DNA of 64,000 bases from contig NZ_AP021881.1 of the NCBI RefSeq assembly GCF_009937995.1, positions 558,001-622,000 of the forward strand. Direction: 5' to 3'. The notes beneath the pieces are model-generated. The model worked only from the letters and a program-made list of their open reading frames with translations. It did not search any database and was not told the origin of the DNA. The DNA is from Sulfuriferula nivalis. Its GTDB lineage: Bacteria > Pseudomonadota > Gammaproteobacteria > Burkholderiales > Sulfuriferulaceae. The position numbers were made by a program, and so were the translations under genes. Shown here in pieces: positions 1-64,000 of this stretch; positions within the stretch are counted from its first letter, which is position 1; the number at the start of each line of letters is the position of its first letter.

Positions 1-1593
1 GTTGAGCATATCGAATCACTTGATATTGATGAAGTGAAAGTTAGAACTGCGTTAACCTGCGAAACACGTTATGGTTTATGCGCCAAGTGTTATGGCCGAG
101 ATTTAGGTCGTGGTTATCTGGTGAACGTCGGTGAGGCTGTGGGTGTGATCGCTGCTCAGTCGATTGGTGAGCCAGGTACTCAGTTGACCATGCGTACGTT
201 CCACATCGGTGGTGCTGCATCGCGTTCAGCCGCAATTAGTCAACTTGAATCTAAGTCAGCTGGTGAGGTGGTGTTTAGCCCTGCGATGCGTTATGTCACA
301 AGTGTTAAAGGTGAAGATATCGCTATTGTACGTAGTGGTGAAATTATCATTATGGGTGAAAACGGTAGAGAACGTGAGCGCCATAAAGTGCCTTACGGAG
401 CGACCTTAACCACCAAGAATGGTGACAAGATTAAAGCTGGCCATGTAATGGCGATGTGGGATCCACATACACGTCCGATTATTACCGAATATGCAGGACG
501 CATACGTTTTGAAAACGTTGAAGAAGGTTCTACTGTTGCAAAACAAATTGATGATGTAACTGGCTTGTCAACTTTGGTTGTTATCGATCCTAAGCGTCGT
601 GCTGGTGTGGCGAGTAAAGGGTTACGTCCACAAGTTAAACTTCTGGATGATGCCGGAGTAGAAGTTAAAATGGCAGGCGGTGAAACCCCTGTTAATATAA
701 CTTTCCAAATTGGCGCTATTATCACGGTTAAGGATGGACAAGATGTTGGTGTTGGCGAGGTATTAGCACGTATTCCACAAGAGTCATCTAAAACTCGAGA
801 TATTACTGGTGGTTTGCCACGAGTAGCAGAATTGTTTGAAGCGCGTTCACCTAAGGATGCTGGTGTGTTAGCTCCAGTTACAGGTACCGTTTCATTTGGT
901 AAAGATACTAAGGGTAAACAACGCTTAGTAATTACCGATATGGATGGTCAGGCGCATGAATATCTGATACCAAAAGAAAAACACGTTACTGCGCATGATG
1001 GTCAGGTGGTAAACAAGGGCGAAACCATAGTTGATGGTCCAGCAGATCCACACGATATTCTTGCGTTAAAGGGTGTTGCGGAATTGGCTCGATATATCAC
1101 TGATGAAGTGCAGGATGTATATCGTTTGCAAGGCGTTAAGATTAACGATAAGCACATCGAAGTTATCGTGCGTCAGATGTTGCGTCGTGTAAGTGTTGTC
1201 GATGTTGGCAATACTAAATTCATTCAAGGCGAACAAGTTGAGCGTGCTGAACTGCTAATCGAAAATGAGCGCGTAGTTGCGGAAGGTAAAGAACCAGCAA
1301 CGTTTGATTATGTATTGCTAGGTATTACCAAAGCTTCACTTTCTACAGATTCATTCATCTCTGCGGCTTCGTTCCAAGAAACAACGAGAGTGTTAACCGA
1401 AGCTGCAATTATGGGTAAACGTGATGAGCTGCGCGGACTGAAAGAAAACGTTATTGTGGGTCGCTTAATCCCAGCGGGTACGGGTTTGGCTTATCACAAT
1501 GCACGACGTATGCAGAAATTAGGTTTAGATATAGCTACTGAATCTGATATTTTTGTAACACCTGAAACTGTTGATACCGAGCAGTCGGCTTGA
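1..1593 (+). CDS. rpoC: DNA-directed RNA polymerase subunit beta' (3' part)
   Basis: The reading frame is open from base 1, so the gene begins upstream of the window; 530 C-terminal residues are visible. Beta' carries the polymerase active site, but the NADFDGD metal-binding motif lies in the missing part. Visible are three cysteines of the second zinc site ([13 protein letters not shown], near base 58-97) and the trigger-loop/bridge region with [16 protein letters not shown] (about bases 166-213). The C-terminal part with the [14 protein letters not shown] motif is intact and the stop is TGA. It is followed by the str genes on the same strand after a 156-base hairpin-rich gap. The identification is secure; only the 5' end is missing. 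Confidence 0.98.
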
Positions 1594-1608
1594 CACTAGT
1601 TAAGTAAG

Positions 1609-1653
1609 CCTATAAAATTCATCGTCTTTTTTACCGAATATGAATTTTATAGG
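1609..1653 (+). repeat. 14-bp perfect inverted repeat in the rpoC-rpsL gap
   Basis: The arm at 1609-1622 (CCTATAAAATTCAT) is the exact reverse complement of 1640-1653, with a 17-base loop that contains a T6 run. The repeat is AT-rich and is not followed by a T tract, so it is not a textbook intrinsic terminator. It could be an RNA-processing hairpin or a partial terminator between the rpoBC and str transcription units. Confidence 0.6.
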
Positions 1654-1672
1654 TAAATATTTAGTAATTTAA

Positions 1673-1694
1673 CGTACTTGTGCGAGCAAGTACG
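1673..1694 (+). repeat. 8-bp hairpin upstream of rpsL
   Basis: CGTACTTG at 1673-1680 pairs exactly with CAAGTACG at 1687-1694 around a 6-base loop. It lies 55 bases upstream of the rpsL start and is the second stem-loop in this gap. It may belong to the rpsL leader. Its function is not known. Confidence 0.5.
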
Positions 1695-1749
1695 CTACAC
1701 AGCATCCTTTTTTAGGGTGTGCGCGTAATTTATTTGGAATCGAGATAGT

Positions 1750-2127
1750 ATGCCTACAGTCAATCAGTTGGTGCGTAAACCACGTGCTGCAAAGCGCGTG
1801 AAAAGTAAAGTCCCTGCCCTTGAAGCTTGCCCACAAAAACGTGGTGTTTGCACACGGGTTTATACAACGACACCTAAAAAACCAAACTCAGCGTTGCGTA
1901 AAGTTGCACGTGTACGTTTGACCAACGGTTTCGAAGTAAGTAGTTATATTGGTGGTGAAGGCCATAACCTGCAAGAACACTCGGTCGTATTGATCCGTGG
2001 TGGTCGTGTTAAGGATTTGCCTGGTGTTCGTTACCATACAGTTCGTGGTAGTTTGGATACCGCTGGCGTTAAAGATCGTAAACAGAGTCGTTCTAAATAC
2101 GGTACTAAGCGTCCTAAGAAAGCTTAA
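1750..2127 (+). CDS. rpsL: 30S ribosomal protein S12
   Basis: This 125-residue protein matches the usual S12 length of 123-125. S12 sits at the decoding centre and controls accuracy. The family motifs [14 protein letters not shown] and [13 protein letters not shown] are intact. Both lysines that are changed in classic streptomycin-resistant mutants (PKKPNS and GRVKDL) are present, so the allele looks wild type. It is the first gene of the str block and is followed 84 bases later by rpsG. Confidence 0.98.
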
Positions 2128-2151
2128 GTTAGTTTTTAATTGGTGTAGGGT

Positions 2152-2178
2152 TGCGGTAAAAGCGCGACGCGCGCCGCA
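2152..2178 (+). promoter_or_regulatory. GC-rich stem-loop in the rpsL-rpsG gap (possible S7 feedback site)
   Basis: TGCGG at 2152-2156 pairs with CCGCA at 2174-2178 and encloses a short GCGC/GCGC hairpin (2162-2165 with 2169-2172). It sits 33 bases before the rpsG start in an 84-base intercistronic space. In E. coli the S12-S7 intercistronic RNA is the binding site for S7 feedback control. The position and structure suggest the same role here, but the sequence match was not tested. Confidence 0.4.
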
Positions 2179-2211
2179 TTCCAGCATTAATGTAGTATTT
2201 GAGAGGTAGTT

Positions 2212-2682
2212 ATGCCAAGACGTAGAGAAGTGCCCAAGCGCGATGTGTTGCCAGATCCAAAATTTGGCAATCAAGATGTTGCTAAATTCGTAAATGTGTT
2301 GATGTCCAGCGGTAAGAAATCTGTTGCTGAACGCATTATTTATGGCGCGTTTGAGCAGATGGGTAGTAAATCAGGTAAAGATCCTGTTGAGATGTTTTTG
2401 TTGGCGTTGAATAACGTGCGTCCGGTAGTTGAAGTTAAGAGCCGTCGTGTAGGTGGTGCTAACTATCAGGTTCCTGTAGAGGTTCGTCCGGCTCGTCGTT
2501 CAGCATTGGCTATGCGCTGGTTAAAAGAAGCTGCACGTAAACGTGGTGAGAAATCCATGGGTATGCGTCTTGCTGGTGAATTGATGGACGCTTCTGAAGG
2601 TCGTGGTGGTGCGATGAAAAAGCGTGATGAAGTTCATCGTATGGCTGAAGCAAATAAAGCATTCTCGCATTTCCGTTTTTAA
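2212..2682 (+). CDS. rpsG: 30S ribosomal protein S7
   Basis: The 156-residue protein matches the typical bacterial S7 length. S7 nucleates assembly of the 30S head and contacts E-site tRNA. It begins [18 protein letters not shown] and has the conserved [16 protein letters not shown] segment. A GAGAGG ribosome-binding site lies about 6 bases before the ATG. It lies between rpsL and fusA in the standard str order. Confidence 0.98.
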
Positions 2683-2686
2683 TTTA

Positions 2687-2708
2687 ACTGCCAGTTTATG
2701 CTGGCAGT
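2687..2708 (+). repeat. 8-bp hairpin between rpsG and fusA
   Basis: ACTGCCAG at 2687-2694 pairs exactly with CTGGCAGT at 2701-2708 over a 6-base loop. It fills most of the 46-base rpsG-fusA gap. It has no following T tract, so processing or attenuation is more likely than full termination. Confidence 0.5.
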
Positions 2709-2728
2709 CTTAACTGGGTAGTAAAAAA

Positions 2729-4819
2729 GTGGCACGTAAAACTCCTATAGAACGTTATCGTAACATTGGTATCAGCGCACATATTGACGCTGGTAAAACA
2801 ACGACTACCGAACGTATCCTGTATTACACAGGTGTTTCGCATAAAATCGGTGAAGTTCATGATGGTGCTGCAACCATGGACTGGATGGAGCAAGAGCAAG
2901 AGCGCGGAATTACCATTACTTCTGCTGCTACAACTTGCTTCTGGAAAGGTATGGACAATAACTACCCAGAGCATCATATCAATATTATCGACACGCCGGG
3001 ACACGTAGACTTCACTATTGAAGTTGAGCGCTCGATGCGCGTGTTGGATGGCGCTTGTATGGTTTACTGTGCTGTTGGTGGTGTTCAACCGCAATCTGAA
3101 ACCGTTTGGCGTCAAGCTAATAAATATGGTGTGCCGCGTTTGGCTTTCGTAAACAAAATGGATCGTACTGGTGCGAATTTCATGAAAGTTTACGAACAAA
3201 TGCGCACTAGACTTAAGGCGAATGTAATTCCTATACAGATACCTATTGGTGCTGAGGAAAACTTTGCTGGTGTGGTTGATTTGGTAAAGATGAAAGCTAT
3301 CTACTGGGATGACTCTACCCAGGGTATGAAATTTGACGAGCGTGAAATTCCAGCTGAGTTGTTGGATGAATGTACGTCATGGCGTGAAAAAATGGTAGAA
3401 GCAGCTGCTGAGGCTAGCGAAGAGTTAATGGATAAGTATTTGGAAGAAGGTGATCTTTCAGTTGCTGAAATTAAGAGTGCGTTGCGTATTCGTACCATTG
3501 CAAGCGAAATCATGCCCATGATGTGTGGATCCGCGTTCAAGAACAAGGGTGTTCAGGCTATGTTGGACGCCGTAATTGATTACCTGCCTTCACCTAAAGA
3601 CATTCCACCGGTTAAGGGTGAATTGGAAGATGGTAGTGAAGGTGAGCGTAAGGCAGAAGACACTGAGCCTTTTGCTGCTTTGGCATTTAAGATTATGACT
3701 GATCCGTTTGTTGGTCAGTTGATATTCTTCCGCGTATATTCTGGTTCGCTCAATTCAGGTGATTCAGTTTATAACCCTATTAAGGGTAAAAAGGAGCGTA
3801 TCGGCCGTATTCTGCAGATGCATGCTAACCAACGCGCTGAAATTAAAGAAGTGTTGGCAGGTGATATTGCTGCTGCAGTTGGTTTGAAAGAGGCTACAAC
3901 TGGTGATACTTTGTGTGACCTGAATAAAACTATTATCTTGGAACGTATGATATTCCCTGAGCCGGTTATTCACGTTGCAGTAGAGCCTAAAACTAAGGCC
4001 GACCAAGAAAAAATGGGTATGGCGCTGAACCGTTTAGCTCAGGAAGATCCATCTTTCCGTGTTCGTACCGATGAAGAAACAGGTCAGACTATTATTTCTG
4101 GTATGGGCGAATTGCACCTGGAAATTTTGGTTGATCGTATGCGTCGCGAATTTAACGTGGAAGCTAATGTGGGTGCACCGCAAGTGGCTTATCGTGAAGC
4201 AATTCGCAAGGCTGTCGAAGTCGAAGGCAAGTTTGTTAAGCAGTCTGGTGGTAAGGGTCAGTACGGTCACGTATGGTTGAAAATGGAACCTAATGAGCAA
4301 GGTAAAGGCTTCGAATTTATTGATGCGATTAAGGGCGGTACGGTTCCACGTGAATTTATTCCTGCTGTAGAAAAAGGCTTGCGTGAAACATTACCAAATG
4401 GTGTCTTGGCTGGCTTCCCTGTGGTTGATGTCAAGGTTACGCTGTTTGATGGTTCATACCACGACGTTGACTCTAACGAGAATGCATTCAAGATGGCCGC
4501 GTCTATGGGTTTCAAAGACGGCATGCGTAAAGCTAGCCCAGTGCTTCTAGAGCCTATGATGGCTGTAGAAGTTGAAACACCTGAGGATTATATGGGTGAT
4601 GTGATGGGTGATTTGTCTTCACGTCGCGGTATTATTCAGGGTATGGATGACACGCCAAGCGGTAAAGTAATTAAAGCTGAAGTGCCATTGGCTGAAATGT
4701 TTGGTTACTCGACAACTGTTCGCTCTATGAGCCAGGGTCGTGCAACCTACAGCATGGAATTTAAACACTATGCTGAAGCGCCTAAGAATGTTACTGAAGC
4801 AATTATCAACAAAAAATAA
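2729..4819 (+). CDS. fusA: Translation elongation factor G
   Basis: This 696-residue GTPase drives ribosomal translocation and recycling. It starts at GTG ([14 protein letters not shown]), the usual EF-G N-terminus, and no upstream start fits better. The G motifs are complete: [12 protein letters not shown] (P-loop, about residues 18-29), DTPGHVDF, and [10 protein letters not shown]. Domain IV with the [16 protein letters not shown] segment and domain V follow at full length. It lies between rpsG and tuf, 22 bases upstream of the tuf ATG. Confidence 0.98.
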
Positions 4820-4841
4820 TCTGACTATAAGGAATTAAATC

Positions 4842-6032
4842 ATGGCAAAAGGCAAGTTTGAACGTACCAAGCCGCACGTAAACGTAGGCACAATTGGTCA
4901 CGTTGACCACGGTAAAACCACATTAACAGCAGCGATTGCGACTATCCTCTCGAAGAAATTCGGCGGTGAAGCCAAGAACTATGCTGATATTGACTCAGCG
5001 CCAGAAGAAAAAGCGCGTGGTATTACTATCAATACTTCACACGTAGAATACGAAACAGAAAAGCGTCACTACGCACACGTAGACTGTCCAGGTCACGCTG
5101 ATTACATCAAAAACATGATTACCGGCGCTGCACAAATGGACGGCGCAATCTTGGTTGTATCCGCTGCTGATGGTCCTATGCCACAGACTCGCGAACACAT
5201 CCTGTTGGCACGTCAAGTTGGCGTACCATACATCATCGTCTACATGAACAAAGCAGACATGGTTGATGATGCAGAATTGCTGGAACTCGTAGAAATGGAA
5301 ATTCGTGAATTGCTCAGCAAATACGACTTCCCCGGTGACGACACACCAGTTATCACCGGTTCAGCATTGAAAGCCCTTGAAGGCGACCAATCAGAAATCG
5401 GCGAAGCATCCATCTTCCGTTTGGCAGATGCGTTAGACAGCTACATCCCAGAACCGGAACGCGCAGTAGATGGCGCATTCCTGATGCCAGTTGAAGACGT
5501 ATTCTCAATTTCTGGTCGTGGTACCGTAGTAACAGGTCGTATTGAACGCGGCATCGTAAAAGTTGGTGAAGAAGTTGAAATCATCGGCTTGAAGCCAACC
5601 GTTAAAACCACCTGTACCGGTGTTGAAATGTTCCGCAAGCTGCTAGACCAAGGTCAAGCAGGTGACAACGTAGGTCTGTTGTTGCGTGGTACCAAGCGCG
5701 AAGACGTAGAACGTGGTCAAGTTTTGGCTAAACCAGGTTCAATCAAGCCGCATACAAAATTCAGTGCAGAAATCTACGTACTGTCTAAAGATGAAGGTGG
5801 TCGTCATACACCATTCTTCAATGGTTACCGTCCACAGTTCTACTTCCGTACAACTGACGTAACTGGCGCAGTAGATTTACCAGCAGGTACCGAAATGGTG
5901 ATGCCAGGTGATAACGTATCAGTATCAGTAGCACTGATCGCACCTATCGCTATGGAAGAAGGTCTGCGTTTCGCGATTCGCGAAGGTGGTCGTACTGTAG
6001 GTGCTGGTGTGGTCGCTAAAGTAATCGAGTAA
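4842..6032 (+). CDS. tuf: Translation elongation factor Tu
   Basis: This 396-residue GTPase delivers aminoacyl-tRNA to the ribosome. [18 protein letters not shown] and MNKADMVDD form the nucleotide site. A clear AAGGAA ribosome-binding site precedes the ATG. Its codon choice differs visibly from fusA and the ribosomal genes on either side: Val is mostly GTA, and Asn, His and Tyr are mostly C-ending. Many betaproteobacteria carry a second tuf near rpoB; none is visible here. The gene is closed by a hairpin that also carries the next promoter. Confidence 0.98.
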
Positions 6033-6038
6033 ATATAC

Positions 6039-6067
6039 TTGCTGTAAAACATAAAGGGCGGTATAAT
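6039..6067 (+). promoter_or_regulatory. Candidate S10-operon promoter
   Basis: TTGCTG at 6039-6044 and a consensus TATAAT at 6062-6067 are 17 bases apart. The predicted start, near 6074, is about 37 bases before the rpsJ ATG. The -10 box lies in the loop of the hairpin that follows tuf. This is a prediction from spacing and consensus only. Confidence 0.6.
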
Positions 6068-6077
6068 TCCGCCCTTT
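6053..6077 (+). terminator. tuf terminator-like hairpin
   Basis: AAAGGGCGG at 6053-6061 pairs perfectly with CCGCCCTTT at 6069-6077 around a 7-base loop. It starts 21 bases after the tuf stop. The arm ends in TTT, but the following bases are CGTATTTG, so termination may be partial. Confidence 0.6.
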
Positions 6078-6110
6078 CGTATTTGAAGTTCTGCTCTTTA
6101 AGGTGTGGTT

Positions 6111-6419
6111 ATGAAAAATCAAAAAATTCGTATTCGTCTCAAGGCGTTTGACTATCGTCTAATTGATCAGTCAGCATTAGAGATTGTCGAAACAGCAAAG
6201 CGTACTGGCGCAGTAGTTAAGGGTCCAGTTCCATTGCCAACTTCTATAGAGCGCTTCGATGTGCTCCGCTCTCCTCACGTTAACAAAACTTCTCGTGATC
6301 AATTTGAAATCCGTACGCATTTGCGTCTTATGGATATCATCGACCCAACAGATAAAACTGTTGATGCGTTGATGAAATTAGATCTGCCAGCTGGTGTTGA
6401 AGTAGAAATCAAGGTTTAG
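6111..6419 (+). CDS. rpsJ: 30S ribosomal protein S10
   Basis: The 102-residue protein is S10, a 30S head protein that also works in antitermination as NusE. The start at 6111 gives [19 protein letters not shown], which matches the family; an in-frame GTG six bases earlier is less likely. The motifs [16 protein letters not shown] and [12 protein letters not shown] are conserved. It heads the S10 block and is followed by a 79-base gap with a weak 6-bp hairpin (6430-6447). Confidence 0.97.
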
Positions 6420-6498
6420 TATTCCCGTACCAAGACGGTTTTCTTGGGGTATAAAGCTGGTCAATTGTAATCAGCGCCTTTTTGTTAAGGATAGAAAA

Positions 6499-7143
6499 AT
6501 GAGTTTAGGACTCGTCGGTCGTAAAGTAGGCATGACCCGACTCTTTGCTGAGGATGGTAGTACCATTCCAGTAACGGTGTTGGATGTGTCGAATAACCGC
6601 GTAACTCAGATTAAAACAACTGAAACTGATGGCTATAATGCGGTTCAGGTTGCTTTTGGTGTGCGTCGCGCTAGTCGTGTAAACAAATCAGCTGCTGGTC
6701 ATCTTGCTAAGGCGGGTGTTGAGGCTGGTCGTTTGCTAAAAGAATTTCGTTTGCCAGCAACTGAAGCTCCGGCATTGGTTGCGGGTAGCGTAGTTAGTGT
6801 TGAAATATTTCAGCCTGGTCAACTGGTTGATGTTACTGGAACTACTCTGGGTAAGGGTTTTTCTGGTGTAATTAAGCGTCATCACTTCTCATCTAACCGT
6901 GCAAGTCACGGTAACTCACGTTCGCACAATACGCCAGGTTCAATTGGTCAAGCGCAAGATCCAGGTCGTGTTTTCCCTGGTAAGCGTATGGCTGGTCAAT
7001 TGGGTGCTGTGCAGCGTACTGTGCAAAAACTGGAAGTGGTCCGTATAGATACTGAACGTCAATTGATATTGGTCAAAGGTGCTGTTCCAGGGTCTAAAGG
7101 CGGTCATGTTGTTGTTCGCCCTAGTGTGAAGGTAGGTGCCTAA
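6499..7143 (+). CDS. rplC: 50S ribosomal protein L3
   Basis: At 214 residues this is a typical L3, which binds near the 3' end of 23S rRNA and helps start 50S assembly. It begins [16 protein letters not shown] and contains [20 protein letters not shown], the loop that reaches toward the peptidyl-transferase centre. An AAGG ribosome-binding site sits 8 bases before the ATG. Its TAA stop shares one base with the rplD start. Confidence 0.98.
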
Positions 7144-7766
7144 TGGAACTAAAGATGATTAACGACAAAGGTCAGGACGCTACTGCTTTAGTTGCGTCTG
7201 ATGCTTTGTTCGGTCGTGAATATAATGAAGCCTTGGTGCATCAGATTGTTACTGCTTATATGGCTAATGCCCGTAGCGGTAATCGTGCACAAAAGGATCG
7301 TCGCACAGTACATCACAGTACCAAAAAGCCATGGCGTCAAAAAGGAACGGGTCGTGCTCGTTCTGGTATGACTTCAAGCCCTATTTGGCGTGGGGGTGGT
7401 CGTGCGTTTCCAAATAGCCCTGATGAGAATTTTACACAGAAGATTAACCGTAAAATGTATCGCGCAGGTATTGCGGCTATATTGTCCAAATTGGTTAGCG
7501 AAGGAAGTCTAAGTGTTGTTGATTCGTTAACAGTTGAAGCACCTAAGACCAAATTGCTTGCTAACAAATTGAAGGCGATGGGATTTAGTGATCGCGTTCT
7601 AATAGTTACTGATAACTTAGATGACGATTTGTGGATGGCTTCACGCAATTTGCCTAATGTAATGATTGTTGAGCCTCGTCATATTGATCCAGTGAGTATG
7701 GTTCGCTTTGGTCGTGTATTGATGACAAGCGCTGCTGTTAAAGCTGTTGAGGAGATGTTGGCATGA
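7143..7766 (+). CDS. rplD: 50S ribosomal protein L4
   Basis: At 207 residues this is L4, which lines the polypeptide exit tunnel. The tunnel-loop segment [15 protein letters not shown] is conserved. The start ATG overlaps the rplC stop by one base (TAATG), implying translational coupling, and the 3' end overlaps rplW by four bases (ATGA). In E. coli L4 represses the S10 operon through a long rpsJ leader. The leader here is short, so the same mechanism is not evident. Confidence 0.97.
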
Positions 7767-8074
7767 GTACATTAAAATTTAGTGATGCACGCTTGTTGCA
7801 AGTTATCCTGGCGCCGCAAATTTCTGAAAAGAGCACTTACGTTGCAGATAAACACGAGCAGGTGATCTTCCGTGTTTGTCCTGATGCAACCAAGCCTGAA
7901 GTTAAAGCAGCTGTTGAAATGCTGTTTAAGGTTGAGGTCAGTAGTGTAAATATGCTTGTTGTTAAAGGTAAGCAAAAGCGTTTTGGTCGTTTTATGGGTC
8001 GCCGTAGCGATTGGAAAAAAGCTTTTGTGTGCCTGAAACCTGGGCAAGAGATTAACTTTGCGGCGGGTCAGTGA
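7763..8074 (+). CDS. rplW: 50S ribosomal protein L23
   Basis: The 103-residue protein is L23, located at the tunnel exit where SRP and trigger factor dock. The motifs [14 protein letters not shown] and [16 protein letters not shown] are typical. It starts inside the rplD stop (ATGA overlap) and is followed by rplB after 10 bases. Confidence 0.97.
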
Positions 8075-8084
8075 GGAGTAAAAC

Positions 8085-8912
8085 ATGGCACTTATTAAAG
8101 TAAAACCAACATCCCCTGGTCGCCGTTCATTAGTTAAAGTTGTGACGCCAGATTTGCATAAAGGCAAACCTGTCGCTTCATTGCTGGCTCGTAAAACTAA
8201 AACGGCTGGCCGTAATAATAACGGTCATATTACTACCCGTCATATGGGTGGTGGTCATAAACAGCACTATCGCTTAGTAGACTTCCGTCGTAATAAAGAT
8301 GGTGTTCCAGCTAAGGTTGAGCGTTTGGAATATGATCCTAACCGTTCCGCAAATTTGGCGTTGTTATGCTATGCGGATGGTGAACGTGCATACATTATCG
8401 CCCCTAAGGGTGTTTCTGCTGGAATGCAGTTGATGAATGGTTCTGATGCGCCTATCAAGGCTGGCAATGCATTGCCACTTCGTAATATTCCAGTTGGTAG
8501 TACGGTTCATTGTATAGAAATGATGCCAGGCAAAGGTGCGCAAATCGCACGTTCTGCTGGTACTTCTGCCCAGTTGCTAGCTCGTGAAGGCGCTTATGCT
8601 CAACTGCGCTTACGCTCAGGTGAGATTCGTAAAGTGCATGTGGATTGCCGCGCTACTATCGGTGAAGTCGGTAATGAAGAACATTCATTACGTTCTATCG
8701 GTAAAGCGGGCGCTAATCGCTGGCGTGGTATTAGACCTACCGTTCGTGGTGTTGTAATGAACCCGGTTGATCACCCACACGGTGGTGGTGAGGGTAAGAC
8801 AGCAGCTGGACGTCATCCAGTTAGTCCTTGGGGTGTTCCTGCCAAGGGTTACCGTACTCGTAACAACAAACGCACTAGCGGTATGATTGTGCGTAGTCGT
8901 CATAAACGTTAA
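8085..8912 (+). CDS. rplB: 50S ribosomal protein L2
   Basis: At 275 residues this is a standard L2, needed for subunit joining and peptidyl-transferase activity. The functional loop [12 protein letters not shown] near the C-terminus is intact, as are [19 protein letters not shown] and the basic C-terminus. A GAGGAG ribosome-binding site lies just before the ATG. Confidence 0.98.
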
Positions 8913-8924
8913 AAGGTCATAACT

Positions 8925-9200
8925 ATGCCACGTTCGATTAAAAAAGGTCCGTTTGTTGACGCGCACCTACAGAAAAAGGTTGAGGCAGCACGCGCAACCA
9001 ACGACAAGCGTCCAATTAAAACTTGGTCACGTCGTTCAACAGTTTTGCCTGATTTTATTGGTCTTACTATAGCTGTACATAATGGTAAGCAACACATACC
9101 TGTTTTTGTATCTGAAAACATGGTAGGTCATAAACTAGGTGAGTTTTCTTTGACCCGTACTTTTAAAGGCCATGCGGCTGATAAGAAAGCGAAGAAATAG
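8925..9200 (+). CDS. rpsS: 30S ribosomal protein S19
   Basis: The 91-residue protein begins [19 protein letters not shown] and has the conserved [15 protein letters not shown] and [11 protein letters not shown] motifs of S19, a 30S head protein that touches A-site tRNA. The stop is six bases before the first rplV ATG. Confidence 0.98.
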
Positions 9201-9209
9201 GAGCCTATG

Positions 9210-9542
9210 ATGAAAGTTTCAGCTATTTTACGTGGCACCCATTTGTCAGCACAAAAAGCTCGCTTAGTCGCTGATCAAATACGTGGTCTGCCAGTGGATC
9301 AGGCGCTTAATATTTTGGCTTTTAGCCCTAAAAAAGGTGCTGTTGTTATCAAGAAGGTTCTGAATTCTGCTATTGCTAATGCTGAGCATAATGAAGGCGC
9401 TGATATCGACGAATTGAAAGTCGCGACTATCACAGTTGATGAGGGTCCTTCTATGAAGCGCTTCATGGCTCGTGCAAAGGGTCGTGGCAATCGTATTATT
9501 AAACAGACTTGTCATATTGCTGTGACAGTCGGCGACGAATAA
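9210..9542 (+). CDS. rplV: 50S ribosomal protein L22
   Basis: This is L22, which extends a loop into the exit tunnel; the loop with [20 protein letters not shown] is complete. Two adjacent ATG codons (9207 and 9210) could start it. The GGAG site at 9200-9203 is 3 bases from the first and 6 from the second, so 9210 is preferred, giving 110 residues. Confidence 0.96.
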
Positions 9543-9551
9543 GGAACGGTA

Positions 9552-10262
9552 ATGGGACAGAAGATACATCCGATAGGTTTCCGTCTTCCAGTAACGCGCA
9601 ACTGGAGTTCGAAGTGGTTTGCTAACAGCCATGACTTCGCAGCTACGCTAAACGAAGATATTAAAGTTCGCACATTTCTTAAAAAGAAATTAGCTAATGC
9701 ATCAGTCAGTAAGATTGTGATTGAGCGTCCGGCTAAAAATGCACGCATCACCATACACAGCGCTAGACCTGGTGTTGTTATTGGTAAAAAAGGTGAAGAC
9801 ATCGAAGTGTTGAAAGCGCAACTGCAGAAAATGATGGCAGTTCCAGTGCATGTCAATATCGAAGAAGTTCGTAAACCTGAAATTGATGCTCAATTGATCG
9901 CGGCAAATATTGCTGGTCAGTTGGAAAAACGTATTATGTTCCGTCGTGCTATGAAACGTGCCATGCAGAATGCAATGCGTCTCGGCGCTCAGGGTATTAA
10001 AATCATGAGTTCTGGTCGTTTGAACGGTGCTGAAATCGCTCGTACTGAGTGGTATCGTGAAGGTCGAGTCCCTTTGCATACACTCCGTGCCGATATCGAT
10101 TATGGTTTTTATGAAGCGTTAACTACTTATGGCATTATTGGCGTAAAAGTTTGGGTTTATAAAGGCGATATGTTAGCAAATGGTGAACAGCCAGTCGTTG
10201 TGCCAACCGAACCAGAGAAACGCGTAAGAAAGCCAGGAGCAAAACATGCTACAGCCAGCTAG
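9552..10262 (+). CDS. rpsC: 30S ribosomal protein S3
   Basis: At 236 residues this is S3, part of the mRNA entry site. It has the N-terminal [16 protein letters not shown], the KH-domain motif [14 protein letters not shown] and the conserved [20 protein letters not shown]. Its last 17 bases overlap the start of rplP, a tighter packing than in E. coli. Confidence 0.98.
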
Positions 10263-10662
10263 AAGAAAGTACCGTAAAGAACAAAAGGGTCGCAATACTG
10301 GTATTGCTACCCGTGGTAACAAAGTCAGTTTTGGTGATTTTGGTTTGAAAGCTTTGGGTCGTGGTCGTTTGACAGCGCGCCAAATTGAAGCAGCACGTCG
10401 TGCAATGACTCGTTATATTAAGCGTGGCGGACGTATTTGGATTCGTGTTTTCCCTGACAAACCAATTTCAGAGAAACCAGCTGAAGTACGTATGGGTAAC
10501 GGTAAAGGTAATCCAGAGTATTACGTTGCTGAGATTCAGCCAGGTAAAATGCTCTACGAAATGGACGGTGTTGATGAAGTAATTGCACGTGAGGCATTCC
10601 GTCTTGCTGCTGCTAAATTACCAATTCAGACTACTTTTGTAACTAGAATGATAGGTGGCTAA
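10246..10662 (+). CDS. rplP: 50S ribosomal protein L16
   Basis: At 138 residues this is a typical L16, beginning [18 protein letters not shown]16 helps position A-site tRNA on the large subunit. A GGAG ribosome-binding site lies inside the rpsC coding region. The conserved segments [19 protein letters not shown] and [20 protein letters not shown] are present. Confidence 0.98.
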
Positions 10663-10868
10663 TGATGATGGCGAGCGAATTGCGTGCTAAATCCACGGCA
10701 GATGTTAAATTGGAATTGATTGAATTGTTGCGTGCTCAGTTCAGCTTGCGTATGCAAGTTGCAACTCAGCAAACTAACAAAACCAGCGAGCTTGGTAAAT
10801 TGCGTAAAAGTATTGCACGAGTCCGCACTGTGTTACGTGAGAATGAACTGAAAGCGGTGAATAAATGA
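10662..10868 (+). CDS. rpmC: 50S ribosomal protein L29
   Basis: This is L29, a small helical protein at the tunnel exit next to L23. The sequence contains [18 protein letters not shown] and a conserved [12 protein letters not shown] helix. Three consecutive ATG codons (10662, 10665, 10668) could start it. The first overlaps the rplP stop (TAATG); the third gives the most family-like N-terminus (MASELRAKS, 66 residues). The 3' end overlaps rpsQ by four bases. Confidence 0.95.
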
Positions 10869-11134
10869 GTGCAGCTGAAAACAAAGTTGTTCGTAGTATG
10901 ACTGGTCGTGTAGTGAGCGACAAGATGGATAAAACAGTAACTGTGCTTGTTGAACGTAAAGTTAAACATCCGGTTCTTGGTAAAGTTATTCGTCGCTCTA
11001 AGAAATACCATGCTCATGACCAGAATAACGATTATCACGAAGGTGATTTAGTGATTATTGAGGAAAGTAAGCCAATATCCAAGACTAAAACTTGGATGGT
11101 TGCTAAATTAATATCTAAAGCGGCAGCTGTATAA
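10865..11134 (+). CDS. rpsQ: 30S ribosomal protein S17
   Basis: At 89 residues this is S17, a primary 16S-binding protein with an OB fold. [20 protein letters not shown] and [16 protein letters not shown] are characteristic. It overlaps rpmC by ATGA and ends the S10 block; a 134-base gap follows before the spc genes. Confidence 0.97.
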
Positions 11135-11137
11135 CAC

Positions 11138-11166
11138 TTGCACTTTTAGTTAAGTGCTGTTATACT
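11138..11166 (+). promoter_or_regulatory. Candidate spc-operon promoter
   Basis: TTGCAC at 11138-11143 and TATACT at 11161-11166 are 17 bases apart, starting 3 bases after the rpsQ stop. The predicted start near 11173 leaves a leader of about 95 bases before rplN. E. coli has its spc promoter at the same place in the gene order. Confidence 0.55.
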
Positions 11167-11181
11167 CTTTTGCTTTCGTCC

Positions 11182-11241
11182 TGCCGGTAACGGCATCTTC
11201 CCGTACGGGTCCAAAACTAGCTGTCTTGACAGGGAACCCTG
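11182..11241 (+). promoter_or_regulatory. Structured leader of rplN (several small hairpins)
   Basis: Several short perfect hairpins lie in 60 bases: TGCCG/CGGCA with a GTAA tetraloop (11182-11195), the palindrome CCCGTACGGG (11200-11209), and two mutually exclusive stems, CTGTC/GACAG (11221-11232) and CAGGG/CCCTG (11230-11241). The last two share bases, so only one can form at a time. Role unknown; it may be a leader for feedback control of the spc genes. Confidence 0.4.
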
Positions 11242-11268
11242 GCTCGGCGGGTTAAGTTGGAGAGTTAA

Positions 11269-11637
11269 ATGATACAAATGCAGTCTAGGTTGGATGTGGC
11301 TGACAATACAGGTGCGCGGTCTGTTATGTGCATCAAAGTGTTGGGTGGCTCAAAGCGTCGCTATGCAAGCATAGGCGACATTATTAAAGTTGCTATTAAA
11401 GATGCAGCCCCTCGCGGCCGTGTCAAAAAAGGCGATGTATATAATGCTGTCGTAGTGCGTACTGCTAAGGGTGTTCGTCGTCCTGATGGTTCTTTGGTTA
11501 AATTTGATAACAATGCCGCGGTATTGCTTAACAATAAACTCGAGCCAATTGGTACACGCATCTTTGGGCCAGTTACCCGCGAATTGCGCACTGAGCGATT
11601 TATGAAAATCGTTTCATTGGCACCAGAAGTGCTTTAA
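11269..11637 (+). CDS. rplN: 50S ribosomal protein L14
   Basis: At 122 residues this is L14, which forms intersubunit bridges and binds the silencing factor RsfS. The motifs [20 protein letters not shown] and [20 protein letters not shown] are conserved. A GGAGAG ribosome-binding site precedes the ATG. It heads the spc block. Confidence 0.98.
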
Positions 11638-11646
11638 GGGGGTTGC

Positions 11647-11964
11647 GTGAACAAGATACGTAAAGGTGATAATGTTATTGTTATCACAGGAAAAGATAAG
11701 GGCAAGCGCGGTACTGTGCTGGCTGTAAAGAGCGATACTCATTTGTTGGTTGAGGGCGTTAATACTGTCAAGAAGCACGTAAAGCCTAATCCTGTTAAAG
11801 GTGATGCGGGTGGTATTCTTGTTAAAGAAATGCCTATGCAAATCTCGAACGTGGCTTTATTTAATTCCGCTACCCAGCGTGCTGATCGTGTTGGATTTAA
11901 GTTTTTAGAAGACGGACGTAAAGTTCGGATTTTTAAATCCTCCAACGAAGTCGTCGATATTTAA
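11647..11964 (+). CDS. rplX: 50S ribosomal protein L24
   Basis: The 105-residue protein has the KOW-type N-terminus [19 protein letters not shown] of L24, an early 50S assembly factor. It starts at GTG (11647) shortly after a GGGGG run in the rplN-rplX gap. The usual CPKC insertion seen in some L24 proteins is not present. Confidence 0.97.
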
Positions 11965-11973
11965 GGAATTATA

Positions 11974-12513
11974 ATGGCTCGTTTACAAGAATTCTATAAC
12001 ACCACGGTTGTGCCTGAATTGGTTAAACAGTTCGGTTATAAGTCTGTGATGGAAGTCCCTATGATCGAAAAGATCACGCTCAATATGGGTGTTGGTGAGG
12101 CTGTTGCGGATAAGAAGGTGATGGACCACGCTGTTGGTGATATGCAGAAGATTGCAGGTCAAAAGCCGGTGGTGACAAAATCTCGTAAATCTATCGCGGG
12201 TTTCAAGATTCGTGATGATTATCCTGTAGGTTGTATGGTTACTTTGCGTCGTGAACGTATGTTTGAGTTTCTCGATCGTTTAGTTACCGTAGCAATCCCG
12301 CGTATTCGTGACTTCCGTGGTTTGTCAGGTAAGTCATTTGACGGTCGCGGTAACTACAACATGGGTGTGCGTGAGCAGATCATATTCCCAGAAATTGAAT
12401 ATGATAAAATCGATGCTTTGCGTGGTATGAATATTACCATTACTACAACCGCAAAAACTGATGCTGAAGCGCGTGCTTTGCTTGCTGCATTTAAGTTTCC
12501 ATTTAAGAACTGA
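11974..12513 (+). CDS. rplE: 50S ribosomal protein L5
   Basis: At 179 residues this is L5, which binds 5S rRNA and contacts P-site tRNA. It begins [17 protein letters not shown], and [18 protein letters not shown] and [17 protein letters not shown] are typical. A TAAGGA ribosome-binding site lies 8 bases before the ATG. Confidence 0.98.
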
Positions 12514-12520
12514 GGATGTC

Positions 12521-12826
12521 ATGGCTAAACTAGCAGTGATTAATCGCGATTTAAAACGTCGCGCCACGGTAGAGAAATTTGCTGCAAAACGTGCTGAAAT
12601 TATGGCAACAATTGCAAATACTGATTTGTCTGAAGAAGTGCGTTTCGAAGCGCGTCTGAAATTGCAAAAGTTACCACGCAATGCAAGTCCTGTTCGTTTG
12701 CGCAATCGTTGTGCGCTGACTGGGCGTCCGCGTGGTGTGTTCAGGAAGTTTGGTCTGGGTCGCATTAAATTGCGTGAACACGCTATGCGTGGTGAAGTGC
12801 CAGGCATGGTTAAGGCCAGCTGGTAA
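12521..12826 (+). CDS. rpsN: 30S ribosomal protein S14
   Basis: This is the long, zinc-free S14 type of 101 residues, with no CxxC pairs. The start at 12521 ([14 protein letters not shown]) follows GAGGATGTC and matches the family. The conserved C-terminal part [19 protein letters not shown] is present. An in-frame upstream ATG at 12461 lies inside rplE and is rejected as the start. Confidence 0.97.
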
Positions 12827-12841
12827 GCGGGAGAGTATCGA

Positions 12842-13237
12842 ATGAGTATGAGTGATCCAATTGCAGATATGCTAACGCGTATACGCAATGCACAAAGTGT
12901 AGAGAAATCTACCGTTAAAATGCCTAGCTCTAAAGTCAAATTGGCTATTGCTAAAGTTTTAAAAGACGAAGGTTATGTCGATGATTTTTCAGTCGATGAT
13001 AATTCTGGCAAACCCGAATTGCATATAGGTTTAAAATATTATGCAGGTCGTCCCGTTATTGAAAAAATTGAACGGGTAAGCCGTCCCGGACTGCGCATAT
13101 ATAAAAGCAGTCAGGAACTTCCAAAAGTGATGAATGGACTCGGTATTGCTATTATCTCCACCTCAGGTGGGTTAATGACTGACCGCAAAGCTCGCGCAAA
13201 TGGCGTGGGTGGCGAAGTTCTTTGCATCGTAGCTTGA
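12842..13237 (+). CDS. rpsH: 30S ribosomal protein S8
   Basis: At 131 residues this is S8, a primary 16S-binding protein that in E. coli also represses the spc operon. It begins [18 protein letters not shown] and ends with the conserved [20 protein letters not shown] region. A GGGAGAG ribosome-binding site precedes the start. Confidence 0.98.
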
Positions 13238-13249
13238 TGAGGAAATGCA

Positions 13250-13783
13250 ATGTCTCGTGTAGCTAAAAATCCAGTAGCAGTGCCTGCTGGTGTAGAAGTA
13301 ACAATTAACGCGAATGTTGTCGCAATTAAAGGGCCTTTAGGTACTTTAGAGCAAGCAGCAAACGCAAATGTGGTAATTGCTCGTGAGGGTGACACTTTAA
13401 CATTTGCGCCCGCTGATGATTCGATTCGTGCAAATGCAATGTCCGGTACTATGCGTGCTTTGTTAGCAAACATGGTTCAGGGTGTTACTAAAGGATTTGA
13501 GCGTAAATTACAATTGGTTGGTGTTGGTTATCGTGCGCAAGCTGCGGGCGATGTGCTTAACTTAACCTTGGGTTATTCGCATCCTATTGCACATAAAATG
13601 CCTGAAGGCATCAAGGTTGAAACGCCAAGCCAAACGGAAATACTTATTAAAGGTATGGATCGTCAAAAGGTTGGTCAAGTTGCTGCTGACGTTCGCGCAT
13701 ATCGTAAACCTGAGCCTTATAAAGGTAAAGGTGTGCGTTATTCCGATGAAGTGGTTGTGATTAAAGAAACCAAGAAAAAGTAA
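13250..13783 (+). CDS. rplF: 50S ribosomal protein L6
   Basis: At 177 residues this is L6, near the factor-binding site of the 50[18 protein letters not shown] and the C-terminal [16 protein letters not shown] motif are typical. It follows rpsH by 12 bases with GAGGAA as ribosome-binding site. Confidence 0.98.
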
Positions 13784-13792
13784 GGTTAAATC

Positions 13793-14146
13793 ATGGATAA
13801 GAATACAGCGCGTCTGCGCAGAGCACGCAAAACCCGTGCCCGCATTGCAGATCAAAAAGCCACACGTTTGGTTGTTTATCGTTCAAATTGCAATATTTAT
13901 GCGCAAATTATCGATGCAACGGGTGGTAAAGTTTTAGCAAGTGCATCTAGTGTTGAAGTCGATGTTCGTAAAGAATTGGCTAGCGGTGGTAACGTTGCTG
14001 CTGCGACTTTGGTAGGTAAGCGCATTGCAGAAAAAGCTAAACAGGCTGGTATTGTTGAAGTTGCTTTCGACCGTTCTGGTTTCCGTTATCATGGTCGCGT
14101 TAAAGCGTTGGCTGATGCCGCGCGTGAAAACGGTCTGAACTTCTAA
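13793..14146 (+). CDS. rplR: 50S ribosomal protein L18
   Basis: At 117 residues this is L18, which binds 5S rRNA together with L5. The [16 protein letters not shown] segment and the C-terminal [20 protein letters not shown] motif are conserved. It follows rplF by 9 bases. Confidence 0.98.
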
Positions 14147-14159
14147 TTGGGGTGTACAT

Positions 14160-14669
14160 ATGGCAAAGATAGAAACTAACCAAGAGAGTAGTGATGGTTT
14201 GCGCGAGAAGATGGTCGCCGTTAATCGCGTTACTAAAGTGGTTAAAGGTGGACGTATTTTAGGTTTCGCTGCATTGACTGTTGTTGGTGATGGTGATGGC
14301 GGTATTGGTATGGGCAAGGGCAAGTCCCGTGAAGTGCCAGTTGCTGTACAAAAGGCTATGGATGAAGCTCGTCGTAAATTGACTAAAGTTAATTTAAAGA
14401 ACGGAACCTTGCACCACGCAGTTATTGGTAAACATGGTGCTGCTGTAGTTTATATGCAGCCAGCGTCTGAAGGTACTGGTATCATTGCTGGTGGTCCGAT
14501 GCGTGCTGTTTTCGAAGTGATGGGTGTTCATAACATTCTTGCTAAGTGCATAGGATCTACTAATCCTTACAACGTTGTTCGTGCAACGATTAACGGTCTA
14601 ATGCAAATAAACTCTCCTTCAGAAATTGCTGCTAAGCGTGGTAAATCTGTTGCTGAAATTACGGAGTAA
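14160..14669 (+). CDS. rpsE: 30S ribosomal protein S5
   Basis: At 169 residues this is S5, involved in mRNA entry and decoding accuracy. It has the N-terminal [20 protein letters not shown] and the conserved [19 protein letters not shown]. The loop residues around VVKGGR, where spectinomycin-resistance changes occur in other bacteria, look wild type. Confidence 0.98.
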
Positions 14670-14672
14670 GCG

Positions 14673-14861
14673 ATGACTGCTACTGCAAAAAAAATTAAAG
14701 TGACGTTGGTTAAAAGCGTTATTGGTACGAAGCAAGATCACCGTGCTTGTGTTAAAGGCTTGGGTCTGCGTCGCTTAAATCATACCGTAGAAGTGTTGGA
14801 TACTCCTTCAAATCGCGGCATGATCAATAAAGTTTATTATCTCGTTAAATGCGAGGGTTGA
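14673..14861 (+). CDS. rpmD: 50S ribosomal protein L30
   Basis: The 62-residue protein has the L30 core: [20 protein letters not shown], then the conserved [13 protein letters not shown]. It lies 3 bases after rpsE and 1 base before rplO, indicating tight coupling. Confidence 0.97.
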
Positions 14862-14862
14862 T

Positions 14863-15297
14863 ATGGAATTAAATAATTTAAAGCCAGCTGCTGGTAGTAA
14901 CAAACCTTGTCGTCGTGTTGGTCGCGGTATTGGTAGTGGTCTAGGGAAAACGGCTGGTCGTGGTCATAAGGGCCAAAAATCACGTACTGGTGGATTCCAT
15001 AAGGTTGGTTTTGAAGGCGGTCAAATGCCTATTCAACGCCGTCTACCTAAACGTGGTTTCGTTTCATTGACAGCTGGTGATACTGCTGAAGTTTTGTTGA
15101 GCGTAATTGATAAGTTGCCTATTGATCAGATTGATATTCTGGTTTTGAAGCAAGCTGGTTTGATTTCAGCTAGAGCGAAAACTGCCAAAATTGTTATGAC
15201 CGGTACTATTTCTCGTGCAGTAACGCTTCAAGGTTTAACTGCTACTAAAGCTGCTCGTGCTGCTATCGAAGCGGCAGGTGGAAGTTTTCAGGACTAA
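14863..15297 (+). CDS. rplO: 50S ribosomal protein L15
   Basis: At 144 residues this is L15, a late 50S assembly protein. It begins [14 protein letters not shown] and contains the glycine-rich [19 protein letters not shown] and [24 protein letters not shown] ribosome-binding site lies within the end of rpmD. Confidence 0.98.
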
Positions 15298-15300
15298 ATC

Positions 15301-16626
15301 TTGACTGCTACTAAAGCTAAAGTTGGTGCTGCCAACAAATTCGGTGATCTAAAGCAACGTCTATGGTTTTTAATAGGTGCTTTGGTGGTATATCGTATTG
15401 GTGCTCATATACCTGTTCCAGGTATAGACCCGGTGGCACTAGAGCATTTATTTAAAGCGCAACAGGGTGGAATCTTAGGCATGTTTAACATGTTCTCAGG
15501 TGGTGCTTTGTCACGATTTACTGTTTTTGCTTTGGGAATAATGCCTTATATTTCCGCATCTATCATTATGCAATTGCTGACTGTAGTTTCACCGCAGCTA
15601 GAAGCTTTGAAGAAAGAGGGCGATTCGGGTCGTCGTAAAATTACACAATATACTCGTTATGGCACTGTAGCTTTGGCGCTGTTTCAAGGGTTAGGTATTG
15701 CAGTTGCATTGGAGTCACAGGCTGGTTTAGTTATAGATCCTGGCTTCTTGTTTCGAATTACCGCTGTAATGACTTTAGTTGCTGGCACGATGTTTCTAAT
15801 GTGGCTGGGTGAGCAGATAACTGAACGCGGTATTGGTAATGGTATATCGATGATCATCTTTGCAGGTATAGTTGCAGGTTTGCCGCACGCAATCGGTGGT
15901 ACTCTAGAGTTGACTAGTACTGGTGCATTTTCAATTCCTTTGGTGTTGATGTTGTTTGTCGCAGTTATTTTAGTAACGGCTTTGGTTGTATTTGTTGAGC
16001 GCGGTCAGCGTAAAGTACTTGTTAATTATGCCAAGCGACAAGTTGGTAATAAGGTTTATGGTGGTCAAAGTTCACATTTGCCTTTGAAGTTGAATATGGC
16101 TGGTGTAATCCCACCTATCTTTGCTTCTAGTATTATTTTGTTTCCTGCCACATTGGCAGGGTGGTTTGGTAGTCATGAAAGTATGAGTTGGTTGAAGGAT
16201 GTGGGTTCTGCACTTTCACCTGGTCAGCCAATATACGTGATTCTTTATGCAACTGCTATTGTGTTCTTTTGTTTTTTCTACACTGCGTTGGTGTTCAATC
16301 CAAAAGAGACTGCAGATAATTTGAAGAAAAGTGGTGCATTTGTTCCAGGTATACGTCCTGGTGAGCAAACATCAAAGTACATAGATAAGATAATGACAAG
16401 GCTAACGTTGATAGGTGCAATTTACATTACCTTGGTTTGTTTACTACCTGAATTCTTGATAGTGAAGTTTAATGTGCCTTTTTACTTTGGCGGTACTTCA
16501 TTGTTAATTATTGTGGTTGTAACTATGGATTTCATGGCGCAAGTTCAAGCCTATGTCATGTCGCAACAATATGAAGGTTTGCTCAAAAAGGCAAATTTTA
16601 AAGGTAATGGTTTTGTTTCACGTTAA
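15301..16626 (+). CDS. secY: Protein translocase subunit SecY
   Basis: This 441-residue inner-membrane protein forms the Sec channel with SecE and SecG. About ten hydrophobic helices are visible, starting with [20 protein letters not shown]. The TTG start at 15301 has an AGGA site 7 bases upstream and gives [20 protein letters not shown]. The conserved [13 protein letters not shown] and the cytosolic loop with [13 protein letters not shown] are present. It is followed directly by infA. Confidence 0.98.
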
Positions 16627-16644
16627 TTGTATGGTGGCTTAAGG

Positions 16645-16863
16645 ATGTCTAAAGAAGATACCATCCAGATGCAGGGTGAAATTTTGGAGACGCTGCCTAA
16701 TGCGACTTTCAAGGTTAAGCTTGAGAATGGGCACGTAGTATTAGGTCATATTTCTGGAAAAATGCGCATGCATTATATTCGTATTTTACCAGGTGATAAA
16801 GTAACGGTTGAACTTACGCCTTATGATTTATCTAAAGCTCGAATTACATTTCGAGCTAAGTAA
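16645..16863 (+). CDS. infA: Translation initiation factor IF-1
   Basis: The start at 16645 gives [20 protein letters not shown] and 72 residues, the exact usual IF-1 length; an in-frame TTG at 16627 would add an unlikely six residues. IF-1 is an OB-fold protein that blocks the A site during initiation. [20 protein letters not shown] is conserved. The AAGG immediately before the ATG is unusually close for a ribosome-binding site. Its place between secY and rpmJ is common in betaproteobacteria. Confidence 0.97.
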
Positions 16864-16902
16864 GGTTTCTAACCGTTTAAGCAGTTTTGTTAAGGAGTTG
16901 TC

Positions 16903-17016
16903 ATGAGAGTACAGGCATCGGTAAAGAAAATTTGCCGTAAATGTAAGATTGTTCGCCGTAAAGGTGTTGTTCGTGTGATCTGTGAGGATCCGCGTCACAA
17001 GCAACGTCAAGGATGA
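16903..17016 (+). CDS. rpmJ: 50S ribosomal protein L36
   Basis: This 37-residue ORF begins [20 protein letters not shown] and ends KQRQG. It carries the zinc ligands C11, C14, C27 and H32 of the zinc-binding L36 form. A TAAGGAG ribosome-binding site lies 7 bases before the ATG. It follows infA by 39 bases, as expected from the gene order. Confidence 0.95.
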
Positions 17017-17046
17017 TTGTCTTGACAGCGCATTGTATGTTAAAAT
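17017..17046 (+). promoter_or_regulatory. Candidate promoter for the rpsM-rplQ (alpha) genes
   Basis: An extended -10 element (TG at 17038-17039, one base, then TAAAAT at 17041-17046) has a -35-like TTGTCT at 17017-17022, 18 bases upstream. It lies in the 57-base gap before rpsM. A consensus TTGACA at 17022 is only 13 bases from the -10 box and so cannot be its partner. Confidence 0.4.
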
Positions 17047-17073
17047 TTAACGTTTTGATTCTGGAGTAAGCAG

Positions 17074-17436
17074 ATGGCCCGTATTGCTGGGGTAAACATC
17101 CCGAACCACCAACATGCTGAAATTGCATTAACTTCAATTTACGGTATAGGTCGCACCACTGCACACATGATTTGTGTGAATGCGGGTGTTGGTACAACGA
17201 CTAAGATTAAAGATCTTACTGATGCTGACATGGAAAAACTCCGTGAAGGTGTTGCTAAGCACACTGTAGAAGGTGACTTGCGTCGTGAAGTAACGATGAA
17301 CATCAAGCGCTTGATGGATATGGGTTGTTATCGTGGTTTGCGTCATCGTCGTGGCTTGCCATTGCGTGGTCAACGCACCCGTACAAATGCTCGTACACGT
17401 AAAGGCCCTAAAAAAGCTGTTCGTGCATCGAAATAA
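17074..17436 (+). CDS. rpsM: 30S ribosomal protein S13
   Basis: At 120 residues this is S13, which contacts P-site tRNA and bridges the subunits. It begins [20 protein letters not shown], and [20 protein letters not shown] is the conserved C-terminal motif. GGAG lies 9 bases before the ATG. It is the first gene of the alpha block. Confidence 0.98.
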
Positions 17437-17448
17437 AGGATAAATGAT

Positions 17449-17838
17449 ATGGCTAAAGCTAATATAAGAGTACGTAAAAAGGTTAAAAAGAATGTTGCTG
17501 AAGGTGTAGCACACATTCATGCTTCTTTTAACAATACCATCGTTACCATCACAGATCGTCAAGGCAATGCGTTGTCTTGGGCTACTTCTGGTGGTGCTGG
17601 TTTCAAAGGTTCACGTAAAAGTACACCATTTGCAGCACAGATTGCAGCTGAAAATGCAGGCAAACTAGCTCAAGAATGTGGTGTTAAGAATCTTGAAGTG
17701 CGTATTAAGGGTCCTGGACCTGGCCGTGAATCTGCGGTTCGTGCATTAAATAACGCTGGTTTTAAAATTACCAGTATCTCTGACGTGACGCCAGTGCCGC
17801 ATAATGGTTGCCGTCCGCCTAAGAAACGTCGTATCTAA
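17449..17838 (+). CDS. rpsK: 30S ribosomal protein S11
   Basis: At 129 residues this is S11, in the 30S platform. [19 protein letters not shown] and the C-terminal [17 protein letters not shown] are characteristic. It is 12 bases after rpsM. Confidence 0.98.
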
Positions 17839-17852
17839 GCAGGAGTTGTAAA

Positions 17853-18482
17853 GTGGCCAGAAATTTAGATCCAAAATGCCGCCAGTGTCGTCGCGAAGGC
17901 GAGAAACTGTTCTTGAAGGCTGAAAAATGCTTCACTGATAAGTGTGCTATTGAGCGTCGTCCTTTCCCACCAGGTCAGCACGGTCAAAAGAAAAATAATC
18001 GCTTGTCTGATTATGGTGTGCAGTTGCGTGAAAAGCAAAAATTGCGTCGTACATACGGCGTTTTAGAGCGCCAATTCCGTGATTTGTACAAAGAAGCTGA
18101 TCGTCAACGTGGTGTAACAGGTGAAACACTGTTGCAATTACTTGAAGGTCGTCTTGATACTGTTACTTATCGTATGGGCTTTGGCGGTTCACGTGCTGAA
18201 TCACGTCAAGTAGTTCGTCATAACAGTATTTTAGTTAATGGCAAACGCGTAAATATTCCATCCTATGCTGTACAGCCTGGTGATGTGATTGAAGTAGCTG
18301 AGAAATCTAAGCAACAATTGCGTATTAAAGCAGCTTTAGCGGCTGCTGAACAACGTGGTTTCCCTGAGTGGATAGAAGTTAATGCCAAAGATATGAAAGG
18401 TACATACAAAGCGCGTCCACAACGTGCTGAATTGCCTGCAACTATCAATGAGCAACTTATTGTTGAATTGTATTCTAAATAA
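17853..18482 (+). CDS. rpsD: 30S ribosomal protein S4
   Basis: At 209 residues this is S4, a primary 16S-binding protein at the mRNA entry site. It starts at GTG with GGAG 9 bases upstream. The N-terminus carries four cysteines (C9, C12, C26, C31), which form the zinc-binding type of S4; E. coli S4 lacks this set. The S4 RNA-binding domain ([20 protein letters not shown]) is intact. In E. coli S4 represses the alpha operon. Confidence 0.98.
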
Positions 18483-18511
18483 TCCCGAAGCATTTAAGAG
18501 GGAAACCATTC

Positions 18512-19495
18512 ATGCAAAGTAGCACTGCTGATTTATTAAAGCCACGAATTATAGATGTAGAAGCTGTAACACCAACACGTGCTCGTGTAATTATGGAGCC
18601 GTTTGAACGTGGTTATGGTCATACACTAGGCAATTCATTAAGACGTATTTTGTTGTCATCTATGCCTGGTGCAGCACCAACTGAAGTAAGTATCAGTGGT
18701 GTGTTGCACGAGTATTCAACCATTGAAGGCGTGCAAGAGGACGTTGTTGACATTCTTTTGAATCTTAAAGGTATCGCGCTTAAGCTTAACGATAGAAGCG
18801 AAGTTACGCTTAAATTGAGTAAGTCTGAGCAAGGTTTAGTGACTGCTGCTGATATTGAAGTGCCACACGATGTTGAAATAGTGAACCCGGATCACATTAT
18901 TGCGCACCTTACCAAAGGTGGCAAGATTGAAATGGAGATCAAAGTTCAGCAAGGGCGTGGTTACCAACCAGTTTCTGCACGTCGTCAGGCTGAAGATACT
19001 CAAACTTTGGGTTCAATTAAAGTTGATTCATCATTCAGCCCAGTTCGTCGCGTGGCTTATGCTGTTGAAAGCGCCCGTGTAGAACAGCGTACTGATCTGG
19101 ATAAGTTGATTTTAGATGTTGAAACCAATGGCACTATTGATCCAGAAGAAGCAGTTCGTTATGCTGCGCGTATTATGGTTGAGCAATTAGCATTGTTTGC
19201 TGACTTGAAGGGAACTCCTGTTGCTGCTGAAGCTCCAAAAGTTCCACAGGTTGATCCAACCTTGTTACGTCCAGTTGATGATTTGGAACTGACTGTGCGT
19301 TCGGCAAATTGCTTAAAAGCTGAAAACATTTTTTATATCGGTGATTTAATTCAGCGTAGTGAAAATGAATTGTTGAAAACACCAAATTTAGGCCGTAAAT
19401 CTTTAAATGAAATTAAAGATGTTTTGGCTTCCAAGGGTCTCAGCTTGGGTATGAAACTCGAAAACTGGCCACCAGTTGGGCTTGAGAAGCCTTAA
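18512..19495 (+). CDS. rpoA: DNA-directed RNA polymerase subunit alpha
   Basis: This 327-residue subunit dimerises through its N-terminal domain ([20 protein letters not shown]) to start polymerase assembly. It binds UP elements and activators through its C-terminal domain ([36 protein letters not shown]). Both domains are complete. The gene sits between rpsD and rplQ, with a GAGGGA ribosome-binding site. Confidence 0.98.
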
Positions 19496-19516
19496 TTAAG
19501 GATAAGGAATATAACG

Positions 19517-19909
19517 ATGCGTCACCGTCTCGCCAATCGTAAATTAAATCGTACTAGTAGTCATCGCGCTGCTTTGTTACGTAACTTGACCAATGCTTTA
19601 TTGCGTCATGAAGTTATTAAAACAACTTTGCCTAAAGCAAAGGAACTGCGTCGTTTTGCAGAGCCATTCATTACTTTAGGTAAAAAACCTAGTCTTGCTA
19701 ATCGTCGTTTAGCTTTCAATCGTTTACGTGATCGTGAAATGGTTGTTAAGTTATTTGATGAATTGGGTCCTCGTTTTGCTACACGTAACGGTGGATACTT
19801 ACGTATCTTAAAATTCGGTTTCCGTAATGGTGATAATGCACCTATGGCATTAATCGAAATGGTAGATCGTCCTGCAGACGCTGAATTAGTAGAAGATGTT
19901 GCTGCTTAA
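19517..19909 (+). CDS. rplQ: 50S ribosomal protein L17
   Basis: At 130 residues this is L17, located near the tunnel exit. [20 protein letters not shown] and [20 protein letters not shown] are conserved. It is the last gene of the ribosomal array and is followed 15 bases later by a strong terminator. Confidence 0.98.
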
Positions 19910-19924
19910 GGCATCCATACTTGT

Positions 19925-19953
19925 AAAAAAAGCCGATTTCATCGGCTTTTTTT
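19925..19953 (+). terminator. Rho-independent terminator after rplQ
   Basis: A7-GCCGAT at 19925-19937 pairs fully with ATCGGC-T7 at 19941-19953 around a TTC loop. The A/T flanks allow it to work on either strand. It closes the ribosomal array. Confidence 0.93.
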
Positions 19954-20039
19954 ATGTCTGTAATTTTTAGTGAGTATTAAGCAGCTAGAAATTTAATATT
20001 GTTTTATAGAATCGAGTAATATAAATCATCTGCGATTTT

Positions 20040-20069
20040 AAGTCATTCTTGCTTTAGCAAGAATGACTT
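20040..20069 (+). terminator. Second hairpin in the rplQ-helicase convergent gap
   Basis: AAGTCATTCTTGC at 20040-20052 is the exact complement of 20057-20069, with a TTTA loop. It is 11 bases beyond the end of the minus-strand helicase gene and may terminate that transcript or act as a backup for the rplQ terminator. The T run is short on both sides. Confidence 0.55.
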
Positions 20070-20079
20070 TATTAATATT

Positions 20080-23000
20080 TTAATTTAGTGGTTCGAACAA
20101 GCTAATTAATTCGTCTGGACTGAATGCACTGACTCCGACACCTTCATCCCCAAGTATTCCTTGTGCTAACGCACGTTTTCTATCCTGCATTTTAATTATC
20201 TTTTCTTCAACGGTTCCAATTGTAGTCAGCTTGTATGCGAATACTGGGTTTAATTGACCAATTCGATGTGCGCGGCCTGTCGCTTGATCTTCAACGGCAG
20301 GATTCCACCACGGGTCGTAATGAATAACGGTATCTGCTGTAGTTAAATTAAGACCGACTCCACCGGCTTTCAAACTAATGAGAAATAATGGCACATCGCC
20401 ATTCTGAAATTGCTGAACTGGTGTGGCTCTGTCTTGGGTGTCTCCAGTTAGGCGTACAAATGGGATTTTTAAACTATTGAGTTCAGGCTCGATTAAATCT
20501 AACATTGATGTGAACTGTGAGAATAGCAGCACGCGACGCCCTTCTTCTATCATGTCTGGTAACAATGAAGTTAGCATTTCAAGTTTTGCCGATTGCTGCA
20601 CGCGATGTGCTGTGGGTAACTTAAGTAATCTCGGATCGCAGCAGACTTGGCGCAATTTTAATAATGCATCAAGAATAACAATCTGACTCTTTTTAAATCC
20701 CTTACTGTCAATTTCTCTGCGTATTTTATCTTGCATCACAGCACGTACAGACTCGTATAAGTCACGTTGTGCGCCTATCAGTTCACAGCTGCGAATGATG
20801 TCAGTTTTAGGCGGTAATTCGGTAACAACCTGTTGTTTGGTGCGTCGTAACATGAATGGCTTGACGCGTTGTGCGAGTGCAACACTACGTTGTTTATCTT
20901 CATGCTTCTCTATAGGGTTACGAAATTGGCGTTTGAACGTATCAGCGCTACCCAGTAATCCTGGTAGCAGAAAATGGAACAAAGACCATAGTTCACCCAG
21001 ATGATTTTCCATCGGGGTACCCGTTAAAGCCAATCTATGACGCGCCTGAATTTGATGAACTATCTGAGTAGAAAGTGCCTTAGGATTTTTGATAGCATGT
21101 GCTTCATCAAGTATTAGCAGGTGAAAAGGTTGTGCGGTTAGAAATTCCTTATCGCGCGCCAATAAAGGATAGGTAGTCAACACTATGTCATATTGAGCTA
21201 CAGATTCAAAATGTTGCTTACGCTCTTGCCCATGTAAAAGCAGTACTTTCAGATCTGGTGTGAACTTTGCTGCTTCCGCTTGCCAGTTAAACATTAAACT
21301 CGTTGGCGCAATGACCAGACTTGGGCGATCGGCGCGCCCTGCTTGTTTTTCAACCAGCACGTGTGCCAGCGTTTGTAGCGTTTTACCTAACCCCATGTCA
21401 TCAGCTAGGATGCCACCCAGGTTATATTCCCTGAGAAACTGTAGCCAGTTCAGCCCCTCTTGTTGATATCCGCGCAATGTTGCATTTAATCCAGCCGGGA
21501 TAGGCACAGGAACAATGCCAGTAAAGTCTTTTAGTTTTTGACCTAACGCCAGTAATCTTTCACCTCCTAACCATCTTGGTCGTGCATTGGCTTCCAGTTC
21601 GGCTAAACGTGTGGCATGGAGCGCACTTAATTCCAATTTCCCATCGACCGTGAGGCTGTGTTTGCCATCAAACAATTCCACGAGTACTGACAATATTCCT
21701 TGTAACCTTTGCAATGGCAACGCCAACATGCGTTTATCTGGCAACATGCAAACCAGTTTTCGTTTAGGGTCACAGTTAGGATTGGTGAGTTCACGAATTT
21801 GATCTGGGCTATATTGTTGGAAAGTTTGCGCTAGGATAGGTAATAAACTGATACGTTCACCATCGACATCTATACCCAGATCCAGACTAAACCAATCGTT
21901 GCCAGAGCTTTCTTCTATGTCTGCGCTGAATTCATCGCCCACTTCAGCAACGCTGTATGGAAACTCATCAGTCATTTCAACGGACCATCCAAGCTCTCGC
22001 AATCTGGGTACGTCTTCTATCATGAAATCTAGCCAATCGGATGGCTGCGCCAGGCTGAGAGTTGTCGCTTGTTCCTTTGTTAATGCCAGAGCAGGGAAGA
22101 GTAAATCAACTTGGGTTAAATCAGTGTGCGTCATGATGAGCTTGGAAAATTCACGCTCTTGCTGCAAATCACGGACGGTAGTGTAGCGTGTGTTATCTTT
22201 GCGACGGCTAATTGACGCGTTAGTTGAATAGTCATTGACTCGAATTCCATGATATTCAAAAGCGATTTGTGCACATGCGAGTAAGTGCACGCTGGTATCG
22301 TCACGTCGTTTCCAGTGATCATTCAGGTTTACTGCGATTTCCTGTAGGATCAGTATGGGGTTAGGTGGGACTTGATCCAAATGCGCAGTCGTTAGTGACT
22401 GCGGTTCAGGTAACGTAATGTTTGGTAGGCGCTGCTTTAATGTATGCGTAACTTCAGTTAATGCCTCGCTTGGAATTGCGGGAGAGTTTACCAGTATGCT
22501 GGCTAAGTGGTCGGGGATGCCTGTTGCCAGTTTCCCACATTGCATGGTGTGGGTGTTTAGCCACCAAGGTGGTGTGATCGGCAGTACGATTTCATTAGCA
22601 TCTAGTGGCACACTGAGTTGCTGATTGCCTTCTTCGTCCGCGATCCAGTTAAGCTCACATTCACGCGTTTCGCCAAGAGATAATGTGGGTGATTCACTGT
22701 CTTGCCAGCAAGCGCGGCTGCTGCTTATGATGTCGTGGAGTAATTCGCCGCTATGCGCACCGGTAATCTTCGGATCTGATGGCGACAATGGGTTGGATTG
22801 AAATATGCGGGCGCATAACTTCCTGTCTAACTCGCTAGCCACGCTGCCACCGCGTCCTAAAGCAACCTCAAAAAACTGAGTGTAGCGCATTGCCTTGCCG
22901 AATCCACCATCCTTTTTAAGTCTGGAGCGCATCAGCCGCACAGTTAATCCTGATCCATACATTGCAGGAGCGAGAACGTAAATCAGTCGATATGCTTCGT

Positions 23001-23427
23001 GAGGTGGATATTCAGGGGCATCTACTTCTGCAAGGGCTTCATCAATTTGAGCTAACCAATTCTGCGCAGTATATGTCGATTTTTGCGCTGGTATGATGGA
23101 CTTAAGCGTGATGGGTTGCAAGTCTTGTTCATTTGCTGGTGGTGTATGTAGCGTGTGTATGAGAGCCGCGATGACGTGTTTGCAATTACGTCCTATTGGG
23201 CAATCACATGCACCATCGATAATAAGTTTGCCATTGCGCATTTGCAGGCTGATACGTTGATGGTAAGGGAGTGCGCGACTTCCCTGAACTTCACCTAATA
23301 AAAGGTTGTTGTTGTCATCATAACCAACGTGCTGAACTTTATGTTGTTCATAAATGCTGAGTCCACGATCATAAAAGATGGTCGGGAAGGTTTTTTTAAT
23401 GTCGGCAAGGGTATATCGAATGTGCAT
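20080..23427 (-). CDS. SWIM zinc-finger SNF2-family helicase
   Basis: This 1115-residue protein is a SNF2-type DNA translocase. An N-terminal SWIM finger (C74-x-C76, C82-x-H84) is followed by a long variable region and then the two helicase lobes. These contain ADDMGLGKTLQT (Walker A, about residue 675), LDEAHAIKN (motif II, about 772), LTGTPMENHLGELWSLFHFL and QATGRAHRIGQLNPV (motif VI, about 1052). The family moves along duplex DNA and remodels protein-DNA complexes; the exact role in bacteria is unclear. It starts 8 bases after uvrA on the same strand, so the two are probably cotranscribed, which suggests a link to DNA repair (inference). Confidence 0.9.
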   Translation of the reverse strand: MHIRYTLADIKKTFPTIFYDRGLSIYEQHKVQHVGYDDNNNLLLGEVQGSRALPYHQRISLQMRNGKLIIDGACDCPIGRNCKHVIAALIHTLHTPPANEQDLQPITLKSIIPAQKSTYTAQNWLAQIDEALAEVDAPEYPPHEAYRLIYVLAPAMYGSGLTVRLMRSRLKKDGGFGKAMRYTQFFEVALGRGGSVASELDRKLCARIFQSNPLSPSDPKITGAHSGELLHDIISSSRACWQDSESPTLSLGETRECELNWIADEEGNQQLSVPLDANEIVLPITPPWWLNTHTMQCGKLATGIPDHLASILVNSPAIPSEALTEVTHTLKQRLPNITLPEPQSLTTAHLDQVPPNPILILQEIAVNLNDHWKRRDDTSVHLLACAQIAFEYHGIRVNDYSTNASISRRKDNTRYTTVRDLQQEREFSKLIMTHTDLTQVDLLFPALALTKEQATTLSLAQPSDWLDFMIEDVPRLRELGWSVEMTDEFPYSVAEVGDEFSADIEESSGNDWFSLDLGIDVDGERISLLPILAQTFQQYSPDQIRELTNPNCDPKRKLVCMLPDKRMLALPLQRLQGILSVLVELFDGKHSLTVDGKLELSALHATRLAELEANARPRWLGGERLLALGQKLKDFTGIVPVPIPAGLNATLRGYQQEGLNWLQFLREYNLGGILADDMGLGKTLQTLAHVLVEKQAGRADRPSLVIAPTSLMFNWQAEAAKFTPDLKVLLLHGQERKQHFESVAQYDIVLTTYPLLARDKEFLTAQPFHLLILDEAHAIKNPKALSTQIVHQIQARHRLALTGTPMENHLGELWSLFHFLLPGLLGSADTFKRQFRNPIEKHEDKQRSVALAQRVKPFMLRRTKQQVVTELPPKTDIIRSCELIGAQRDLYESVRAVMQDKIRREIDSKGFKKSQIVILDALLKLRQVCCDPRLLKLPTAHRVQQSAKLEMLTSLLPDMIEEGRRVLLFSQFTSMLDLIEPELNSLKIPFVRLTGDTQDRATPVQQFQNGDVPLFLISLKAGGVGLNLTTADTVIHYDPWWNPAVEDQATGRAHRIGQLNPVFAYKLTTIGTVEEKIIKMQDRKRALAQGILGDEGVGVSAFSPDELISLFEPLN

Positions 23428-23435
23428 GGGTAGGC

Positions 23436-26252
23436 TTAAGCAAGTAGAGGTTTAAGATAGCGACCAGTGTGGCTATCCGGATGTTGAGCGATATGTTCGG
23501 GTGTGCCGCTGGCGACTATATAGCCGCCACCATCACCACCCTCAGGGCCAATATCGAGTACCCAATCGGCGGTTTTAATCACGTCTAAATTGTGTTCGAT
23601 GACAACTACGGTATTGCCCTGGTCGGCCAGTTTATGTATCACCTTGAGCAGTAAAGCTATATCGGCGAAATGCAAGCCTGTGGTGGGTTCATCTAATATG
23701 TATAAGGTGCGGCCTGTGTCGCGTTTGGAAAGCTCTAGTGATAGCTTTACGCGTTGGGCTTCGCCACCTGATAGTGTTGTCGCTGCCTGACCGAGTTGTA
23801 TATAACCCAGGCCAACATCCAGCAGTGTGCTGAGCTTGCGTGCGACAACCGGAACTGCGTTGAAGAATGCATATGCATCTTCGACTGTCATCGCCAGTAC
23901 TTCGGCGATGGTTTTCCCCTTGTAATTAATCTCCAGTGTTTCACGGTTATAACGCTTGCCGTGGCACACGTCGCAAGGCACATAGACGTCGGGTAAGAAA
24001 TGCATCTCGACTTTAATTACACCGTCGCCTTGGCATGCCTCGCAACGCCCACCTTTGACATTGAATGAGAAGCGGCCAGGACCATAACCACGTTCACGTG
24101 CAGCAGGCACGCCTGCGAACAGTTCACGGATAGGGGTAAATAATCCTGTGTAAGTTGCGGGGTTAGAGCGTGGCGTGCGACCGATAGGGCTCTGATCCAC
24201 GTTAATCACTTTATCAAATAAAGCCAGCCCGTCGATTTGCGTGTAAGGTGCAGGTTCAGCAGACGAGCCGTACAAATGTCGCGCCATCGCGGCATAGAGG
24301 GTATCGTTGATTAACGTTGATTTGCCTGAGCCTGATACACCAGTGACGCATACCAGCAAACCCGCTGGCAATGTCAGCGTCACATTTTTCAGGTTATTAC
24401 CCGTAGCGCCAGTGAGTACTAACTGACGTGTCGGATCAACTGCACGACGTTGTGCTGGAATGGCAATGCTGCGACGTCCTGATAAATAGGCTGCAGTGAG
24501 AGAGTCAGGGTGCTGCATAATTTGTTCTGGTGTTCCGCTGGCCACCACATGTCCGCCATGTACACCTGCGCCAGGGCCCATATCCACCACAAAATCTGCC
24601 ATGCGTATGGCATCTTCGTCATGCTCGACCACGATGACGCTATTACCTAAATCGCGTAGCCGTCGTAATGTCGCCAATAAACGGTCGTTATCACGCTGAT
24701 GCAAGCCGATAGAGGGTTCATCAAGCACATACATCACGCCGGTCAGACCTGAGCCTATTTGCGAAGCCAGACGTATGCGCTGTGCTTCACCACCAGAGAG
24801 TGTTTCTGCAGATCGGTCTAGCGATAAATACTCTAGCCCTACATTATTCAAGAACTGCAAACGTGCGGCAATTTCCTGAATGATGCGTTCAGCGATGGCT
24901 TGCTTATTGCCAGCTAATTGCAGATTCGTGAAAAAAGTAAGTGCCTGCTTCAACGGCAGTGCTGATAACTCATACAGCGTTTTGTTTGCCACATAAACAT
25001 AGCGTGCTTCACGTCGGAGTCGGGTGCCGCCGCAACTTGGGCAGGGCTGGTTATTCAAATACTTGGAAAGCTCTTCGCGTATGGATTGTGAATCGGTTTC
25101 TTTATAACGTCGTGCTAAGGTATTTAAAATGCCTTCAAACGCATGCAGTTTAGGCCGACGTTCGCCTGGATAAGTAAAAGCTATTTGTTCTTTACCACTA
25201 CCAGAAAGAATAATGGTTTTGACAGTGTCCGGCAGTTGTTCAAATGGCGTTTCCAAATCAAAGCCATAATGCAGTGCTAGGCTTTGCAGCAATTGAAAAT
25301 AAAATGGATTGCGTTTATCCCAGCCTTTGATTGCACCTGCGGCTAGAGATAAATGTGGAAAGGCTACTACGCGCTTGGCATCAAAAAACTGGATGACGCC
25401 CAGGCCATCGCATTTGGGGCATGCACCGGCAGGATTGTTAAATGAAAATAAGCGAGGCTCAAGTTCGGTCAGTGCGTAATCGCAGACTGGGCAGGCATAG
25501 CGTGCTGAGAATAATGTTTCAGCATTGGTTTCCATATTCACCGCCAGCGCGCGGCCATCAGCATGACGTAACGCAGTTTCAAATGATTCGGCCAGTCGCT
25601 GTTTCACATCGGCACGGACTTTCAATCTATCAACGACCACCGCCAGCGTATGTTTTTTATTTTTATCGAGTTTGGGCAGTTCGTCCATTTCATAAACGTT
25701 GCCATCAATCCGTACACGAACAAAACCTTGTGCGCGCAACTCATCGAGTAAATCGACATGCTCACCTTTGCGGTCATTGATAATTGGTGCCAATATCATC
25801 AGTTTGGTATCTTCGGGCAAGGCCAGAACATGGTCGACCATTTGCGATACGGTTTGCGCGGTGAGTGGGATATGGTGTTCAGGACAATGTGGCTCACCTA
25901 CGCGAGCGAATAGCAAGCGCAGATAATCATGAATTTCTGTCACTGTACCGACGGTCGAGCGTGGATTATGGCTGGTGGCTTTTTGCTCTATGGAAATCGC
26001 AGGCGATAAGCCTTCGATGGAATCCACGTCGGGTTTTTCCATTAACTGCAAAAATTGCCGCGCATACGCCGATAGCGATTCGACATAACGGCGTTGGCCT
26101 TCGGCGTAGAGCGTATCAAAAGCCAGGGAAGATTTGCCTGAGCCAGATAAGCCGGTAATCACCACCAGTTTATTGCGTGGTAAATCCAGCTGTATGTTCT
26201 TTAAATTATGCGTCCGTGCACCGCGTATGCGGATATTATCCATGCCTGTCAT
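23436..26252 (-). CDS. uvrA: Excinuclease ABC subunit A
   Basis: At 938 residues this is full-length UvrA, the damage-recognition ATPase of nucleotide-excision repair. It has two ABC modules: [20 protein letters not shown] (residues 34-53) with [19 protein letters not shown], and [15 protein letters not shown] with [19 protein letters not shown]. Zinc-binding CxxC pairs are visible (CPVC...CPKC and CEAC...CDVC). Start codons at 26252 (MTGMDN) or 9 bases later (MDN) are both possible. It is divergent from the MFS gene across 55 bases and followed by the SNF2 helicase. Confidence 0.98.
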
Positions 26253-26307
26253 ACTCTAGAAAGGGCTAACCTGTTAATATACCTTTTTTTACTCATGTTC
26301 CCAAGCA

Positions 26308-27714
26308 ATGAATAAAACAGATGTCGATATCGACAAAATGAATGCCAGCGAAGTCCGTGCCAGCGTTGGTTTGGCGAGTATATTTGGCCTGCGTATGTTG
26401 GGTATGTTTTTGATCTTGCCCGTGTTCGCACTTTATGCCGAACACCTGCCGGGTGGTAGTGACCACACTATGGTTGGGTTGGCGCTAGGTGCATACGGAC
26501 TGACTCAAGCAATGCTGCAACTACCATTCGGCATGGCATCAGACCATTTCGGGCGTAAGCGTGTAATTTATATTGGTTTGATACTGTTTGCTATAGGAAG
26601 CTTTGTTGCTGCCAACGCAACCACCATAGAAACGATAATTATCGGTCGTATTATTCAGGGTGCTGGTGCAATCTCAGCCGCGGTTACCGCATTACTGGCG
26701 GATTCTACGCGCGAGGAGCATCGTACCCATGCTATGGCGATGATAGGCGGTACCATAGGCGTGACTTTTGCCGTATCTCTGGTGCTTGGCCCCGCGCTTT
26801 ATCAGTATATCGGGATGCATGGTATTTTTCTGCTTACTGCTGTGTTATCACTTACTGCTATAGCCGTTGTTAAATGGTATATCCCTGACCCTGCTCATAG
26901 CCAATTCCATCTTGATGCTGAGGCTAGTCCAGGTAAATTGCGTGAGGTGTTACGTAATACCCAATTATTGCGATTGAATTTCGGCATCTTTGCGCTGCAT
27001 GCCGCACAAATGGCAATGTTTGTGGTTATTCCTTTCGCGCTGCGCAGCACTGGAAATCTGGATATCAATCATCACTGGGAAGTATATTTGCCTGTAGTGT
27101 TGGTAGCTTTTATCGTTATGGTTCCCGCTATTATCTACGGAGAGAAGAAGGCAAAATTAAAACAGGTTTTTGTTGCCGCTGTTGCACTCATGCTTATGGC
27201 GCAACTTGGTATGGCAGCCAGTATGCAACATTTCTGGGGCATCGTCGGCGCCTTGCTGGCGTATTTCATTGCTTTTAATGTGCTGGAAGCAACTTTACCC
27301 TCACTTATTTCAAAAATTGCACCTGTAGGTTCCAAGGGAACGGCGATAGGCGTTTATAATACCTCGCAGTCGATAGGTTTGTTTGTCGGTGGTGTGGTAG
27401 GTGGATGGTTATCGCAACATTATGGTTATGCTGCTGTATTCATGTTCAGTGCCGGCTTAATGGTGTTATGGTTGATTGCTGCAGTTGGGATGCGTACGCC
27501 ACCCGCAGTTAAAACACGTATGTTCCGATTGGGCGTGTTAACTCCACATCAGGCTGATATTCTTAATCAAAAATTACGTGAAATTCAAGGTGTGCATGAA
27601 TCCACAGTGATTGCTCAAGAGAGTATTGCAATTATGAAAGTAGCCCAACGGGGTTGGGATGAAGCAAGTGCGACCAAATTGATAGAGGAGAGCAAAAATG
27701 GCGTCAGTAAATAA
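26308..27714 (+). CDS. MFS transporter, YajR-like
   Basis: The 468-residue inner-membrane protein has about twelve hydrophobic helices (residues 20-390) and the MFS motif [14 protein letters not shown] after helix 2. A soluble C-terminal tail of about 70 residues follows helix 12, as in YajR, whose tail forms a small ferredoxin-like domain. The substrate is unknown; relatives are proton-driven drug exporters. The gene is divergent from uvrA, and its last 17 bases overlap ssb, an arrangement common in betaproteobacteria. Confidence 0.88.
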
Positions 27715-28174
27715 AGTAATTTTAGTAGGCAACATCGGTAAAGATCCAGAAATTCGTTACATGCCTAGCGGCGATGCTATGGTTAATTTGACGTTGGCGA
27801 CGACTGATAACTGGAAAGATAAAAATGGTGAAAAACAGGAACGTACTGAGTGGCATCGCGTTGCTATATTTGGCAAGCTAGCTGAAATTGCTGGGCAATA
27901 TTTGAAAAAAGGTTCACAGGTTTATTTTGAAGGTAGCCTGAAAACACGCAAGTGGACAAACAAAGAAGGTCACGATCAATATACTACTGAAATTATCGCT
28001 GACAAAATGCAGATGCTGGGTGGGCGTAGTGGTGGCGGTTCGGCCAGTATGGATGACGGTGGCTATACAGAAAGCCGTCCAGCTCAACGCGCTAGTGCAC
28101 CTGCACAGAATAGTGCACCTGCTAAATCCAGCAGTCCTAGCTTTGAAGACATGGATGATGATATTCCATTTTAA
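27698..28174 (+). CDS. ssb: Single-stranded DNA-binding protein
   Basis: At 158 residues this is a typical SSB. The OB-fold N-terminus is [20 protein letters not shown], then a flexible Ser/Ala/Pro/Gln linker, and the acidic tail MDDDIPF that binds repair partners. The start lies inside the MFS gene (17-base overlap), preceded by GAGGAG, so the two are likely cotranscribed. A bidirectional terminator follows. Confidence 0.98.
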
Positions 28175-28209
28175 TCAGTACATTCTAAAAAAAGTAGAAA
28201 ATAATTAAT

Positions 28210-28233
28210 AAAGGCCCGCATTAGCGGGCCTTT
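28210..28233 (+). terminator. Bidirectional terminator between ssb and the GGDEF-EAL gene
   Basis: AAAGGCCCGC at 28210-28219 pairs with GCGGGCCTTT at 28224-28233 around ATTA. T-rich sequence follows on the plus strand. The minus-strand gene's stop codon begins at the last base of the hairpin. Confidence 0.9.
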
Positions 28234-31200
28234 TATTTATCCTTAAGTGGTTGCCAGTCACGCACGAATGCTGAAAATTGTTCTGTATTAAGCGGCTTGC
28301 TGTAGTGATAGCCTTGTATTTCATCGCAACCTTGTATGCGGAGAAAATCAAGTTGTTCTGCGGTCTCCACGCCTTCAGCTATCGTTTGAAATCCTAAGCT
28401 GTGTGCCATGCTGATAATGGCTGTAACGATGGCTTTATCTTCTGGATCAGTATTGATGTCACGGATAAAAGACTGATCAATTTTGAGTTTGTATACTTTG
28501 AATTTTTTTAGATAATTCAGGGATGAATAGCCCGTTCCAAAGTCATCTATTGACATGCGTACGCCACGATTATGCAAGTTGTCCATGATTGCGATGGCTT
28601 CTAGTGGCTCGTCCATGGCTACACTTTCTGTGAGTTCCAATTCCAGATATTGCGCGGGCAGATCAATTTCATTGAGGAGTGATGTCACCAGATCAGGCAA
28701 TCCTGTATGACGGAATTGTACAGCGGATAAATTGACTGCAATTATCATGGGCGGTAATCCAGCCTCTATCCAGGATTTGAGCTGCTGGATAGCGGTGCGT
28801 AATACCCATGCGCCAATTTGGTAGATTTGTCCGCTGTCTTCAGCGATCGGAATGAATTCTGCGGGTGAGATTAATCCAAGTTCAGGATGGTGCCAGCGTA
28901 ACAATGTCTCTGCACCTACGAGTTTGCCTGTATCAGTGCTGATTTGTGGTTGATAATTGAGCACAAATTGCTGCTGGTCTAGGGCTCGACGTAGTGCATT
29001 TTCCAGTATGAGTATGCGTGCAGATTTGGCCTGCATTTCTTCAGTGTAATAGCGATAACTGTTACGTCCTGAGTTTTTGGCGCGGTACATAGCCACATCT
29101 GCATGTTTAATCAACGTATCAAAATCGTCGCCATTCTGTGGATAAATTGCAATACCTACCGAGGCGGTGAGGATAAGTTCATGTCCTTGAATTTGGTATG
29201 GGCGGGCAGTGGCGGCAAGCAGTTTTTCAGCCACGTGTGCAGCGGCATCAGGATGAGTGTCAGGTAACACAAAAATAAACTCATCTCCACCCAGACGGGA
29301 TACAGTATCTTCATCACGTAGCAATGTTTTTAGGCGTTGAGCAAGTTGGATAAGTAATTCATCACCTATGCGATGACCAAGGTTATCGTTGATGTTTTTG
29401 AAGTGATCCAGGTCTAAGAACAGCACGGCAAGATTGCTGCCAGCACGTTGAGCAACACTGATAGATTGACGCGCGCGATCTTCAAGCAACAGGCGGTTGG
29501 GTAAGTCGGTCAATGGGTCAAAGTGAGCCAGATTATGGATATTAATCTCGTCCCGTTTACGTTCAATAGCGATAGCAATGAAATGTGCAAGCATCTCTAT
29601 GAGTTGGATGTCATTCCTGTTAGGTGCTGTAGCAGTGTGTTGATAGAGTGCAAAAGTGCCTAATACTTTTTGTTGACTGCCAATGATGGGTTCTGACCAG
29701 CACGCCGCTAATTTTGCTTGTTGGGCTATAGCTCGATAATTTTTCCAGTAGGGGTGGTGGGCAATATCTTCAACAATAGTGCGCTGCTTTGTATATGCCG
29801 TATTACCACAAGAACCTGCATTCTCACCGATGGGTTCACCGTCAATCGCTGCATTAAAAAAATCAGGCAAGCTAGGTGCTGATGCAACGTGCAAGGTTTG
29901 TTTTTCTGCATCCAGCAATAATATGCTGCACATTACGTCTGGTTTCAGGCTTTCTACTCTATGGGTAATCGTCGTTAAAATTTCGTCTAGCGATTTGTCG
30001 CTGGTAATCAGCTCCAGCATAAAAACACGTTGATCAGTCATTAGCTGGTCGTGTTGCTGTTGAGTCCGTCGCTCGAAATTAGCCAGGGCAAAATCAATAT
30101 CGGCGACCATTTCTTCCAGTAACCTTTGTGCTGCAGCGTCAAAGGCATGGATACGGCTGCTATACATATTAAAGGCGCCGACTACCTGATTATTTTGATG
30201 TATTGGTAGTGTGGCGGAAGAACCCCAGCCGTACTGTTTGCCTAATTCATGCCAAGGTGCTGTAGTGGGATCAGTGATGAAATCTTGACAATAATATGCT
30301 TGATCATTGCGGATAGCGATGGTGGTTGGGCCGTGAGCGCTGGTATCTTGACTGTTAGGAACAATATGGAGGTGATCGATATAATCTGTGCCTTCACCAT
30401 ATTGACTGACAGGTATTATTTGTTGGGTGGCGGTGTCTAACCAGCCTATCCAGGCCATTTTCATGCCACCATAAGTAACGCTGGCTTCACAAACTTTGGC
30501 AAATAATTCAGTTTGGTTTTTGCTACGCACTATGGCCTGGTTGCACTGACTTAATGCTGCATACAGGCTGGTCATGCGTAGCATTTGTGCCTGAGCAAGG
30601 TTTCTGGCGGTATCGATTTCATTGAGCTTGGTTTGAGTTGCGGCCAGCCAGCCGAGCACGCTGTTGTTCATGCCAGATGGTATGGAAATAAAAGGGTAGA
30701 ATTTACCTTGAGCAAGGTTTTCTACCTGTTGGTATATCTCATGCAATGAGCCACCAAGCATACGCCGCATATTGCGATAAATACGCCAGAGTGCAAAGAA
30801 TAGTGCCGCACCTAGTATTATAAATATCCAACGTAACTGGGTTGCTAATTGCTTGGCGGCTTCAACGCTAGCATTGGTGCGTAACTCCACCATTTGTTGA
30901 AACTGACTGATAGGCTGCATGATGGCAGCTTTGTCTTGATAATATGCTTGTGAGTGCAGCATCGCCAGTGCATCTGTATGTATACCTGACACAGGTTGTG
31001 CTACATCGTTTTCTACTCGCTGAAAGGCGGCAAATTCGGTATGGGTCAGTGCATCTGAGTTGGCTTTGGCAAGGGCTAACTTGGCAAATTCAGCATTAGT
31101 AAAATGCGCCTGCCGCATTAAATCCAGCAGGCTAATTGTTTGATTGCTGGATGGGCGCGGGCGCTGATCATCAAGCTGCACTAAATCCCAATAGATATTT

Positions 31201-31511
31201 TCATAATCTTCAGGACGTGGATGCTTGCCATTACGGATGTCGAGTATTTCCTGGTAATGCTGTTTGTAGATGGGATTGCCGGTGGCTGTATAAGCACGTG
31301 CCATACGGGTTAAGTCATCTGATGATTGACGTAGTTCATCAGCGAGTAGATAAGATTGCAAGCGTAAATCATTGGCCGTATCAATGGCTTTTTCGGCACG
31401 TACGTAGACGGCGAAAGCAATTATCAGTGCGATATAAATGGCTAATGTGAGCCATAAATAGGCTGAAAAACGACGGCCATTATGGGTAGGCTTCATAACC
31501 TTCAATACCAA
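28233..31511 (-). CDS. Membrane GAF-GAF-GGDEF-EAL cyclic-di-GMP protein
   Basis: This 1092-residue signalling protein has a membrane helix near residues 17-37, a periplasmic helical sensor region, a second helix near 230-250 and two GAF-like domains (about 310-480 and 500-660). A GGDEF domain follows with RLGGDEF (near 740) and an intact inhibitory RxxD five residues before it. The EAL domain has AETLLRW, NLSAVQF, DDFGTGYSS and EGVETAEQ. Both catalytic sets look intact, so it could both make and degrade cyclic di-GMP; proteins of this layout often do mainly one. It stands alone with 141 non-coding bases upstream. Confidence 0.9.
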   Translation of the reverse strand: MVLKVMKPTHNGRRFSAYLWLTLAIYIALIIAFAVYVRAEKAIDTANDLRLQSYLLADELRQSSDDLTRMARAYTATGNPIYKQHYQEILDIRNGKHPRPEDYENIYWDLVQLDDQRPRPSSNQTISLLDLMRQAHFTNAEFAKLALAKANSDALTHTEFAAFQRVENDVAQPVSGIHTDALAMLHSQAYYQDKAAIMQPISQFQQMVELRTNASVEAAKQLATQLRWIFIILGAALFFALWRIYRNMRRMLGGSLHEIYQQVENLAQGKFYPFISIPSGMNNSVLGWLAATQTKLNEIDTARNLAQAQMLRMTSLYAALSQCNQAIVRSKNQTELFAKVCEASVTYGGMKMAWIGWLDTATQQIIPVSQYGEGTDYIDHLHIVPNSQDTSAHGPTTIAIRNDQAYYCQDFITDPTTAPWHELGKQYGWGSSATLPIHQNNQVVGAFNMYSSRIHAFDAAAQRLLEEMVADIDFALANFERRTQQQHDQLMTDQRVFMLELITSDKSLDEILTTITHRVESLKPDVMCSILLLDAEKQTLHVASAPSLPDFFNAAIDGEPIGENAGSCGNTAYTKQRTIVEDIAHHPYWKNYRAIAQQAKLAACWSEPIIGSQQKVLGTFALYQHTATAPNRNDIQLIEMLAHFIAIAIERKRDEINIHNLAHFDPLTDLPNRLLLEDRARQSISVAQRAGSNLAVLFLDLDHFKNINDNLGHRIGDELLIQLAQRLKTLLRDEDTVSRLGGDEFIFVLPDTHPDAAAHVAEKLLAATARPYQIQGHELILTASVGIAIYPQNGDDFDTLIKHADVAMYRAKNSGRNSYRYYTEEMQAKSARILILENALRRALDQQQFVLNYQPQISTDTGKLVGAETLLRWHHPELGLISPAEFIPIAEDSGQIYQIGAWVLRTAIQQLKSWIEAGLPPMIIAVNLSAVQFRHTGLPDLVTSLLNEIDLPAQYLELELTESVAMDEPLEAIAIMDNLHNRGVRMSIDDFGTGYSSLNYLKKFKVYKLKIDQSFIRDINTDPEDKAIVTAIISMAHSLGFQTIAEGVETAEQLDFLRIQGCDEIQGYHYSKPLNTEQFSAFVRDWQPLKDK

Positions 31512-31652
31512 TCAGTAGAATAAGGTTATAGTATTAGACAGTGATTAAGTTAGGGCGTCAATTTAAGCTGACTGTTTGCTGATAAGGCCTGATAATTAGG
31601 TGGGTTATGGATGCTTGTTAAGTAGTAACGATATCGGTTATTAGCCTATATG
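31512..31652. other. Intergenic gap upstream of the GGDEF-EAL gene
   Basis: These 141 bases hold no ORF, strong repeat or convincing terminator. They should contain the promoter of the minus-strand GGDEF-EAL gene and the 3' end of the CapD-like transcript. Confidence 0.5.
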
Positions 31653-33491
31653 TTATGTCTGCGTAGTGTACTCTGGTACCCATTTTTTTAGCATCTGTTT
31701 GACTTCAGCTTCGCTGACGATGTGCTCTTGCGTCAACCAAATGAGCGCTTGTGACAGCCATGCATCTTCTACAGTCCGCGCTTGCGCAATGCGCAGTTTA
31801 GGATGGGGCGTAGTGAGTGTGTGTTCGTCATCTGCTAATAATTCTTCATAAAGCTTTTCACCCGGGCGCAGACCAGAATAAACGATTTTGATGTCGTTTT
31901 CGCTAAAGCCAGACAGTTTAATCATATCGCGGGCGAGGTCGGCGATTTTGACGGGTTCTCCCATATCCAGCACAAATATTTCACCACCGTCACCCATTAG
32001 TCCCGCTTGCAACACTAACTGGCAAGCTTCAGGGATGGACATAAAATAACGAGTGATGTCTGGATGGGTGACGGTAATCGGTCCACCATGAGCGATTTGT
32101 TCCTGGAATTTTGGAATAACACTGCCTGAGCTTCCCAGCACATTGCCAAAACGCACTGCCACAAAGCGCGTACGTGACGTGTCCGTGGGTGCGGCGTGCA
32201 GACTTTGGCAAACCATTTCAGCCAGTCGTTTGGATGCGCCCATGACATTTGTCGGGTTGACCGCTTTATCGGTAGAAATGAGTACAAACTTGGCTACACC
32301 ATGGCGTTGTGCGGCGTGCGCCAGCATATAAGTACCAAGCACGTTGTTACGCATAGCTTGCCAGGCATTGCTTTGTTCCATCAGTGGCACGTGCTTATAG
32401 GCTGCGGCGTGGAAAATTACGCTAGGCTGATGCTGGCTGAGTAAACTATCAATAACTGCCGCGTGTTTGACATCGCCTATCGCGCATAGAATATGAACAT
32501 CGGGAAACTCAGTGTTAAATTCCTGTTCGATCTTGTACAGCGCGAATTCGCTCATTTCAAACAGAATAAGTAACTTAGGCTGGAAGCGTGCAATCTGGCG
32601 GCATAGCTCAGAGCCGATAGAGCCGCCTGCGCCGCTTACCATCACGACCTGATTGTGGATAAGCTGTTGTAAACCTGCATCGTCCAGTTGCACAGGATCA
32701 CGTCCGAGTAAGTCATCCAGCTCAATTTTGCGTAACGCTGATACGGTGACCTTGCCGCTGGCGAGGTCATCAAATGCTGGCACGGTAAGGGCTGCAATAC
32801 CCGCATCAGCACAAATTTGCGCAGCATGGCGGCGCACGCTGTGGCTGGTGGACGGCATTGCAATCACGGCATGTTGCACATTTAATTTTTCCGCATGACG
32901 CGCTAGGCTATCCAGCTTGCCGAGTACAGGTACACCATATAAATCTCGTCCTTGCTTGGTTGGCATGTCGTCAAGTAAACCTACGACACGCCATTCACGA
33001 CTCTGCGCCAGTTCACGTACCAGTGATGCCGCTGCACCACCCGCGCCGAGAATAATAACAGGCTCACGCTCAGTCGCCAGTGCGCCAAAGCGGTGTTCCT
33101 TCCAGGCCCGGTAAGTCAGACGGCTGCCACCCATGATGAGGAGTAACAATATGGGATCAAGCACCAGCACTGAACGCGGCACAATAGCTTTGATTTGAAA
33201 CATGAACAAAGCCAATGGAATCAACAAAGCGGCCACGCCCACAGCGAACAAAATCCGCCGCAAATCAGGCAAACTGGCAAATCGCCATATGCCACGATAA
33301 AGCCCAAAGCGCCAGAACGCCAACGCTTGCAACGGCATGACCCAGGCCAATGTGCTCAGTGCGCTAGGCCAATATTCGGCAGGAATGCTCAGGTTGAATC
33401 GCAACCAGTATGCAACCAGCCAAGCTAGTCCAGCAGCAGTTAAGTCGTGGAGGAATGCGAGCAGGATGCGAGTGTTAAAGCGAGAGACCAT
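31653..33491 (-). CDS. Membrane nucleotide-sugar 4,6-dehydratase, CapD/FlaA1/WbpM type
   Basis: At 612 residues this has the full layout of the large CapD/WbpM family. About four N-terminal membrane helices (residues 10-130) are followed by a first Rossmann domain (VIILGAGGAAASLVREL, about 143) and a second SDR domain (MVSGAGGSIGSELCRQ, about 287). STDKAVNPTNVMGASKR (about 405-420) is the catalytic region, with Met in place of the usual SDR Tyr, as is normal in this family. Relatives convert UDP-GlcNAc to a 4-keto-6-deoxy sugar on the inner face of the membrane. It is 9.6 kb from the polysaccharide locus but probably feeds glycan synthesis. Confidence 0.9.
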   Translation of the reverse strand: MVSRFNTRILLAFLHDLTAAGLAWLVAYWLRFNLSIPAEYWPSALSTLAWVMPLQALAFWRFGLYRGIWRFASLPDLRRILFAVGVAALLIPLALFMFQIKAIVPRSVLVLDPILLLLIMGGSRLTYRAWKEHRFGALATEREPVIILGAGGAAASLVRELAQSREWRVVGLLDDMPTKQGRDLYGVPVLGKLDSLARHAEKLNVQHAVIAMPSTSHSVRRHAAQICADAGIAALTVPAFDDLASGKVTVSALRKIELDDLLGRDPVQLDDAGLQQLIHNQVVMVSGAGGSIGSELCRQIARFQPKLLILFEMSEFALYKIEQEFNTEFPDVHILCAIGDVKHAAVIDSLLSQHQPSVIFHAAAYKHVPLMEQSNAWQAMRNNVLGTYMLAHAAQRHGVAKFVLISTDKAVNPTNVMGASKRLAEMVCQSLHAAPTDTSRTRFVAVRFGNVLGSSGSVIPKFQEQIAHGGPITVTHPDITRYFMSIPEACQLVLQAGLMGDGGEIFVLDMGEPVKIADLARDMIKLSGFSENDIKIVYSGLRPGEKLYEELLADDEHTLTTPHPKLRIAQARTVEDAWLSQALIWLTQEHIVSEAEVKQMLKKWVPEYTTQT

Positions 33492-33589
33492 ATTCAGCTT
33501 GGATAATTAAACTGCACAGATTATACCCTGATAGTTTGCAGGTGCGGTGTTTGTGGCGCTGGATCAAATTTAGCTGTTTACTTGAAATA

Positions 33590-33639
33590 AAAAACACGAA
33601 AATTTAGCGGGCGATTAGTGCCTTAAACTTTCGTGTTTT
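33590..33639 (-). terminator. Terminator-like hairpin after the RhlE-type gene
   Basis: On the minus strand the arms AAAACACGAAA (33639-33629) and TTTCGTGTTTT (33601-33591) pair over 11 bp, with a 27-base partly paired loop and a T-rich run after it. It lies 46 bases downstream of the helicase stop. The rest of the 193-base gap (33492-33684) shows no gene. Confidence 0.6.
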
Positions 33640-33684
33640 GTCTGAAGCTGGAAAATACTAGTGCGTTAAACGCAGAAAATGTAA

Positions 33685-34983
33685 TTATTTTCCGCGCCCA
33701 CCACTGCGATGTGGGCTGCTAGGTGCACGAGCTGCAGGTTTAGCTGCTGGGCGAGGACCGTTGCCAGAGGCTGGGCGGCGATTTTGACCACCTCCACCAC
33801 CGCCACTACGTTGGCTGCCATTTAATATCGGCTCCGCTTTGATGCGTGGGTCTACTTCAAAGCCAGGAAATACTTCAGCGATGATTTGGGTTTTGGTCAG
33901 GCGTTCGATTGCGGTTAATAACTTTAATTCATCAACGCAGACCAATGAAGTGGCTTCACCTTCGCTACCTGCACGACCAGTACGGCCGATGCGGTGAACG
34001 TAATCTTCAGCGACGTTAGGCAGTTCAAAGTTGACGACGTGCGGCAATTCGCTGATGTCGATACCGCGTGCAGCGATGTCGGTGGCGACCAGTACTTGTA
34101 ATGTGCCATCTTTGAATGTCTTGAGTGCACGAGTACGAGCAGCCTGGCTCTTGTTGCCGTGTATCGCCATGGCAGGAATGCCGTCTTTATCCAGATTTTC
34201 AGCCAGACGATTCGCAGCATGTTTGGTGCGGGTAAATACCAGCACTTGAAACCAGTTGTTGTCTTTAATCAGCAGGGTGAGCAATTCACGTTTGCGTTCA
34301 CGGTCAACAGCGTAGGCTTTTTGTGAAATCAGCGTGTTGGTAGCATTGCGGCGTGCGACTTCTATTGTGGTTGGCTTGATAAGTAAACTATCGGCTAACG
34401 CTTTGATTTCATCGGAGAAGGTCGCTGAGAACAACAAGGTTTGGCGCTGTTTAGGAATAAGCGCCATGATTTTTTTGATGTCGCGGATAAAGCCCATGTC
34501 CAGCATGCGGTCAGCTTCGTCGAGCACAAGAATTTCAACTTGTGATAAATCTACGGTGCGCTGTTGCGCATGGTCAAGTAAACGGCCAGGAGTAGCAACC
34601 AGTATGTCTACGCGTCCGCGCAGTTTCTGGATTTGTGGGTTGATATTGACACCGCCAAACATCATCATTGATTTAAGTGGCAGATACTTGCCATACTCAC
34701 GTACGCTTTCTTCTACTTGTGCGGCGAGTTCGCGCGTAGGCGTTAAAATCAAAGCGCGTATTGGTGCGCGATCAGATTTGGCGGGTATCGTGGATAAACG
34801 ATGCAAAATTGGCAACACGAAACCTGCGGTTTTACCCGTACCAGTTTGTGCGCCACCAAGCAAATCACCCCCTGTCATAACGACGGGAATGGCTTGAGCC
34901 TGGATAGGGGTAGGTTCGGTATAACCGCGCTCAGTAACCGCGCGAACGATGGCTTCGGACAAGCCTAGGGTAGCAAATGACAT
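33685..34983 (-). CDS. rhlE: DEAD-box ATP-dependent RNA helicase, RhlE type
   Basis: The 432-residue protein has all core DEAD motifs: the Q motif ([14 protein letters not shown]), [39 protein letters not shown] and [10 protein letters not shown]. The tail of about 60 residues is rich in Gly, Arg and Pro (residues 375-432), as in RhlE proteins. These unwind short RNA duplexes and act in ribosome maturation and RNA decay. The gene stands alone; its 5' leader has a small inverted repeat CGTTAC/GTAACG (35011-35029). The exact subfamily name is inferred from layout. Confidence 0.88.
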
Positions 34984-35235
34984 AAATTTCCTGAAAACAG
35001 ATCGGCCTGTCGTTACTTTAAGCGTAACGCCAGTCTAGGGCAGGCAGATGGAGAGAATAAACCAGAATTGTTAGCGCTAGGACTGGAGCAGGCTAATCAA
35101 GAGTGCACATTATAACAGATTAACAGGGGGATACCTGTCATGTTGTTGACGGTAAATTGCGTATGAATTACTCTCTCACTGTTGTCAGCTTTTGTCTTGG
35201 CAATAACGGGGGTTTTAAATAATGAGGGAGGGGAT
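34984..35235. other. Divergent promoter region between the RNA helicase and the EXORDIUM-like gene
   Basis: These 252 bases contain no convincing ORF. They carry a 6-bp inverted repeat (35011-35016 with 35024-35029) and a TTGACG (35146-35151) followed 17 bases on by a weak TACTCT, a poor promoter candidate for the plus-strand gene. Promoters for both flanking genes must lie here. Confidence 0.5.
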
Positions 35236-36186
35236 ATGAGTTATAAATTGAATATGGTTATGGGTGCAGTCGCATTGAATTTGCTGGCTTTGCCAGCAGC
35301 CCATGCAGAGCTGATTCGCGGCGTGGCACAACAAATTACACATCAGCCTTGGGAAAATGACAACATGCCTACGGGTAAGGGCTGGGCGGTTAAAGCGCCT
35401 GCCGGTCAAGGGTATGCGGTTAGTACAGGACGGAAAACTACTGGGGCAAACGGAATAAACTATCATGGTGGCCCAGTGATGCTGGGCACGACCAATGTTT
35501 ATTTTATCTGGTATGGTAATTGGGCTGGCAATACGGCATCCAGTATCTTGCCTGATTTGATAGGTGGTTTAAGTGGTTCGCCTTATTTCAATATCAACAC
35601 AACTTATTATAACGCGAGTAACGTCGCTGTGACTAATGCTACATTGCTGAAAAAGACTGCAACGGACAATTACTCGCATGGCAAAGTATTAGCTGATACA
35701 GATGTTTCAGCCATCGTGAGTGGTGCGATAGCCAATGGCTCGCTGCCAGTAGATGCCAACGCAGTGTATTTTGTGCTGACTTCAGCGGATGTGACTGAAA
35801 CTTCAGGTTTCTGTACGTCATATTGTGGCTGGCATACCCATGGAACTATCAGCGGACAAGATATTAAATATGCTTTCGTTGGTAATCCTGATCAATGTCC
35901 AAGTTCTTGTGCGGCACAAACAACCAGCCCTAACGGTAATGCAGGTGCAGATGGCATGGCGAGTGTGATGTCACATGAACTGGAAGAAGCGGTGACGGAT
36001 CCGGATCTGAATGCATGGTATGACAGCACAGGTAAGGAGAATGCGGATAAGTGTGCGTGGAAATTTGGCAGCACTTATACCACCAGCAATGGTTCGATGG
36101 CGAATATGAAGTTAGGTACCCGTGATTACCTGATACAGCAGAACTGGTTAAATGCATCTGGCGGTTTGTGTACTTTGTCACATTGA
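35236..36186 (+). CDS. Secreted EXORDIUM / phosphate-induced-protein-like protein
   Basis: The start at 35236 follows a strong GGGAGGGG site and gives a clear signal peptide (MSYKLNMVMGAVALNLLALP) with likely cleavage after AHA, for 316 residues; an in-frame TTG at 35182 is less likely. The mature protein resembles the PHI-1/EXORDIUM family, best known from plant cell walls: YHGGPVMLGTTNVYFIWYGN, DANAVYFVLTSADV, CGWHTHG and MSHELEEAVTDPDLNAWYD. The HELEE near residues 247-251 recalls a metal-site helix, but no enzyme activity is established for the family. Six cysteines suggest disulfides. A secreted NTF2-like gene follows. Confidence 0.8.
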   Translation: MSYKLNMVMGAVALNLLALPAAHAELIRGVAQQITHQPWENDNMPTGKGWAVKAPAGQGYAVSTGRKTTGANGINYHGGPVMLGTTNVYFIWYGNWAGNTASSILPDLIGGLSGSPYFNINTTYYNASNVAVTNATLLKKTATDNYSHGKVLADTDVSAIVSGAIANGSLPVDANAVYFVLTSADVTETSGFCTSYCGWHTHGTISGQDIKYAFVGNPDQCPSSCAAQTTSPNGNAGADGMASVMSHELEEAVTDPDLNAWYDSTGKENADKCAWKFGSTYTTSNGSMANMKLGTRDYLIQQNWLNASGGLCTLSH

Positions 36187-36193
36187 GTGAGGG

Positions 36194-36220
36194 CTATCGG
36201 GTGTAGTGTGCGCCCGATAG
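36194..36220 (+). terminator. 10-bp hairpin after the EXORDIUM-like gene
   Basis: CTATCGGGTG (36194-36203) pairs with CGCCCGATAG (36211-36220), with one G-T pair and a 7-base loop, 7 bases after the stop. The T run that follows is weak, so it may only attenuate transcription into the next gene or protect the upstream mRNA. Confidence 0.55.
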
Positions 36221-36240
36221 TTACTTAGCGGAGGTGCGGT

Positions 36241-36732
36241 ATGAAAATATTGACTGTATTGTTTTGGCTGGGACTTAGCTTAGGCTCAACGAGTTATGCG
36301 GCTGACAATGTAGTATCGGTAACGCGATTGGTCATGGTGTTTAACACATTAGAAGCGGAGTTAGATGTTGCTGCGCAACATAACAATGTAGAAGTTATAA
36401 ATAAATTACTCGCGCCGAATTTTGAAATGCGGGTGGGCGCCATGCCCGGTAATCCTGTGCCACGTGCGGCCTGGCTGCATCAATTACAGACGGTTCCGTC
36501 TGCACCATTGATTCCTGAGCAAATGGCTGTGCATGATTATGATAACGTGGCTGTGGTCAGTTTTTTGAATAAACGCAGCACATCGGCAGGTGATATATAT
36601 ATTGTTGATGTATGGAAAAAGCTGGCGTTAAGCTGGCAATTAGCCGTGCGCTACGCAAGCCCTGCCGGACGTGCTGATTTTGTTATTCCGGGCGCTGCAT
36701 TGAATGAGCCTGTGCTGGATAAACGTTACTAG
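36241..36732 (+). CDS. Secreted NTF2-like (SnoaL/DUF4440 type) protein
   Basis: This 163-residue protein has a signal peptide (MKILTVLFWLGLSLGSTSYA). The mature region looks like an NTF2-like fold: an N-terminal helix with NTLEAELDVAAQHNNVEVIN, then LLAPNFEMRVG and a paired-strand end DIYIVDVWKKLALSWQLAVR. No catalytic residues can be assigned and the function is unknown. GGAGG lies 6 bases before the ATG. It follows the EXORDIUM-like gene by 54 bases on the same strand, and its stop is 3 bases from the convergent mutL stop. Confidence 0.7.
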   Translation: MKILTVLFWLGLSLGSTSYAADNVVSVTRLVMVFNTLEAELDVAAQHNNVEVINKLLAPNFEMRVGAMPGNPVPRAAWLHQLQTVPSAPLIPEQMAVHDYDNVAVVSFLNKRSTSAGDIYIVDVWKKLALSWQLAVRYASPAGRADFVIPGAALNEPVLDKRY

Positions 36733-36735
36733 AGC

Positions 36736-38520
36736 TTATTTCCCGCGCATAAACATCTTATCTAACTCCGTCAAACTGATTTGAAACCATGTTGGCCGAC
36801 CGTGGTTACACTGGTTGGCTCGCTCGGTTTTTTCCATATCACGCAGTAACGCATTCATTTCAGTAATGCTTAATTGCCGATTAGCGCGAACTGCGCTGTG
36901 ACATGCCAATGTGCTCAGGCGTTCATTACGCTGTTCGGTAAGTGCATTACTTGCGCCTGATGTACGCAATTCGCGTAATAAGTCACGTGTAAGCTGGGCG
37001 GGGTCAGCGGTCTGTAGTAGTTGTGGGATGGCGCGAATAGCGAGGCTGGTAGGCGATAGCGGCGCGATTTCGAAGCCCATCATATTCAGCGCATCAGCAT
37101 GTTCAGCGGCGGTCGCAACGTCCAGTTCATCCACATTGACAGCTATCGGTATCAACAAAGGCTGGCTGGCTATGGTCTGCAGGTCGAGCGCGGTTTTGAA
37201 TTTTTCATACATGATGCGTTCGTGCGCGGCGTGCATGTCAACGAGTACTAACCCCGCTTGATTTTGCGCCAGGATATAAATGCCGTGGAGTTGCCCCAGC
37301 GCGTAGCCTAACGGGTGGTTGTCAGTGTTAAACGCGGGTTGTGGTGCGGGCGCGGTGTCACGCGACATCAACTCATAATAATTGTCTGGTTGCGCTATAC
37401 CCAAAGGCATTGCTGCCTGATATGACGGCGCATAACTGGGGCATGGTGCGTAGGTGGGCGTCGTGTTGCTGCTGATGTGGGTGGTGTCGGCGCTGGTTGT
37501 GCCGATTTGTACTGTTGCGGCAGGCGCTTGCCCTGCGCGACCTGCTAGTGACTTATTGATGGCATGGTAAATAAATTGATGCACAGCACGACTGTCGCGG
37601 AAACGCACTTCGGTCTTGGCAGGGTGGACGTTGACATCGACCAGCGCAGGGTCTAGTGTCAAAAACAGGCAATAAGCAGGATGACGGTCATGGTGCAAAA
37701 TATCGTGGTAGGCTTGTTTGAGCGCGTGTGCCAGTAATTTGTCACGGACAAAGCGACCATTCACAAACATATATTGCGCATCGCGGCTGGCACGGGAATA
37801 GGCAGGTAATGCACTCATGCCGTGCACGCTAAGACCAGCCGTGGTTTCAGCAACATTTACCGCAGCTTGATTGAAGTCCGCACCTAGTACCGCACTAATT
37901 CGTTCCGCCATATCTTGTTCGCGCCAGAGTTGCACGGCACGATCATTGTGATGCAAGCTGAAACTGACATCGGGGCGGGCAAGGGCGATGCGCTGAAAAA
38001 CATCGTTGCAATGGGCGTATTCTGTTGCGGCTGATTTGAGGAATTTACGCCGTGCAGGCGTGTTAAAAAACAAATCCCGCACTTCGATAGTCGTGCCTGT
38101 AGTGAGCGCCGTGGGTTGAACTTCACTGGGTGACGCACCATCGGCCTGTATTTGATACGCCAGTTCTGATCCGTGGGCGCGGCTGGCTAAACGCACTCGC
38201 GCAATCGATGCGATACTTGCCAAGGCTTCGCCTCGAAAACCTAAACTGGCAACGCATTCCAGATCTTCCAGGCTGCTGATTTTGCTGGTGGCGTGGCGGG
38301 CCAGGGCCAGATTCAATTGAGCCTCTTCTATCCCTACGCCATTATCCGCCACACGAATTAACTGTGTGCCACCCAATTCCAGATTTACGCGTATCTCGGT
38401 TGCCCCCGCATCCAGACTGTTTTCAAGCAACTCTTTAAGCGCAGCGGCAGGGCGCTCAACGACTTCACCAGCGGCAATCTGGCTGATGAGGATGTCAGGG
38501 AGCGGGTGGATAGTGGGCAT
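36736..38520 (-). CDS. mutL: DNA mismatch repair protein MutL, endonuclease type
   Basis: At 594 residues this is full-length MutL. The GHKL ATPase has LLENSLDAGA, VADNGVGIEE, ATSKI and GFRGEALASI (residues 30-110). The C-terminal domain carries DMHAAHERIMYE (about residue 427), matching the D-x-HA-x2-E-x4-E metal-binding motif of nicking MutL proteins, plus ACHSAVRA and CNHGRP (about 570). It therefore probably nicks DNA itself in a MutH-independent pathway. The start codon shares its A with the vapC stop (TAATG), so translation may be coupled to the toxin gene. Confidence 0.97.
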   Translation of the reverse strand: MPTIHPLPDILISQIAAGEVVERPAAALKELLENSLDAGATEIRVNLELGGTQLIRVADNGVGIEEAQLNLALARHATSKISSLEDLECVASLGFRGEALASIASIARVRLASRAHGSELAYQIQADGASPSEVQPTALTTGTTIEVRDLFFNTPARRKFLKSAATEYAHCNDVFQRIALARPDVSFSLHHNDRAVQLWREQDMAERISAVLGADFNQAAVNVAETTAGLSVHGMSALPAYSRASRDAQYMFVNGRFVRDKLLAHALKQAYHDILHHDRHPAYCLFLTLDPALVDVNVHPAKTEVRFRDSRAVHQFIYHAINKSLAGRAGQAPAATVQIGTTSADTTHISSNTTPTYAPCPSYAPSYQAAMPLGIAQPDNYYELMSRDTAPAPQPAFNTDNHPLGYALGQLHGIYILAQNQAGLVLVDMHAAHERIMYEKFKTALDLQTIASQPLLIPIAVNVDELDVATAAEHADALNMMGFEIAPLSPTSLAIRAIPQLLQTADPAQLTRDLLRELRTSGASNALTEQRNERLSTLACHSAVRANRQLSITEMNALLRDMEKTERANQCNHGRPTWFQISLTELDKMFMRGK

Positions 38521-38921
38521 TATTGTGTACCTAACAGTTTCATGCCGGTATGTTTGATAGCGTCTTTATCAAAGCTGACTGTATATTCGCATAGCGCTGC
38601 ATGCCCTAATCGCTCTATAAGGCAATCAGAAAAGTCAGCTTTGGTATGGCTGAATAAGCGTAATGCTTGTGCAACAATGTCCGCTTGAGAGATAACTATT
38701 TCTTTTGTCTTGAGCAGGCTGTCAAGTGTGATGATGATGTCTTCCCGGGGAGCCTGGTAAGCACCTTGTAGTACCCATACTAATTCTATCAACGTAATGA
38801 TGCTGATATAGCCTGGTTGTTCGGGAGATAACGATTCAATTAATGTTGTTGCTAGGGCTGATTGCCTTATATCGTCTTGTACAATGTAACGCACGATAAC
38901 ATTGGTATCCAAACCTATCAT
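38520..38921 (-). CDS. vapC: PIN-domain toxin, VapC type
   Basis: This 133-residue PIN-domain protein is a likely RNase toxin. The acidic residues expected for the metal site are present: D5 in MIGLDTNVIVRY, E46 in LIELVW, D96 and D99 in ADFSDCLIE, and D118. The start overlaps the upstream antitoxin stop by ATGA, the usual toxin-antitoxin coupling. The 3' end shares a base with the mutL start. The family assignment is firm; which RNA it cuts cannot be told. Confidence 0.88.
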   Translation of the reverse strand: MIGLDTNVIVRYIVQDDIRQSALATTLIESLSPEQPGYISIITLIELVWVLQGAYQAPREDIIITLDSLLKTKEIVISQADIVAQALRLFSHTKADFSDCLIERLGHAALCEYTVSFDKDAIKHTGMKLLGTQ

Positions 38922-39160
38922 TTTGTACTCGCACCATATTGTGCAATGACTGCATTCATTTGTTCTATGGATACTGATTGTACAGGTTTGCGTATCAAGC
39001 CCTTGAGCGCGGTGACAGGGTGTGTGGCGGGTATGATGGCAAATTGTCCGTCATCCATTTCAACAAATTCGATTCGATCGCCCGCGTTCAAGCCCAGTGA
39101 GCTACGCACGTTGATGGGGATGGTGATTTGACCTTTAGAGGTGACAGTGGCTGTCGTCAT
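38918..39160 (-). CDS. vapB: AbrB/SpoVT-type antitoxin, VapB-like
   Basis: The start at 39160 gives an 80-residue protein with the swapped-hairpin AbrB motif TATVTSKGQITIPINVRSSL near its N-terminus, preceded by a GGAG site 8 bases away. An in-frame upstream codon would add 19 unsupported residues. The C-terminal half should bind the PIN toxin. Antitoxins of this type bind palindromes near their own promoter; a 16-bp palindrome lies 14 bases upstream. Confidence 0.88.
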   Translation of the reverse strand: MTTATVTSKGQITIPINVRSSLGLNAGDRIEFVEMDDGQFAIIPATHPVTALKGLIRKPVQSVSIEQMNAVIAQYGASTK

Positions 39161-39174
39161 GGCGCTTGCTCCAT

Positions 39175-39212
39175 AAAAAACATTCCTTACTTTAGTGTAA
39201 GGAATGTTTTTT
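39175..39212 (-). terminator. 16-bp perfect palindrome: amiC terminator and possible vapBC operator
   Basis: A6-CATTCCTTAC at 39175-39190 is fully complementary to 39197-39212 with a 6-base loop. On the minus strand it forms a stem ending in T6, 28 bases after the amiC stop, so it should work as an intrinsic terminator. It also sits just upstream of the vapB start, where autoregulating AbrB-type antitoxins bind. The two roles can coexist. Confidence 0.75.
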
Positions 39213-39240
39213 AGCAAGCATTTATTAGTTCATTTGTGTA

Positions 39241-40584
39241 TTAGTCCCGAATTGCCATTTTTGACCTGGCCGTTGCCGGATTGCTGGCAAAGTAACGTTT
39301 GATACCGTCAACAATCGCGTTAGCGAGCTTGTCCTGATAGGCGTCATCTCCCAAGCGGGATTCTTCTTCAGGATTGGAGATAAATGCGGTTTCAACCAGT
39401 ATGGAAGGAATATCGGGTGCCTTGAGCACAGCGAAGCCTGCTTCTTCTACCTCACCTTTATGCAGGCGGTTAACTTCTGACAGCTGGTTGAGTACCGAGC
39501 TGGCCAAACGGCGGCTGTCAGTGTTGGTAGCAGTTTGCGACAGGTCTATCAGCGTTTTGGCGAGGTTTTTGTCTTTTACGCCCACATTTACACCGCCAAC
39601 CAGATCGGCATCGTTCTCGGATTTAGCCAGCCAGCGCGCAGCGGCACTGGTGGCGCCGTGTTCGGACAGGGTAAATACGCTAGAGCCGCGTGCATCTGGG
39701 CGGATAAACGCGTCGGCATGGATGGAAACAAATAGGTCGGCATTGAGTCGGCGTGCTTTATTGACGCGCTCGGCCAGCGGAATAAAGAAATCGCTGTCGC
39801 GGGTAAGCACTGCGCGCATATTATCAATCGCATCAATTTTAGCTTTGACACGTTTGGCTATGGCGAGGGTGACATTTTTTTCCAAAGTGCCATTTGCGCC
39901 ATGGGCACCTGGATCTTCACCACCGTGACCTGCGTCAATGGCGACAGTGACCAGGCGAGTGATGACATAACTGGGTTTTTTGCCGGATTTATCAGATTTG
40001 TCCACAGGTTTCGGGGTTTTGTCGTCACTGGTGATATCTGTGTTCTCGGCGATTTTGGTGTCGGGTTTGAGCTCTGGCTTGATATCAGCCTTGATGTCTG
40101 GTTTTGGGTCTGTAATTGGCGCGGTGATAGCAGCATCCGTATCCGCTGGTTTTGCTGCGCCAGGCTTGGCGGGATAAACGTCCAGTACCAAACGGTTACC
40201 ATAAGTGCCTACGGGCTTGAGTGTGAACAGGGTGGGTTTGACTTCTCCGCGAAGGTCTAGCACCAGGCGAAATACACCAGGACGATTTAAGCCCGCGCGT
40301 AATTTGGCTATCCAAGGGTCATTGGTACCAATTTTATTGGTGAGGTCAACAATCGCTTGGGCGCTGGTTACGTCTTCCAGATCAATAACTAAACGTGCCG
40401 GGTTTTCTAATGAAAATACTTTGTAATTAATAGGTGCAGCGGATTCTAAGGTTAGTCGGCTGTAATCATTGGCCGGCCAATAGCGCGCGTCGTTGATAGT
40501 ATTTGCGGCAGTTGCCCACAGCGGAGCCATGCACAGTGCGGCTATGGCATAGGTGGCGATGCGGTTAGCAATTGATTGAGACAT
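39241..40584 (-). CDS. amiC: N-acetylmuramoyl-L-alanine amidase AmiC-type
   Basis: The 447-residue periplasmic amidase has a signal peptide (residues 1-27), an AMIN targeting domain (about 30-140) and a linker of repeated Asp/Lys/Pro units (about 150-205). The zinc amidase domain that follows has DAGHGGEDPG (about 216), ESxx-type LEKN, SIHADA and the catalytic LVETAFISN. It splits daughter-cell peptidoglycan by removing stem peptides and needs an EnvC/NlpD-type activator. The 5' end overlaps tsaE by 43 bases. In relatives mutL usually follows directly; here vapBC lies between. Confidence 0.93.
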   Translation of the reverse strand: MSQSIANRIATYAIAALCMAPLWATAANTINDARYWPANDYSRLTLESAAPINYKVFSLENPARLVIDLEDVTSAQAIVDLTNKIGTNDPWIAKLRAGLNRPGVFRLVLDLRGEVKPTLFTLKPVGTYGNRLVLDVYPAKPGAAKPADTDAAITAPITDPKPDIKADIKPELKPDTKIAENTDITSDDKTPKPVDKSDKSGKKPSYVITRLVTVAIDAGHGGEDPGAHGANGTLEKNVTLAIAKRVKAKIDAIDNMRAVLTRDSDFFIPLAERVNKARRLNADLFVSIHADAFIRPDARGSSVFTLSEHGATSAAARWLAKSENDADLVGGVNVGVKDKNLAKTLIDLSQTATNTDSRRLASSVLNQLSEVNRLHKGEVEEAGFAVLKAPDIPSILVETAFISNPEEESRLGDDAYQDKLANAIVDGIKRYFASNPATARSKMAIRD

Positions 40585-41048
40585 GTGCGACCTCCTGGCG
40601 TAATGGCGACCAGCTCGGCGTTACGAGCATCACCATCAGGCGTTAAATACAAACTTATATCGGGGGCGGGGAGTAATTCGGCAGCTTTTTCAGGCCACTC
40701 GACCAAGCACACGCTAGTATCATTAAAGTACTCTCTGAATCCCGCTTCCTCCCATTCTAACGCATCATTGAAACGATATAAATCAAAGTGATATAAATTT
40801 ATTCTCGAAAGTTCATAAACTTCAACCAGCGCATAAGTCGGGCTCTTAACTTTTCCGTCAAAACCCAGTCCACGTAATATGCCTCGGCTCAGGGTGGTTT
40901 TGCCCACACCAAGATTGCCGTAAAGGTAAATTACCAGGCCAGGCGTGAGCTGGCGGGCGATAGCAGCACCGAAAGCCAGCGTGGCAGCTTCATCGGCGAG
41001 GTGTAAGGAATGGCGGAGCGGGGTATCATTCGCAGTATGGATCATCAT
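40542..41048 (-). CDS. tsaE: tRNA threonylcarbamoyladenosine biosynthesis ATPase TsaE
   Basis: The 168-residue P-loop protein works with TsaB and TsaD to make t6A37 in tRNAs reading ANN codons. YGNLGVGKTTLSRGILRGL is the Walker A region; SPTYALVE, HFDLYR and VEWPEKA are family motifs. Adjacent ATG codons at 41048 and 41045 and a TTG at 41051 could each start it. Its 5' end overlaps the divergent queG gene head to head. It is followed by amiC with a 43-base overlap. Confidence 0.93.
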   Translation of the reverse strand: MMIHTANDTPLRHSLHLADEAATLAFGAAIARQLTPGLVIYLYGNLGVGKTTLSRGILRGLGFDGKVKSPTYALVEVYELSRINLYHFDLYRFNDALEWEEAGFREYFNDTSVCLVEWPEKAAELLPAPDISLYLTPDGDARNAELVAITPGGRTCLNQLLTASPPMP

Positions 41049-42092
41049 CAACTCACATTATTGGCGCAGCAAATTAAATTCTGGGCAGCGGAACTGGGTT
41101 TGCACGGCGTGGGCATTACGGATTGCGATTTGAGCATGGCGGAAACAGAGCTGCTCAACTGGCTGGCGCAAGGCTATCACGGCGAAATGGATTATATGGC
41201 AAAACATGGCACTAAGCGCACTCGTCCTGCGGAATTGGTACCAGGTACGGTGCGAGTGATTTCGTTGCGGCTGAATTATCTGCCGCCTGATGCGCGTGAT
41301 AGTTGGGAAGTGATGAATGATCCGCAAGCGGCATTTATTTCAAGATATGCATTAGGTCGCGATTATCACAAAGTCATGAGGACGCATTTGCAAAAGTTGG
41401 CAGAGCGTATACAGGCAGCGGTGGGTGAGTTTAATTATCGCGTATTTACTGATTCCGCTCCCGTGATGGAAGTGGCGCTGGCGACTAAAGCTGGACTGGG
41501 CTGGCGTGGTAAACATACCTTATTGCTTAACCGTGAGGCAGGGTCATGGTTTTTTCTGGGTGAAATCTACACTGATTTGCCCTTGCCTGTGGATGAGCCA
41601 GTTAGCGCCCACTGCGGCGTGTGCCAGGCGTGCATAGATATTTGCCCGACACAGGCCATCGTTGCGCCGTATGAACTGGATGCACGGCGGTGTATTTCCT
41701 ACCTTACTATCGAGCACAGCGGTGCAATACCTGTGGAACTGCGCCCGTTAATGGGTAATCGGATTTACGGTTGTGATGATTGCCAGCTAATATGTCCGTG
41801 GAATCGTTTTGCACAGACTAGCAGCAGCGCAGATTTTACTGTGCGCAACGGTTTGGATAGTGTGCAGTTAGTGGCTTTGCTGGCATGGACTGAGGCTGAA
41901 TTTGATCAGCGCCTGCAAGGTAGTGCAATTCGGCGTATCGGGCACGAGCGCTGGTTGCGCAATATTGCCGTGGCGCTGGGGAATGCGCCAGCAAGTGCCG
42001 AAATTATGACTGCGTTAAAATCTCGTGCTGAACACCCCTCAGAAATCGTGCGTGAGCATGTACAATGGGCGTTATCGCAACATCAAGTTTAA
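41037..42092 (+). CDS. queG: Epoxyqueuosine reductase QueG
   Basis: The 351-residue enzyme makes queuosine in tRNA anticodons from epoxyqueuosine, using cobalamin and two iron-sulfur clusters. CGVCQACIDICPTQAI and CDDCQLICPWN are the cluster-binding motifs. The start at 41037 (MDHHQLTLLAQQIKFWAAEL) matches homologues; an in-frame ATG at 41010 is possible. It overlaps tsaE head to head. murI follows 4 bases after its stop. Confidence 0.93.
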   Translation: MDHHQLTLLAQQIKFWAAELGLHGVGITDCDLSMAETELLNWLAQGYHGEMDYMAKHGTKRTRPAELVPGTVRVISLRLNYLPPDARDSWEVMNDPQAAFISRYALGRDYHKVMRTHLQKLAERIQAAVGEFNYRVFTDSAPVMEVALATKAGLGWRGKHTLLLNREAGSWFFLGEIYTDLPLPVDEPVSAHCGVCQACIDICPTQAIVAPYELDARRCISYLTIEHSGAIPVELRPLMGNRIYGCDDCQLICPWNRFAQTSSSADFTVRNGLDSVQLVALLAWTEAEFDQRLQGSAIRRIGHERWLRNIAVALGNAPASAEIMTALKSRAEHPSEIVREHVQWALSQHQV

Positions 42093-42096
42093 TGAA

Positions 42097-42903
42097 ATGC
42101 AAATCGACTCTAAACAGGCTATCGGCGTATTTGATTCGGGTATAGGTGGGTTAACCGTCGTGCGTGCGCTGATGGAGCGTCTGCCGTTTGAAAATATTGT
42201 GTACTTTGGTGACACCGCGCGAGTTCCGTATGGTGTGAAATCAGTGGAAACCATCGCCCATTACACCACGCAAATCGCCCAGTTTTTGCTGGAAAAAAAC
42301 GTTAAGTTACTCATCATTGCCTGTAACACTATGGCGGCTGTTGCTGCGCAAACTGTGCGGGATATGTCGCCAGTACCAGTGCTTGATGTTATCGAGGCAG
42401 GCGCATGGGCGGCGGTACAAGCCAGCAAAACACATCAGATCGGCGTTATCGGCACCCCTACTACCGTTAACAGCAACACCTACGCACGTGCTATCCACGA
42501 CTTGACGCAAGATGCGCGCATCTATTCTCAAGCTTGTCCATTATTCGTACCGCTGGTTGAAGAGGGGTGGCTAGATCATCCGGTTACTCGGCTTACTGCT
42601 CAGGAATACCTCAAGCCTGTCATCGCCGAACATATCGACACCCTCGTGCTGGGTTGCACTCACTACCCGCTGATTAAACCGCTGTTGCAAGAAGTCATGG
42701 GTGAAGGCGTAAAACTGGTCGATTCAGCCGAAGCCATGGCCAACCGAACCGCGGCCTTGCTTGCTGAACTCAATTTGGCTAATACCAGCCATGCACTGCC
42801 GCACTACGAATATTACGTCACCGACGTTCCGGTGAAGTTCCAGACCATAGGTGAGCGTTTCCTGGGTCGTTCGTTGAGCCATTTGCATGTGGTGAAATGG
42901 TAG
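42097..42903 (+). CDS. murI: Glutamate racemase
   Basis: The 268-residue cytosolic enzyme supplies D-glutamate for peptidoglycan. The two catalytic cysteines lie in IIACNTMAAVA and LVLGCTHYPLI, and IGVFDSGIGGLTVVRAL starts the protein. The start at 42097 is chosen because the upstream in-frame codons lie inside queG. It follows queG by 4 bases, probably as one transcript. Confidence 0.95.
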   Translation: MQIDSKQAIGVFDSGIGGLTVVRALMERLPFENIVYFGDTARVPYGVKSVETIAHYTTQIAQFLLEKNVKLLIIACNTMAAVAAQTVRDMSPVPVLDVIEAGAWAAVQASKTHQIGVIGTPTTVNSNTYARAIHDLTQDARIYSQACPLFVPLVEEGWLDHPVTRLTAQEYLKPVIAEHIDTLVLGCTHYPLIKPLLQEVMGEGVKLVDSAEAMANRTAALLAELNLANTSHALPHYEYYVTDVPVKFQTIGERFLGRSLSHLHVVKW

Positions 42904-42909
42904 GCTTGG

Positions 42910-42938
42910 TTGATGTAGGGGCGTGAGTCAGCTATAAT
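42910..42938 (+). promoter_or_regulatory. Promoter of the tRNA-Thr gene
   Basis: TTGATG at 42910-42915 and a perfect TATAAT at 42933-42938 are 17 bases apart. The next bases (GCGCGCGCTG) form a GC-rich discriminator, typical of promoters under stringent control. The predicted start near 42945 is only a few bases before the mature tRNA 5' end. Confidence 0.75.
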
Positions 42939-42948
42939 GCGCGCGCTG

Positions 42949-43023
42949 GCCCGGTTAGTTCTAGTGGTAAAACAAGGCACTCGTAACGCTTAGTCGACAG
43001 TTCGATTCTGTCACCGGGCACCA
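42949..43023 (+). tRNA. tRNA-Thr (anticodon CGT)
   Basis: The cloverleaf can be folded by hand. It has a perfect 7-bp acceptor stem (GCCCGGT with ACCGGGC), a T-arm GACAG-TTCGATT-CTGTC, anticodon loop CTCGTAA with anticodon CGT at 42982-42984, and an encoded CCA. The G1-C72 and C2-G71 pairs agree with threonine identity. The D stem has only three Watson-Crick pairs, and the anticodon stem has an A-C mismatch at its loop end plus a G-T pair, so it is weaker than usual. Confidence 0.82.
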
Positions 43024-43047
43024 GTCAGAATTAAGCAATATTAAAAT

Positions 43048-43087
43048 CCCGTTAAACCCGTTAAGATAGGGTTTGCGGGTTTTTTTT
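43048..43087 (+). terminator. Terminator after tRNA-Thr
   Basis: CCCG (43048-43051) with CGGG (43076-43079), and AAACCC (43054-43059) with GGGTTT (43069-43074), form a stem with one small bulge. A run of eight T (43080-43087) follows. It separates the tRNA unit from the polysaccharide genes. Confidence 0.88.
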
Positions 43088-43158
43088 CGCCTGATGTTCG
43101 GATGTCTGTTAGATTTGGTTTTATCCAGATTACGATTAACATTTTTAGATGTGAGCTT

Positions 43159-43926
43159 ATGAAGGCAATCATACTTGCAGGTGGTTTGGGTACGAGGATT
43201 AGTGAAGAGACTTCTACGCGTCCTAAGCCTATGGTGGAAATTGGTGGCAAGCCTATTTTGTGGCACATCATGAAAAGCTATTCGGCGCATGGTATTCATG
43301 ACTTCGTGATTTGTTGTGGTTATAAAGGCTACCTTATCAAGGAGTATTTCGCCAATTACTTTCTGCATATGTCCGATGTGACGTTTGATATGCGTAATAA
43401 CAAAATGGAAGTGCATCATCGCAGCGCAGAGCCATGGCGGGTGACGTTGGTGGATACTGGTGAAAACACCATGACGGGTGGGCGTATCAAGCGCGTGGCC
43501 GAGCATATAGGGGATGAGGATTTTTGCTGTACGTATGGCGACGGGGTGAGTGATGTCAACATTACTGAGTTGATAGCTTTTCATCAGCAGCATGGAAAAC
43601 TCGCTACATTAACTGCTACACAACCATCGGGGCGCTTTGGTGCAATCAATTTTGCAGGAAACAGCGTGACCAGTTTTCAGGAAAAACCTCAGGGCGATGG
43701 CGGCTGGATTAATGGTGGTTTTTTTGTGTTGTCGCCTAAAGTACTGGATTATCTTGTGGACGACAGCACCGTCTGGGAACGTGAGCCTATGGAGCAGATT
43801 GCCAGCGCAGGGCAAATGTCAGCTTATTTTCATACCGGATTTTGGCAGCCTATGGATACGCTGCGGGATAAAAACCATCTGGAAACCTTGTGGGCAAGTG
43901 GGAAGGCCCCATGGAAAACATGGTAG
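43159..43926 (+). CDS. rfbF: Glucose-1-phosphate cytidylyltransferase
   Basis: The 255-residue enzyme makes CDP-glucose from glucose-1-phosphate and CTP, the first step toward 3,6-dideoxyhexoses. [20 protein letters not shown] with [16 protein letters not shown] is the nucleotidyltransferase signature; [11 protein letters not shown] and [14 protein letters not shown] follow. The start at 43159 matches homologues, while the open frame extends 19 codons upstream. It overlaps rfbG by 16 bases and is the first gene of the polysaccharide locus, 71 bases after the tRNA terminator. Confidence 0.95.
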
Positions 43927-44987
43927 AGCCAGCGTTCTGGTCAGGTAAAACCGTATTAGTGACTGGACATACTGGTTTTAAAGGTGGCTGGCTGTCCTTA
44001 TGGTTGCAGTCTATGGGTGCAAAAGTGGTTGGTTTTGCGTTAGCGCCGCCCACTCACCCTAGTCTGTTTTTGGCTGCGAATGTAGCGGACGGGATGGTCA
44101 GTATAGAGGGCGATATACGAGATTACGCCGCCGTGCTTGCAGTATTCAAACAACACCAGCCTGAGATAGTTATTCATATGGCAGCGCAGGCACTGGTGCG
44201 CTATTCTTACGCTAATCCTGTTGAAACCTATGCTACGAATGTGATGGGCACTGTGCATTTATTTGAAGCGGCACGGCAAACGGGTAGCGTCCGTGCGATA
44301 GTCAATGTGACCAGCGATAAATGTTATGAAAACCGTGAGTGGGTATGGGGTTATCGTGAAAATGAGCCTATGGGTGGCTATGATCCATACAGCAGCAGCA
44401 AAGGCTGCGCCGAATTAGTGACATCAGCCTACCGTAATTCATTTTTTAACCCACAGGATTATGCGCATCATGGCGTAGCAGTGGCATCGGCACGGGCTGG
44501 TAATGTCATCGGAGGTGGTGACTGGGCGGAAGACAGGTTGATACCTGACATCATACGTGCCATTACCCAAGGTGAGCCAGTACGCATTCGTAGTCCACAT
44601 GCCATACGTCCATGGCAGCATGTGCTGGAGCCGCTATCGGGATATTTGGTGTTGGCGCAAAAATTGTATGAAGCTGGTGTGGCATATGCTGACGCCTGGA
44701 ATTTTGGTCCGAATGAAACGGATGCCAAGCCCGTGCAATGGATAGTCGAGCAACTTACCCAGAATTGGGGTGAAGGTGCAAGCTGGGTACTTGATGAAGG
44801 TGAGCATCCACATGAGGCGCATTATCTTAAGCTGGATTGTTCAAAGGCGAAAGCGCGTCTGAATTGGCACCCTCGTTGGCAACTGGAAGATGCGTTGCAA
44901 GCGATTGTGGATTGGCAGCGAGCTTATCAGGCGGGGCGGGATATGCGTGTAGTAACTCTGCAGCAAATCGGCACTTATTGCGCTTAA
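43911..44987 (+). CDS. rfbG: CDP-glucose 4,6-dehydratase
   Basis: The 358-residue SDR converts CDP-glucose to CDP-4-keto-6-deoxyglucose. [19 protein letters not shown] is the NAD-binding start, VTSDKCYEN and [12 protein letters not shown] (Y-x3-K) hold the catalytic residues, and [17 protein letters not shown] is typical. The ATG at 43911 has GGAAGG 4 bases upstream and gives the usual length; a GTG at 43890 is an alternative. It lies between rfbF and rfbH. Confidence 0.95.
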
Positions 44988-45026
44988 CTGATGCAATGGA
45001 TTTTGGATTGAATAATTGAGGTTCAT

Positions 45027-46340
45027 GTGAGTAAAGAAGCGCTAAGGCAGCAGATACTTGAGTTGGTCGAGCAATATAGTGCGCTGCAATATGCAGAGCA
45101 GCTATTTACTCCCGGAACTACTGTCGTTCCGCCAGCGGGTAAAGTTATTGGCGGTAGTGAGCTGAAGAATATGGTTGAAGCTTCGCTGGATGGCTGGCTA
45201 ACAACAGGTCGTTTTAATGAGGCTTTTGAAAAGCGCTTTGCTGAATTCGTGGGCGTGCCTTACGCGCTGACCACTACGTCGGGTTCGTCTGCTAACTTGT
45301 TGGCCTTTACCGCACTGACTTCACCAAAACTGGGCGATCGTGCCTTGAAACCAGGGGATGAAGTGATTACCGTGGCAGCAGGTTTCCCAACCACAGTGAA
45401 TCCCATGTTGCAGAATGGCATGGTGCCAGTTTTTGTAGATGTGGACATCCCCACTTACAACATCGATCCCCAAAAGATTGAGGCTGCAGTCAGTGATCGT
45501 ACCCGTGCCATCATGATTGCGCATACATTGGGCAATCCATTCGATTTGGATGCCGTAATGGCAGTAGCGAAGAAATATAACCTCTGGGTCATAGAAGATT
45601 GCTGTGACGCTTTGGGTTCGCGTTATAAAGGCCAGCATGTAGGTACCTTCGGTCATATTGCCACCTGCAGTTTCTATCCCGCTCATCACATCACCATGGG
45701 CGAAGGGGGTATGGTGTTTACCAAAGATATTGAGTTGCGCAAAATTATCGAGTCGTTCCGCGACTGGGGGCGTGATTGCTATTGCCCAGCTGGTCATGAC
45801 AACACATGCAGCAAGCGTTTTGGTTGGCAGTTTGGGTCATTACCAGCAGGGTATGATCATAAATACACCTATTCGCACCTGGGCTACAACCTCAAAATTA
45901 CCGACATGCAAGCCGCTTGTGGTCTGGCACAAATGGATAGATTGCCTGAATTCATCGCTGCGCGTAAACATAATTTTGCTTTCCTCAAAGAGCGTCTGAA
46001 ATCTTGTGAAGAATTTCTGATTCTGCCAGAGGCGACACCTGACAGCGAGCCATCCTGGTTTGGTTTCCCCATTACTATTCGTGATACAGCGGGTATTAAT
46101 CGTGTGGATTTGCTGAAATACCTGGATCAAAACAAGATCGGCACGCGTTTGTTGTTTGCGGGAAATTTGACACGCCAGCCGTATTTTGAAGGTCGCACTT
46201 ATCGTGTCAGTGGTGAGCTTGAACGAACTGATGAGGTGATGAGTAACACCTTCTGGATCGGCGTTTATCCGGGATTAGATGAAGAGATGCTGGGTTTTGT
46301 GGTCGAGAAAATTGAAGCGTTTCTGGGCGTGAATTTCTAA
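45027..46340 (+). CDS. rfbH: CDP-4-keto-6-deoxyglucose 3-dehydrase (E1)
   Basis: This 437-residue PMP/iron-sulfur enzyme removes the C3 hydroxyl of CDP-4-keto-6-deoxyglucose. The aminotransferase-fold lysine is replaced by H220 in [14 protein letters not shown], as required for E1. The [2Fe-2S] cysteines C193, C251, C253 and C261 have the exact C-x57-C-x-C-x7-C spacing. It starts at GTG with GAGG 5 bases upstream. E1 needs a reductase partner (E3, AscD/RfbI type), which is not in this window. Confidence 0.95.
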
Positions 46341-46459
46341 AGTGCTTGTTGAATAAATCATCATTCATGGCAGGTTATTTACCCAAGCTTGAAATTATGG
46401 TCGATAAATGATTAAATGTTCAGCTTGTGAACGCATGATTTTGTGACTTGCTTATCTAA
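46341..46459. other. Gap between rfbH and the MarR-type regulator
   Basis: These 119 bases contain no clear terminator or consensus promoter. The downstream regulator lacks an evident ribosome-binding site. Confidence 0.4.
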
Positions 46460-46795
46460 ATGTTAACAGACGAATATCGCTACAAAATACTCAGGAAATT
46501 AGAGGCTGAGCCTGAAACCAGTCAGCGTGAATTAGCACGTGAATTGGGTATCAGTTTGGGCAAGGTGAATTTTTGCCTGAATGCGTTGATAGAAAAAGGG
46601 CTGGTCAAGGCTAATAACTTTCGCCATAGTCAAAATAAAAAAGGCTATATCTATTTACTCACGCCCAGCGGGGTTGAGGAAAAAGCAAAAATAACCGTGC
46701 AGTTTTTGAAATACAAACTTGCGGAATACGAAGCAATCAAAGCTGAAATACAGCAGTTGCAGCATGATATTGAATCTAATGTGAGATCGAAATGA
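46460..46795 (+). CDS. EPS-associated MarR-type winged-helix regulator
   Basis: The 111-residue protein has a winged-helix domain (residues 1-75) with the recognition segment [20 protein letters not shown] and wing [17 protein letters not shown]-terminal helix ([19 protein letters not shown]) probably dimerises it. It resembles the short MarR-family regulators found beside exopolysaccharide genes in many proteobacteria. It overlaps gmd by ATGA, so it is made with the genes it may control. No Shine-Dalgarno sequence is obvious. Confidence 0.8.
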
Positions 46796-47874
46796 AAAAA
46801 GCACTTATTACCGGTGTGACCGGGCAGGATGGCGCCTATCTGGCTGAGTTTTTGTTGGAAAAAGGGTATGAAGTTCATGGCGTGAAGCGTCGGGCATCGC
46901 TGTTTAATACTTCCCGAATTGATCATTTGTATCGTGACCCTCATGAAGATGGAGTTCGTTTTTTTCTGCATCATGGGGATTTGACAGACTCTTCGAATTT
47001 GATCCGTCTTATTCAACAGATACAACCAGACGAAATATATAACCTTGCTGCGCAAAGCCATGTCGCAGTCAGCTTTGAAGAGCCTGAATATACAGCGAAC
47101 TCTGATGCCCTTGGTGCTTTGCGTGTGCTTGAGGCAATTCGTATCCTTGGTCTGGAAAAGAAAACTCGTTATTACCAGGCCTCTACCTCTGAGCTTTATG
47201 GGCTAGTGCAAGAAACCCCGCAAAAAGAAACTACGCCATTCTATCCGCGCAGTCCTTATGCTGTTGCTAAACTCTACGCCTACTGGATTACCGTGAATTA
47301 TCGGGAAGCGTATGGCATGTATGCCTGTAACGGTATTCTCTTTAATCACGAATCACCTATCCGTGGGGAAAACTTCGTTACCCGTAAGATTACGCGTGCT
47401 TTGGCCCGTATCAAGCTTGGTTTACAGGAACACCTCTATCTCGGGAATCTTAATGCACTACGTGATTGGGGGCATGCTAAGGACTATGTTGAAATGCAGT
47501 GGCTCATGCTGCAACAGGAACAGCCGGATGATTTTGTCATTGCGACGGGTGTGCAATACAGCGTACGTGATTTTGTAAATATCGCTGCCAGAGAGTTAGG
47601 TATTACTGTTCACTGGGATGGAGAAGGCCTGGATGAAAAAGGGTATGACGCATCAGGGAAATGTATTGTTTCAGTCGACCCTCGTTACTTCCGTCCAACT
47701 GAAGTTGAAACGCTCCTTGGTGACCCTTCCAAAGCCAAGGAAAAGCTCGGCTGGCAACCAAAAATCACCTTCGATGAGTTGGTTAAGGAAATGGTGCGCG
47801 AAGACCTTAAGGCTGCCGAACGCGATGAACTCGTGAAGCGGCACGGATATTATGCAAATAATTACCACGAGTAA
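46792..47874 (+). CDS. gmd: GDP-mannose 4,6-dehydratase
   Basis: At 360 residues this is a full-length Gmd, which makes GDP-4-keto-6-deoxy-D-mannose, precursor of fucose, rhamnose, talose, perosamine and colitose. [20 protein letters not shown] binds NADP, with RR at residues 33-34. T132 and E134 (ASTSELYG) and Y156-x3-K160 (PYAVAKLY) form the active site, and the FNHESPIRG and [10 protein letters not shown] motifs are intact. No fcl or rmd reductase follows directly. The start overlaps the regulator stop by ATGA. Confidence 0.96.
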
Positions 47875-47880
47875 CTTGGT

Positions 47881-49380
47881 GTGAGGTTGAGGCGGAATCT
47901 GATGGCAGGGCTGGCAAACTCGGTTTGGTCAGCCCTGATTGGTTTGGCGGTGGTTCCGTTTTATCTGAAATATCTCGGAATAGAAGCTTATGGCTTGATA
48001 GGTTTTTTTGTGACGACTCAAACATTGCTCCAACTTCTGGATATGGGGATGGCACCAACCATTAATCGCGAAGTTGCGCGCTGTTCAGCGTCTGGTGATT
48101 TAAAAGAAGCAGGCAAGCTGCTGCACACTTTGGCCATAATTTATTGGTGTATGGCAGGGGTGATTGCTTTATTGATTCTGGCGCTTGCGCCTTGGATTGC
48201 AGAATACTGGCTGCAATCTAAACAGCTTTCACCCCAAATTATTTCACATGCCGTGATGTTAATAGGGCTGGTTGTTGCATGCCGCTGGCCAATTGGTTTG
48301 TATCAGGGGGCACTGATTGGAGCGCAACGGTTGACTGTATCAAGTGGTATCAATATGGCGATGGTGACAATCGGTAGTTTGGGCGCGGTAGCGGTGCTCG
48401 CTTTTATATCTCCAACGATTGAGGCTTTTTTCATTTGGCAGGCTTGCGTGGGTATTGTATATGCAATCACTATACGTGCGGCTGCTTGGCGAATAATAGG
48501 GGATACGAAAGCTAACCATTTTGATGCGGACTATATTAGACGTATCTTGAAATTTTCTTTAGGAGTGGGTGCTATTTCATTTTCTGGGATTGTTTTAACA
48601 CAATTAGACAAGGTGATACTTAGTAAAACATTAGGATTGGAAAGTTTTGGGAAATATATGTTGGCCACAATGGTGGCCAATAGCCTCTATATTTTAATTG
48701 TTCCGATATTTAATACTGCTTATCCAAAGTTTTCCTCTTTGGTGGCGCAAGAAAAATTAGAAGAACTTTTTATGCAATACCGTACTGCTAGCCATTTACT
48801 TGCCACTATGTTGTTTCCTTTGGCAATGGTTATGGTATTGCTTTCACAGCAATTAATTCAATTATGGACGGGTAATGGTAGTCTTGCTGCTGATGTAGCC
48901 CCTTTGGCATCTCTACTGTTAATTGGTTATGCATTGCATGGTGTGATGCATATGCCATATGCATTGATGTTAGCGCAAGGTGAGACTAGATCAATGTTAA
49001 AAATATACGTTTCTCTAATTGTTATCATTGTGCCACTTACTGCAGTTCTTTCATTAATGTATGGTGCGGTTGGCGGGGCGCTGGCGCAGCTTCTGTTGTT
49101 TGTTTTTTATGTTTTGATGGGAACATGGATCACACATAAAAGATATTTTATAGGTTTTGCACGCGAATGGCTGTTGATAGATGTTGGCGTGCCTCTAGGT
49201 ATTTCCTTGCTAATTGGCCTATTGGGGTTCTTTATTTTATCAATGCTAGGAGCTGAAGTGTATGTGAAGTTGATGGTGGGGTTGGTTCTTTGGGGTGTTG
49301 CAACTCTGTTAAGCATCTATTCGTCACAATTCTCGCGCTCGATTTTTGTTGGTTATTGGAACCAATTTCGTTATAGGTAG
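47881..49380 (+). CDS. Polysaccharide flippase, Wzx-like
   Basis: The 499-residue inner-membrane protein has about 12-14 hydrophobic helices over its whole length. It begins NLMAGLANSVWSALIGLAVV, the pattern of Wzx/RfbX-type lipid-linked oligosaccharide flippases. PFYLKYLGIEAYGLIGFF is the typical first loop. The GTG start (47881) has no good ribosome-binding site; the ATG at 47902, behind GAGGCGGA, may be the real start. It lies between gmd and the methyltransferase-like genes. Confidence 0.85.
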   Translation: MRLRRNLMAGLANSVWSALIGLAVVPFYLKYLGIEAYGLIGFFVTTQTLLQLLDMGMAPTINREVARCSASGDLKEAGKLLHTLAIIYWCMAGVIALLILALAPWIAEYWLQSKQLSPQIISHAVMLIGLVVACRWPIGLYQGALIGAQRLTVSSGINMAMVTIGSLGAVAVLAFISPTIEAFFIWQACVGIVYAITIRAAAWRIIGDTKANHFDADYIRRILKFSLGVGAISFSGIVLTQLDKVILSKTLGLESFGKYMLATMVANSLYILIVPIFNTAYPKFSSLVAQEKLEELFMQYRTASHLLATMLFPLAMVMVLLSQQLIQLWTGNGSLAADVAPLASLLLIGYALHGVMHMPYALMLAQGETRSMLKIYVSLIVIIVPLTAVLSLMYGAVGGALAQLLLFVFYVLMGTWITHKRYFIGFAREWLLIDVGVPLGISLLIGLLGFFILSMLGAEVYVKLMVGLVLWGVATLLSIYSSQFSRSIFVGYWNQFRYR

Positions 49381-49394
49381 AAAAGGGGTGGGGT

Positions 49395-50243
49395 ATGTTT
49401 GCAAGACTGTTTAATTACTTGTTAGATGTTCGTGATCGCCAGCGAATCAATATTGCATTGAGCAAGGGTGCGGCAATGATGCAGGCACGTGATATAGATT
49501 TTAAAAAACCTTCGACTTGGGAATTTTCCGGATTCAGCCAGAATGGTGAAGATGGGATTTTGGATGTTCTGCGGAAGAAACTGTTAAGTAGTAATCGATA
49601 TTTTATCGAAATTGGTGCTGCAGATGGAATTGAGAACAATACTGGTTGGTTACTCGTAGCCGAAAAATATAATGGCATGCTGATCGAAGGTAGTGCCAAG
49701 CTTGTTGAAAGGGCGAGAAGAACTATCGTTGGTTATAGCATCGGGGCAGAGTGCCACAACATGTTTGTGACGAAAGAAAGTGTGTTGGAATTGAAGTCTA
49801 TGGCATTTCATCTTGATCCTGATGTGTTTTCACTTGATATTGATGGAAATGATTACCATATAGCCAAAGCTATTTTGGATGGAGGGTTTAGACCTAAGAT
49901 ATTTGTAGTTGAGTACAATTCTGTTTATGGATTGGAGCGTAGTTTAACTATTGAATATCAACCCACCTTCGTATTTACTAAAGCACATCCAACTCACTTA
50001 TATTATGGGGTGTCAATTTCAGGGTGGCGAAAATTTTTTGCGAACTACGGATATCGTTTTGTGACAGTAGATCGAAATGGGGTGAATGGTTTTTTTGTGG
50101 ACCCTAAGTTTTTTGACAAGTCTTTTTTAGATGAAGTACAAGGGCTGATGTTTGCTGAGAACCAATCTCAATTTATAAAATTCAGGAAATCTAGTGAAGA
50201 TCAATTTGAACTTATTGCGGATCAAAAATTTATCACAATTTGA
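49395..50243 (+). CDS. FkbM-like methyltransferase family protein
   Basis: This 282-residue soluble protein has FSQNGEDGILDVL, then a SAM-binding-like turn FIEIGAADGIENNTG (about residue 70) and SLDIDGNDYHIAKAILDGG, the counterpart of the D-x-EG-x-E motif of FkbM methyltransferases. Relatives occur in surface-glycan loci and are assumed to methylate sugars; activity is not proven. A GGGGTGGGG run precedes the ATG. It is followed by a clearer FkbM gene. Confidence 0.6.
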   Translation: MFARLFNYLLDVRDRQRINIALSKGAAMMQARDIDFKKPSTWEFSGFSQNGEDGILDVLRKKLLSSNRYFIEIGAADGIENNTGWLLVAEKYNGMLIEGSAKLVERARRTIVGYSIGAECHNMFVTKESVLELKSMAFHLDPDVFSLDIDGNDYHIAKAILDGGFRPKIFVVEYNSVYGLERSLTIEYQPTFVFTKAHPTHLYYGVSISGWRKFFANYGYRFVTVDRNGVNGFFVDPKFFDKSFLDEVQGLMFAENQSQFIKFRKSSEDQFELIADQKFITI

Positions 50244-50280
50244 AAGTATTCATCAACTGCTCACTGAACAAGGAAATTAA

Positions 50281-51177
50281 ATGTCGATATTGCCACGCTG
50301 GTTGAAAGCTTTAGCTAAGCGTTCAAATACTTTAGTAAAGCTTAATGCGAGCTTGAGATGGAAATTCCATGTACTAACGGATTGGTGGGGAACAAAAGTC
50401 TGGACGAAAACTAGCGAGGTAGTGACGCCGCTAGGTTTTAAATTGACTTCGGGTTTGCACCCTGCATATGAGTTAATGCGAATTGGAAAGTTTGAAGTAG
50501 AGGAAACAGCAATAATCACGAAACTATTGCCTCAAGTGGATGTATTCGTGGATATAGGTGCCAATCTTGGTTATTACACTTGCCTTGCTCTGCAGTCTGG
50601 AAAACCTGTGATCGCTTTTGAGCCACAACAGCAGAACTTACAATGTTTATTTCAAAACCTAACAGCAAACGGATGGGAAAGTAGGACGGAAGTATTTCCC
50701 CTTGCGCTAAGTGATCGGCCTGGGTTGCTGACATTGTATGGGGCGTCAGGGCCATCAGCTTCTTTGGTTAAAAACTGGGCGGGTTATTCATCTCGCTTCA
50801 AGAAGATTGTTCCTGTTTCAACGTTGGATAATGTCTTGGCTGGACGTTTTATTGGTGAGCGTTTGTTTATTAAAATGGACGTAGAGGGGGCTGAATTTCA
50901 AGTGCTGAAAGGCGCATTGGCAACACTCCGTCTTGTACCTAAACCTATTTGGTTATTGGAGATATGTCTTGAAGAATTTCATCCTGATGGAAGAAACCCA
51001 GATTTCCAAGAAATATTTAAATTATTTTGGGACAATGGTTACCAAGCATTTACTGCAACTGGTATCCCAAAGTTAGTGAATCCTAGTGAAGTGGCAAATT
51101 GGATCGAAAAAGGCCATGCTGAATCTGGAACTTTTAATTATGTATTTTCCAAATCGGAAGAAATATTTACGCAGTAA
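50281..51177 (+). CDS. FkbM-family methyltransferase
   Basis: The 298-residue protein has the FkbM core: VFVDIGANLGYYTCLAL (SAM motif I, about residue 85), VIAFEPQQQNLQCL (motif II) and FIKMDVEGAEFQVLKGAL (about 198). FkbM enzymes O-methylate sugars or polyketides; the likely substrate here is a glycan residue. GGAA lies 5 bases before the ATG. It is adjacent to the related gene upstream and the GT2 downstream. Confidence 0.82.
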   Translation: MSILPRWLKALAKRSNTLVKLNASLRWKFHVLTDWWGTKVWTKTSEVVTPLGFKLTSGLHPAYELMRIGKFEVEETAIITKLLPQVDVFVDIGANLGYYTCLALQSGKPVIAFEPQQQNLQCLFQNLTANGWESRTEVFPLALSDRPGLLTLYGASGPSASLVKNWAGYSSRFKKIVPVSTLDNVLAGRFIGERLFIKMDVEGAEFQVLKGALATLRLVPKPIWLLEICLEEFHPDGRNPDFQEIFKLFWDNGYQAFTATGIPKLVNPSEVANWIEKGHAESGTFNYVFSKSEEIFTQ

Positions 51178-51209
51178 TTGAATGCCCAACGGTAAAAGAC
51201 ATCCAAATA

Positions 51210-52244
51210 ATGTTTACAAAATTATCCATCTGCATTGCAACCTATAGCAGGGGAGCGTTTATTGGTGCGACGCTGGATTCTATCCTTGTTCAGATGGAGC
51301 CCGGCGTCGAGATTGTTGTTGTAGATGGCGCATCGCCGGACTCTACACCAGAAGTAATGGCACGATATGTGTTACAACATCCTGAAATCCGTTATTTTCG
51401 AGAGTCCATAAATTCTGGAGTTGATGCTGACTTCGATAAGGCAGTTGGTTATGCACGAGGAGAGTACTGCTGGCTAATGACCGATGATGATTTGCTCCGC
51501 TCTGGTGCATTAACAAAAGTCCTGTTAACGCTTAATGGTGAAGATGATTTAATTGTCGTTAATTCAGAAGTTAGAAATAAGGACATGTCTGTAGTATTCG
51601 AGAATCAAAGCTTAATGTTTGACGCTGACAAGGGCTACCATCAGGTGGATAGTGAGGCTTTTTTTGCTGAAATTGCTGCTTATCTTTCGTTTATAGGCTG
51701 TGTCATAATTCGGCGGACATGCTGGCTCTCTAGAGATCGCGCCACCTATTATGGAACATTGTTTATTCATGTGGGGGTGATTTTCCAAACCCCACCGATA
51801 GCGAATGTTCGCGTGATAGCCGAGCCTTTAATCGTTATTCGCTATGGCAATGCAATGTGGACGCCCCGGAGTTTCGAGATTTGGATGTTCAAGTGGCCAA
51901 AGCTAATCTGGTCATTTCCGGATTTTTCGGACGCAGTAAAAAGAAAGGTCTGCCGTCGTGAGCCGTGGCGAAGTGCCAAAGCACTTTTTCACAACCGGGC
52001 ACTTGGGGCTTATTCAGTAGCAGAGTTCCGCAAGTTTTGGCCGAATGAAACCAGTAAAGTGGAGCGGGTAATCGCTTATGTCCTAAGTGTTTTCCCTGCT
52101 TCGGTGGCGAATTTTATCATGGTGTTTTATTTTGCTATTTTAGTTAAGCCAGCGCCGATGGCTTTGCATGATTTGTTGTGTAGTCGCAATGCGGGGTTGC
52201 TGAGCAGGCTTGTGACTCGGGTTTTGGGGGGCGTTCGTAAATAA
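51210..52244 (+). CDS. Glycosyltransferase family 2 (possible dideoxyhexosyltransferase)
   Basis: The 344-residue GT-A protein begins LSICIATYSRGAFIGATLDS, then VVVDGASPDSTPEVM and the metal-binding region WLMTDDDLL. The C-terminal half is hydrophobic in part (about residues 290-315). The N-terminal pattern resembles RfbV-type abequosyltransferases, which would suit the CDP-dideoxysugar genes in this locus, but this is a low-confidence substrate guess. The next gene starts one base after its stop. Confidence 0.75.
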   Translation: MFTKLSICIATYSRGAFIGATLDSILVQMEPGVEIVVVDGASPDSTPEVMARYVLQHPEIRYFRESINSGVDADFDKAVGYARGEYCWLMTDDDLLRSGALTKVLLTLNGEDDLIVVNSEVRNKDMSVVFENQSLMFDADKGYHQVDSEAFFAEIAAYLSFIGCVIIRRTCWLSRDRATYYGTLFIHVGVIFQTPPIANVRVIAEPLIVIRYGNAMWTPRSFEIWMFKWPKLIWSFPDFSDAVKRKVCRREPWRSAKALFHNRALGAYSVAEFRKFWPNETSKVERVIAYVLSVFPASVANFIMVFYFAILVKPAPMALHDLLCSRNAGLLSRLVTRVLGGVRK

Positions 52245-52245
52245 A

Positions 52246-53220
52246 ATGCCAACAGTACTCATTACAGGAATAACCGGACAGGATGGCTCGTATTTGGCAG
52301 AGTTGCTGCTAACCAAGAATTGCCGTGTCATTGGTGCAGTGAGAGATGTTCAAAATGCTAAGGTATTGCTTCCTGAGGGATTGCAAAATAGTGTTGAGTT
52401 GATTTCGTGGGATATGCTGGATCAGCATATCATGGTGGAAGTGTTGTCGGAATATCGCCCGGCACAAATTTACAACTTTGCGGCATATTCATCAGGGGCC
52501 GGAATGTTTGATGACCCCGTTGGGGTGGGAGAGGTGAATGGTCTGGCTGTAACACGCATATTGGAAGCAATGCGTGAGGTAGATACAAAAATACGATTTT
52601 GCCAAGCATCAAGCAGAGAGATTTTTGGTGAAGCGGTTGAAAGTCCTCAGACTGAATGTACGCTAGCTAATCCACGCAGCCCGTATGGTGCGGCTAAGCT
52701 TTACGCAGATTCCATGATACGAATTTACCGTCAACGCTACGACCTTTTTGCATGCTCAGCAATTTTGTTTAATCACGAGAGTCCGCGTCGTGGTTTGGGC
52801 TTTGTGACCAGAAAAATTACTCATGAAGCCGCGAAAATCAAGCTTGGTTTGGCCAAAGAGTTGCATCTCGGTAATCTGGACGCGCAACGAGATTGGGGTT
52901 TTGCAGGTGATTATGTGCGCGCTATGTGGTTAATGCTGCGACAGGAATGCGCAGAAGATTATATTGTGGCGACTGGAAAAGCGCATTCGGTTCGTGAATT
53001 ATGTGACTTTGCTTTTAGCCGTCTAGGACTGGATTATCGTGATTATGTGCGTGAGGATGTATCGGCTTATCGGCCTGTTGAACCTGCGCTACTTGTTGGA
53101 TGTGCAGCTAAGGCAAAGCTTAAATTAAAGTGGGAGCCAGAAGTGGGGTTTAGAGAACTAGTACACATGATGGTGGATGCAGATTTGCGAACCTTAAGTG
53201 CTAAGATTGAAAAAAATTGA
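52246..53220 (+). CDS. Gmd-like NAD(P)-dependent SDR (second copy, divergent)
   Basis: The 324-residue protein aligns by eye along its length with Gmd: ITGITGQDGSYLAELLLTK, LFNHESPRRGLGFVTRKITH and GNLDAQRDWGFAGDYVRA. It is shorter than the gmd product at 46792 and differs at the active site: ASSRE (residues 121-125) replaces ASTSE, while Y147-x3-K151 is kept. The NADP-site RR is reduced to one Arg (GAVRD). It may be a dehydratase for another nucleotide sugar, or a reductase or epimerase evolved from Gmd. Confidence 0.75.
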   Translation: MPTVLITGITGQDGSYLAELLLTKNCRVIGAVRDVQNAKVLLPEGLQNSVELISWDMLDQHIMVEVLSEYRPAQIYNFAAYSSGAGMFDDPVGVGEVNGLAVTRILEAMREVDTKIRFCQASSREIFGEAVESPQTECTLANPRSPYGAAKLYADSMIRIYRQRYDLFACSAILFNHESPRRGLGFVTRKITHEAAKIKLGLAKELHLGNLDAQRDWGFAGDYVRAMWLMLRQECAEDYIVATGKAHSVRELCDFAFSRLGLDYRDYVREDVSAYRPVEPALLVGCAAKAKLKLKWEPEVGFRELVHMMVDADLRTLSAKIEKN

Positions 53221-53228
53221 TAGGTTAA

Positions 53229-54476
53229 ATGACGATGTACAAAAAAATTGAAAAATGCAGAATTTGTGGCAATACGCACTTAGAATGTGTATTGGATTTG
53301 GGCGAACAAATGCTCACAGGGGTGTTTCCGCGTGATAAAGATGCAAAGGTTACAACAGGCCCACTACGTTTGGTGAAATGTGTCGGCGGCGATGATGTAT
53401 GTGGGTTGCTGCAGATGGAGCACTCCTACGATTTGGGTGAGATGTATGGTGAGAATTATGGTTATCGTTCTGGCCTTAATGCCAGTATGGTGGCGCACCT
53501 CAATGCCAAGGTAAAAAAAATCCTTGAGCAGGTTGAGTTGACTGATGGGGATATTGTTATCGATATTGGCAGCAATGACAGCACGACGTTGCAAGCGTAT
53601 CCAGCTTCAGGGCCGGTTTTGGTTGGCGTAGATCCAACCGGTATCAAATTCCAAAGCTATTATCCTGCACATATTCAATTAATTCCTGATTTCTTTTCTT
53701 CTGCATTAGTGAACGAGCGCTTTCCAAACCAGAAAGCAAAGGTAATTACTTCATTCTCAATGTTCTATGATCTTGAAGATCCGATGAGTTTTATGCAGCA
53801 AGTGTATGACGTGCTTGCTGATGACGGTGTTTGGGTGTTTGAGCAAAGCTATATGCCGACCATGCTGGAAATGAATTCATACGACACGGTTTGCCATGAG
53901 CATCTCGAGTTTTATGCGTTGCATCAGATTAAATGGATGACAGATCGGGTGGGTTTTAAAATCATTGATGTAGAGTTCAATGATATCAATGGCGGGAGTT
54001 TTTCAGTCATGGTGTCGAAGGCAAATGGTGATTCAACCATTGCAGCGCCAGTGCAAAAAATTCTTGATGATGAATTGGGGGAACACTTAGATACACTTGT
54101 GCCATATCAAGCGTTTGCGCAACGGGTAGCTCAAACAAAGCGCAATTTGTTAAGATTTATTGAAAGTGCTCATGCGGAAAGCAAAACCGTGGCAGCATTA
54201 GGTGCCTCCACTAAGGGCAACGTGTTGTTGCAATATTGTGGTTTAACCACCAAAGAAATTGAATTTGTCGGTGAAGTGAATGCTGAGAAATTTGGTTGTT
54301 ATACACCAGGTACATGGATACCGATTATTCCGGAAGATGAGTTGTTGGCTAAAAATCCAGATTATCTGATTGTGTTGCCTTGGCATTTCAAACATTTTTT
54401 TGTGGCGAACAAAAAGTTTTCTAAAATGAGTTTGGTTTTTCCATTGCCTGATGTTGAGGTAGTGAAAATTGATTAG
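53229..54476 (+). CDS. SAM-dependent sugar C-methyltransferase (TylC3/NovU type)
   Basis: The 415-residue protein has the three-part layout of sugar C-methyltransferases. An N-terminal zinc-binding domain has CRICGNTHLECVLDLGEQ plus two more Cys (residues 9-63). A SAM domain has VIDIGSNDSTTLQAYP (about 105), and the C-terminal domain carries GASTKGNVLLQYCG. QSYMPTMLEMNSYDTVCHEH, with its YDTxCHEH signature, marks the catalytic region. These enzymes methylate the carbon next to a keto group of a nucleotide-4-keto-6-deoxy sugar, giving branched sugars. The nearby rfbG, rfbH and gmd make such keto sugars. Confidence 0.85.
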   Translation: MTMYKKIEKCRICGNTHLECVLDLGEQMLTGVFPRDKDAKVTTGPLRLVKCVGGDDVCGLLQMEHSYDLGEMYGENYGYRSGLNASMVAHLNAKVKKILEQVELTDGDIVIDIGSNDSTTLQAYPASGPVLVGVDPTGIKFQSYYPAHIQLIPDFFSSALVNERFPNQKAKVITSFSMFYDLEDPMSFMQQVYDVLADDGVWVFEQSYMPTMLEMNSYDTVCHEHLEFYALHQIKWMTDRVGFKIIDVEFNDINGGSFSVMVSKANGDSTIAAPVQKILDDELGEHLDTLVPYQAFAQRVAQTKRNLLRFIESAHAESKTVAALGASTKGNVLLQYCGLTTKEIEFVGEVNAEKFGCYTPGTWIPIIPEDELLAKNPDYLIVLPWHFKHFFVANKKFSKMSLVFPLPDVEVVKID

Positions 54477-55593
54477 TAACGCAACTAATGGAAAAGTGAA
54501 GGTTGATGAGTTAGCCAAGAAAAAAGCAGCTCGTGTCATCGCTTTTTATCTACCCCAATTTCATCCAACACCTGAAAATGATTTGTGGTGGGGGAAAGGT
54601 TTTACCGAGTGGACTAATGTCGCTAGCGCGAAGCCTTTGTTTAAGGGGCATGAGCAGCCAGTTATTCCTGCGGATTTAGGTTTTTATGACTTAAGGTTGC
54701 CTGAGACTAGGGTTGCGCAAGCAGAAATGGCCGCCGCTTTTGGGGTGGAGGGCTTTTGCTATTGGCATTACTGGTTTGCGGGTCGCCGCATGCTTGAGCG
54801 GCCTTTTGATGAAGTGCTTGCATCGGGATCGCCAGATTTCCCGTTTTGTCTGGGCTGGGCAAATCATTCATGGAGCGGGATCTGGAAGGACGAGCCGCAT
54901 CGATTATTAATCGACCAGACTTATCCAGGGGAAGCTGACGACAGGGTTCACTTCGAATATCTGTTAAAAGCTTTTCGCGATCACCGTTATATGACTGTAG
55001 ACGGCAAGCCGGTATTTGTAATTTTCAAACCGACAGATATGCCTGATGCCAAGAGGCGATTTGGTCTTTGGCGTGAGTTGGCAATAAAGGCTGGGCTTAA
55101 GGGTTTGCATATAGTAGGCATCAATATGCTGGACTTTAAAGATGCAGCGGTGCTTGGGTTGGATGCCGTTACGATATCGACTCTGGCCGTCACCAACACA
55201 GCGAATTCAGTGATTAACGAAGCGTCAAGAATTATATGGGGAATACGGCGGAGGTTGTCGCTGGGAGGGCCACGTATTGTTGAGTATAAGGATGCGATTA
55301 AACACCTTGTACCTGATCTCAACCAGTTTGATTGTGAAGCTTATCCTTGTGTTTATCCCAATTGGGATAACACGCCTCGCAAAGCTCGCAAAGGGCTGGT
55401 GCTGGCAAATTCGACCCCTGCGCTTTTTGAGGAGCATTTAAACGATGCTGTAAGTGCTTTGGATGGCCGTGTCGATGAGCACAAACTTGTCTTTTTAAAG
55501 TCATGGAATGAGTGGGCCGAAGGTAATCATCTGGAGCCAGATACGAAATGGGGCCTGCAGTATTTGCAGGCGCTTAAGCGAGTCATTGGATGA
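54469..55593 (+). CDS. WbsX-type glycosyltransferase
   Basis: This 374-residue protein matches the WbsX family (GH99-like TIM barrel used as a glycosyltransferase in O-antigen loci): VIAFYLPQFHPTPENDLWWG, GFTEWTNV, GFCYWHYWFAGRRMLERPF, LGWANHSWSG and FLKSWNEWAEGNHLEPD. The linkage is unknown. The likely start is TTG at 54469, overlapping the previous stop, with GAGG upstream; a GTG at 54496 is an alternative. It overlaps the next gene by ATGA. Confidence 0.85.
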   Translation: MISNATNGKVKVDELAKKKAARVIAFYLPQFHPTPENDLWWGKGFTEWTNVASAKPLFKGHEQPVIPADLGFYDLRLPETRVAQAEMAAAFGVEGFCYWHYWFAGRRMLERPFDEVLASGSPDFPFCLGWANHSWSGIWKDEPHRLLIDQTYPGEADDRVHFEYLLKAFRDHRYMTVDGKPVFVIFKPTDMPDAKRRFGLWRELAIKAGLKGLHIVGINMLDFKDAAVLGLDAVTISTLAVTNTANSVINEASRIIWGIRRRLSLGGPRIVEYKDAIKHLVPDLNQFDCEAYPCVYPNWDNTPRKARKGLVLANSTPALFEEHLNDAVSALDGRVDEHKLVFLKSWNEWAEGNHLEPDTKWGLQYLQALKRVIG

Positions 55594-56555
55594 GCAGCAG
55601 CAACCTCTCATCTAATCGAACAACGTTAGTCATCATCGGTGCATCGGGTTTTATCGGAGAGCATTTGTTAAGTGTTCTTGCTGAGCGGAATGATATCGAG
55701 ATTCGGGTGTTGGTGCATAGCAATAGGTCGAAGAATCATTCCAACTTGAGTTTCATTGAAGGGGATATGCTGAACTCGGATTCATTGGATGTGTTACTCA
55801 GTAAAAACTGTACCGTTATCAATTTGGCTTACCTTGTGCAGGATAATCTGGAAGCTATGGCTAATCTTGCTAATGCCTGCGTCAGGAACCAGATCCTGCG
55901 GTTGGTTCATTGCAGTACAGCAGTGGTGGCTGGAAGGGTTGATAGTGATTGGGTTACTGAAAGTACTCTATGTGTACCAATTTCAGAGTATGAACAAACC
56001 AAATTGCGGATGGAAGAAGTTTTGCTTGAACTAGCTATTGGAAAATTTGAGGTTACGATTCTTCGTCCAACTGCTGTGTTTGGTCCGGATGGCAAGAATT
56101 TACTCAAGATGGCGAATGAGCTAATGACGAAAAATTTGTTGATTAATTACGCCAAATCTTGCCTGTTTAATCGCAGGAGCATGAATCTTGTTTGTGTCGA
56201 GAATGTAGTTGCTGCATTGGTGTTTTTGCTAGATGCTGAAAAAGTAGATCGTGAAATTTTCATCATTGCTGATGATGACTCTCCAGTTAATAATTATCGC
56301 GATATAGAAAACAGATTGCTTACTAACTTCGGAAAATCTTATTTTGTTCCAAGGGTGTTCATTCCAAAATTCTGCCTTGGAGCATTGCTGCGTCTTGCAG
56401 GAAAGTCGAATATTAATCCATCCATAAAATACAGTGATCAGAAGCTCGTCCGATTGGGGTTTAAAAAACCACAAAATCTTGAAACGGCCATAGTCGCTTT
56501 TGCGGCATGGTATAAAAATTATCACACTAGCCAAAGTGTAGGGCATGTTATTTAA
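55590..56555 (+). CDS. NAD-dependent sugar epimerase/reductase (extended SDR)
   Basis: The 321-residue SDR has VIIGASGFIGEHLLSVL for NAD binding, CSTAVVAG and the catalytic Y-x3-K in SEYEQTKLRM, and LRPTAVFGPDGKN. It could reduce or epimerise a keto sugar made upstream, filling the step needed after rfbH, gmd or the C-methyltransferase; the substrate is not readable. It overlaps the WbsX gene by ATGA and the split MBOAT gene by 11 bases, so the whole run was one operon. Confidence 0.75.
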   Translation: MSSSNLSSNRTTLVIIGASGFIGEHLLSVLAERNDIEIRVLVHSNRSKNHSNLSFIEGDMLNSDSLDVLLSKNCTVINLAYLVQDNLEAMANLANACVRNQILRLVHCSTAVVAGRVDSDWVTESTLCVPISEYEQTKLRMEEVLLELAIGKFEVTILRPTAVFGPDGKNLLKMANELMTKNLLINYAKSCLFNRRSMNLVCVENVVAALVFLLDAEKVDREIFIIADDDSPVNNYRDIENRLLTNFGKSYFVPRVFIPKFCLGALLRLAGKSNINPSIKYSDQKLVRLGFKKPQNLETAIVAFAAWYKNYHTSQSVGHVI

Positions 56556-56628
56556 TTCTTACGAATTTATATTTTTGTTTTTTCCAATCGCGTTTGCCGG
56601 ATTTTTCTGGCTAGCACGCTATGGTTAA
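56545..56628 (+). pseudogene. 5' fragment of the MBOAT O-acyltransferase gene
   Basis: The ATG at 56545 (overlapping the end of the SDR gene) encodes 27 residues beginning MLFNSYEFIFLFFPIAFAGF, the usual N-terminus of AlgI-type MBOAT proteins. The frame is cut after GGT (56623-56625) by the IS, whose first bases TAA form a stop. It joins in frame to 57980 when the IS and one GGT copy are removed. Confidence 0.9.
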
Positions 56629-56664
56629 AGTGGACCCCTCCGTCAAGACAATAATACGTCGAGT

Positions 56665-57639
56665 TTAAGAGGGTAACCTTTCATATGCAGCTGCACGGCG
56701 CTGCCCCGGTTTTGTTTCTGGTTTTCGATCTTTTTCTAACAACGCTTTTCCTGACGTAGTGAACTTGTCCACGATGCTGGCACCACCGCCACTGGCTGTT
56801 CGATAAACCTCGTCTGGTGTTTTATAACCCAGTGACTGATGGATACGTTCAGCGTTATAAAACACAAAGTATTCCGTCAATCCTAGCAGCAGTGCTGGTA
56901 ATGTAGCATAGCCTTTCAAATATACGTCTTCGTGCTTGACGCTACGCCAGAGCCGTTCCACAAAGATGTTATCCAATGCCCGTCCGCGACCATCCATGCT
57001 AATCGTAATGCCGTTTTCCTTGAGTGCACCCGTAAACGCGTCACTGGTGAACTGACTGCCCTGATCAGTGTTAAATAACTCAGGTATGCCGTGCGACTGT
57101 AGTGCCTGTTCCAGACAGTCCACACAGAAGCCACTGTCCATCGTATTCGATAATCGCCATGCCAGCACTTTGCGCGAGTACCAATCTATCACTGCCACCA
57201 AATACACGAATCCTCGTGGCAGGCGCAGGTAAGTGATATCCGTACTCCACACCTGATTGGGACGGGTCACTGCGACACCTCTGAGCAGGTAAGGATAAAT
57301 CTTATGCTGCGGGTGCGCACGACTGGTGTTCGGTCCTGGCGCCATGCCAGCTAACCCCAGTGTGCGCATTAATCGTTGCACTCGTTTGCGATTGATGTGG
57401 TGTCCTATGCTACTCAGGTAATGCCTAATCTTGCGGCTGCCATAAAATGGATGCCGTGTGTATTCTGTGTCTATCAACGTCAGCAATGCCAATTCTTGTT
57501 CGTCAGTGGCTTTGATCAATCTGGGCGCATAAACGCTGGATCGCGCCACACCCGCCAATGCACACTGCTGACTGAGTGCTAAAGATGTGCATTGGCTAAT
57601 CCACTGCTTGCGCAGTGCTATGGGTTGATCCCGGACTTT
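56665..57639 (-). CDS. IS3-family transposase OrfB (DDE domain, made by -1 frameshift)
   Basis: The frame runs through the overlap with orfA without stops (ISQQCALAGV-like SQQCALAGVARSSVY) into the integrase core. The DDE residues lie in VWSTDITYLRL, LFNTDQGSQFTSD and DNIFVERLWRSVKHEDVYL. The first stand-alone start would be TTG at 57558, giving 297 residues; the normal product is the OrfAB fusion of about 415 residues made by slippage at the A8 run (57644-57637). Confidence 0.93.
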   Translation of the reverse strand, partial: KVRDQPIALRKQWISQCTSLALSQQCALAGVARSSVYAPRLIKATDEQELALLTLIDTEYTRHPFYGSRKIRHYLSSIGHHINRKRVQRLMRTLGLAGMAPGPNTSRAHPQHKIYPYLLRGVAVTRPNQVWSTDITYLRLPRGFVYLVAVIDWYSRKVLAWRLSNTMDSGFCVDCLEQALQSHGIPELFNTDQGSQFTSDAFTGALKENGITISMDGRGRALDNIFVERLWRSVKHEDVYLKGYATLPALLLGLTEYFVFYNAERIHQSLGYKTPDEVYRTASGGGASIVDKFTTSGKALLEKDRKPETKPGQRRAAAYERLPS

Positions 57640-57911
57640 TTTTTAAGCCAGTCCAATTCCATTTTGAGTCTGCCAATCTCGGAATACAGTCGCTCTGGAC
57701 TAGCAGAGAGATCCACTGGCTTCGGGCCGCGTTTGGCATTAAACAAGCCAGCAGCTTGTTCTTGCAACTCTTTCTTCCACAATCCAACCTGGGTCGGATG
57801 CACGCCAAATTCCTGACCTATTTCGTTAACCGTCTTGACACCACGAATCGCTTCCACTGCAACCTTGGCTTTAAACTCACCCGAAAAATGCTTACGATTT
57901 GTTTCACTCAC
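57618..57911 (-). CDS. IS3-family transposase OrfA
   Basis: The 97-residue DNA-binding protein has KHFSGEFKAKVAVEAIRG and a helix-turn-helix (VNEIGQEFGVHPTQVGLWKK), then a leucine-rich coil LYSEIGRLKMELDWLKKK. A GTG at 57911 with AGGAG 6 bases upstream is the likely start; an upstream ATG at 57941 is also open. The A8 slippery run lies in the LKKK codons. Confidence 0.9.
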   Translation of the reverse strand: MSETNRKHFSGEFKAKVAVEAIRGVKTVNEIGQEFGVHPTQVGLWKKELQEQAAGLFNAKRGPKPVDLSASPERLYSEIGRLKMELDWLKKKSGINP

Positions 57912-57979
57912 AACCCGCTCCTTTTTACAGCAGGTTACCATCTTAATTCATTGTCCAGAAATCGGGGTCCACTTTAGGT

Positions 57980-59473
57980 CGTAATGTCAGTGCATTGTGG
58001 CTTGCATTTGCTTCGCTATTTTTCTACGGGTGGTGGTCGCCCAAGTATGTTGGCTTGCTCCTCGCTTCAGTTGTTATAAACTATGGTATCGGTTATGTGA
58101 TCGGACATGCACGTAGTCGCACCCATGCAAAGCTGTTTCTCACATTCGCGATAACGACTAATCTTGTATTGCTGGGCTTCTACAAATACGCGAACTTTTT
58201 TATTGCCACTACAAACTGGTTGTCTGATGGGACATTGCCTTTGGTTGATATTATTTTGCCTCTGGGAATTTCCTTTTTTACCTTTACCCAAATTGCATTT
58301 TTGGTGGATGTGTATCGTGGAGTGGCTCGGGAATACAATTTCATCCACTATCTGCTGTTCGTTACGTATTTTCCTCATCTGATTGCTGGTCCCGTTCTTC
58401 ATCATGAGCAGATGATGCCTCAATTTGCCAAGCCAGAAACATATCGTTTGCAATGGGACAATGTGGCGTTAGGGCTGAGTATTTTTACCATTGGCTTGGC
58501 AAAAAAAGTACTGCTGGCAGACAGCTTTAGTGATTATGTCGGGCCGGTTTTTTCAGCTACGGGTTTGGGAGTCCAGCCAGACTTTATTGAAGCATGGACC
58601 GGTGCGTTGGCTTATACACTGCAACTGTACTTTGATTTTTCAGGTTACTCCGACATGGCTATTGGCATATCCATGGTATTTGGTATCAAGTTGCCAATCA
58701 ATTTTAATTCGCCATACAAGGCAGCGAACATTATTGATTTCTGGCGTCGTTGGCACATGACGCTTTCCAGATTTCTTCGTGACTATCTTTATATACCGTT
58801 AGGTGGAAACAGGAATGGAAAGTTAATGCGGTACATGAATCTTATGATTACGATGCTGCTGGGTGGTTTGTGGCACGGAGCTAATTGGACATTCGTAATT
58901 TGGGGTGGGTTGCATGGCCTCTACTTGGTTATTAATCACGCATGGCGATCCCTGGTTGCTGGTCGCATGCCTACGCAAGGTGTTCCTGCGCGTGTTTATT
59001 ATTTGGCTGCAACGCTACTTACTTTTGTATGTGTAGTTGTTGCCTGGGTTTTTTTCCGTGCGGAATCTTTTTCATCAGCGATTTTGGTATTAAAAGGATG
59101 TTTCGGTTATGGGGGTATTTCCTTGCCTTCCAAATTAGGCATGTTAGCTGATGGTCTTGGTAATTTAAGTGGATTGCTGCCTGTAGGGGTTACTTTTGGT
59201 GGTGTTTTCCTTAATATCCCAGGTATGGGTTCCATGGGTGGGCTTGCTCCATTTGCCAGATTATTAATACTTGGTTTGTTTATCGTCTGGTTTGCGCCAA
59301 ATAGTCAGCAGTTCTTCAACATAGTTGAGAATCTAAACAGAGAATCAAGGTTATTTAATTGGGCTGTTACTTGGCGGTTAAGACCAGCTATGGGGTTGTT
59401 TTTGGGTTGTGTATTCTGCTTGGCAGTGAGCAAGTTGGATAAGGTGAGCACTTTTCTTTATTATCAATTCTAA
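57980..59473 (+). pseudogene. MBOAT membrane O-acyltransferase (AlgI type), 3' part separated by the IS
   Basis: These 497 codons continue the frame broken at 56625; the intact gene would encode 524 residues. The fragment keeps nearly all the family core: about ten membrane helices, LYFDFSGYSDMAIGISMVFG, IIDFWRRWHMTLSRFLRDY and the catalytic-His region LLGGLWHGANWTFVIWGGL. AlgI-type MBOATs move acyl groups (often acetyl) across the membrane to polysaccharide with an SGNH partner. A truncated product might start at TTG 57995 but would lack the first helix. The gene overlaps the SGNH gene by TAATG. Confidence 0.9.
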
Positions 59474-60492
59474 TGAAATCTAATCGTATCTCAATTTCTT
59501 ATCTGGTGTGGTTTGCTTTTCCCATAGTCGTGTATTTTGTGATCGCTGTTCCGTTATCAGTATTTTTTGAACATGTCTCAGGGGATTTAACTCGAATTGG
59601 ACATTGGTCTGAGCGAGATTATGGGTGGAATCAGCCGCAGCCAGCTGTTTATGTGCGGTCGAATGGAGCTGGATTTGCCAACCCTCAGGTATTGGTTCTA
59701 GGGGATTCATTTTCGCATCCGAATATATGGCAGTCGTATCTTGCTGAGTCACGTAATCTTACTATCCTTTCTTTTCAGTATCAGGATGTCGGTTGCGTCG
59801 ATAACTGGTTAAAGTGGGTGCTTAAACCTTCTTATTCAACAGTGAATACCGTAGTAATTCAAGTGGTTGAACGAAGTTTTGTCCCGTTGTTTCGCAATAT
59901 CAATACATGTACTTACAGGCTTCCGAAACCGCTTGAGACCTCAGGAAAGGAGTTACTTGCAACACGATCACAGGTAGGTTTGACAATGGATGCTGCTTAT
60001 CTTATTCCGACTGCTACAAATGCGACGCGTATGGCATGGGCTGGCGACAATATATCAATATCTTCAGGCGGAGTGATGAATGTTCCACTTGTTACTGGTA
60101 AACTTTTCTCGGATCGCAAATCTAATCGCCTTTTATACTATGAGGAAGATGAAACTAAATTAGCTTGGTCGAGAAAAGATATAATGGCCGCAGTAGTAAA
60201 CCTTAAACGAATTCAGGGCAATCTTGCAACGAAGGGGTTGCATCTGGTGGTGATCGTGGTGCCAGATAAGTCTTCAGTCTATCGTATGTACATGGCTAAT
60301 AAAGCAAGCGGAACTGGGTATCCGAATGTTTTTGAGCAATTGAAGACTGCCGGTGTTAATAATGTGAATTTACTGAGCTATTTTCAACAGGCTGCTGGCA
60401 ATACTGTTGATCTTTATTTGCCTAATGATACCCACCTTAGCATTCAGGGATATAAGCTGATGGCCTCGAAAGTTGCAGATGAAATTTTCTAA
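59473..60492 (+). CDS. SGNH-like membrane-anchored acyltransferase partner (AlgX/AlgJ type)
   Basis: The 339-residue protein has an N-terminal membrane anchor (about residues 10-33) and then an extracytoplasmic SGNH-like domain. Block I is VLVLGDSFSHP (about residue 75) and the C-terminal NDTHLSIQGYKLMAS carries the D-x-H pair. AlgX/AlgJ-type proteins of this layout complete O-acetylation with an MBOAT. Its start shares a base with the MBOAT stop (TAATG), so its translation depended on that gene, which is now split. Confidence 0.8.
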   Translation: MKSNRISISYLVWFAFPIVVYFVIAVPLSVFFEHVSGDLTRIGHWSERDYGWNQPQPAVYVRSNGAGFANPQVLVLGDSFSHPNIWQSYLAESRNLTILSFQYQDVGCVDNWLKWVLKPSYSTVNTVVIQVVERSFVPLFRNINTCTYRLPKPLETSGKELLATRSQVGLTMDAAYLIPTATNATRMAWAGDNISISSGGVMNVPLVTGKLFSDRKSNRLLYYEEDETKLAWSRKDIMAAVVNLKRIQGNLATKGLHLVVIVVPDKSSVYRMYMANKASGTGYPNVFEQLKTAGVNNVNLLSYFQQAAGNTVDLYLPNDTHLSIQGYKLMASKVADEIF

Positions 60493-61831
60493 TTTATGGA
60501 AAATCGAGCACTCTCCTAGAACATTTCTATGGGTGATTATCGGTTTTGTTTTTTTTGTTATTGCCTGTTATCCAGGTTTTATGTCACCAGATTCACTTGA
60601 GCAATACAAGCAAGCACACACGTTGCAATTTGCAGATGGGCATCCGCCTGTCATGGCATGGCTTTGGTCAAAATTGAACTTGATTTTTGATGGACCACAA
60701 AGCTTATTATTCGTGCATTTGGGTATGCTTTGGATAGGGTTGTACATTTGGCACAGAAACGCTGGCGAGAATCACTCGGCCAAGTGGTTTATCCTGTTGG
60801 GCTTTTTTCCTTGGGTCGTCAATTTTGAAGGTGTCTTGTGGAAAGACGTGGGTATGGCATTCAGTATGCTACTTGCTATTGGTTTATTGAGTAGGAGCAA
60901 GATAACTTTCCCTCAGGGTTTTGTGGCAGTTAGCTTGTTATTGTATGCATTTATGGTGCGTAGCAATGCGCCTGCGGCATTGCTACCTATTGTTTGGTAT
61001 GCGACTGGAAGATTGTTGCCTATGCTCTCAAATCGGATCAAAGTAGCTATTACTTCGCTATTGATGGTCATGATGTTCGTATTTTTGAATTTCTTTAACT
61101 ACCAGCTGCTGAGTGCAGAAAAAAATCATATGGATAGCTATATGATGGTCGATGATCTTGTCCATTTATCCGAAGTCGCAGACAAAAGCCTTTTGCCACG
61201 AATCGATTACAAAACTGTCAAAGAATGCAGTCAAGAGACGATAGGGGATACGAAGTTGGTGGGGAGATTGTTTTGTCTGATTACTAAACCATCGTATCAG
61301 AATGTGGCGCCAATTCCGTATGAAGAAATTAAAAAAGCATGGGTTGCTGCAGTTAAAGTATATCCGCTTGAGTATGCGCAATTTCGTTTAAATGCTTATT
61401 TGTATTTACTGCGCGATCCATCGGAGAAACCATATATATATTGGTTTTCCGGAATTAGTACCAATGAAATAGGATTGGTGCAAAATGATAATGCTGCGAC
61501 AATTTTATTGAAAGGTTATGTCTGGAGCGTGGCTCATTTGTTACCATTCCTATTTAAGCCTTATTGGTGGTTGACCATGGCTTCGTTGTTCTTGTGCGCA
61601 ACGTTCATAATGCAGGGTGATGATAAAGATTCGTTGACGCTGATTAGAGTGCTTTTAATTTCAGGATTACTGTATATGTTTAGTTATATTCCAGTAACAC
61701 CAATGGCGGATTTCAGGTATGTTTACTGGAGCACACTGGCAATCAGTTTGGCTGCAATTAAGTATGCAACATCATCCTTATATTTTAGATTTGAGTGGCA
61801 AGATTTGCGCACTAAACTTCATGTTGATTAG
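60479..61831 (+). CDS. Polytopic membrane protein of unknown function
   Basis: The 450-residue protein has about ten hydrophobic helices. After the first helix comes ACYPGFMSPDSLEQYKQAHT and then DGHPPVMAWLWSKL, a pattern seen in GT-C-like membrane proteins whose first loop carries acidic residues. A long extracytoplasmic loop (about residues 210-330) interrupts the helices. It may be a membrane glycosyltransferase, but no family is certain. The ATG at 60479 lies inside the SGNH gene (14-base overlap). Confidence 0.6.
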   Translation: MKFSNLWKIEHSPRTFLWVIIGFVFFVIACYPGFMSPDSLEQYKQAHTLQFADGHPPVMAWLWSKLNLIFDGPQSLLFVHLGMLWIGLYIWHRNAGENHSAKWFILLGFFPWVVNFEGVLWKDVGMAFSMLLAIGLLSRSKITFPQGFVAVSLLLYAFMVRSNAPAALLPIVWYATGRLLPMLSNRIKVAITSLLMVMMFVFLNFFNYQLLSAEKNHMDSYMMVDDLVHLSEVADKSLLPRIDYKTVKECSQETIGDTKLVGRLFCLITKPSYQNVAPIPYEEIKKAWVAAVKVYPLEYAQFRLNAYLYLLRDPSEKPYIYWFSGISTNEIGLVQNDNAATILLKGYVWSVAHLLPFLFKPYWWLTMASLFLCATFIMQGDDKDSLTLIRVLLISGLLYMFSYIPVTPMADFRYVYWSTLAISLAAIKYATSSLYFRFEWQDLRTKLHVD

Positions 61832-61837
61832 GTATAT

Positions 61838-62842
61838 GTGATTTTTATGAGTTACCCTATTTTCTTGTCCATCGTTTTGGTTATGCGTAATCAGGCAGCT
61901 TCGATCGAATCTGTTTTGCATGAGATATCATTGCCCTTGGCTGAGCTGGTTAGTGACTATGAATTAATCATTGTGGATAATGCATCTGAAGATGACAGTA
62001 TCTCGGTGTTGAAGAAGCTGACAAGGGAGGGTGGGCTGCCTAACCTTCAAGTATACGCGCTGACCAAAGAGGTGGACTCAGATACCGCATCTTGGGTTGG
62101 GCTGGAAAATGCATTGGGCGACTTTGTTGCCGTGATCGATGCTGCAGCAGATAGCATCAATTTTCTGCCAAGTTTGTTGGAGCAGGCATTAGAGGGGGCA
62201 GATGTTGTGTTCGCCTCTAATCAACAAAAACCTCGGCAAAGTTTGGCTTATCGAGCCTGTTATTCAGCCTTTAACAGTATTTATCAGACGTTCAATGGCA
62301 TTCATCTAGCTAATGAAGCGCCGTCATATCGAGTGTTGAGCAAGCGGGTTGTGAATTTTATTCTGCAGCATCCTATGCCTTCGCTGACCTATCGTCATCT
62401 GCCTGCCACTGGCGGTTTTACCAAAGTTAATTTAAGTTACAGCGCCAAGACGCGACCATCGCAACCCAAACGTCTGAGTGAAAGTATTGATCGTGGTATG
62501 CGTTTGCTGGTTTCGACTACCCGTGGACCGATGCGTTTAGTGACGGCGCTCTCTTTGTTTGGTGCTGGTGCAAATTTATTTTATTCGTTTTATGTTATTG
62601 CAGTTGCTTTGCTAAAACCGGATGTTGCGCCTGGGTGGGTGACATTATCTCTACAACAGTCGGGTATGTTCTTTTTGATTTCGCTCGTTTTGTGGATGTT
62701 GGGTGAATACATTTTACATATGGCAAGCCTCTCTAATGAGGGGCCGATGTACCATGTGGCACAAGAGTTTACTAGTGCTGTTATAACTCGGCGCGAGAAA
62801 CTGAATGTTGAAGAAATCCGTGCAAAAACTCATTTTTCATAA
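61838..62842 (+). CDS. Glycosyltransferase family 2 with C-terminal membrane helices
   Basis: The 334-residue protein has a GT-A domain: FLSIVLVMRNQAASIESVL, LIIVDNASEDDSISVL and FVAVIDAAADSINFLPSL, where the usual D-x-D is DAAAD. Two C-terminal helices follow (about residues 238-262 and 276-297), as in the polyprenyl-phosphate GT2/GtrB group. It may load a sugar onto a lipid carrier. It starts at GTG 61838 or ATG 61847. Confidence 0.8.
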   Translation: MIFMSYPIFLSIVLVMRNQAASIESVLHEISLPLAELVSDYELIIVDNASEDDSISVLKKLTREGGLPNLQVYALTKEVDSDTASWVGLENALGDFVAVIDAAADSINFLPSLLEQALEGADVVFASNQQKPRQSLAYRACYSAFNSIYQTFNGIHLANEAPSYRVLSKRVVNFILQHPMPSLTYRHLPATGGFTKVNLSYSAKTRPSQPKRLSESIDRGMRLLVSTTRGPMRLVTALSLFGAGANLFYSFYVIAVALLKPDVAPGWVTLSLQQSGMFFLISLVLWMLGEYILHMASLSNEGPMYHVAQEFTSAVITRREKLNVEEIRAKTHFS

Positions 62843-62890
62843 TGATAAGCTATGCTTTATCGAATGAACCGGTGAAGGGTGGCTGTAATA

Positions 62891-63997
62891 ATGTATGACG
62901 CAATAGTTATTGGCGGCGGTTTTTATGGTGCGGCAATTGCCGTCTACCTCAAGAAGCAGCGTGGGTTCTCGAATGTTTTGTTAATCGAGCGGGAGAATGA
63001 GTTATTGCAACGCGCCTCTTACAATAATCAGGCTCGTGTTCATAACGGTTACCACTACCCACGCAGCTTTACCACGGCTTACCGTAGCCGCATCAACCTG
63101 CCACGCTTCGTGCAGGAATATCCGCAGGCGATGAAAAGAGATTTCACCAAGCTTTATGCCATAGCCAAACGTAATTCTAAAGTTACGGCGCGGCAATTTG
63201 AACGGTTCTGTCGTGAAATAGGGGCTAAGTTAGAACCCGCACCTGATAACGTGCGTAGTTTGTTCGAGCCACGTTTGATAGAAGCGGTGTTTGTAGTCGA
63301 AGAATATGCCTTCGATGCTAACAAACTGGCCCAGTGGGCAAGGGATGAACTTAAGGAATGTGGCGTGGAAGTGCGTATGGGTACACGCGTTCAGTGCATA
63401 AAAAAAATGCAAAACGGCTTGTCGGTACAATGCGAAAACGACATGCCAGAGGCACTGAATACCCGTTATGTATTTAATTGCACATATAGCGGGCTTAATC
63501 AGTTTGGTGGGGATTTTCATGGTACGCAAACTGGGCTGAAGCATGAAATTTCTGAGATGGCTTTGATGCAAGTGCCGTCTGAATTGGCAGGTATGGGCAT
63601 CACTGTGATGGATGGCCCTTTTTTCTCTATGATGCCGTTTCCGAGTAGGGGGTTGCACACGCTGTCGCATGTTCGATATACGCCTCATCTCAGCTGGGCT
63701 GATATGGAAGGAGTTGATCCCTATCAAAGGCTGGAGAGTTACCATCGGGCAACGCGAGTGGATCGGATGGTCAGGGATGTTATGCGGTACATGCCAGCAA
63801 TAGCAGATGCCAGATATGTAGAGTCGTTATTTGAAGTGAAGACGGTATTGGTTAAGAACGAAGGCGATGATGGTAGGCCAATCTTATTTGAACGTCATGC
63901 TGAATTACCTAACTGCTATTCGATTCTCGGTGGAAAGATTGATAATATTTATGACGTACTTGAGAAGTTGGATGCGGAAGAATTTTTGCTCATTTAA
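62891..63997 (+). CDS. FAD-dependent oxidoreductase (DAO-like)
   Basis: The start at 62891 gives MYDAIVIGGGFYGAAIAVYL, the FAD-binding Rossmann turn; a GTG at 62879 is an alternative. The 368-residue protein has NNQARVHNGYHYPRS and a C-terminal YSILGGKIDNIYDVL that should close the FAD site. The fold is that of the DAO/glycine-oxidase group. Its substrate is unknown; its place after a GT2 at the end of the locus suggests a glycan or nucleotide-sugar oxidation (inference). It is complete, with the stop 3 bases before the window end. Confidence 0.75.
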   Translation: MYDAIVIGGGFYGAAIAVYLKKQRGFSNVLLIERENELLQRASYNNQARVHNGYHYPRSFTTAYRSRINLPRFVQEYPQAMKRDFTKLYAIAKRNSKVTARQFERFCREIGAKLEPAPDNVRSLFEPRLIEAVFVVEEYAFDANKLAQWARDELKECGVEVRMGTRVQCIKKMQNGLSVQCENDMPEALNTRYVFNCTYSGLNQFGGDFHGTQTGLKHEISEMALMQVPSELAGMGITVMDGPFFSMMPFPSRGLHTLSHVRYTPHLSWADMEGVDPYQRLESYHRATRVDRMVRDVMRYMPAIADARYVESLFEVKTVLVKNEGDDGRPILFERHAELPNCYSILGGKIDNIYDVLEKLDAEEFLLI

Positions 63998-64000
63998 AAG

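Follow-up and report, generated by a model that had tools for sequence, protein, structure and literature searches.

In Sulfuriferula nivalis, 78 bases separate the end of tuf (6032) from the ATG of rpsJ (6111), and this short junction raises the question of where the RNA of one operon ends and that of the next begins. An earlier note on this DNA had proposed that termination of tuf and initiation of the S10 genes use the same 40 bases, and that polymerase arriving from tuf would interfere with initiation. Here the junction is analysed within a window of 64,000 nucleotides (the whole stretch of DNA under study, to whose first letter all positions refer), among congeners and across the order. 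With moderate confidence, we propose that it holds a partial terminator with a promoter nested in its hairpin, together with feedback by S10 through a boxA-like element.

Organization of the tuf-rpsJ junction

The features of the junction are as follows.

4842..6032, + strand: tuf (EF-Tu), an ORF of 396 aa and one of two genomic copies
6039..6044, + strand: TTGCTG, -35 element of the promoter presumed for the S10 operon (sequence and conservation among congeners)
6045-6061, + strand: 17-nt spacer between TTGCTG and TATAAT
6053..6061, + strand: 5' arm of the hairpin, AAAGGGCGG (RNA fold; pairing kept with changed bases elsewhere)
6062..6067, + strand: -10 element TATAAT, which together with T6068 forms the hairpin loop TATAATT (6062-6068)
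6069..6077, + strand: 3' arm of the hairpin, CCGCCCTTT, which also holds the inferred start region of the S10 RNA (about 6074, by spacing)
6075..6084, + strand: TTTCGTATTT, the broken U-tract of what is presumed to be a partial terminator (sequence and terminator index)
6092..6101, + strand: boxA-like element TGCTCTTTAA, a presumed NusB/S10 site (rRNA leaders; conservation before rpsJ)
6100..6103, + strand: AAGG, a Shine-Dalgarno-like word of rpsJ that overlaps with the boxA-like element
6111..6419, + strand: rpsJ (ribosomal protein S10 = NusE); relatives keep ATG 6111, and the ORF lister chose the alternative start GTG 6105

The second tuf copy of the genome (G000:C1:546448-547635) encodes a protein that is 100% identical. 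Compared over their last 60 bases (5973-6035 in the window, and L003), the two copies are identical through the stop codon and diverge directly after it, a pattern that suggests gene conversion of the tuf copies limited to the coding region. Elsewhere in the window, a near-consensus promoter, TTGACA-17-TAAAAT (11 of 12 bases), lies at 1590-1618, at the end of an rpoC-like ORF (which ends at 1593) and before rpsL.

A promoter-like pair overlaps a hairpin

The perfect 9-bp stem downstream of tuf, the TATAAT in its loop and the TTGCTG 17 bases upstream are exactly where the earlier note placed them, and the RNA fold agrees, yielding exactly this stem (z -2.05; of 200 shuffled versions of the 101 nt, 4 fold equally well). 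The stem contains six G-C pairs, has a predicted energy of -14.7 kcal/mol and overlaps the promoter pair over 6053-6067. On the + strand of the window, with its 10 exact TATAAT and 214 hexamers matching at least 5 of 6 bases, the stem of 9 bp at 6062 stands alone; the runners-up are stems of 2 bp around the exact hexamers and of 5 bp around those with at least 5/6 matches. The longest stems on the - strand are 3 bp (11 exact hexamers) and 5 bp (242 hexamers with at least 5/6). When the + strand was copied 100 times by a first-order Markov model, the longest stem had 8 bp, so that no copy reached 9. Given the unique stem and these copies, we reject a chance origin of the nesting. A repeated palindromic element was also considered and rejected, since the 3.44-Mb genome contains the palindrome only once. 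No Rfam family was matched at gathering score within positions 1-16000 of the window, and a search for plasmid homologues of the 131-bp junction found none.

TATAAT agrees with the -10 consensus at all six bases. TTGCTG agrees with the -35 consensus at three of six, at a spacing of 17 nt, and because of this a consensus scan that asks for at least 4/6 per hexamer omits the pair. The start predicted near 6074 falls in the pyrimidine run CCCTTT (6072-6077), where a purine is absent. We presume a sigma-70-type promoter at TTGCTG/TATAAT, whose activity and start site we infer from the elements and their spacing.

The weak -35 and the missing purine would suit a different reading, namely that the hairpin is an ordinary terminator with a fortuitous TATAAT in its loop, rpsJ being transcribed by read-through or from elsewhere. 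Congeners speak against it. In the collection used, the family consists of one genus, and rpsJ was recovered in 12 of the 18 genomes of that genus. All 12 carry TTGC and, after 17 nt (18 nt in L096), a -10 element, which is TATAAT in nine and TACAAT in three, and the sequence between the -35 and the stem is variable among them. A stem of at least nine contiguous pairs is kept in register in 10 of the 12 (one G-U in L096 counted), whereas in the other two, L098 and L099, it is mostly lost (3 and 4 pairs) and the -35 and -10 are retained. Since the two hexamers are kept amid variable bases, a functional promoter is the better reading, and a fortuitous TATAAT appears very improbable. Because L098 and L099 retain only the -35 and -10, the stem seems more dispensable than the promoter.

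Recurrence of the nesting in other lineages

Of 250 genomes surveyed across the order, 235 yielded rpsJ, and from 587 named loci the best 80 were retained. Junctions were read in 152 of 153 cases at first and in 19 of 20 more afterwards, the latter partly picked from families f2, f20 and f24; two loci, L072 and L182, were left unparsed as the script did not find the rpsJ motif. An arbitrary 100-base stretch (L157) was excluded from the junction set, the tuf stop was set by hand in 16 loci, and the tuf end is undefined for L063, L166 and L168.

Of the junctions that measure 45 nt or more, 122 in all, 32 carry TTG followed after 16 to 18 nt by a TATAAT-like hexamer. A strict scan, which allowed G-U pairs and let at most one base of the -10 be drawn into the stem, finds a stem of nine or more unbroken pairs with the -10 in its loop in 18 of these 32, a ratio that is not to be read as a frequency because f2 and f20 were sampled deeper after their hairpins had been seen. 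The remaining 14 promoter-bearing junctions are without a 9-pair stem, one having 8 pairs and 13 at most 6. The 18 nested junctions comprise 10 congeners, a Sulfuritalea MAG (L010), a betaproteobacterial MAG (L013), three loci of f2 (L123, L166 and L167) and three of f20 (L138, L169 and L170). The arms vary in sequence between these groups and their complementarity is held in the same register. As judged from the aligned junctions, the nesting recurs with other stem sequences and compensatory changes in two other families and two MAGs. The nested geometry in f1, f2, f20, L010 and L013 does not imply independent origins, and may go back to common inheritance.

The covariation score of the stem is 0.299. 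Shuffles give 0.140, with none of 500 reaching the score of the stem, and sliding the register gives 0.048-0.150, though such scores can be inflated by kinship between rows. Both sides are changed at four of the nine pairs, in 12 cells (18 rows, 17 distinct). As many pairs changed on both sides are seen in 35 of 500 shuffles, which is not clear-cut, and the tally of further pair types is unremarkable (148 of 500 shuffles). The 18 rows of this count represent 23 loci, with identical segments merged, which were picked for a -10 inside or touching a hairpin; they include rows without the stem in register (L098, L099, L032, L159 and L160), and the L138/L169 row has 8 of the 9 pairs. Outside the count are the promoter-bearing loci L012, L036, L045, L048, L085, L112, L116, L171 and L172.

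In a test by sequence cluster, the promoter lies in the loop in 5 of 15 clusters against 1.1 expected (P 0.003); this test predates the deeper sampling of f2 and f20, and its thresholds were fixed after the sequences had been read. The five clusters are those of L001 (with L010 and L138), L032, L044, L123 and L159, and the hairpins of L032, L044 and L159 are looser and fail the stricter 9-pair scan.

Based on the comparison across lineages, both the -35/-10 pair and the pairing of the arms look selected. It also bears on the possibility that the inverted repeat is a DNA operator, at which a dimeric regulator lying over the -10 would control the S10 promoter. A perfect palindrome centred on a -10 box is in a usual position for an operator, but the arms differ among lineages with the pairing preserved and the palindrome occurs once in the genome, so that we regard an operator as highly unlikely.

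Two other layouts were seen in the survey. Loci of the Sideroxydans/Gallionella type (L012, L020, L116 and L171-L174) have TACAAT near the tuf stop and a hairpin 3' of the promoter and 5' of the boxA-like core. In loci of the Massilia/Duganella type (Oxalobacteraceae-type; L036, L043, L044, L046, L054 and L056), extended -10-like motifs TGNTAYNNT were found by eye in or beside hairpins; of these loci L044 alone was counted as nested, and by the cluster test only.

Does the hairpin terminate tuf transcription?

The terminator index swings with the stem that is chosen. It is +13 with the 6-bp G+C stem and the tail TTTCGTATTTGAAGT (also recorded as UUUCGUAUUUGAAGU), and -20 with the full 9-bp stem; the sequence 3' of the G+C stem is UUUCGUAUUU and that 3' of the full stem is CGUAUUUG. 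By comparison, the terminator of the other tuf copy scores +39 and its inner stem alone -52, and the nested relatives range from -11 (L010) to +29 (L138), with L123 at +27. A terminator scan found the hairpin terminator-like on the minus strand only, the + strand hairpin being absent from the scan because the tail behind the full stem is CGTATTTG.

Termination is predicted to be partial rather than full because the U-tract is broken, and the hairpin likely ends part of the tuf RNA and is no tight stop. The proposal that tuf termination and S10 initiation use the same 40 bases stands as far as the shared promoter-like pair and hairpin are concerned. Its other half, the hairpin as the tuf terminator, comes out as moderate only, considering the two index values and the loss of the stem in L098 and L099.

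The broken U-tract and the negative index of the full stem could also mean that tuf and rpsJ share an unbroken transcript, in which the hairpin is a structure for 3' stabilisation or processing and to which the promoter just adds S10 RNA. The gap between tuf and rpsJ is shorter than 30 nt, too small for a terminator, in 43 of 152 junctions (e.g., L019, L037, L040, L117, L140 and L141), and in those junctions tuf and the S10 genes therefore probably form one transcription unit. Hairpins that abut the boxA-like core without a U run, as in L017 (index -0.5), would fit a processing structure as well. However, the 3' side is U-rich in the nested lineages, where the index reaches the values given above for L123 and L138, and the hairpin sits where tuf RNA ought to end. 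We consider a processing structure fairly unlikely, and prefer partial termination of tuf.

A strong hairpin of varying sequence abuts the boxA-like core, with no recognised promoter in its loop, in L014, L017, L018, L025, L033 and L058. The U-run of the hairpin continues into the boxA core in L025 and L058, as if a single tract served both.

A boxA-like element precedes rpsJ

The earlier note overlooked a presumed boxA-like NusB/S10 site that extends into the ribosome-binding site of rpsJ. The sequence TGCTCTTTAAGG (6092-6103), which has a single genomic occurrence, ends in the rpsJ Shine-Dalgarno. All three rRNA leaders in this genome hold CGCTCTTTAACA about 190 bases 5' of the 16S gene, and these sites match the consensus GYTCTTTAANA (PMC5725501). 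At the junction, GCTCTTTAAGG matches that consensus at 10 of 11 bases with a final G for A, and because the last consensus base is missed we term the site boxA-like. Its core terminates 11 nt upstream of the rpsJ ATG.

Among the 108 junctions that span 45 nt or more, 94 have a core of the form G[CT]TCTTT no further than 45 nt from the rpsJ start; by sequence cluster the count is 59 of 73 (in 200 shuffles, 0.86 on average and 4 at most). The core was found within 45 nt of rpsJ in none of 44 junctions shorter than 45 nt and at none of the 28 readable rplC starts. In the enlarged set it is present in 107 of 122 junctions; 85 of the 107 have its end 9-13 nt ahead of the ATG, and in 91 of them a Shine-Dalgarno-like purine word starts at most 6 nt from it. 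Genome-wide, the consensus word GYTCTTTAANA occurs 16 times versus 17 for a reversed control, hence without enrichment. The argument rests on position and conservation because the word alone is not commoner than the control. Two boxA-like cores per junction were seen in L100 and in L022, L023, L048 and L049.

As rpsJ encodes S10 (NusE), which binds boxA together with NusB, the site is naturally read as serving feedback on S10 translation. NusB and S10 probably repress the translation of S10 through the boxA-like element.

A model for the junction

We propose that the hairpin at 6053-6077 and the broken U-tract would together serve the str operon as an intrinsic but partial terminator, the loop of which would be the -10 box of a sigma-70-type promoter of the S10 operon. 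RNA derived from tuf carries both arms, so the hairpin could form in it. Since RNA begun near 6074 is without the 5' arm, the terminator would be restricted to tuf RNA, provided that the start is at the position predicted by the spacing. By construction, such a terminator could not act on RNA from the promoter that it contains. The RNA of the S10 operon would consist of the output of its own promoter and some read-through from tuf. Both kinds of RNA would carry the boxA-like element leading into the ribosome-binding site of rpsJ, where NusB with the product of rpsJ itself, S10 (NusE), would repress S10 translation.

The sequence itself shows the geometry of the hairpin and promoter, their conservation and covariation, and the position of the boxA-like element; the degree of termination, the S10 feedback and any interference between the two units are predictions. 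The interference suggested earlier would link the two expression levels in one sense; read-through would couple tuf and S10 expression in the opposite sense.

A further, rather improbable idea is that the junction works as a single integrated device, in which the hairpin-dependent difference between the RNAs, the shared boxA/Shine-Dalgarno region read by NusB and S10, and an effect of the state of the terminator on promoter firing would act together. If so, polymerase stopping at or passing the terminator would alter the firing of the promoter in its loop, S10 would set its own translation as well as the extent of tuf-derived transcription into the S10 operon, and the supply of EF-Tu and of ribosomes would be coupled in many betaproteobacteria. 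The junction offers a compact and testable case of two very highly expressed operons that are kept apart yet tied.

Comparison with known systems

Neither a -10 box in a terminator loop nor the betaproteobacterial tuf-rpsJ junction was found in the literature search, which covered titles and the beginnings of abstracts of the listed matches and few subscription papers, and a comparable nested case is absent from the available parts of PMC2965389, PMC4807359, PMC11109978 and PMC8046335. In the literature searched, neither the nesting of a -10 box in such a hairpin nor a boxA-like element ahead of rpsJ in betaproteobacteria was seen in print.

In E. coli K-12, the tufB-secE junction (one site in one genome) differs in that its terminator loop has 4 nt and the sole TATAAT ahead of secE is found some 80 nt further downstream. 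In Neisseria meningitidis, itself a betaproteobacterium, a terminator of variable strength stands beside a dedicated promoter between cbbA and fHbp, and weak terminators lead to read-through and higher downstream expression (PMC8026042, in excerpt). Unlike at the tuf-rpsJ junction, terminator and promoter are drawn as separate boxes in the excerpted part of that paper, and the genes are unrelated.

The boxA-like element has its parallel in suhB of E. coli, which is repressed through a boxA; according to the accessible portion of PMC5725501, steric occlusion is insufficient as an explanation, and putative boxA elements precede rpsJ in three gammaproteobacterial genera. As in suhB (the same portion), the core is a few nt away from the Shine-Dalgarno of a Nus-factor gene, as rpsJ encodes NusE. 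The junction differs from the cases of PMC5725501 in belonging to the betaproteobacteria (0 mentions in that text), in missing the last consensus base and in being known from sequence. The control of the E. coli S10 operon by L4 and its limited spread are reviewed in PMC10931766, as seen in extracts. If the candidate feedback operates, the S10 operon would in both cases be under one of its own products; the E. coli control uses a long structured leader (extracts of PMC10931766), whereas here about 37 nt would precede the ATG if the start is near 6074. There would be little room for a leader of the L4 type, and the boxA-like element is a candidate for control of the betaproteobacterial S10 operon by S10/NusE.

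A close precedent is in Salmonella, where terminator-promoter overlaps between translation operons, with tuf upstream, matter for expression and fitness (work of 2019, as described in sections of PMC7055797). The junction resembles those overlaps, as far as these sections describe them, in the gene cluster, in the upstream tuf and in the sequence shared by a presumed terminator and the presumed promoter of the next operon; it differs from them in lying between the str and S10 operons, in occurring in betaproteobacteria and in having the -10 itself as the hairpin loop. The general arrangement is already known in related bacteria, and what the tuf-rpsJ junction presents is a variation on it that has been conserved.

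What the first reader, a model, noticed from the sequence alone, without database searches (positions are those of the whole stretch)
35236..36732. EXORDIUM-like secreted protein with a secreted NTF2-like partner in a bacterium
The PHI-1/EXORDIUM family is known mainly from plant walls. This one has a bacterial signal peptide, six Cys and HELEEAVTDP, and is followed 54 bases later by a small secreted NTF2-like protein on the same strand, separated by a 10-bp hairpin. The pair could form a cell-surface or extracellular system whose role is unknown. The HELEE segment invites a test for a metal site.
Basis: partly seen in the sequence, partly recalled or inferred. Interest (0 to 1): 0.6.

Follow-up and report, generated by a model that had tools for sequence, protein, structure and literature searches.

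The report
Secreted EXORDIUM-family protein with NTF2-like partner
A protein family known mostly from plant cell walls is also scattered through soil and water bacteria, where it often sits beside one small secreted partner gene and has a predicted shape like metal-dependent proteases, which offers a testable idea for a family whose biochemical activity we found described nowhere.

Summary
ORF 35236-36186 is a Sec-exported Phi_1/EXORDIUM protein (Pfam PF04674, E 3e-34), with six conserved Cys and HELEEAVTDP at 247-256. Exactly 54 bases later lies a secreted NTF2-like gene (36241-36732). The genome is Sulfuriferula.

1. Co-occurrence is real. The partner lies near Phi_1 in 33 of 80 loci from several phyla, and it is the only recurrent neighbour. 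In Sulfuriferula both genes are present or absent together at one site between rhlE and mutL (5 of 18 genomes), and the empty site was seen. The two protein sets diverge together (Mantel r 0.50; 0 of 5000 permutations).
2. The AlphaFold2 model (pLDDT 87) puts H247-E248-x-x-E251 in a helix. Foldseek's best hits are nearly all metzincin zinc proteases, but weakly (best E 4e-3). H200, H247, E248, E251, D255, E268 and D271 are invariant in 68 sequences. HExxE has a precedent in the zinc protease CLCA1. Site geometry could not be measured.

Best reading: a secreted zincin-like metalloprotein, possibly a peptidase, with a dispensable NTF2-like accessory protein. Activity, metal and contact are untested. 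Bacterial Phi_1 was reported in 2009; the pairing and zincin reading were not found in the papers searched.

The parts
35236..36186 (+). Secreted Phi_1/EXORDIUM-family protein, 316 aa
   Evidence: PF04674 E 3.2e-34; AF2 model pLDDT 87.3; 68-row alignment
35236..35307 (+). Predicted Sec signal peptide, cleavage after AHA (residue 24)
   Evidence: Sequence, hydropathy 2.12 over 11 residues; low pLDDT of the first ~35 residues
35833..35835 (+). His200 codon of the CGWH motif, invariant; candidate site residue
   Evidence: 68/68
35974..36003 (+). HELEEAVTDP: candidate HExxE metal site (H247, E248, E251, D255) at the end of helix 236-254
   Evidence: H247, E248, E251, D255 68/68; helix in model
36037..36054 (+). 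ENADKC: E268 and D271, invariant acidic residues after the helix (candidate further ligands), and C273
   Evidence: 68/68 each
36194..36220 (+). Intergenic hairpin, 8 perfect pairs (10 with a G-U); role unknown
   Evidence: not terminator-like by scan
36241..36732 (+). Secreted NTF2-like (DUF4440-like) partner, 163 aa
   Evidence: PF14534 24.7 bits, just below cut-off; model pLDDT 87.6; best PDB match 2r4i NTF2-like, E 6.2e-7
33685..34983 (-). Flanking rhlE-type DEAD-box helicase, divergent; left border of the site at which the pair is present or absent
36736..38520 (-). Flanking mutL, convergent; right border of the site

Best explanation
The two genes form a small, horizontally spread secretion pair. 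Both proteins are exported by Sec (inferred from signal peptides). The Phi_1 protein is a zincin-like metalloprotein, probably with three disulfides: H247 and E251 of an HExxE helix hold a metal together with one or more of E268, D271, D255 or H200, and E248 is placed as the general base of a zinc peptidase. It most likely cleaves a peptide or similar polymer bond outside the inner membrane (inferred; weaker than the fold claim). The NTF2-like protein is its dedicated accessory, most plausibly a periplasmic chaperone, inhibitor or pocket-type modulator of the enzyme or its product. It is useful but not essential, because about half of the relatives lack it. Shown here: family, secretion signals, conserved adjacency, joint presence or absence at one site, correlated divergence, invariant site residues. 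Inferred: metal, catalysis, contact.
For: Family match. Partner near Phi_1 in 33 of 80 loci: 29 downstream on the same strand, 3 convergent, 1 upstream. It is the only recurrent neighbour; the other multi-locus clusters are antisense ORFs of Phi_1 itself, generic superfamilies or synteny of close relatives. In the genus, 5/18 genomes have Phi_1 and the same 5 have the intact partner; G011 and G015 have rhlE and mutL under 200 bp apart with neither gene. In 297 genomes of a second phylum, 3 of 4 strong partner hits (over 100 bits) fall in the 14 genomes with Phi_1 (hypergeometric about 3e-4 by hand). In 369 genomes of the class, the only partner lies beside Phi_1. Mantel r 0.50, 0/5000. AF2 model of high confidence; the PDB list is dominated by metzincins, including CpaA-CpaB (6o38); the independent viral library also gives mimivirus metalloprotease and ulilysin first. 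Invariant H200, H247, E248, E251, D255, E268, D271, with HExxE and the downstream acids kept in most divergent members. HExxE is the stated motif of the zinc protease CLCA1 (PMC6851300). A secreted metzincin with a dedicated chaperone exists (CpaA/CpaB, PMC4713064).
Against: Foldseek matches are weak (none below 1e-3; TM 0.30 on the query, 0.43 on the target). No sequence-level link: hhalign with 21 bacterial Reprolysin_4 proteins gives under 1% probability, and no peptidase family appears in a Pfam scan of 68 members. The second metal position is Glu, not His, and the third-ligand GxxH is absent. One paired copy (L120, G425) has lost the motif (KELLS) yet keeps a partner. 47 of 80 loci lack the partner in the DNA held, though 17 of these have under 2 kb downstream. 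Two strong partner genes (G387, G690) have no Phi_1 within the DNA held.
Confidence: 0.5

Rival explanations
1. Phi_1 has a zincin-like scaffold but is not an enzyme: the invariant acidic residues and histidines form a structural (for example calcium) site in a binding protein that recognises a polysaccharide, sugar or peptide outside the cell, and the NTF2-like protein is a second ligand-binding component.
For: Plant EXO is reported as an apoplastic growth and sugar-response mediator with no enzymatic activity described in the passages read (PMC2661892, PMC3691544). HExxE with several acids could suit calcium. A paired copy without the motif exists (L120). Aromatic residues are highly conserved (W92, W96, W199, W261, W275, W304).
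Against: Invariance of the exact HExxE arrangement, with E248 kept in 68/68, is more than a structural site needs. Structural neighbours are proteases.
Confidence: 0.3
2. The adjacency is hitch-hiking: two unrelated genes carried together on horizontally moved DNA, without functional coupling.
For: Both are rare and patchy (2/369 genomes of the class have an A1-type match). The Phi_1 tree mixes phyla. Shared transfer also produces correlated trees.
Against: The partner is the only recurrent neighbour over several phyla, and it persists in changed orientations (3 convergent, 1 upstream), at 1.2 kb in L062, with other sequence inserted between in G017, and at the end of a four-copy Phi_1 array in G682. 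Neutral passengers should be lost or replaced.
Confidence: 0.12
3. The NTF2-like protein is the immunity or inhibitor protein of a secreted antibacterial Phi_1 peptidase.
For: Small secreted protein encoded directly behind a putative secreted hydrolase. Protease-inhibitor gene pairs (alkaline protease AprA with AprI) are known to me from general knowledge. Patchy, horizontal spread.
Against: About half of Phi_1 loci lack it, whereas immunity would be obligatory unless those enzymes differ. No secretion-system markers recur nearby. No toxicity data.
Confidence: 0.12

Closest known systems
Phi_1 / EXORDIUM family (PF04674), plant EXO and EXL proteins; Solibacter homologue (PMC2661892)
   Same: Same Pfam family over residues 74-286; N-terminal export signal; about 300 aa, extracellular in plants
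   Different: Bacterial host, Sec signal, adjacent NTF2-like partner. Plant residues at the HExxE position were not compared, as no plant sequences were on hand
Metzincins (adamalysin, reprolysin, TACE; bacterial CpaA)
   Same: Best structural neighbours of the model; HE motif in a helix; secreted. CpaA also has a dedicated partner (CpaB)
   Different: HExxE in place of HExxH; no GxxH/D third ligand; no sequence-profile similarity; weak fold scores
CLCA1 (HEXXE zinc metalloprotease domain)
   Same: HExxE motif in a secreted protein related in layout to ADAM proteins (PMC6851300)
   Different: No homology tested or claimed; CLCA has VWA and other domains
DUF4440 / NTF2-like proteins (PDB 2r4i, 3f7s, CaMKII hub)
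   Same: NTF2-like fold (Foldseek E 6e-7); DUF4440 match just under cut-off
   Different: Secreted; own subfamily with invariant R29, F61, D123, W125, R137 and a Lys-containing C-terminal tail; tied to Phi_1

Membership tests
Phi_1/EXORDIUM (PF04674) | Pfam profile over gathering score | tested here: met
   119 bits against 25; all 68 relatives match
Phi_1/EXORDIUM (PF04674) | Export signal and extracellular location | tested here: inconclusive
   Signal peptide present in sequence; location not measured
Metzincin zinc proteases | HExxHxxGxxH/D zinc-binding consensus | tested here: not met
   HELEEAVTDP; E in place of the second His in all 68 relatives, no GxxH/D
Metzincin zinc proteases | Metzincin fold | tested here: inconclusive
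   Top PDB hits nearly all metzincins, but best E 4e-3 and TM below 0.5
Metzincin zinc proteases | Sequence-profile homology | tested here: not met
   hhalign probability under 1% against 21 bacterial Reprolysin_4 sequences
Zincin-like metalloprotein (broad) | Metal bound by the HE helix plus downstream residue(s) | not testable with these tools
   Model coordinates are not exposed; no metal in prediction. Candidate ligands invariant
NTF2-like superfamily / DUF4440 | NTF2-like cone fold | tested here: met
   Model pLDDT 87.6, 239 PDB matches below 1e-3, best 2r4i
NTF2-like superfamily / DUF4440 | DUF4440 gathering score | tested here: not met
   24.7 against 25.2 bits; so a sister subfamily rather than a listed DUF4440 member

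The most novel reading that the evidence does not exclude
The EXORDIUM family is a divergent HExxE zinc peptidase clan, and bacteria carry it as a mobile two-gene unit with a dedicated NTF2-like regulator. The plant growth proteins would then be extracellular proteases or inactivated descendants of them.
Probability: 0.3. Interest if true: 0.82.

Novelty: new variant of a known kind. Interest (0 to 1): 0.57.

Why it matters
EXORDIUM proteins influence plant growth and sugar responses, but the papers read here describe no enzymatic activity. A bacterial version with an invariant HExxE-type site, a protease-like predicted fold and a co-inherited partner gives a small, genetically tractable system in which that activity can be tested, with named residues to mutate. 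The papers searched held no mention of the pairing or of a zincin link; that library is partial.

Tried and rejected
Solved structures by sequence: no relative of Phi_1; the weak transglutaminase match in 'aWyd..gaenaDkcaW' (E 0.16; Pfam best 0.0019 in 5 members) was judged a short-motif coincidence. NCBIfam: nothing. Plasmids: two weak Phi_1 records, no partner; phages: no Phi_1 match, so no vehicle was found. Metzincin profile comparison by sequence: negative. Hairpin as terminator: not supported, and the corresponding stretch in two relatives folded differently (part of the L013 stretch is probably coding), so no conserved element was shown. Plant comparison: no plant sequences available; recalled sequences were not used as evidence. 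Some search attempts failed on handles, frame or length.

Full report
Observation. The window carries, on the + strand, a 316-codon gene (35236-36186) and 54 bases later a 163-codon gene (36241-36732), between a divergent rhlE-type helicase gene and a convergent mutL. The first matches Pfam Phi_1 at E 3.2e-34; the second matches DUF4440 just below the curated score. Both start with typical Sec signal peptides. The six Cys, the HELEEAVTDP segment and the hairpin are as described.

How widespread. A scan of one genome per bacterial and archaeal species found 290 stretches encoding relatives; the 80 kept come from Pseudomonadota, Acidobacteriota, Myxococcota, Actinomycetota, Verrucomicrobiota and Elusimicrobiota. 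Yet the gene is rare in any one group: 2 of 369 genomes of the class with the alignment profile, 14 of 297 in the phylum of G415. The Phi_1 tree mixes phyla (for example Rhodanobacteraceae with Thiobacillaceae, Methylocystaceae and Methylococcaceae with Acidobacteriota), which suggests horizontal transfer, although many branches are weakly supported. Schroder et al. 2009 knew a single bacterial homologue (PMC2661892).

The partner. With a profile of the NTF2-like protein, 33 of the 80 loci have it near Phi_1: 29 downstream on the same strand, mostly within 300 bases, 3 convergent and 1 upstream. Clustering all ORFs of the loci found no other recurrent neighbour beyond generic superfamilies, antisense frames and synteny of close relatives. 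In the genus, the five genomes with Phi_1 are exactly the five with an intact partner; a sixth genome has a partner fragment at a contig end. All five lie between rhlE and mutL; G011 and G015 have the two flanks less than 200 bases apart with neither gene, and G001 and G002 hold other genes there. In the second phylum, of four strong partner genes three lie in Phi_1 genomes beside Phi_1. Distances within the two protein sets correlate (r 0.50, none of 5000 permutations). Partner presence needs 15 changes on the Phi_1 tree, at least 4 forced by well-supported branches, fewer than in shuffles. So the link is real, repeatedly lost or gained, and not obligatory. Shared transfer could explain part of the tree correlation, but not the variety of arrangements.

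The site. In 68 relatives H200, H247, E248, E251, D255, E268, D271 and C197, C225, C273, C312 never vary. Divergent members (G331, G409, the G682 array, L127, L139) keep HExxE and the downstream acids. One second copy in G425 has lost it. The AlphaFold2 model from 68 sequences has pLDDT 87.3 and pTM 0.83, with the HExxE at the C-terminal half of helix 236-254. Foldseek against the PDB puts zinc metalloproteinases of the metzincin group at nearly every one of the first 50 places, but at E 4e-3 or weaker and TM 0.3/0.43; the viral library independently puts metalloproteases first. A sequence-profile comparison with bacterial Reprolysin_4 proteins fails, and the classical HExxHxxGxxH/D is absent, so it is not filed as a metzincin. 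HExxE is described as the motif of the zinc-dependent protease domain of CLCA1 (PMC6851300).

The NTF2-like protein. The model (pLDDT 87.6) matches NTF2-like structures (2r4i, E 6e-7). R29, F61, D123, W125 and R137 are invariant. CpaA, one of the structural neighbours, is a secreted metzincin with its own chaperone CpaB, which shows that an enzyme-plus-dedicated-partner arrangement is known for such proteins; whether CpaB resembles the NTF2-like protein was not tested.

Verdict. A confirmed, conserved secretion pair in which an EXORDIUM-family protein is probably a zincin-like metalloprotein. Fold claim about 0.65, active hydrolase about 0.4, functional link of the pair about 0.85.

Noticed in passing
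L124 (G017:C28:80000-95000), about 6336-8329: In this Sulfuriferula genome about 2 kb with minus-strand reading frames lies between Phi_1 and the NTF2-like gene, separating a pair that is adjacent in the relatives.
   Followed up: partly
L171 and L172 (G001, G002), between rhlE and mutL: Genomes without the pair carry other genes at the same place (a ~600 aa secreted ORF that looks nucleotidase-like, and a ~277 aa ORF), suggesting a variable site.
   Followed up: partly
L170 (G682:C1:224000-238000), 3124-8903: Four tandem Phi_1 genes followed by one NTF2-like gene.
   Followed up: partly
L120 (G425:C279), 442-1395: Phi_1 copy with the HExxE changed to KELLS, still next to an NTF2-like gene: natural site-less variant; another copy in the genome (L086) has the motif.
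   Followed up: partly
L081: MAG labelled Bordetella parapertussis groups strongly (99*) with an Acidobacteriota sequence (L088): label or binning looks doubtful, or recent transfer.
   Followed up: no
window 36670-36732 and A2 alignment end: The NTF2-like partners end in a conserved Lys-containing tail (DKRY, PKKY or GKE/GKD/GKQ) outside the NTF2 fold.
   Followed up: no
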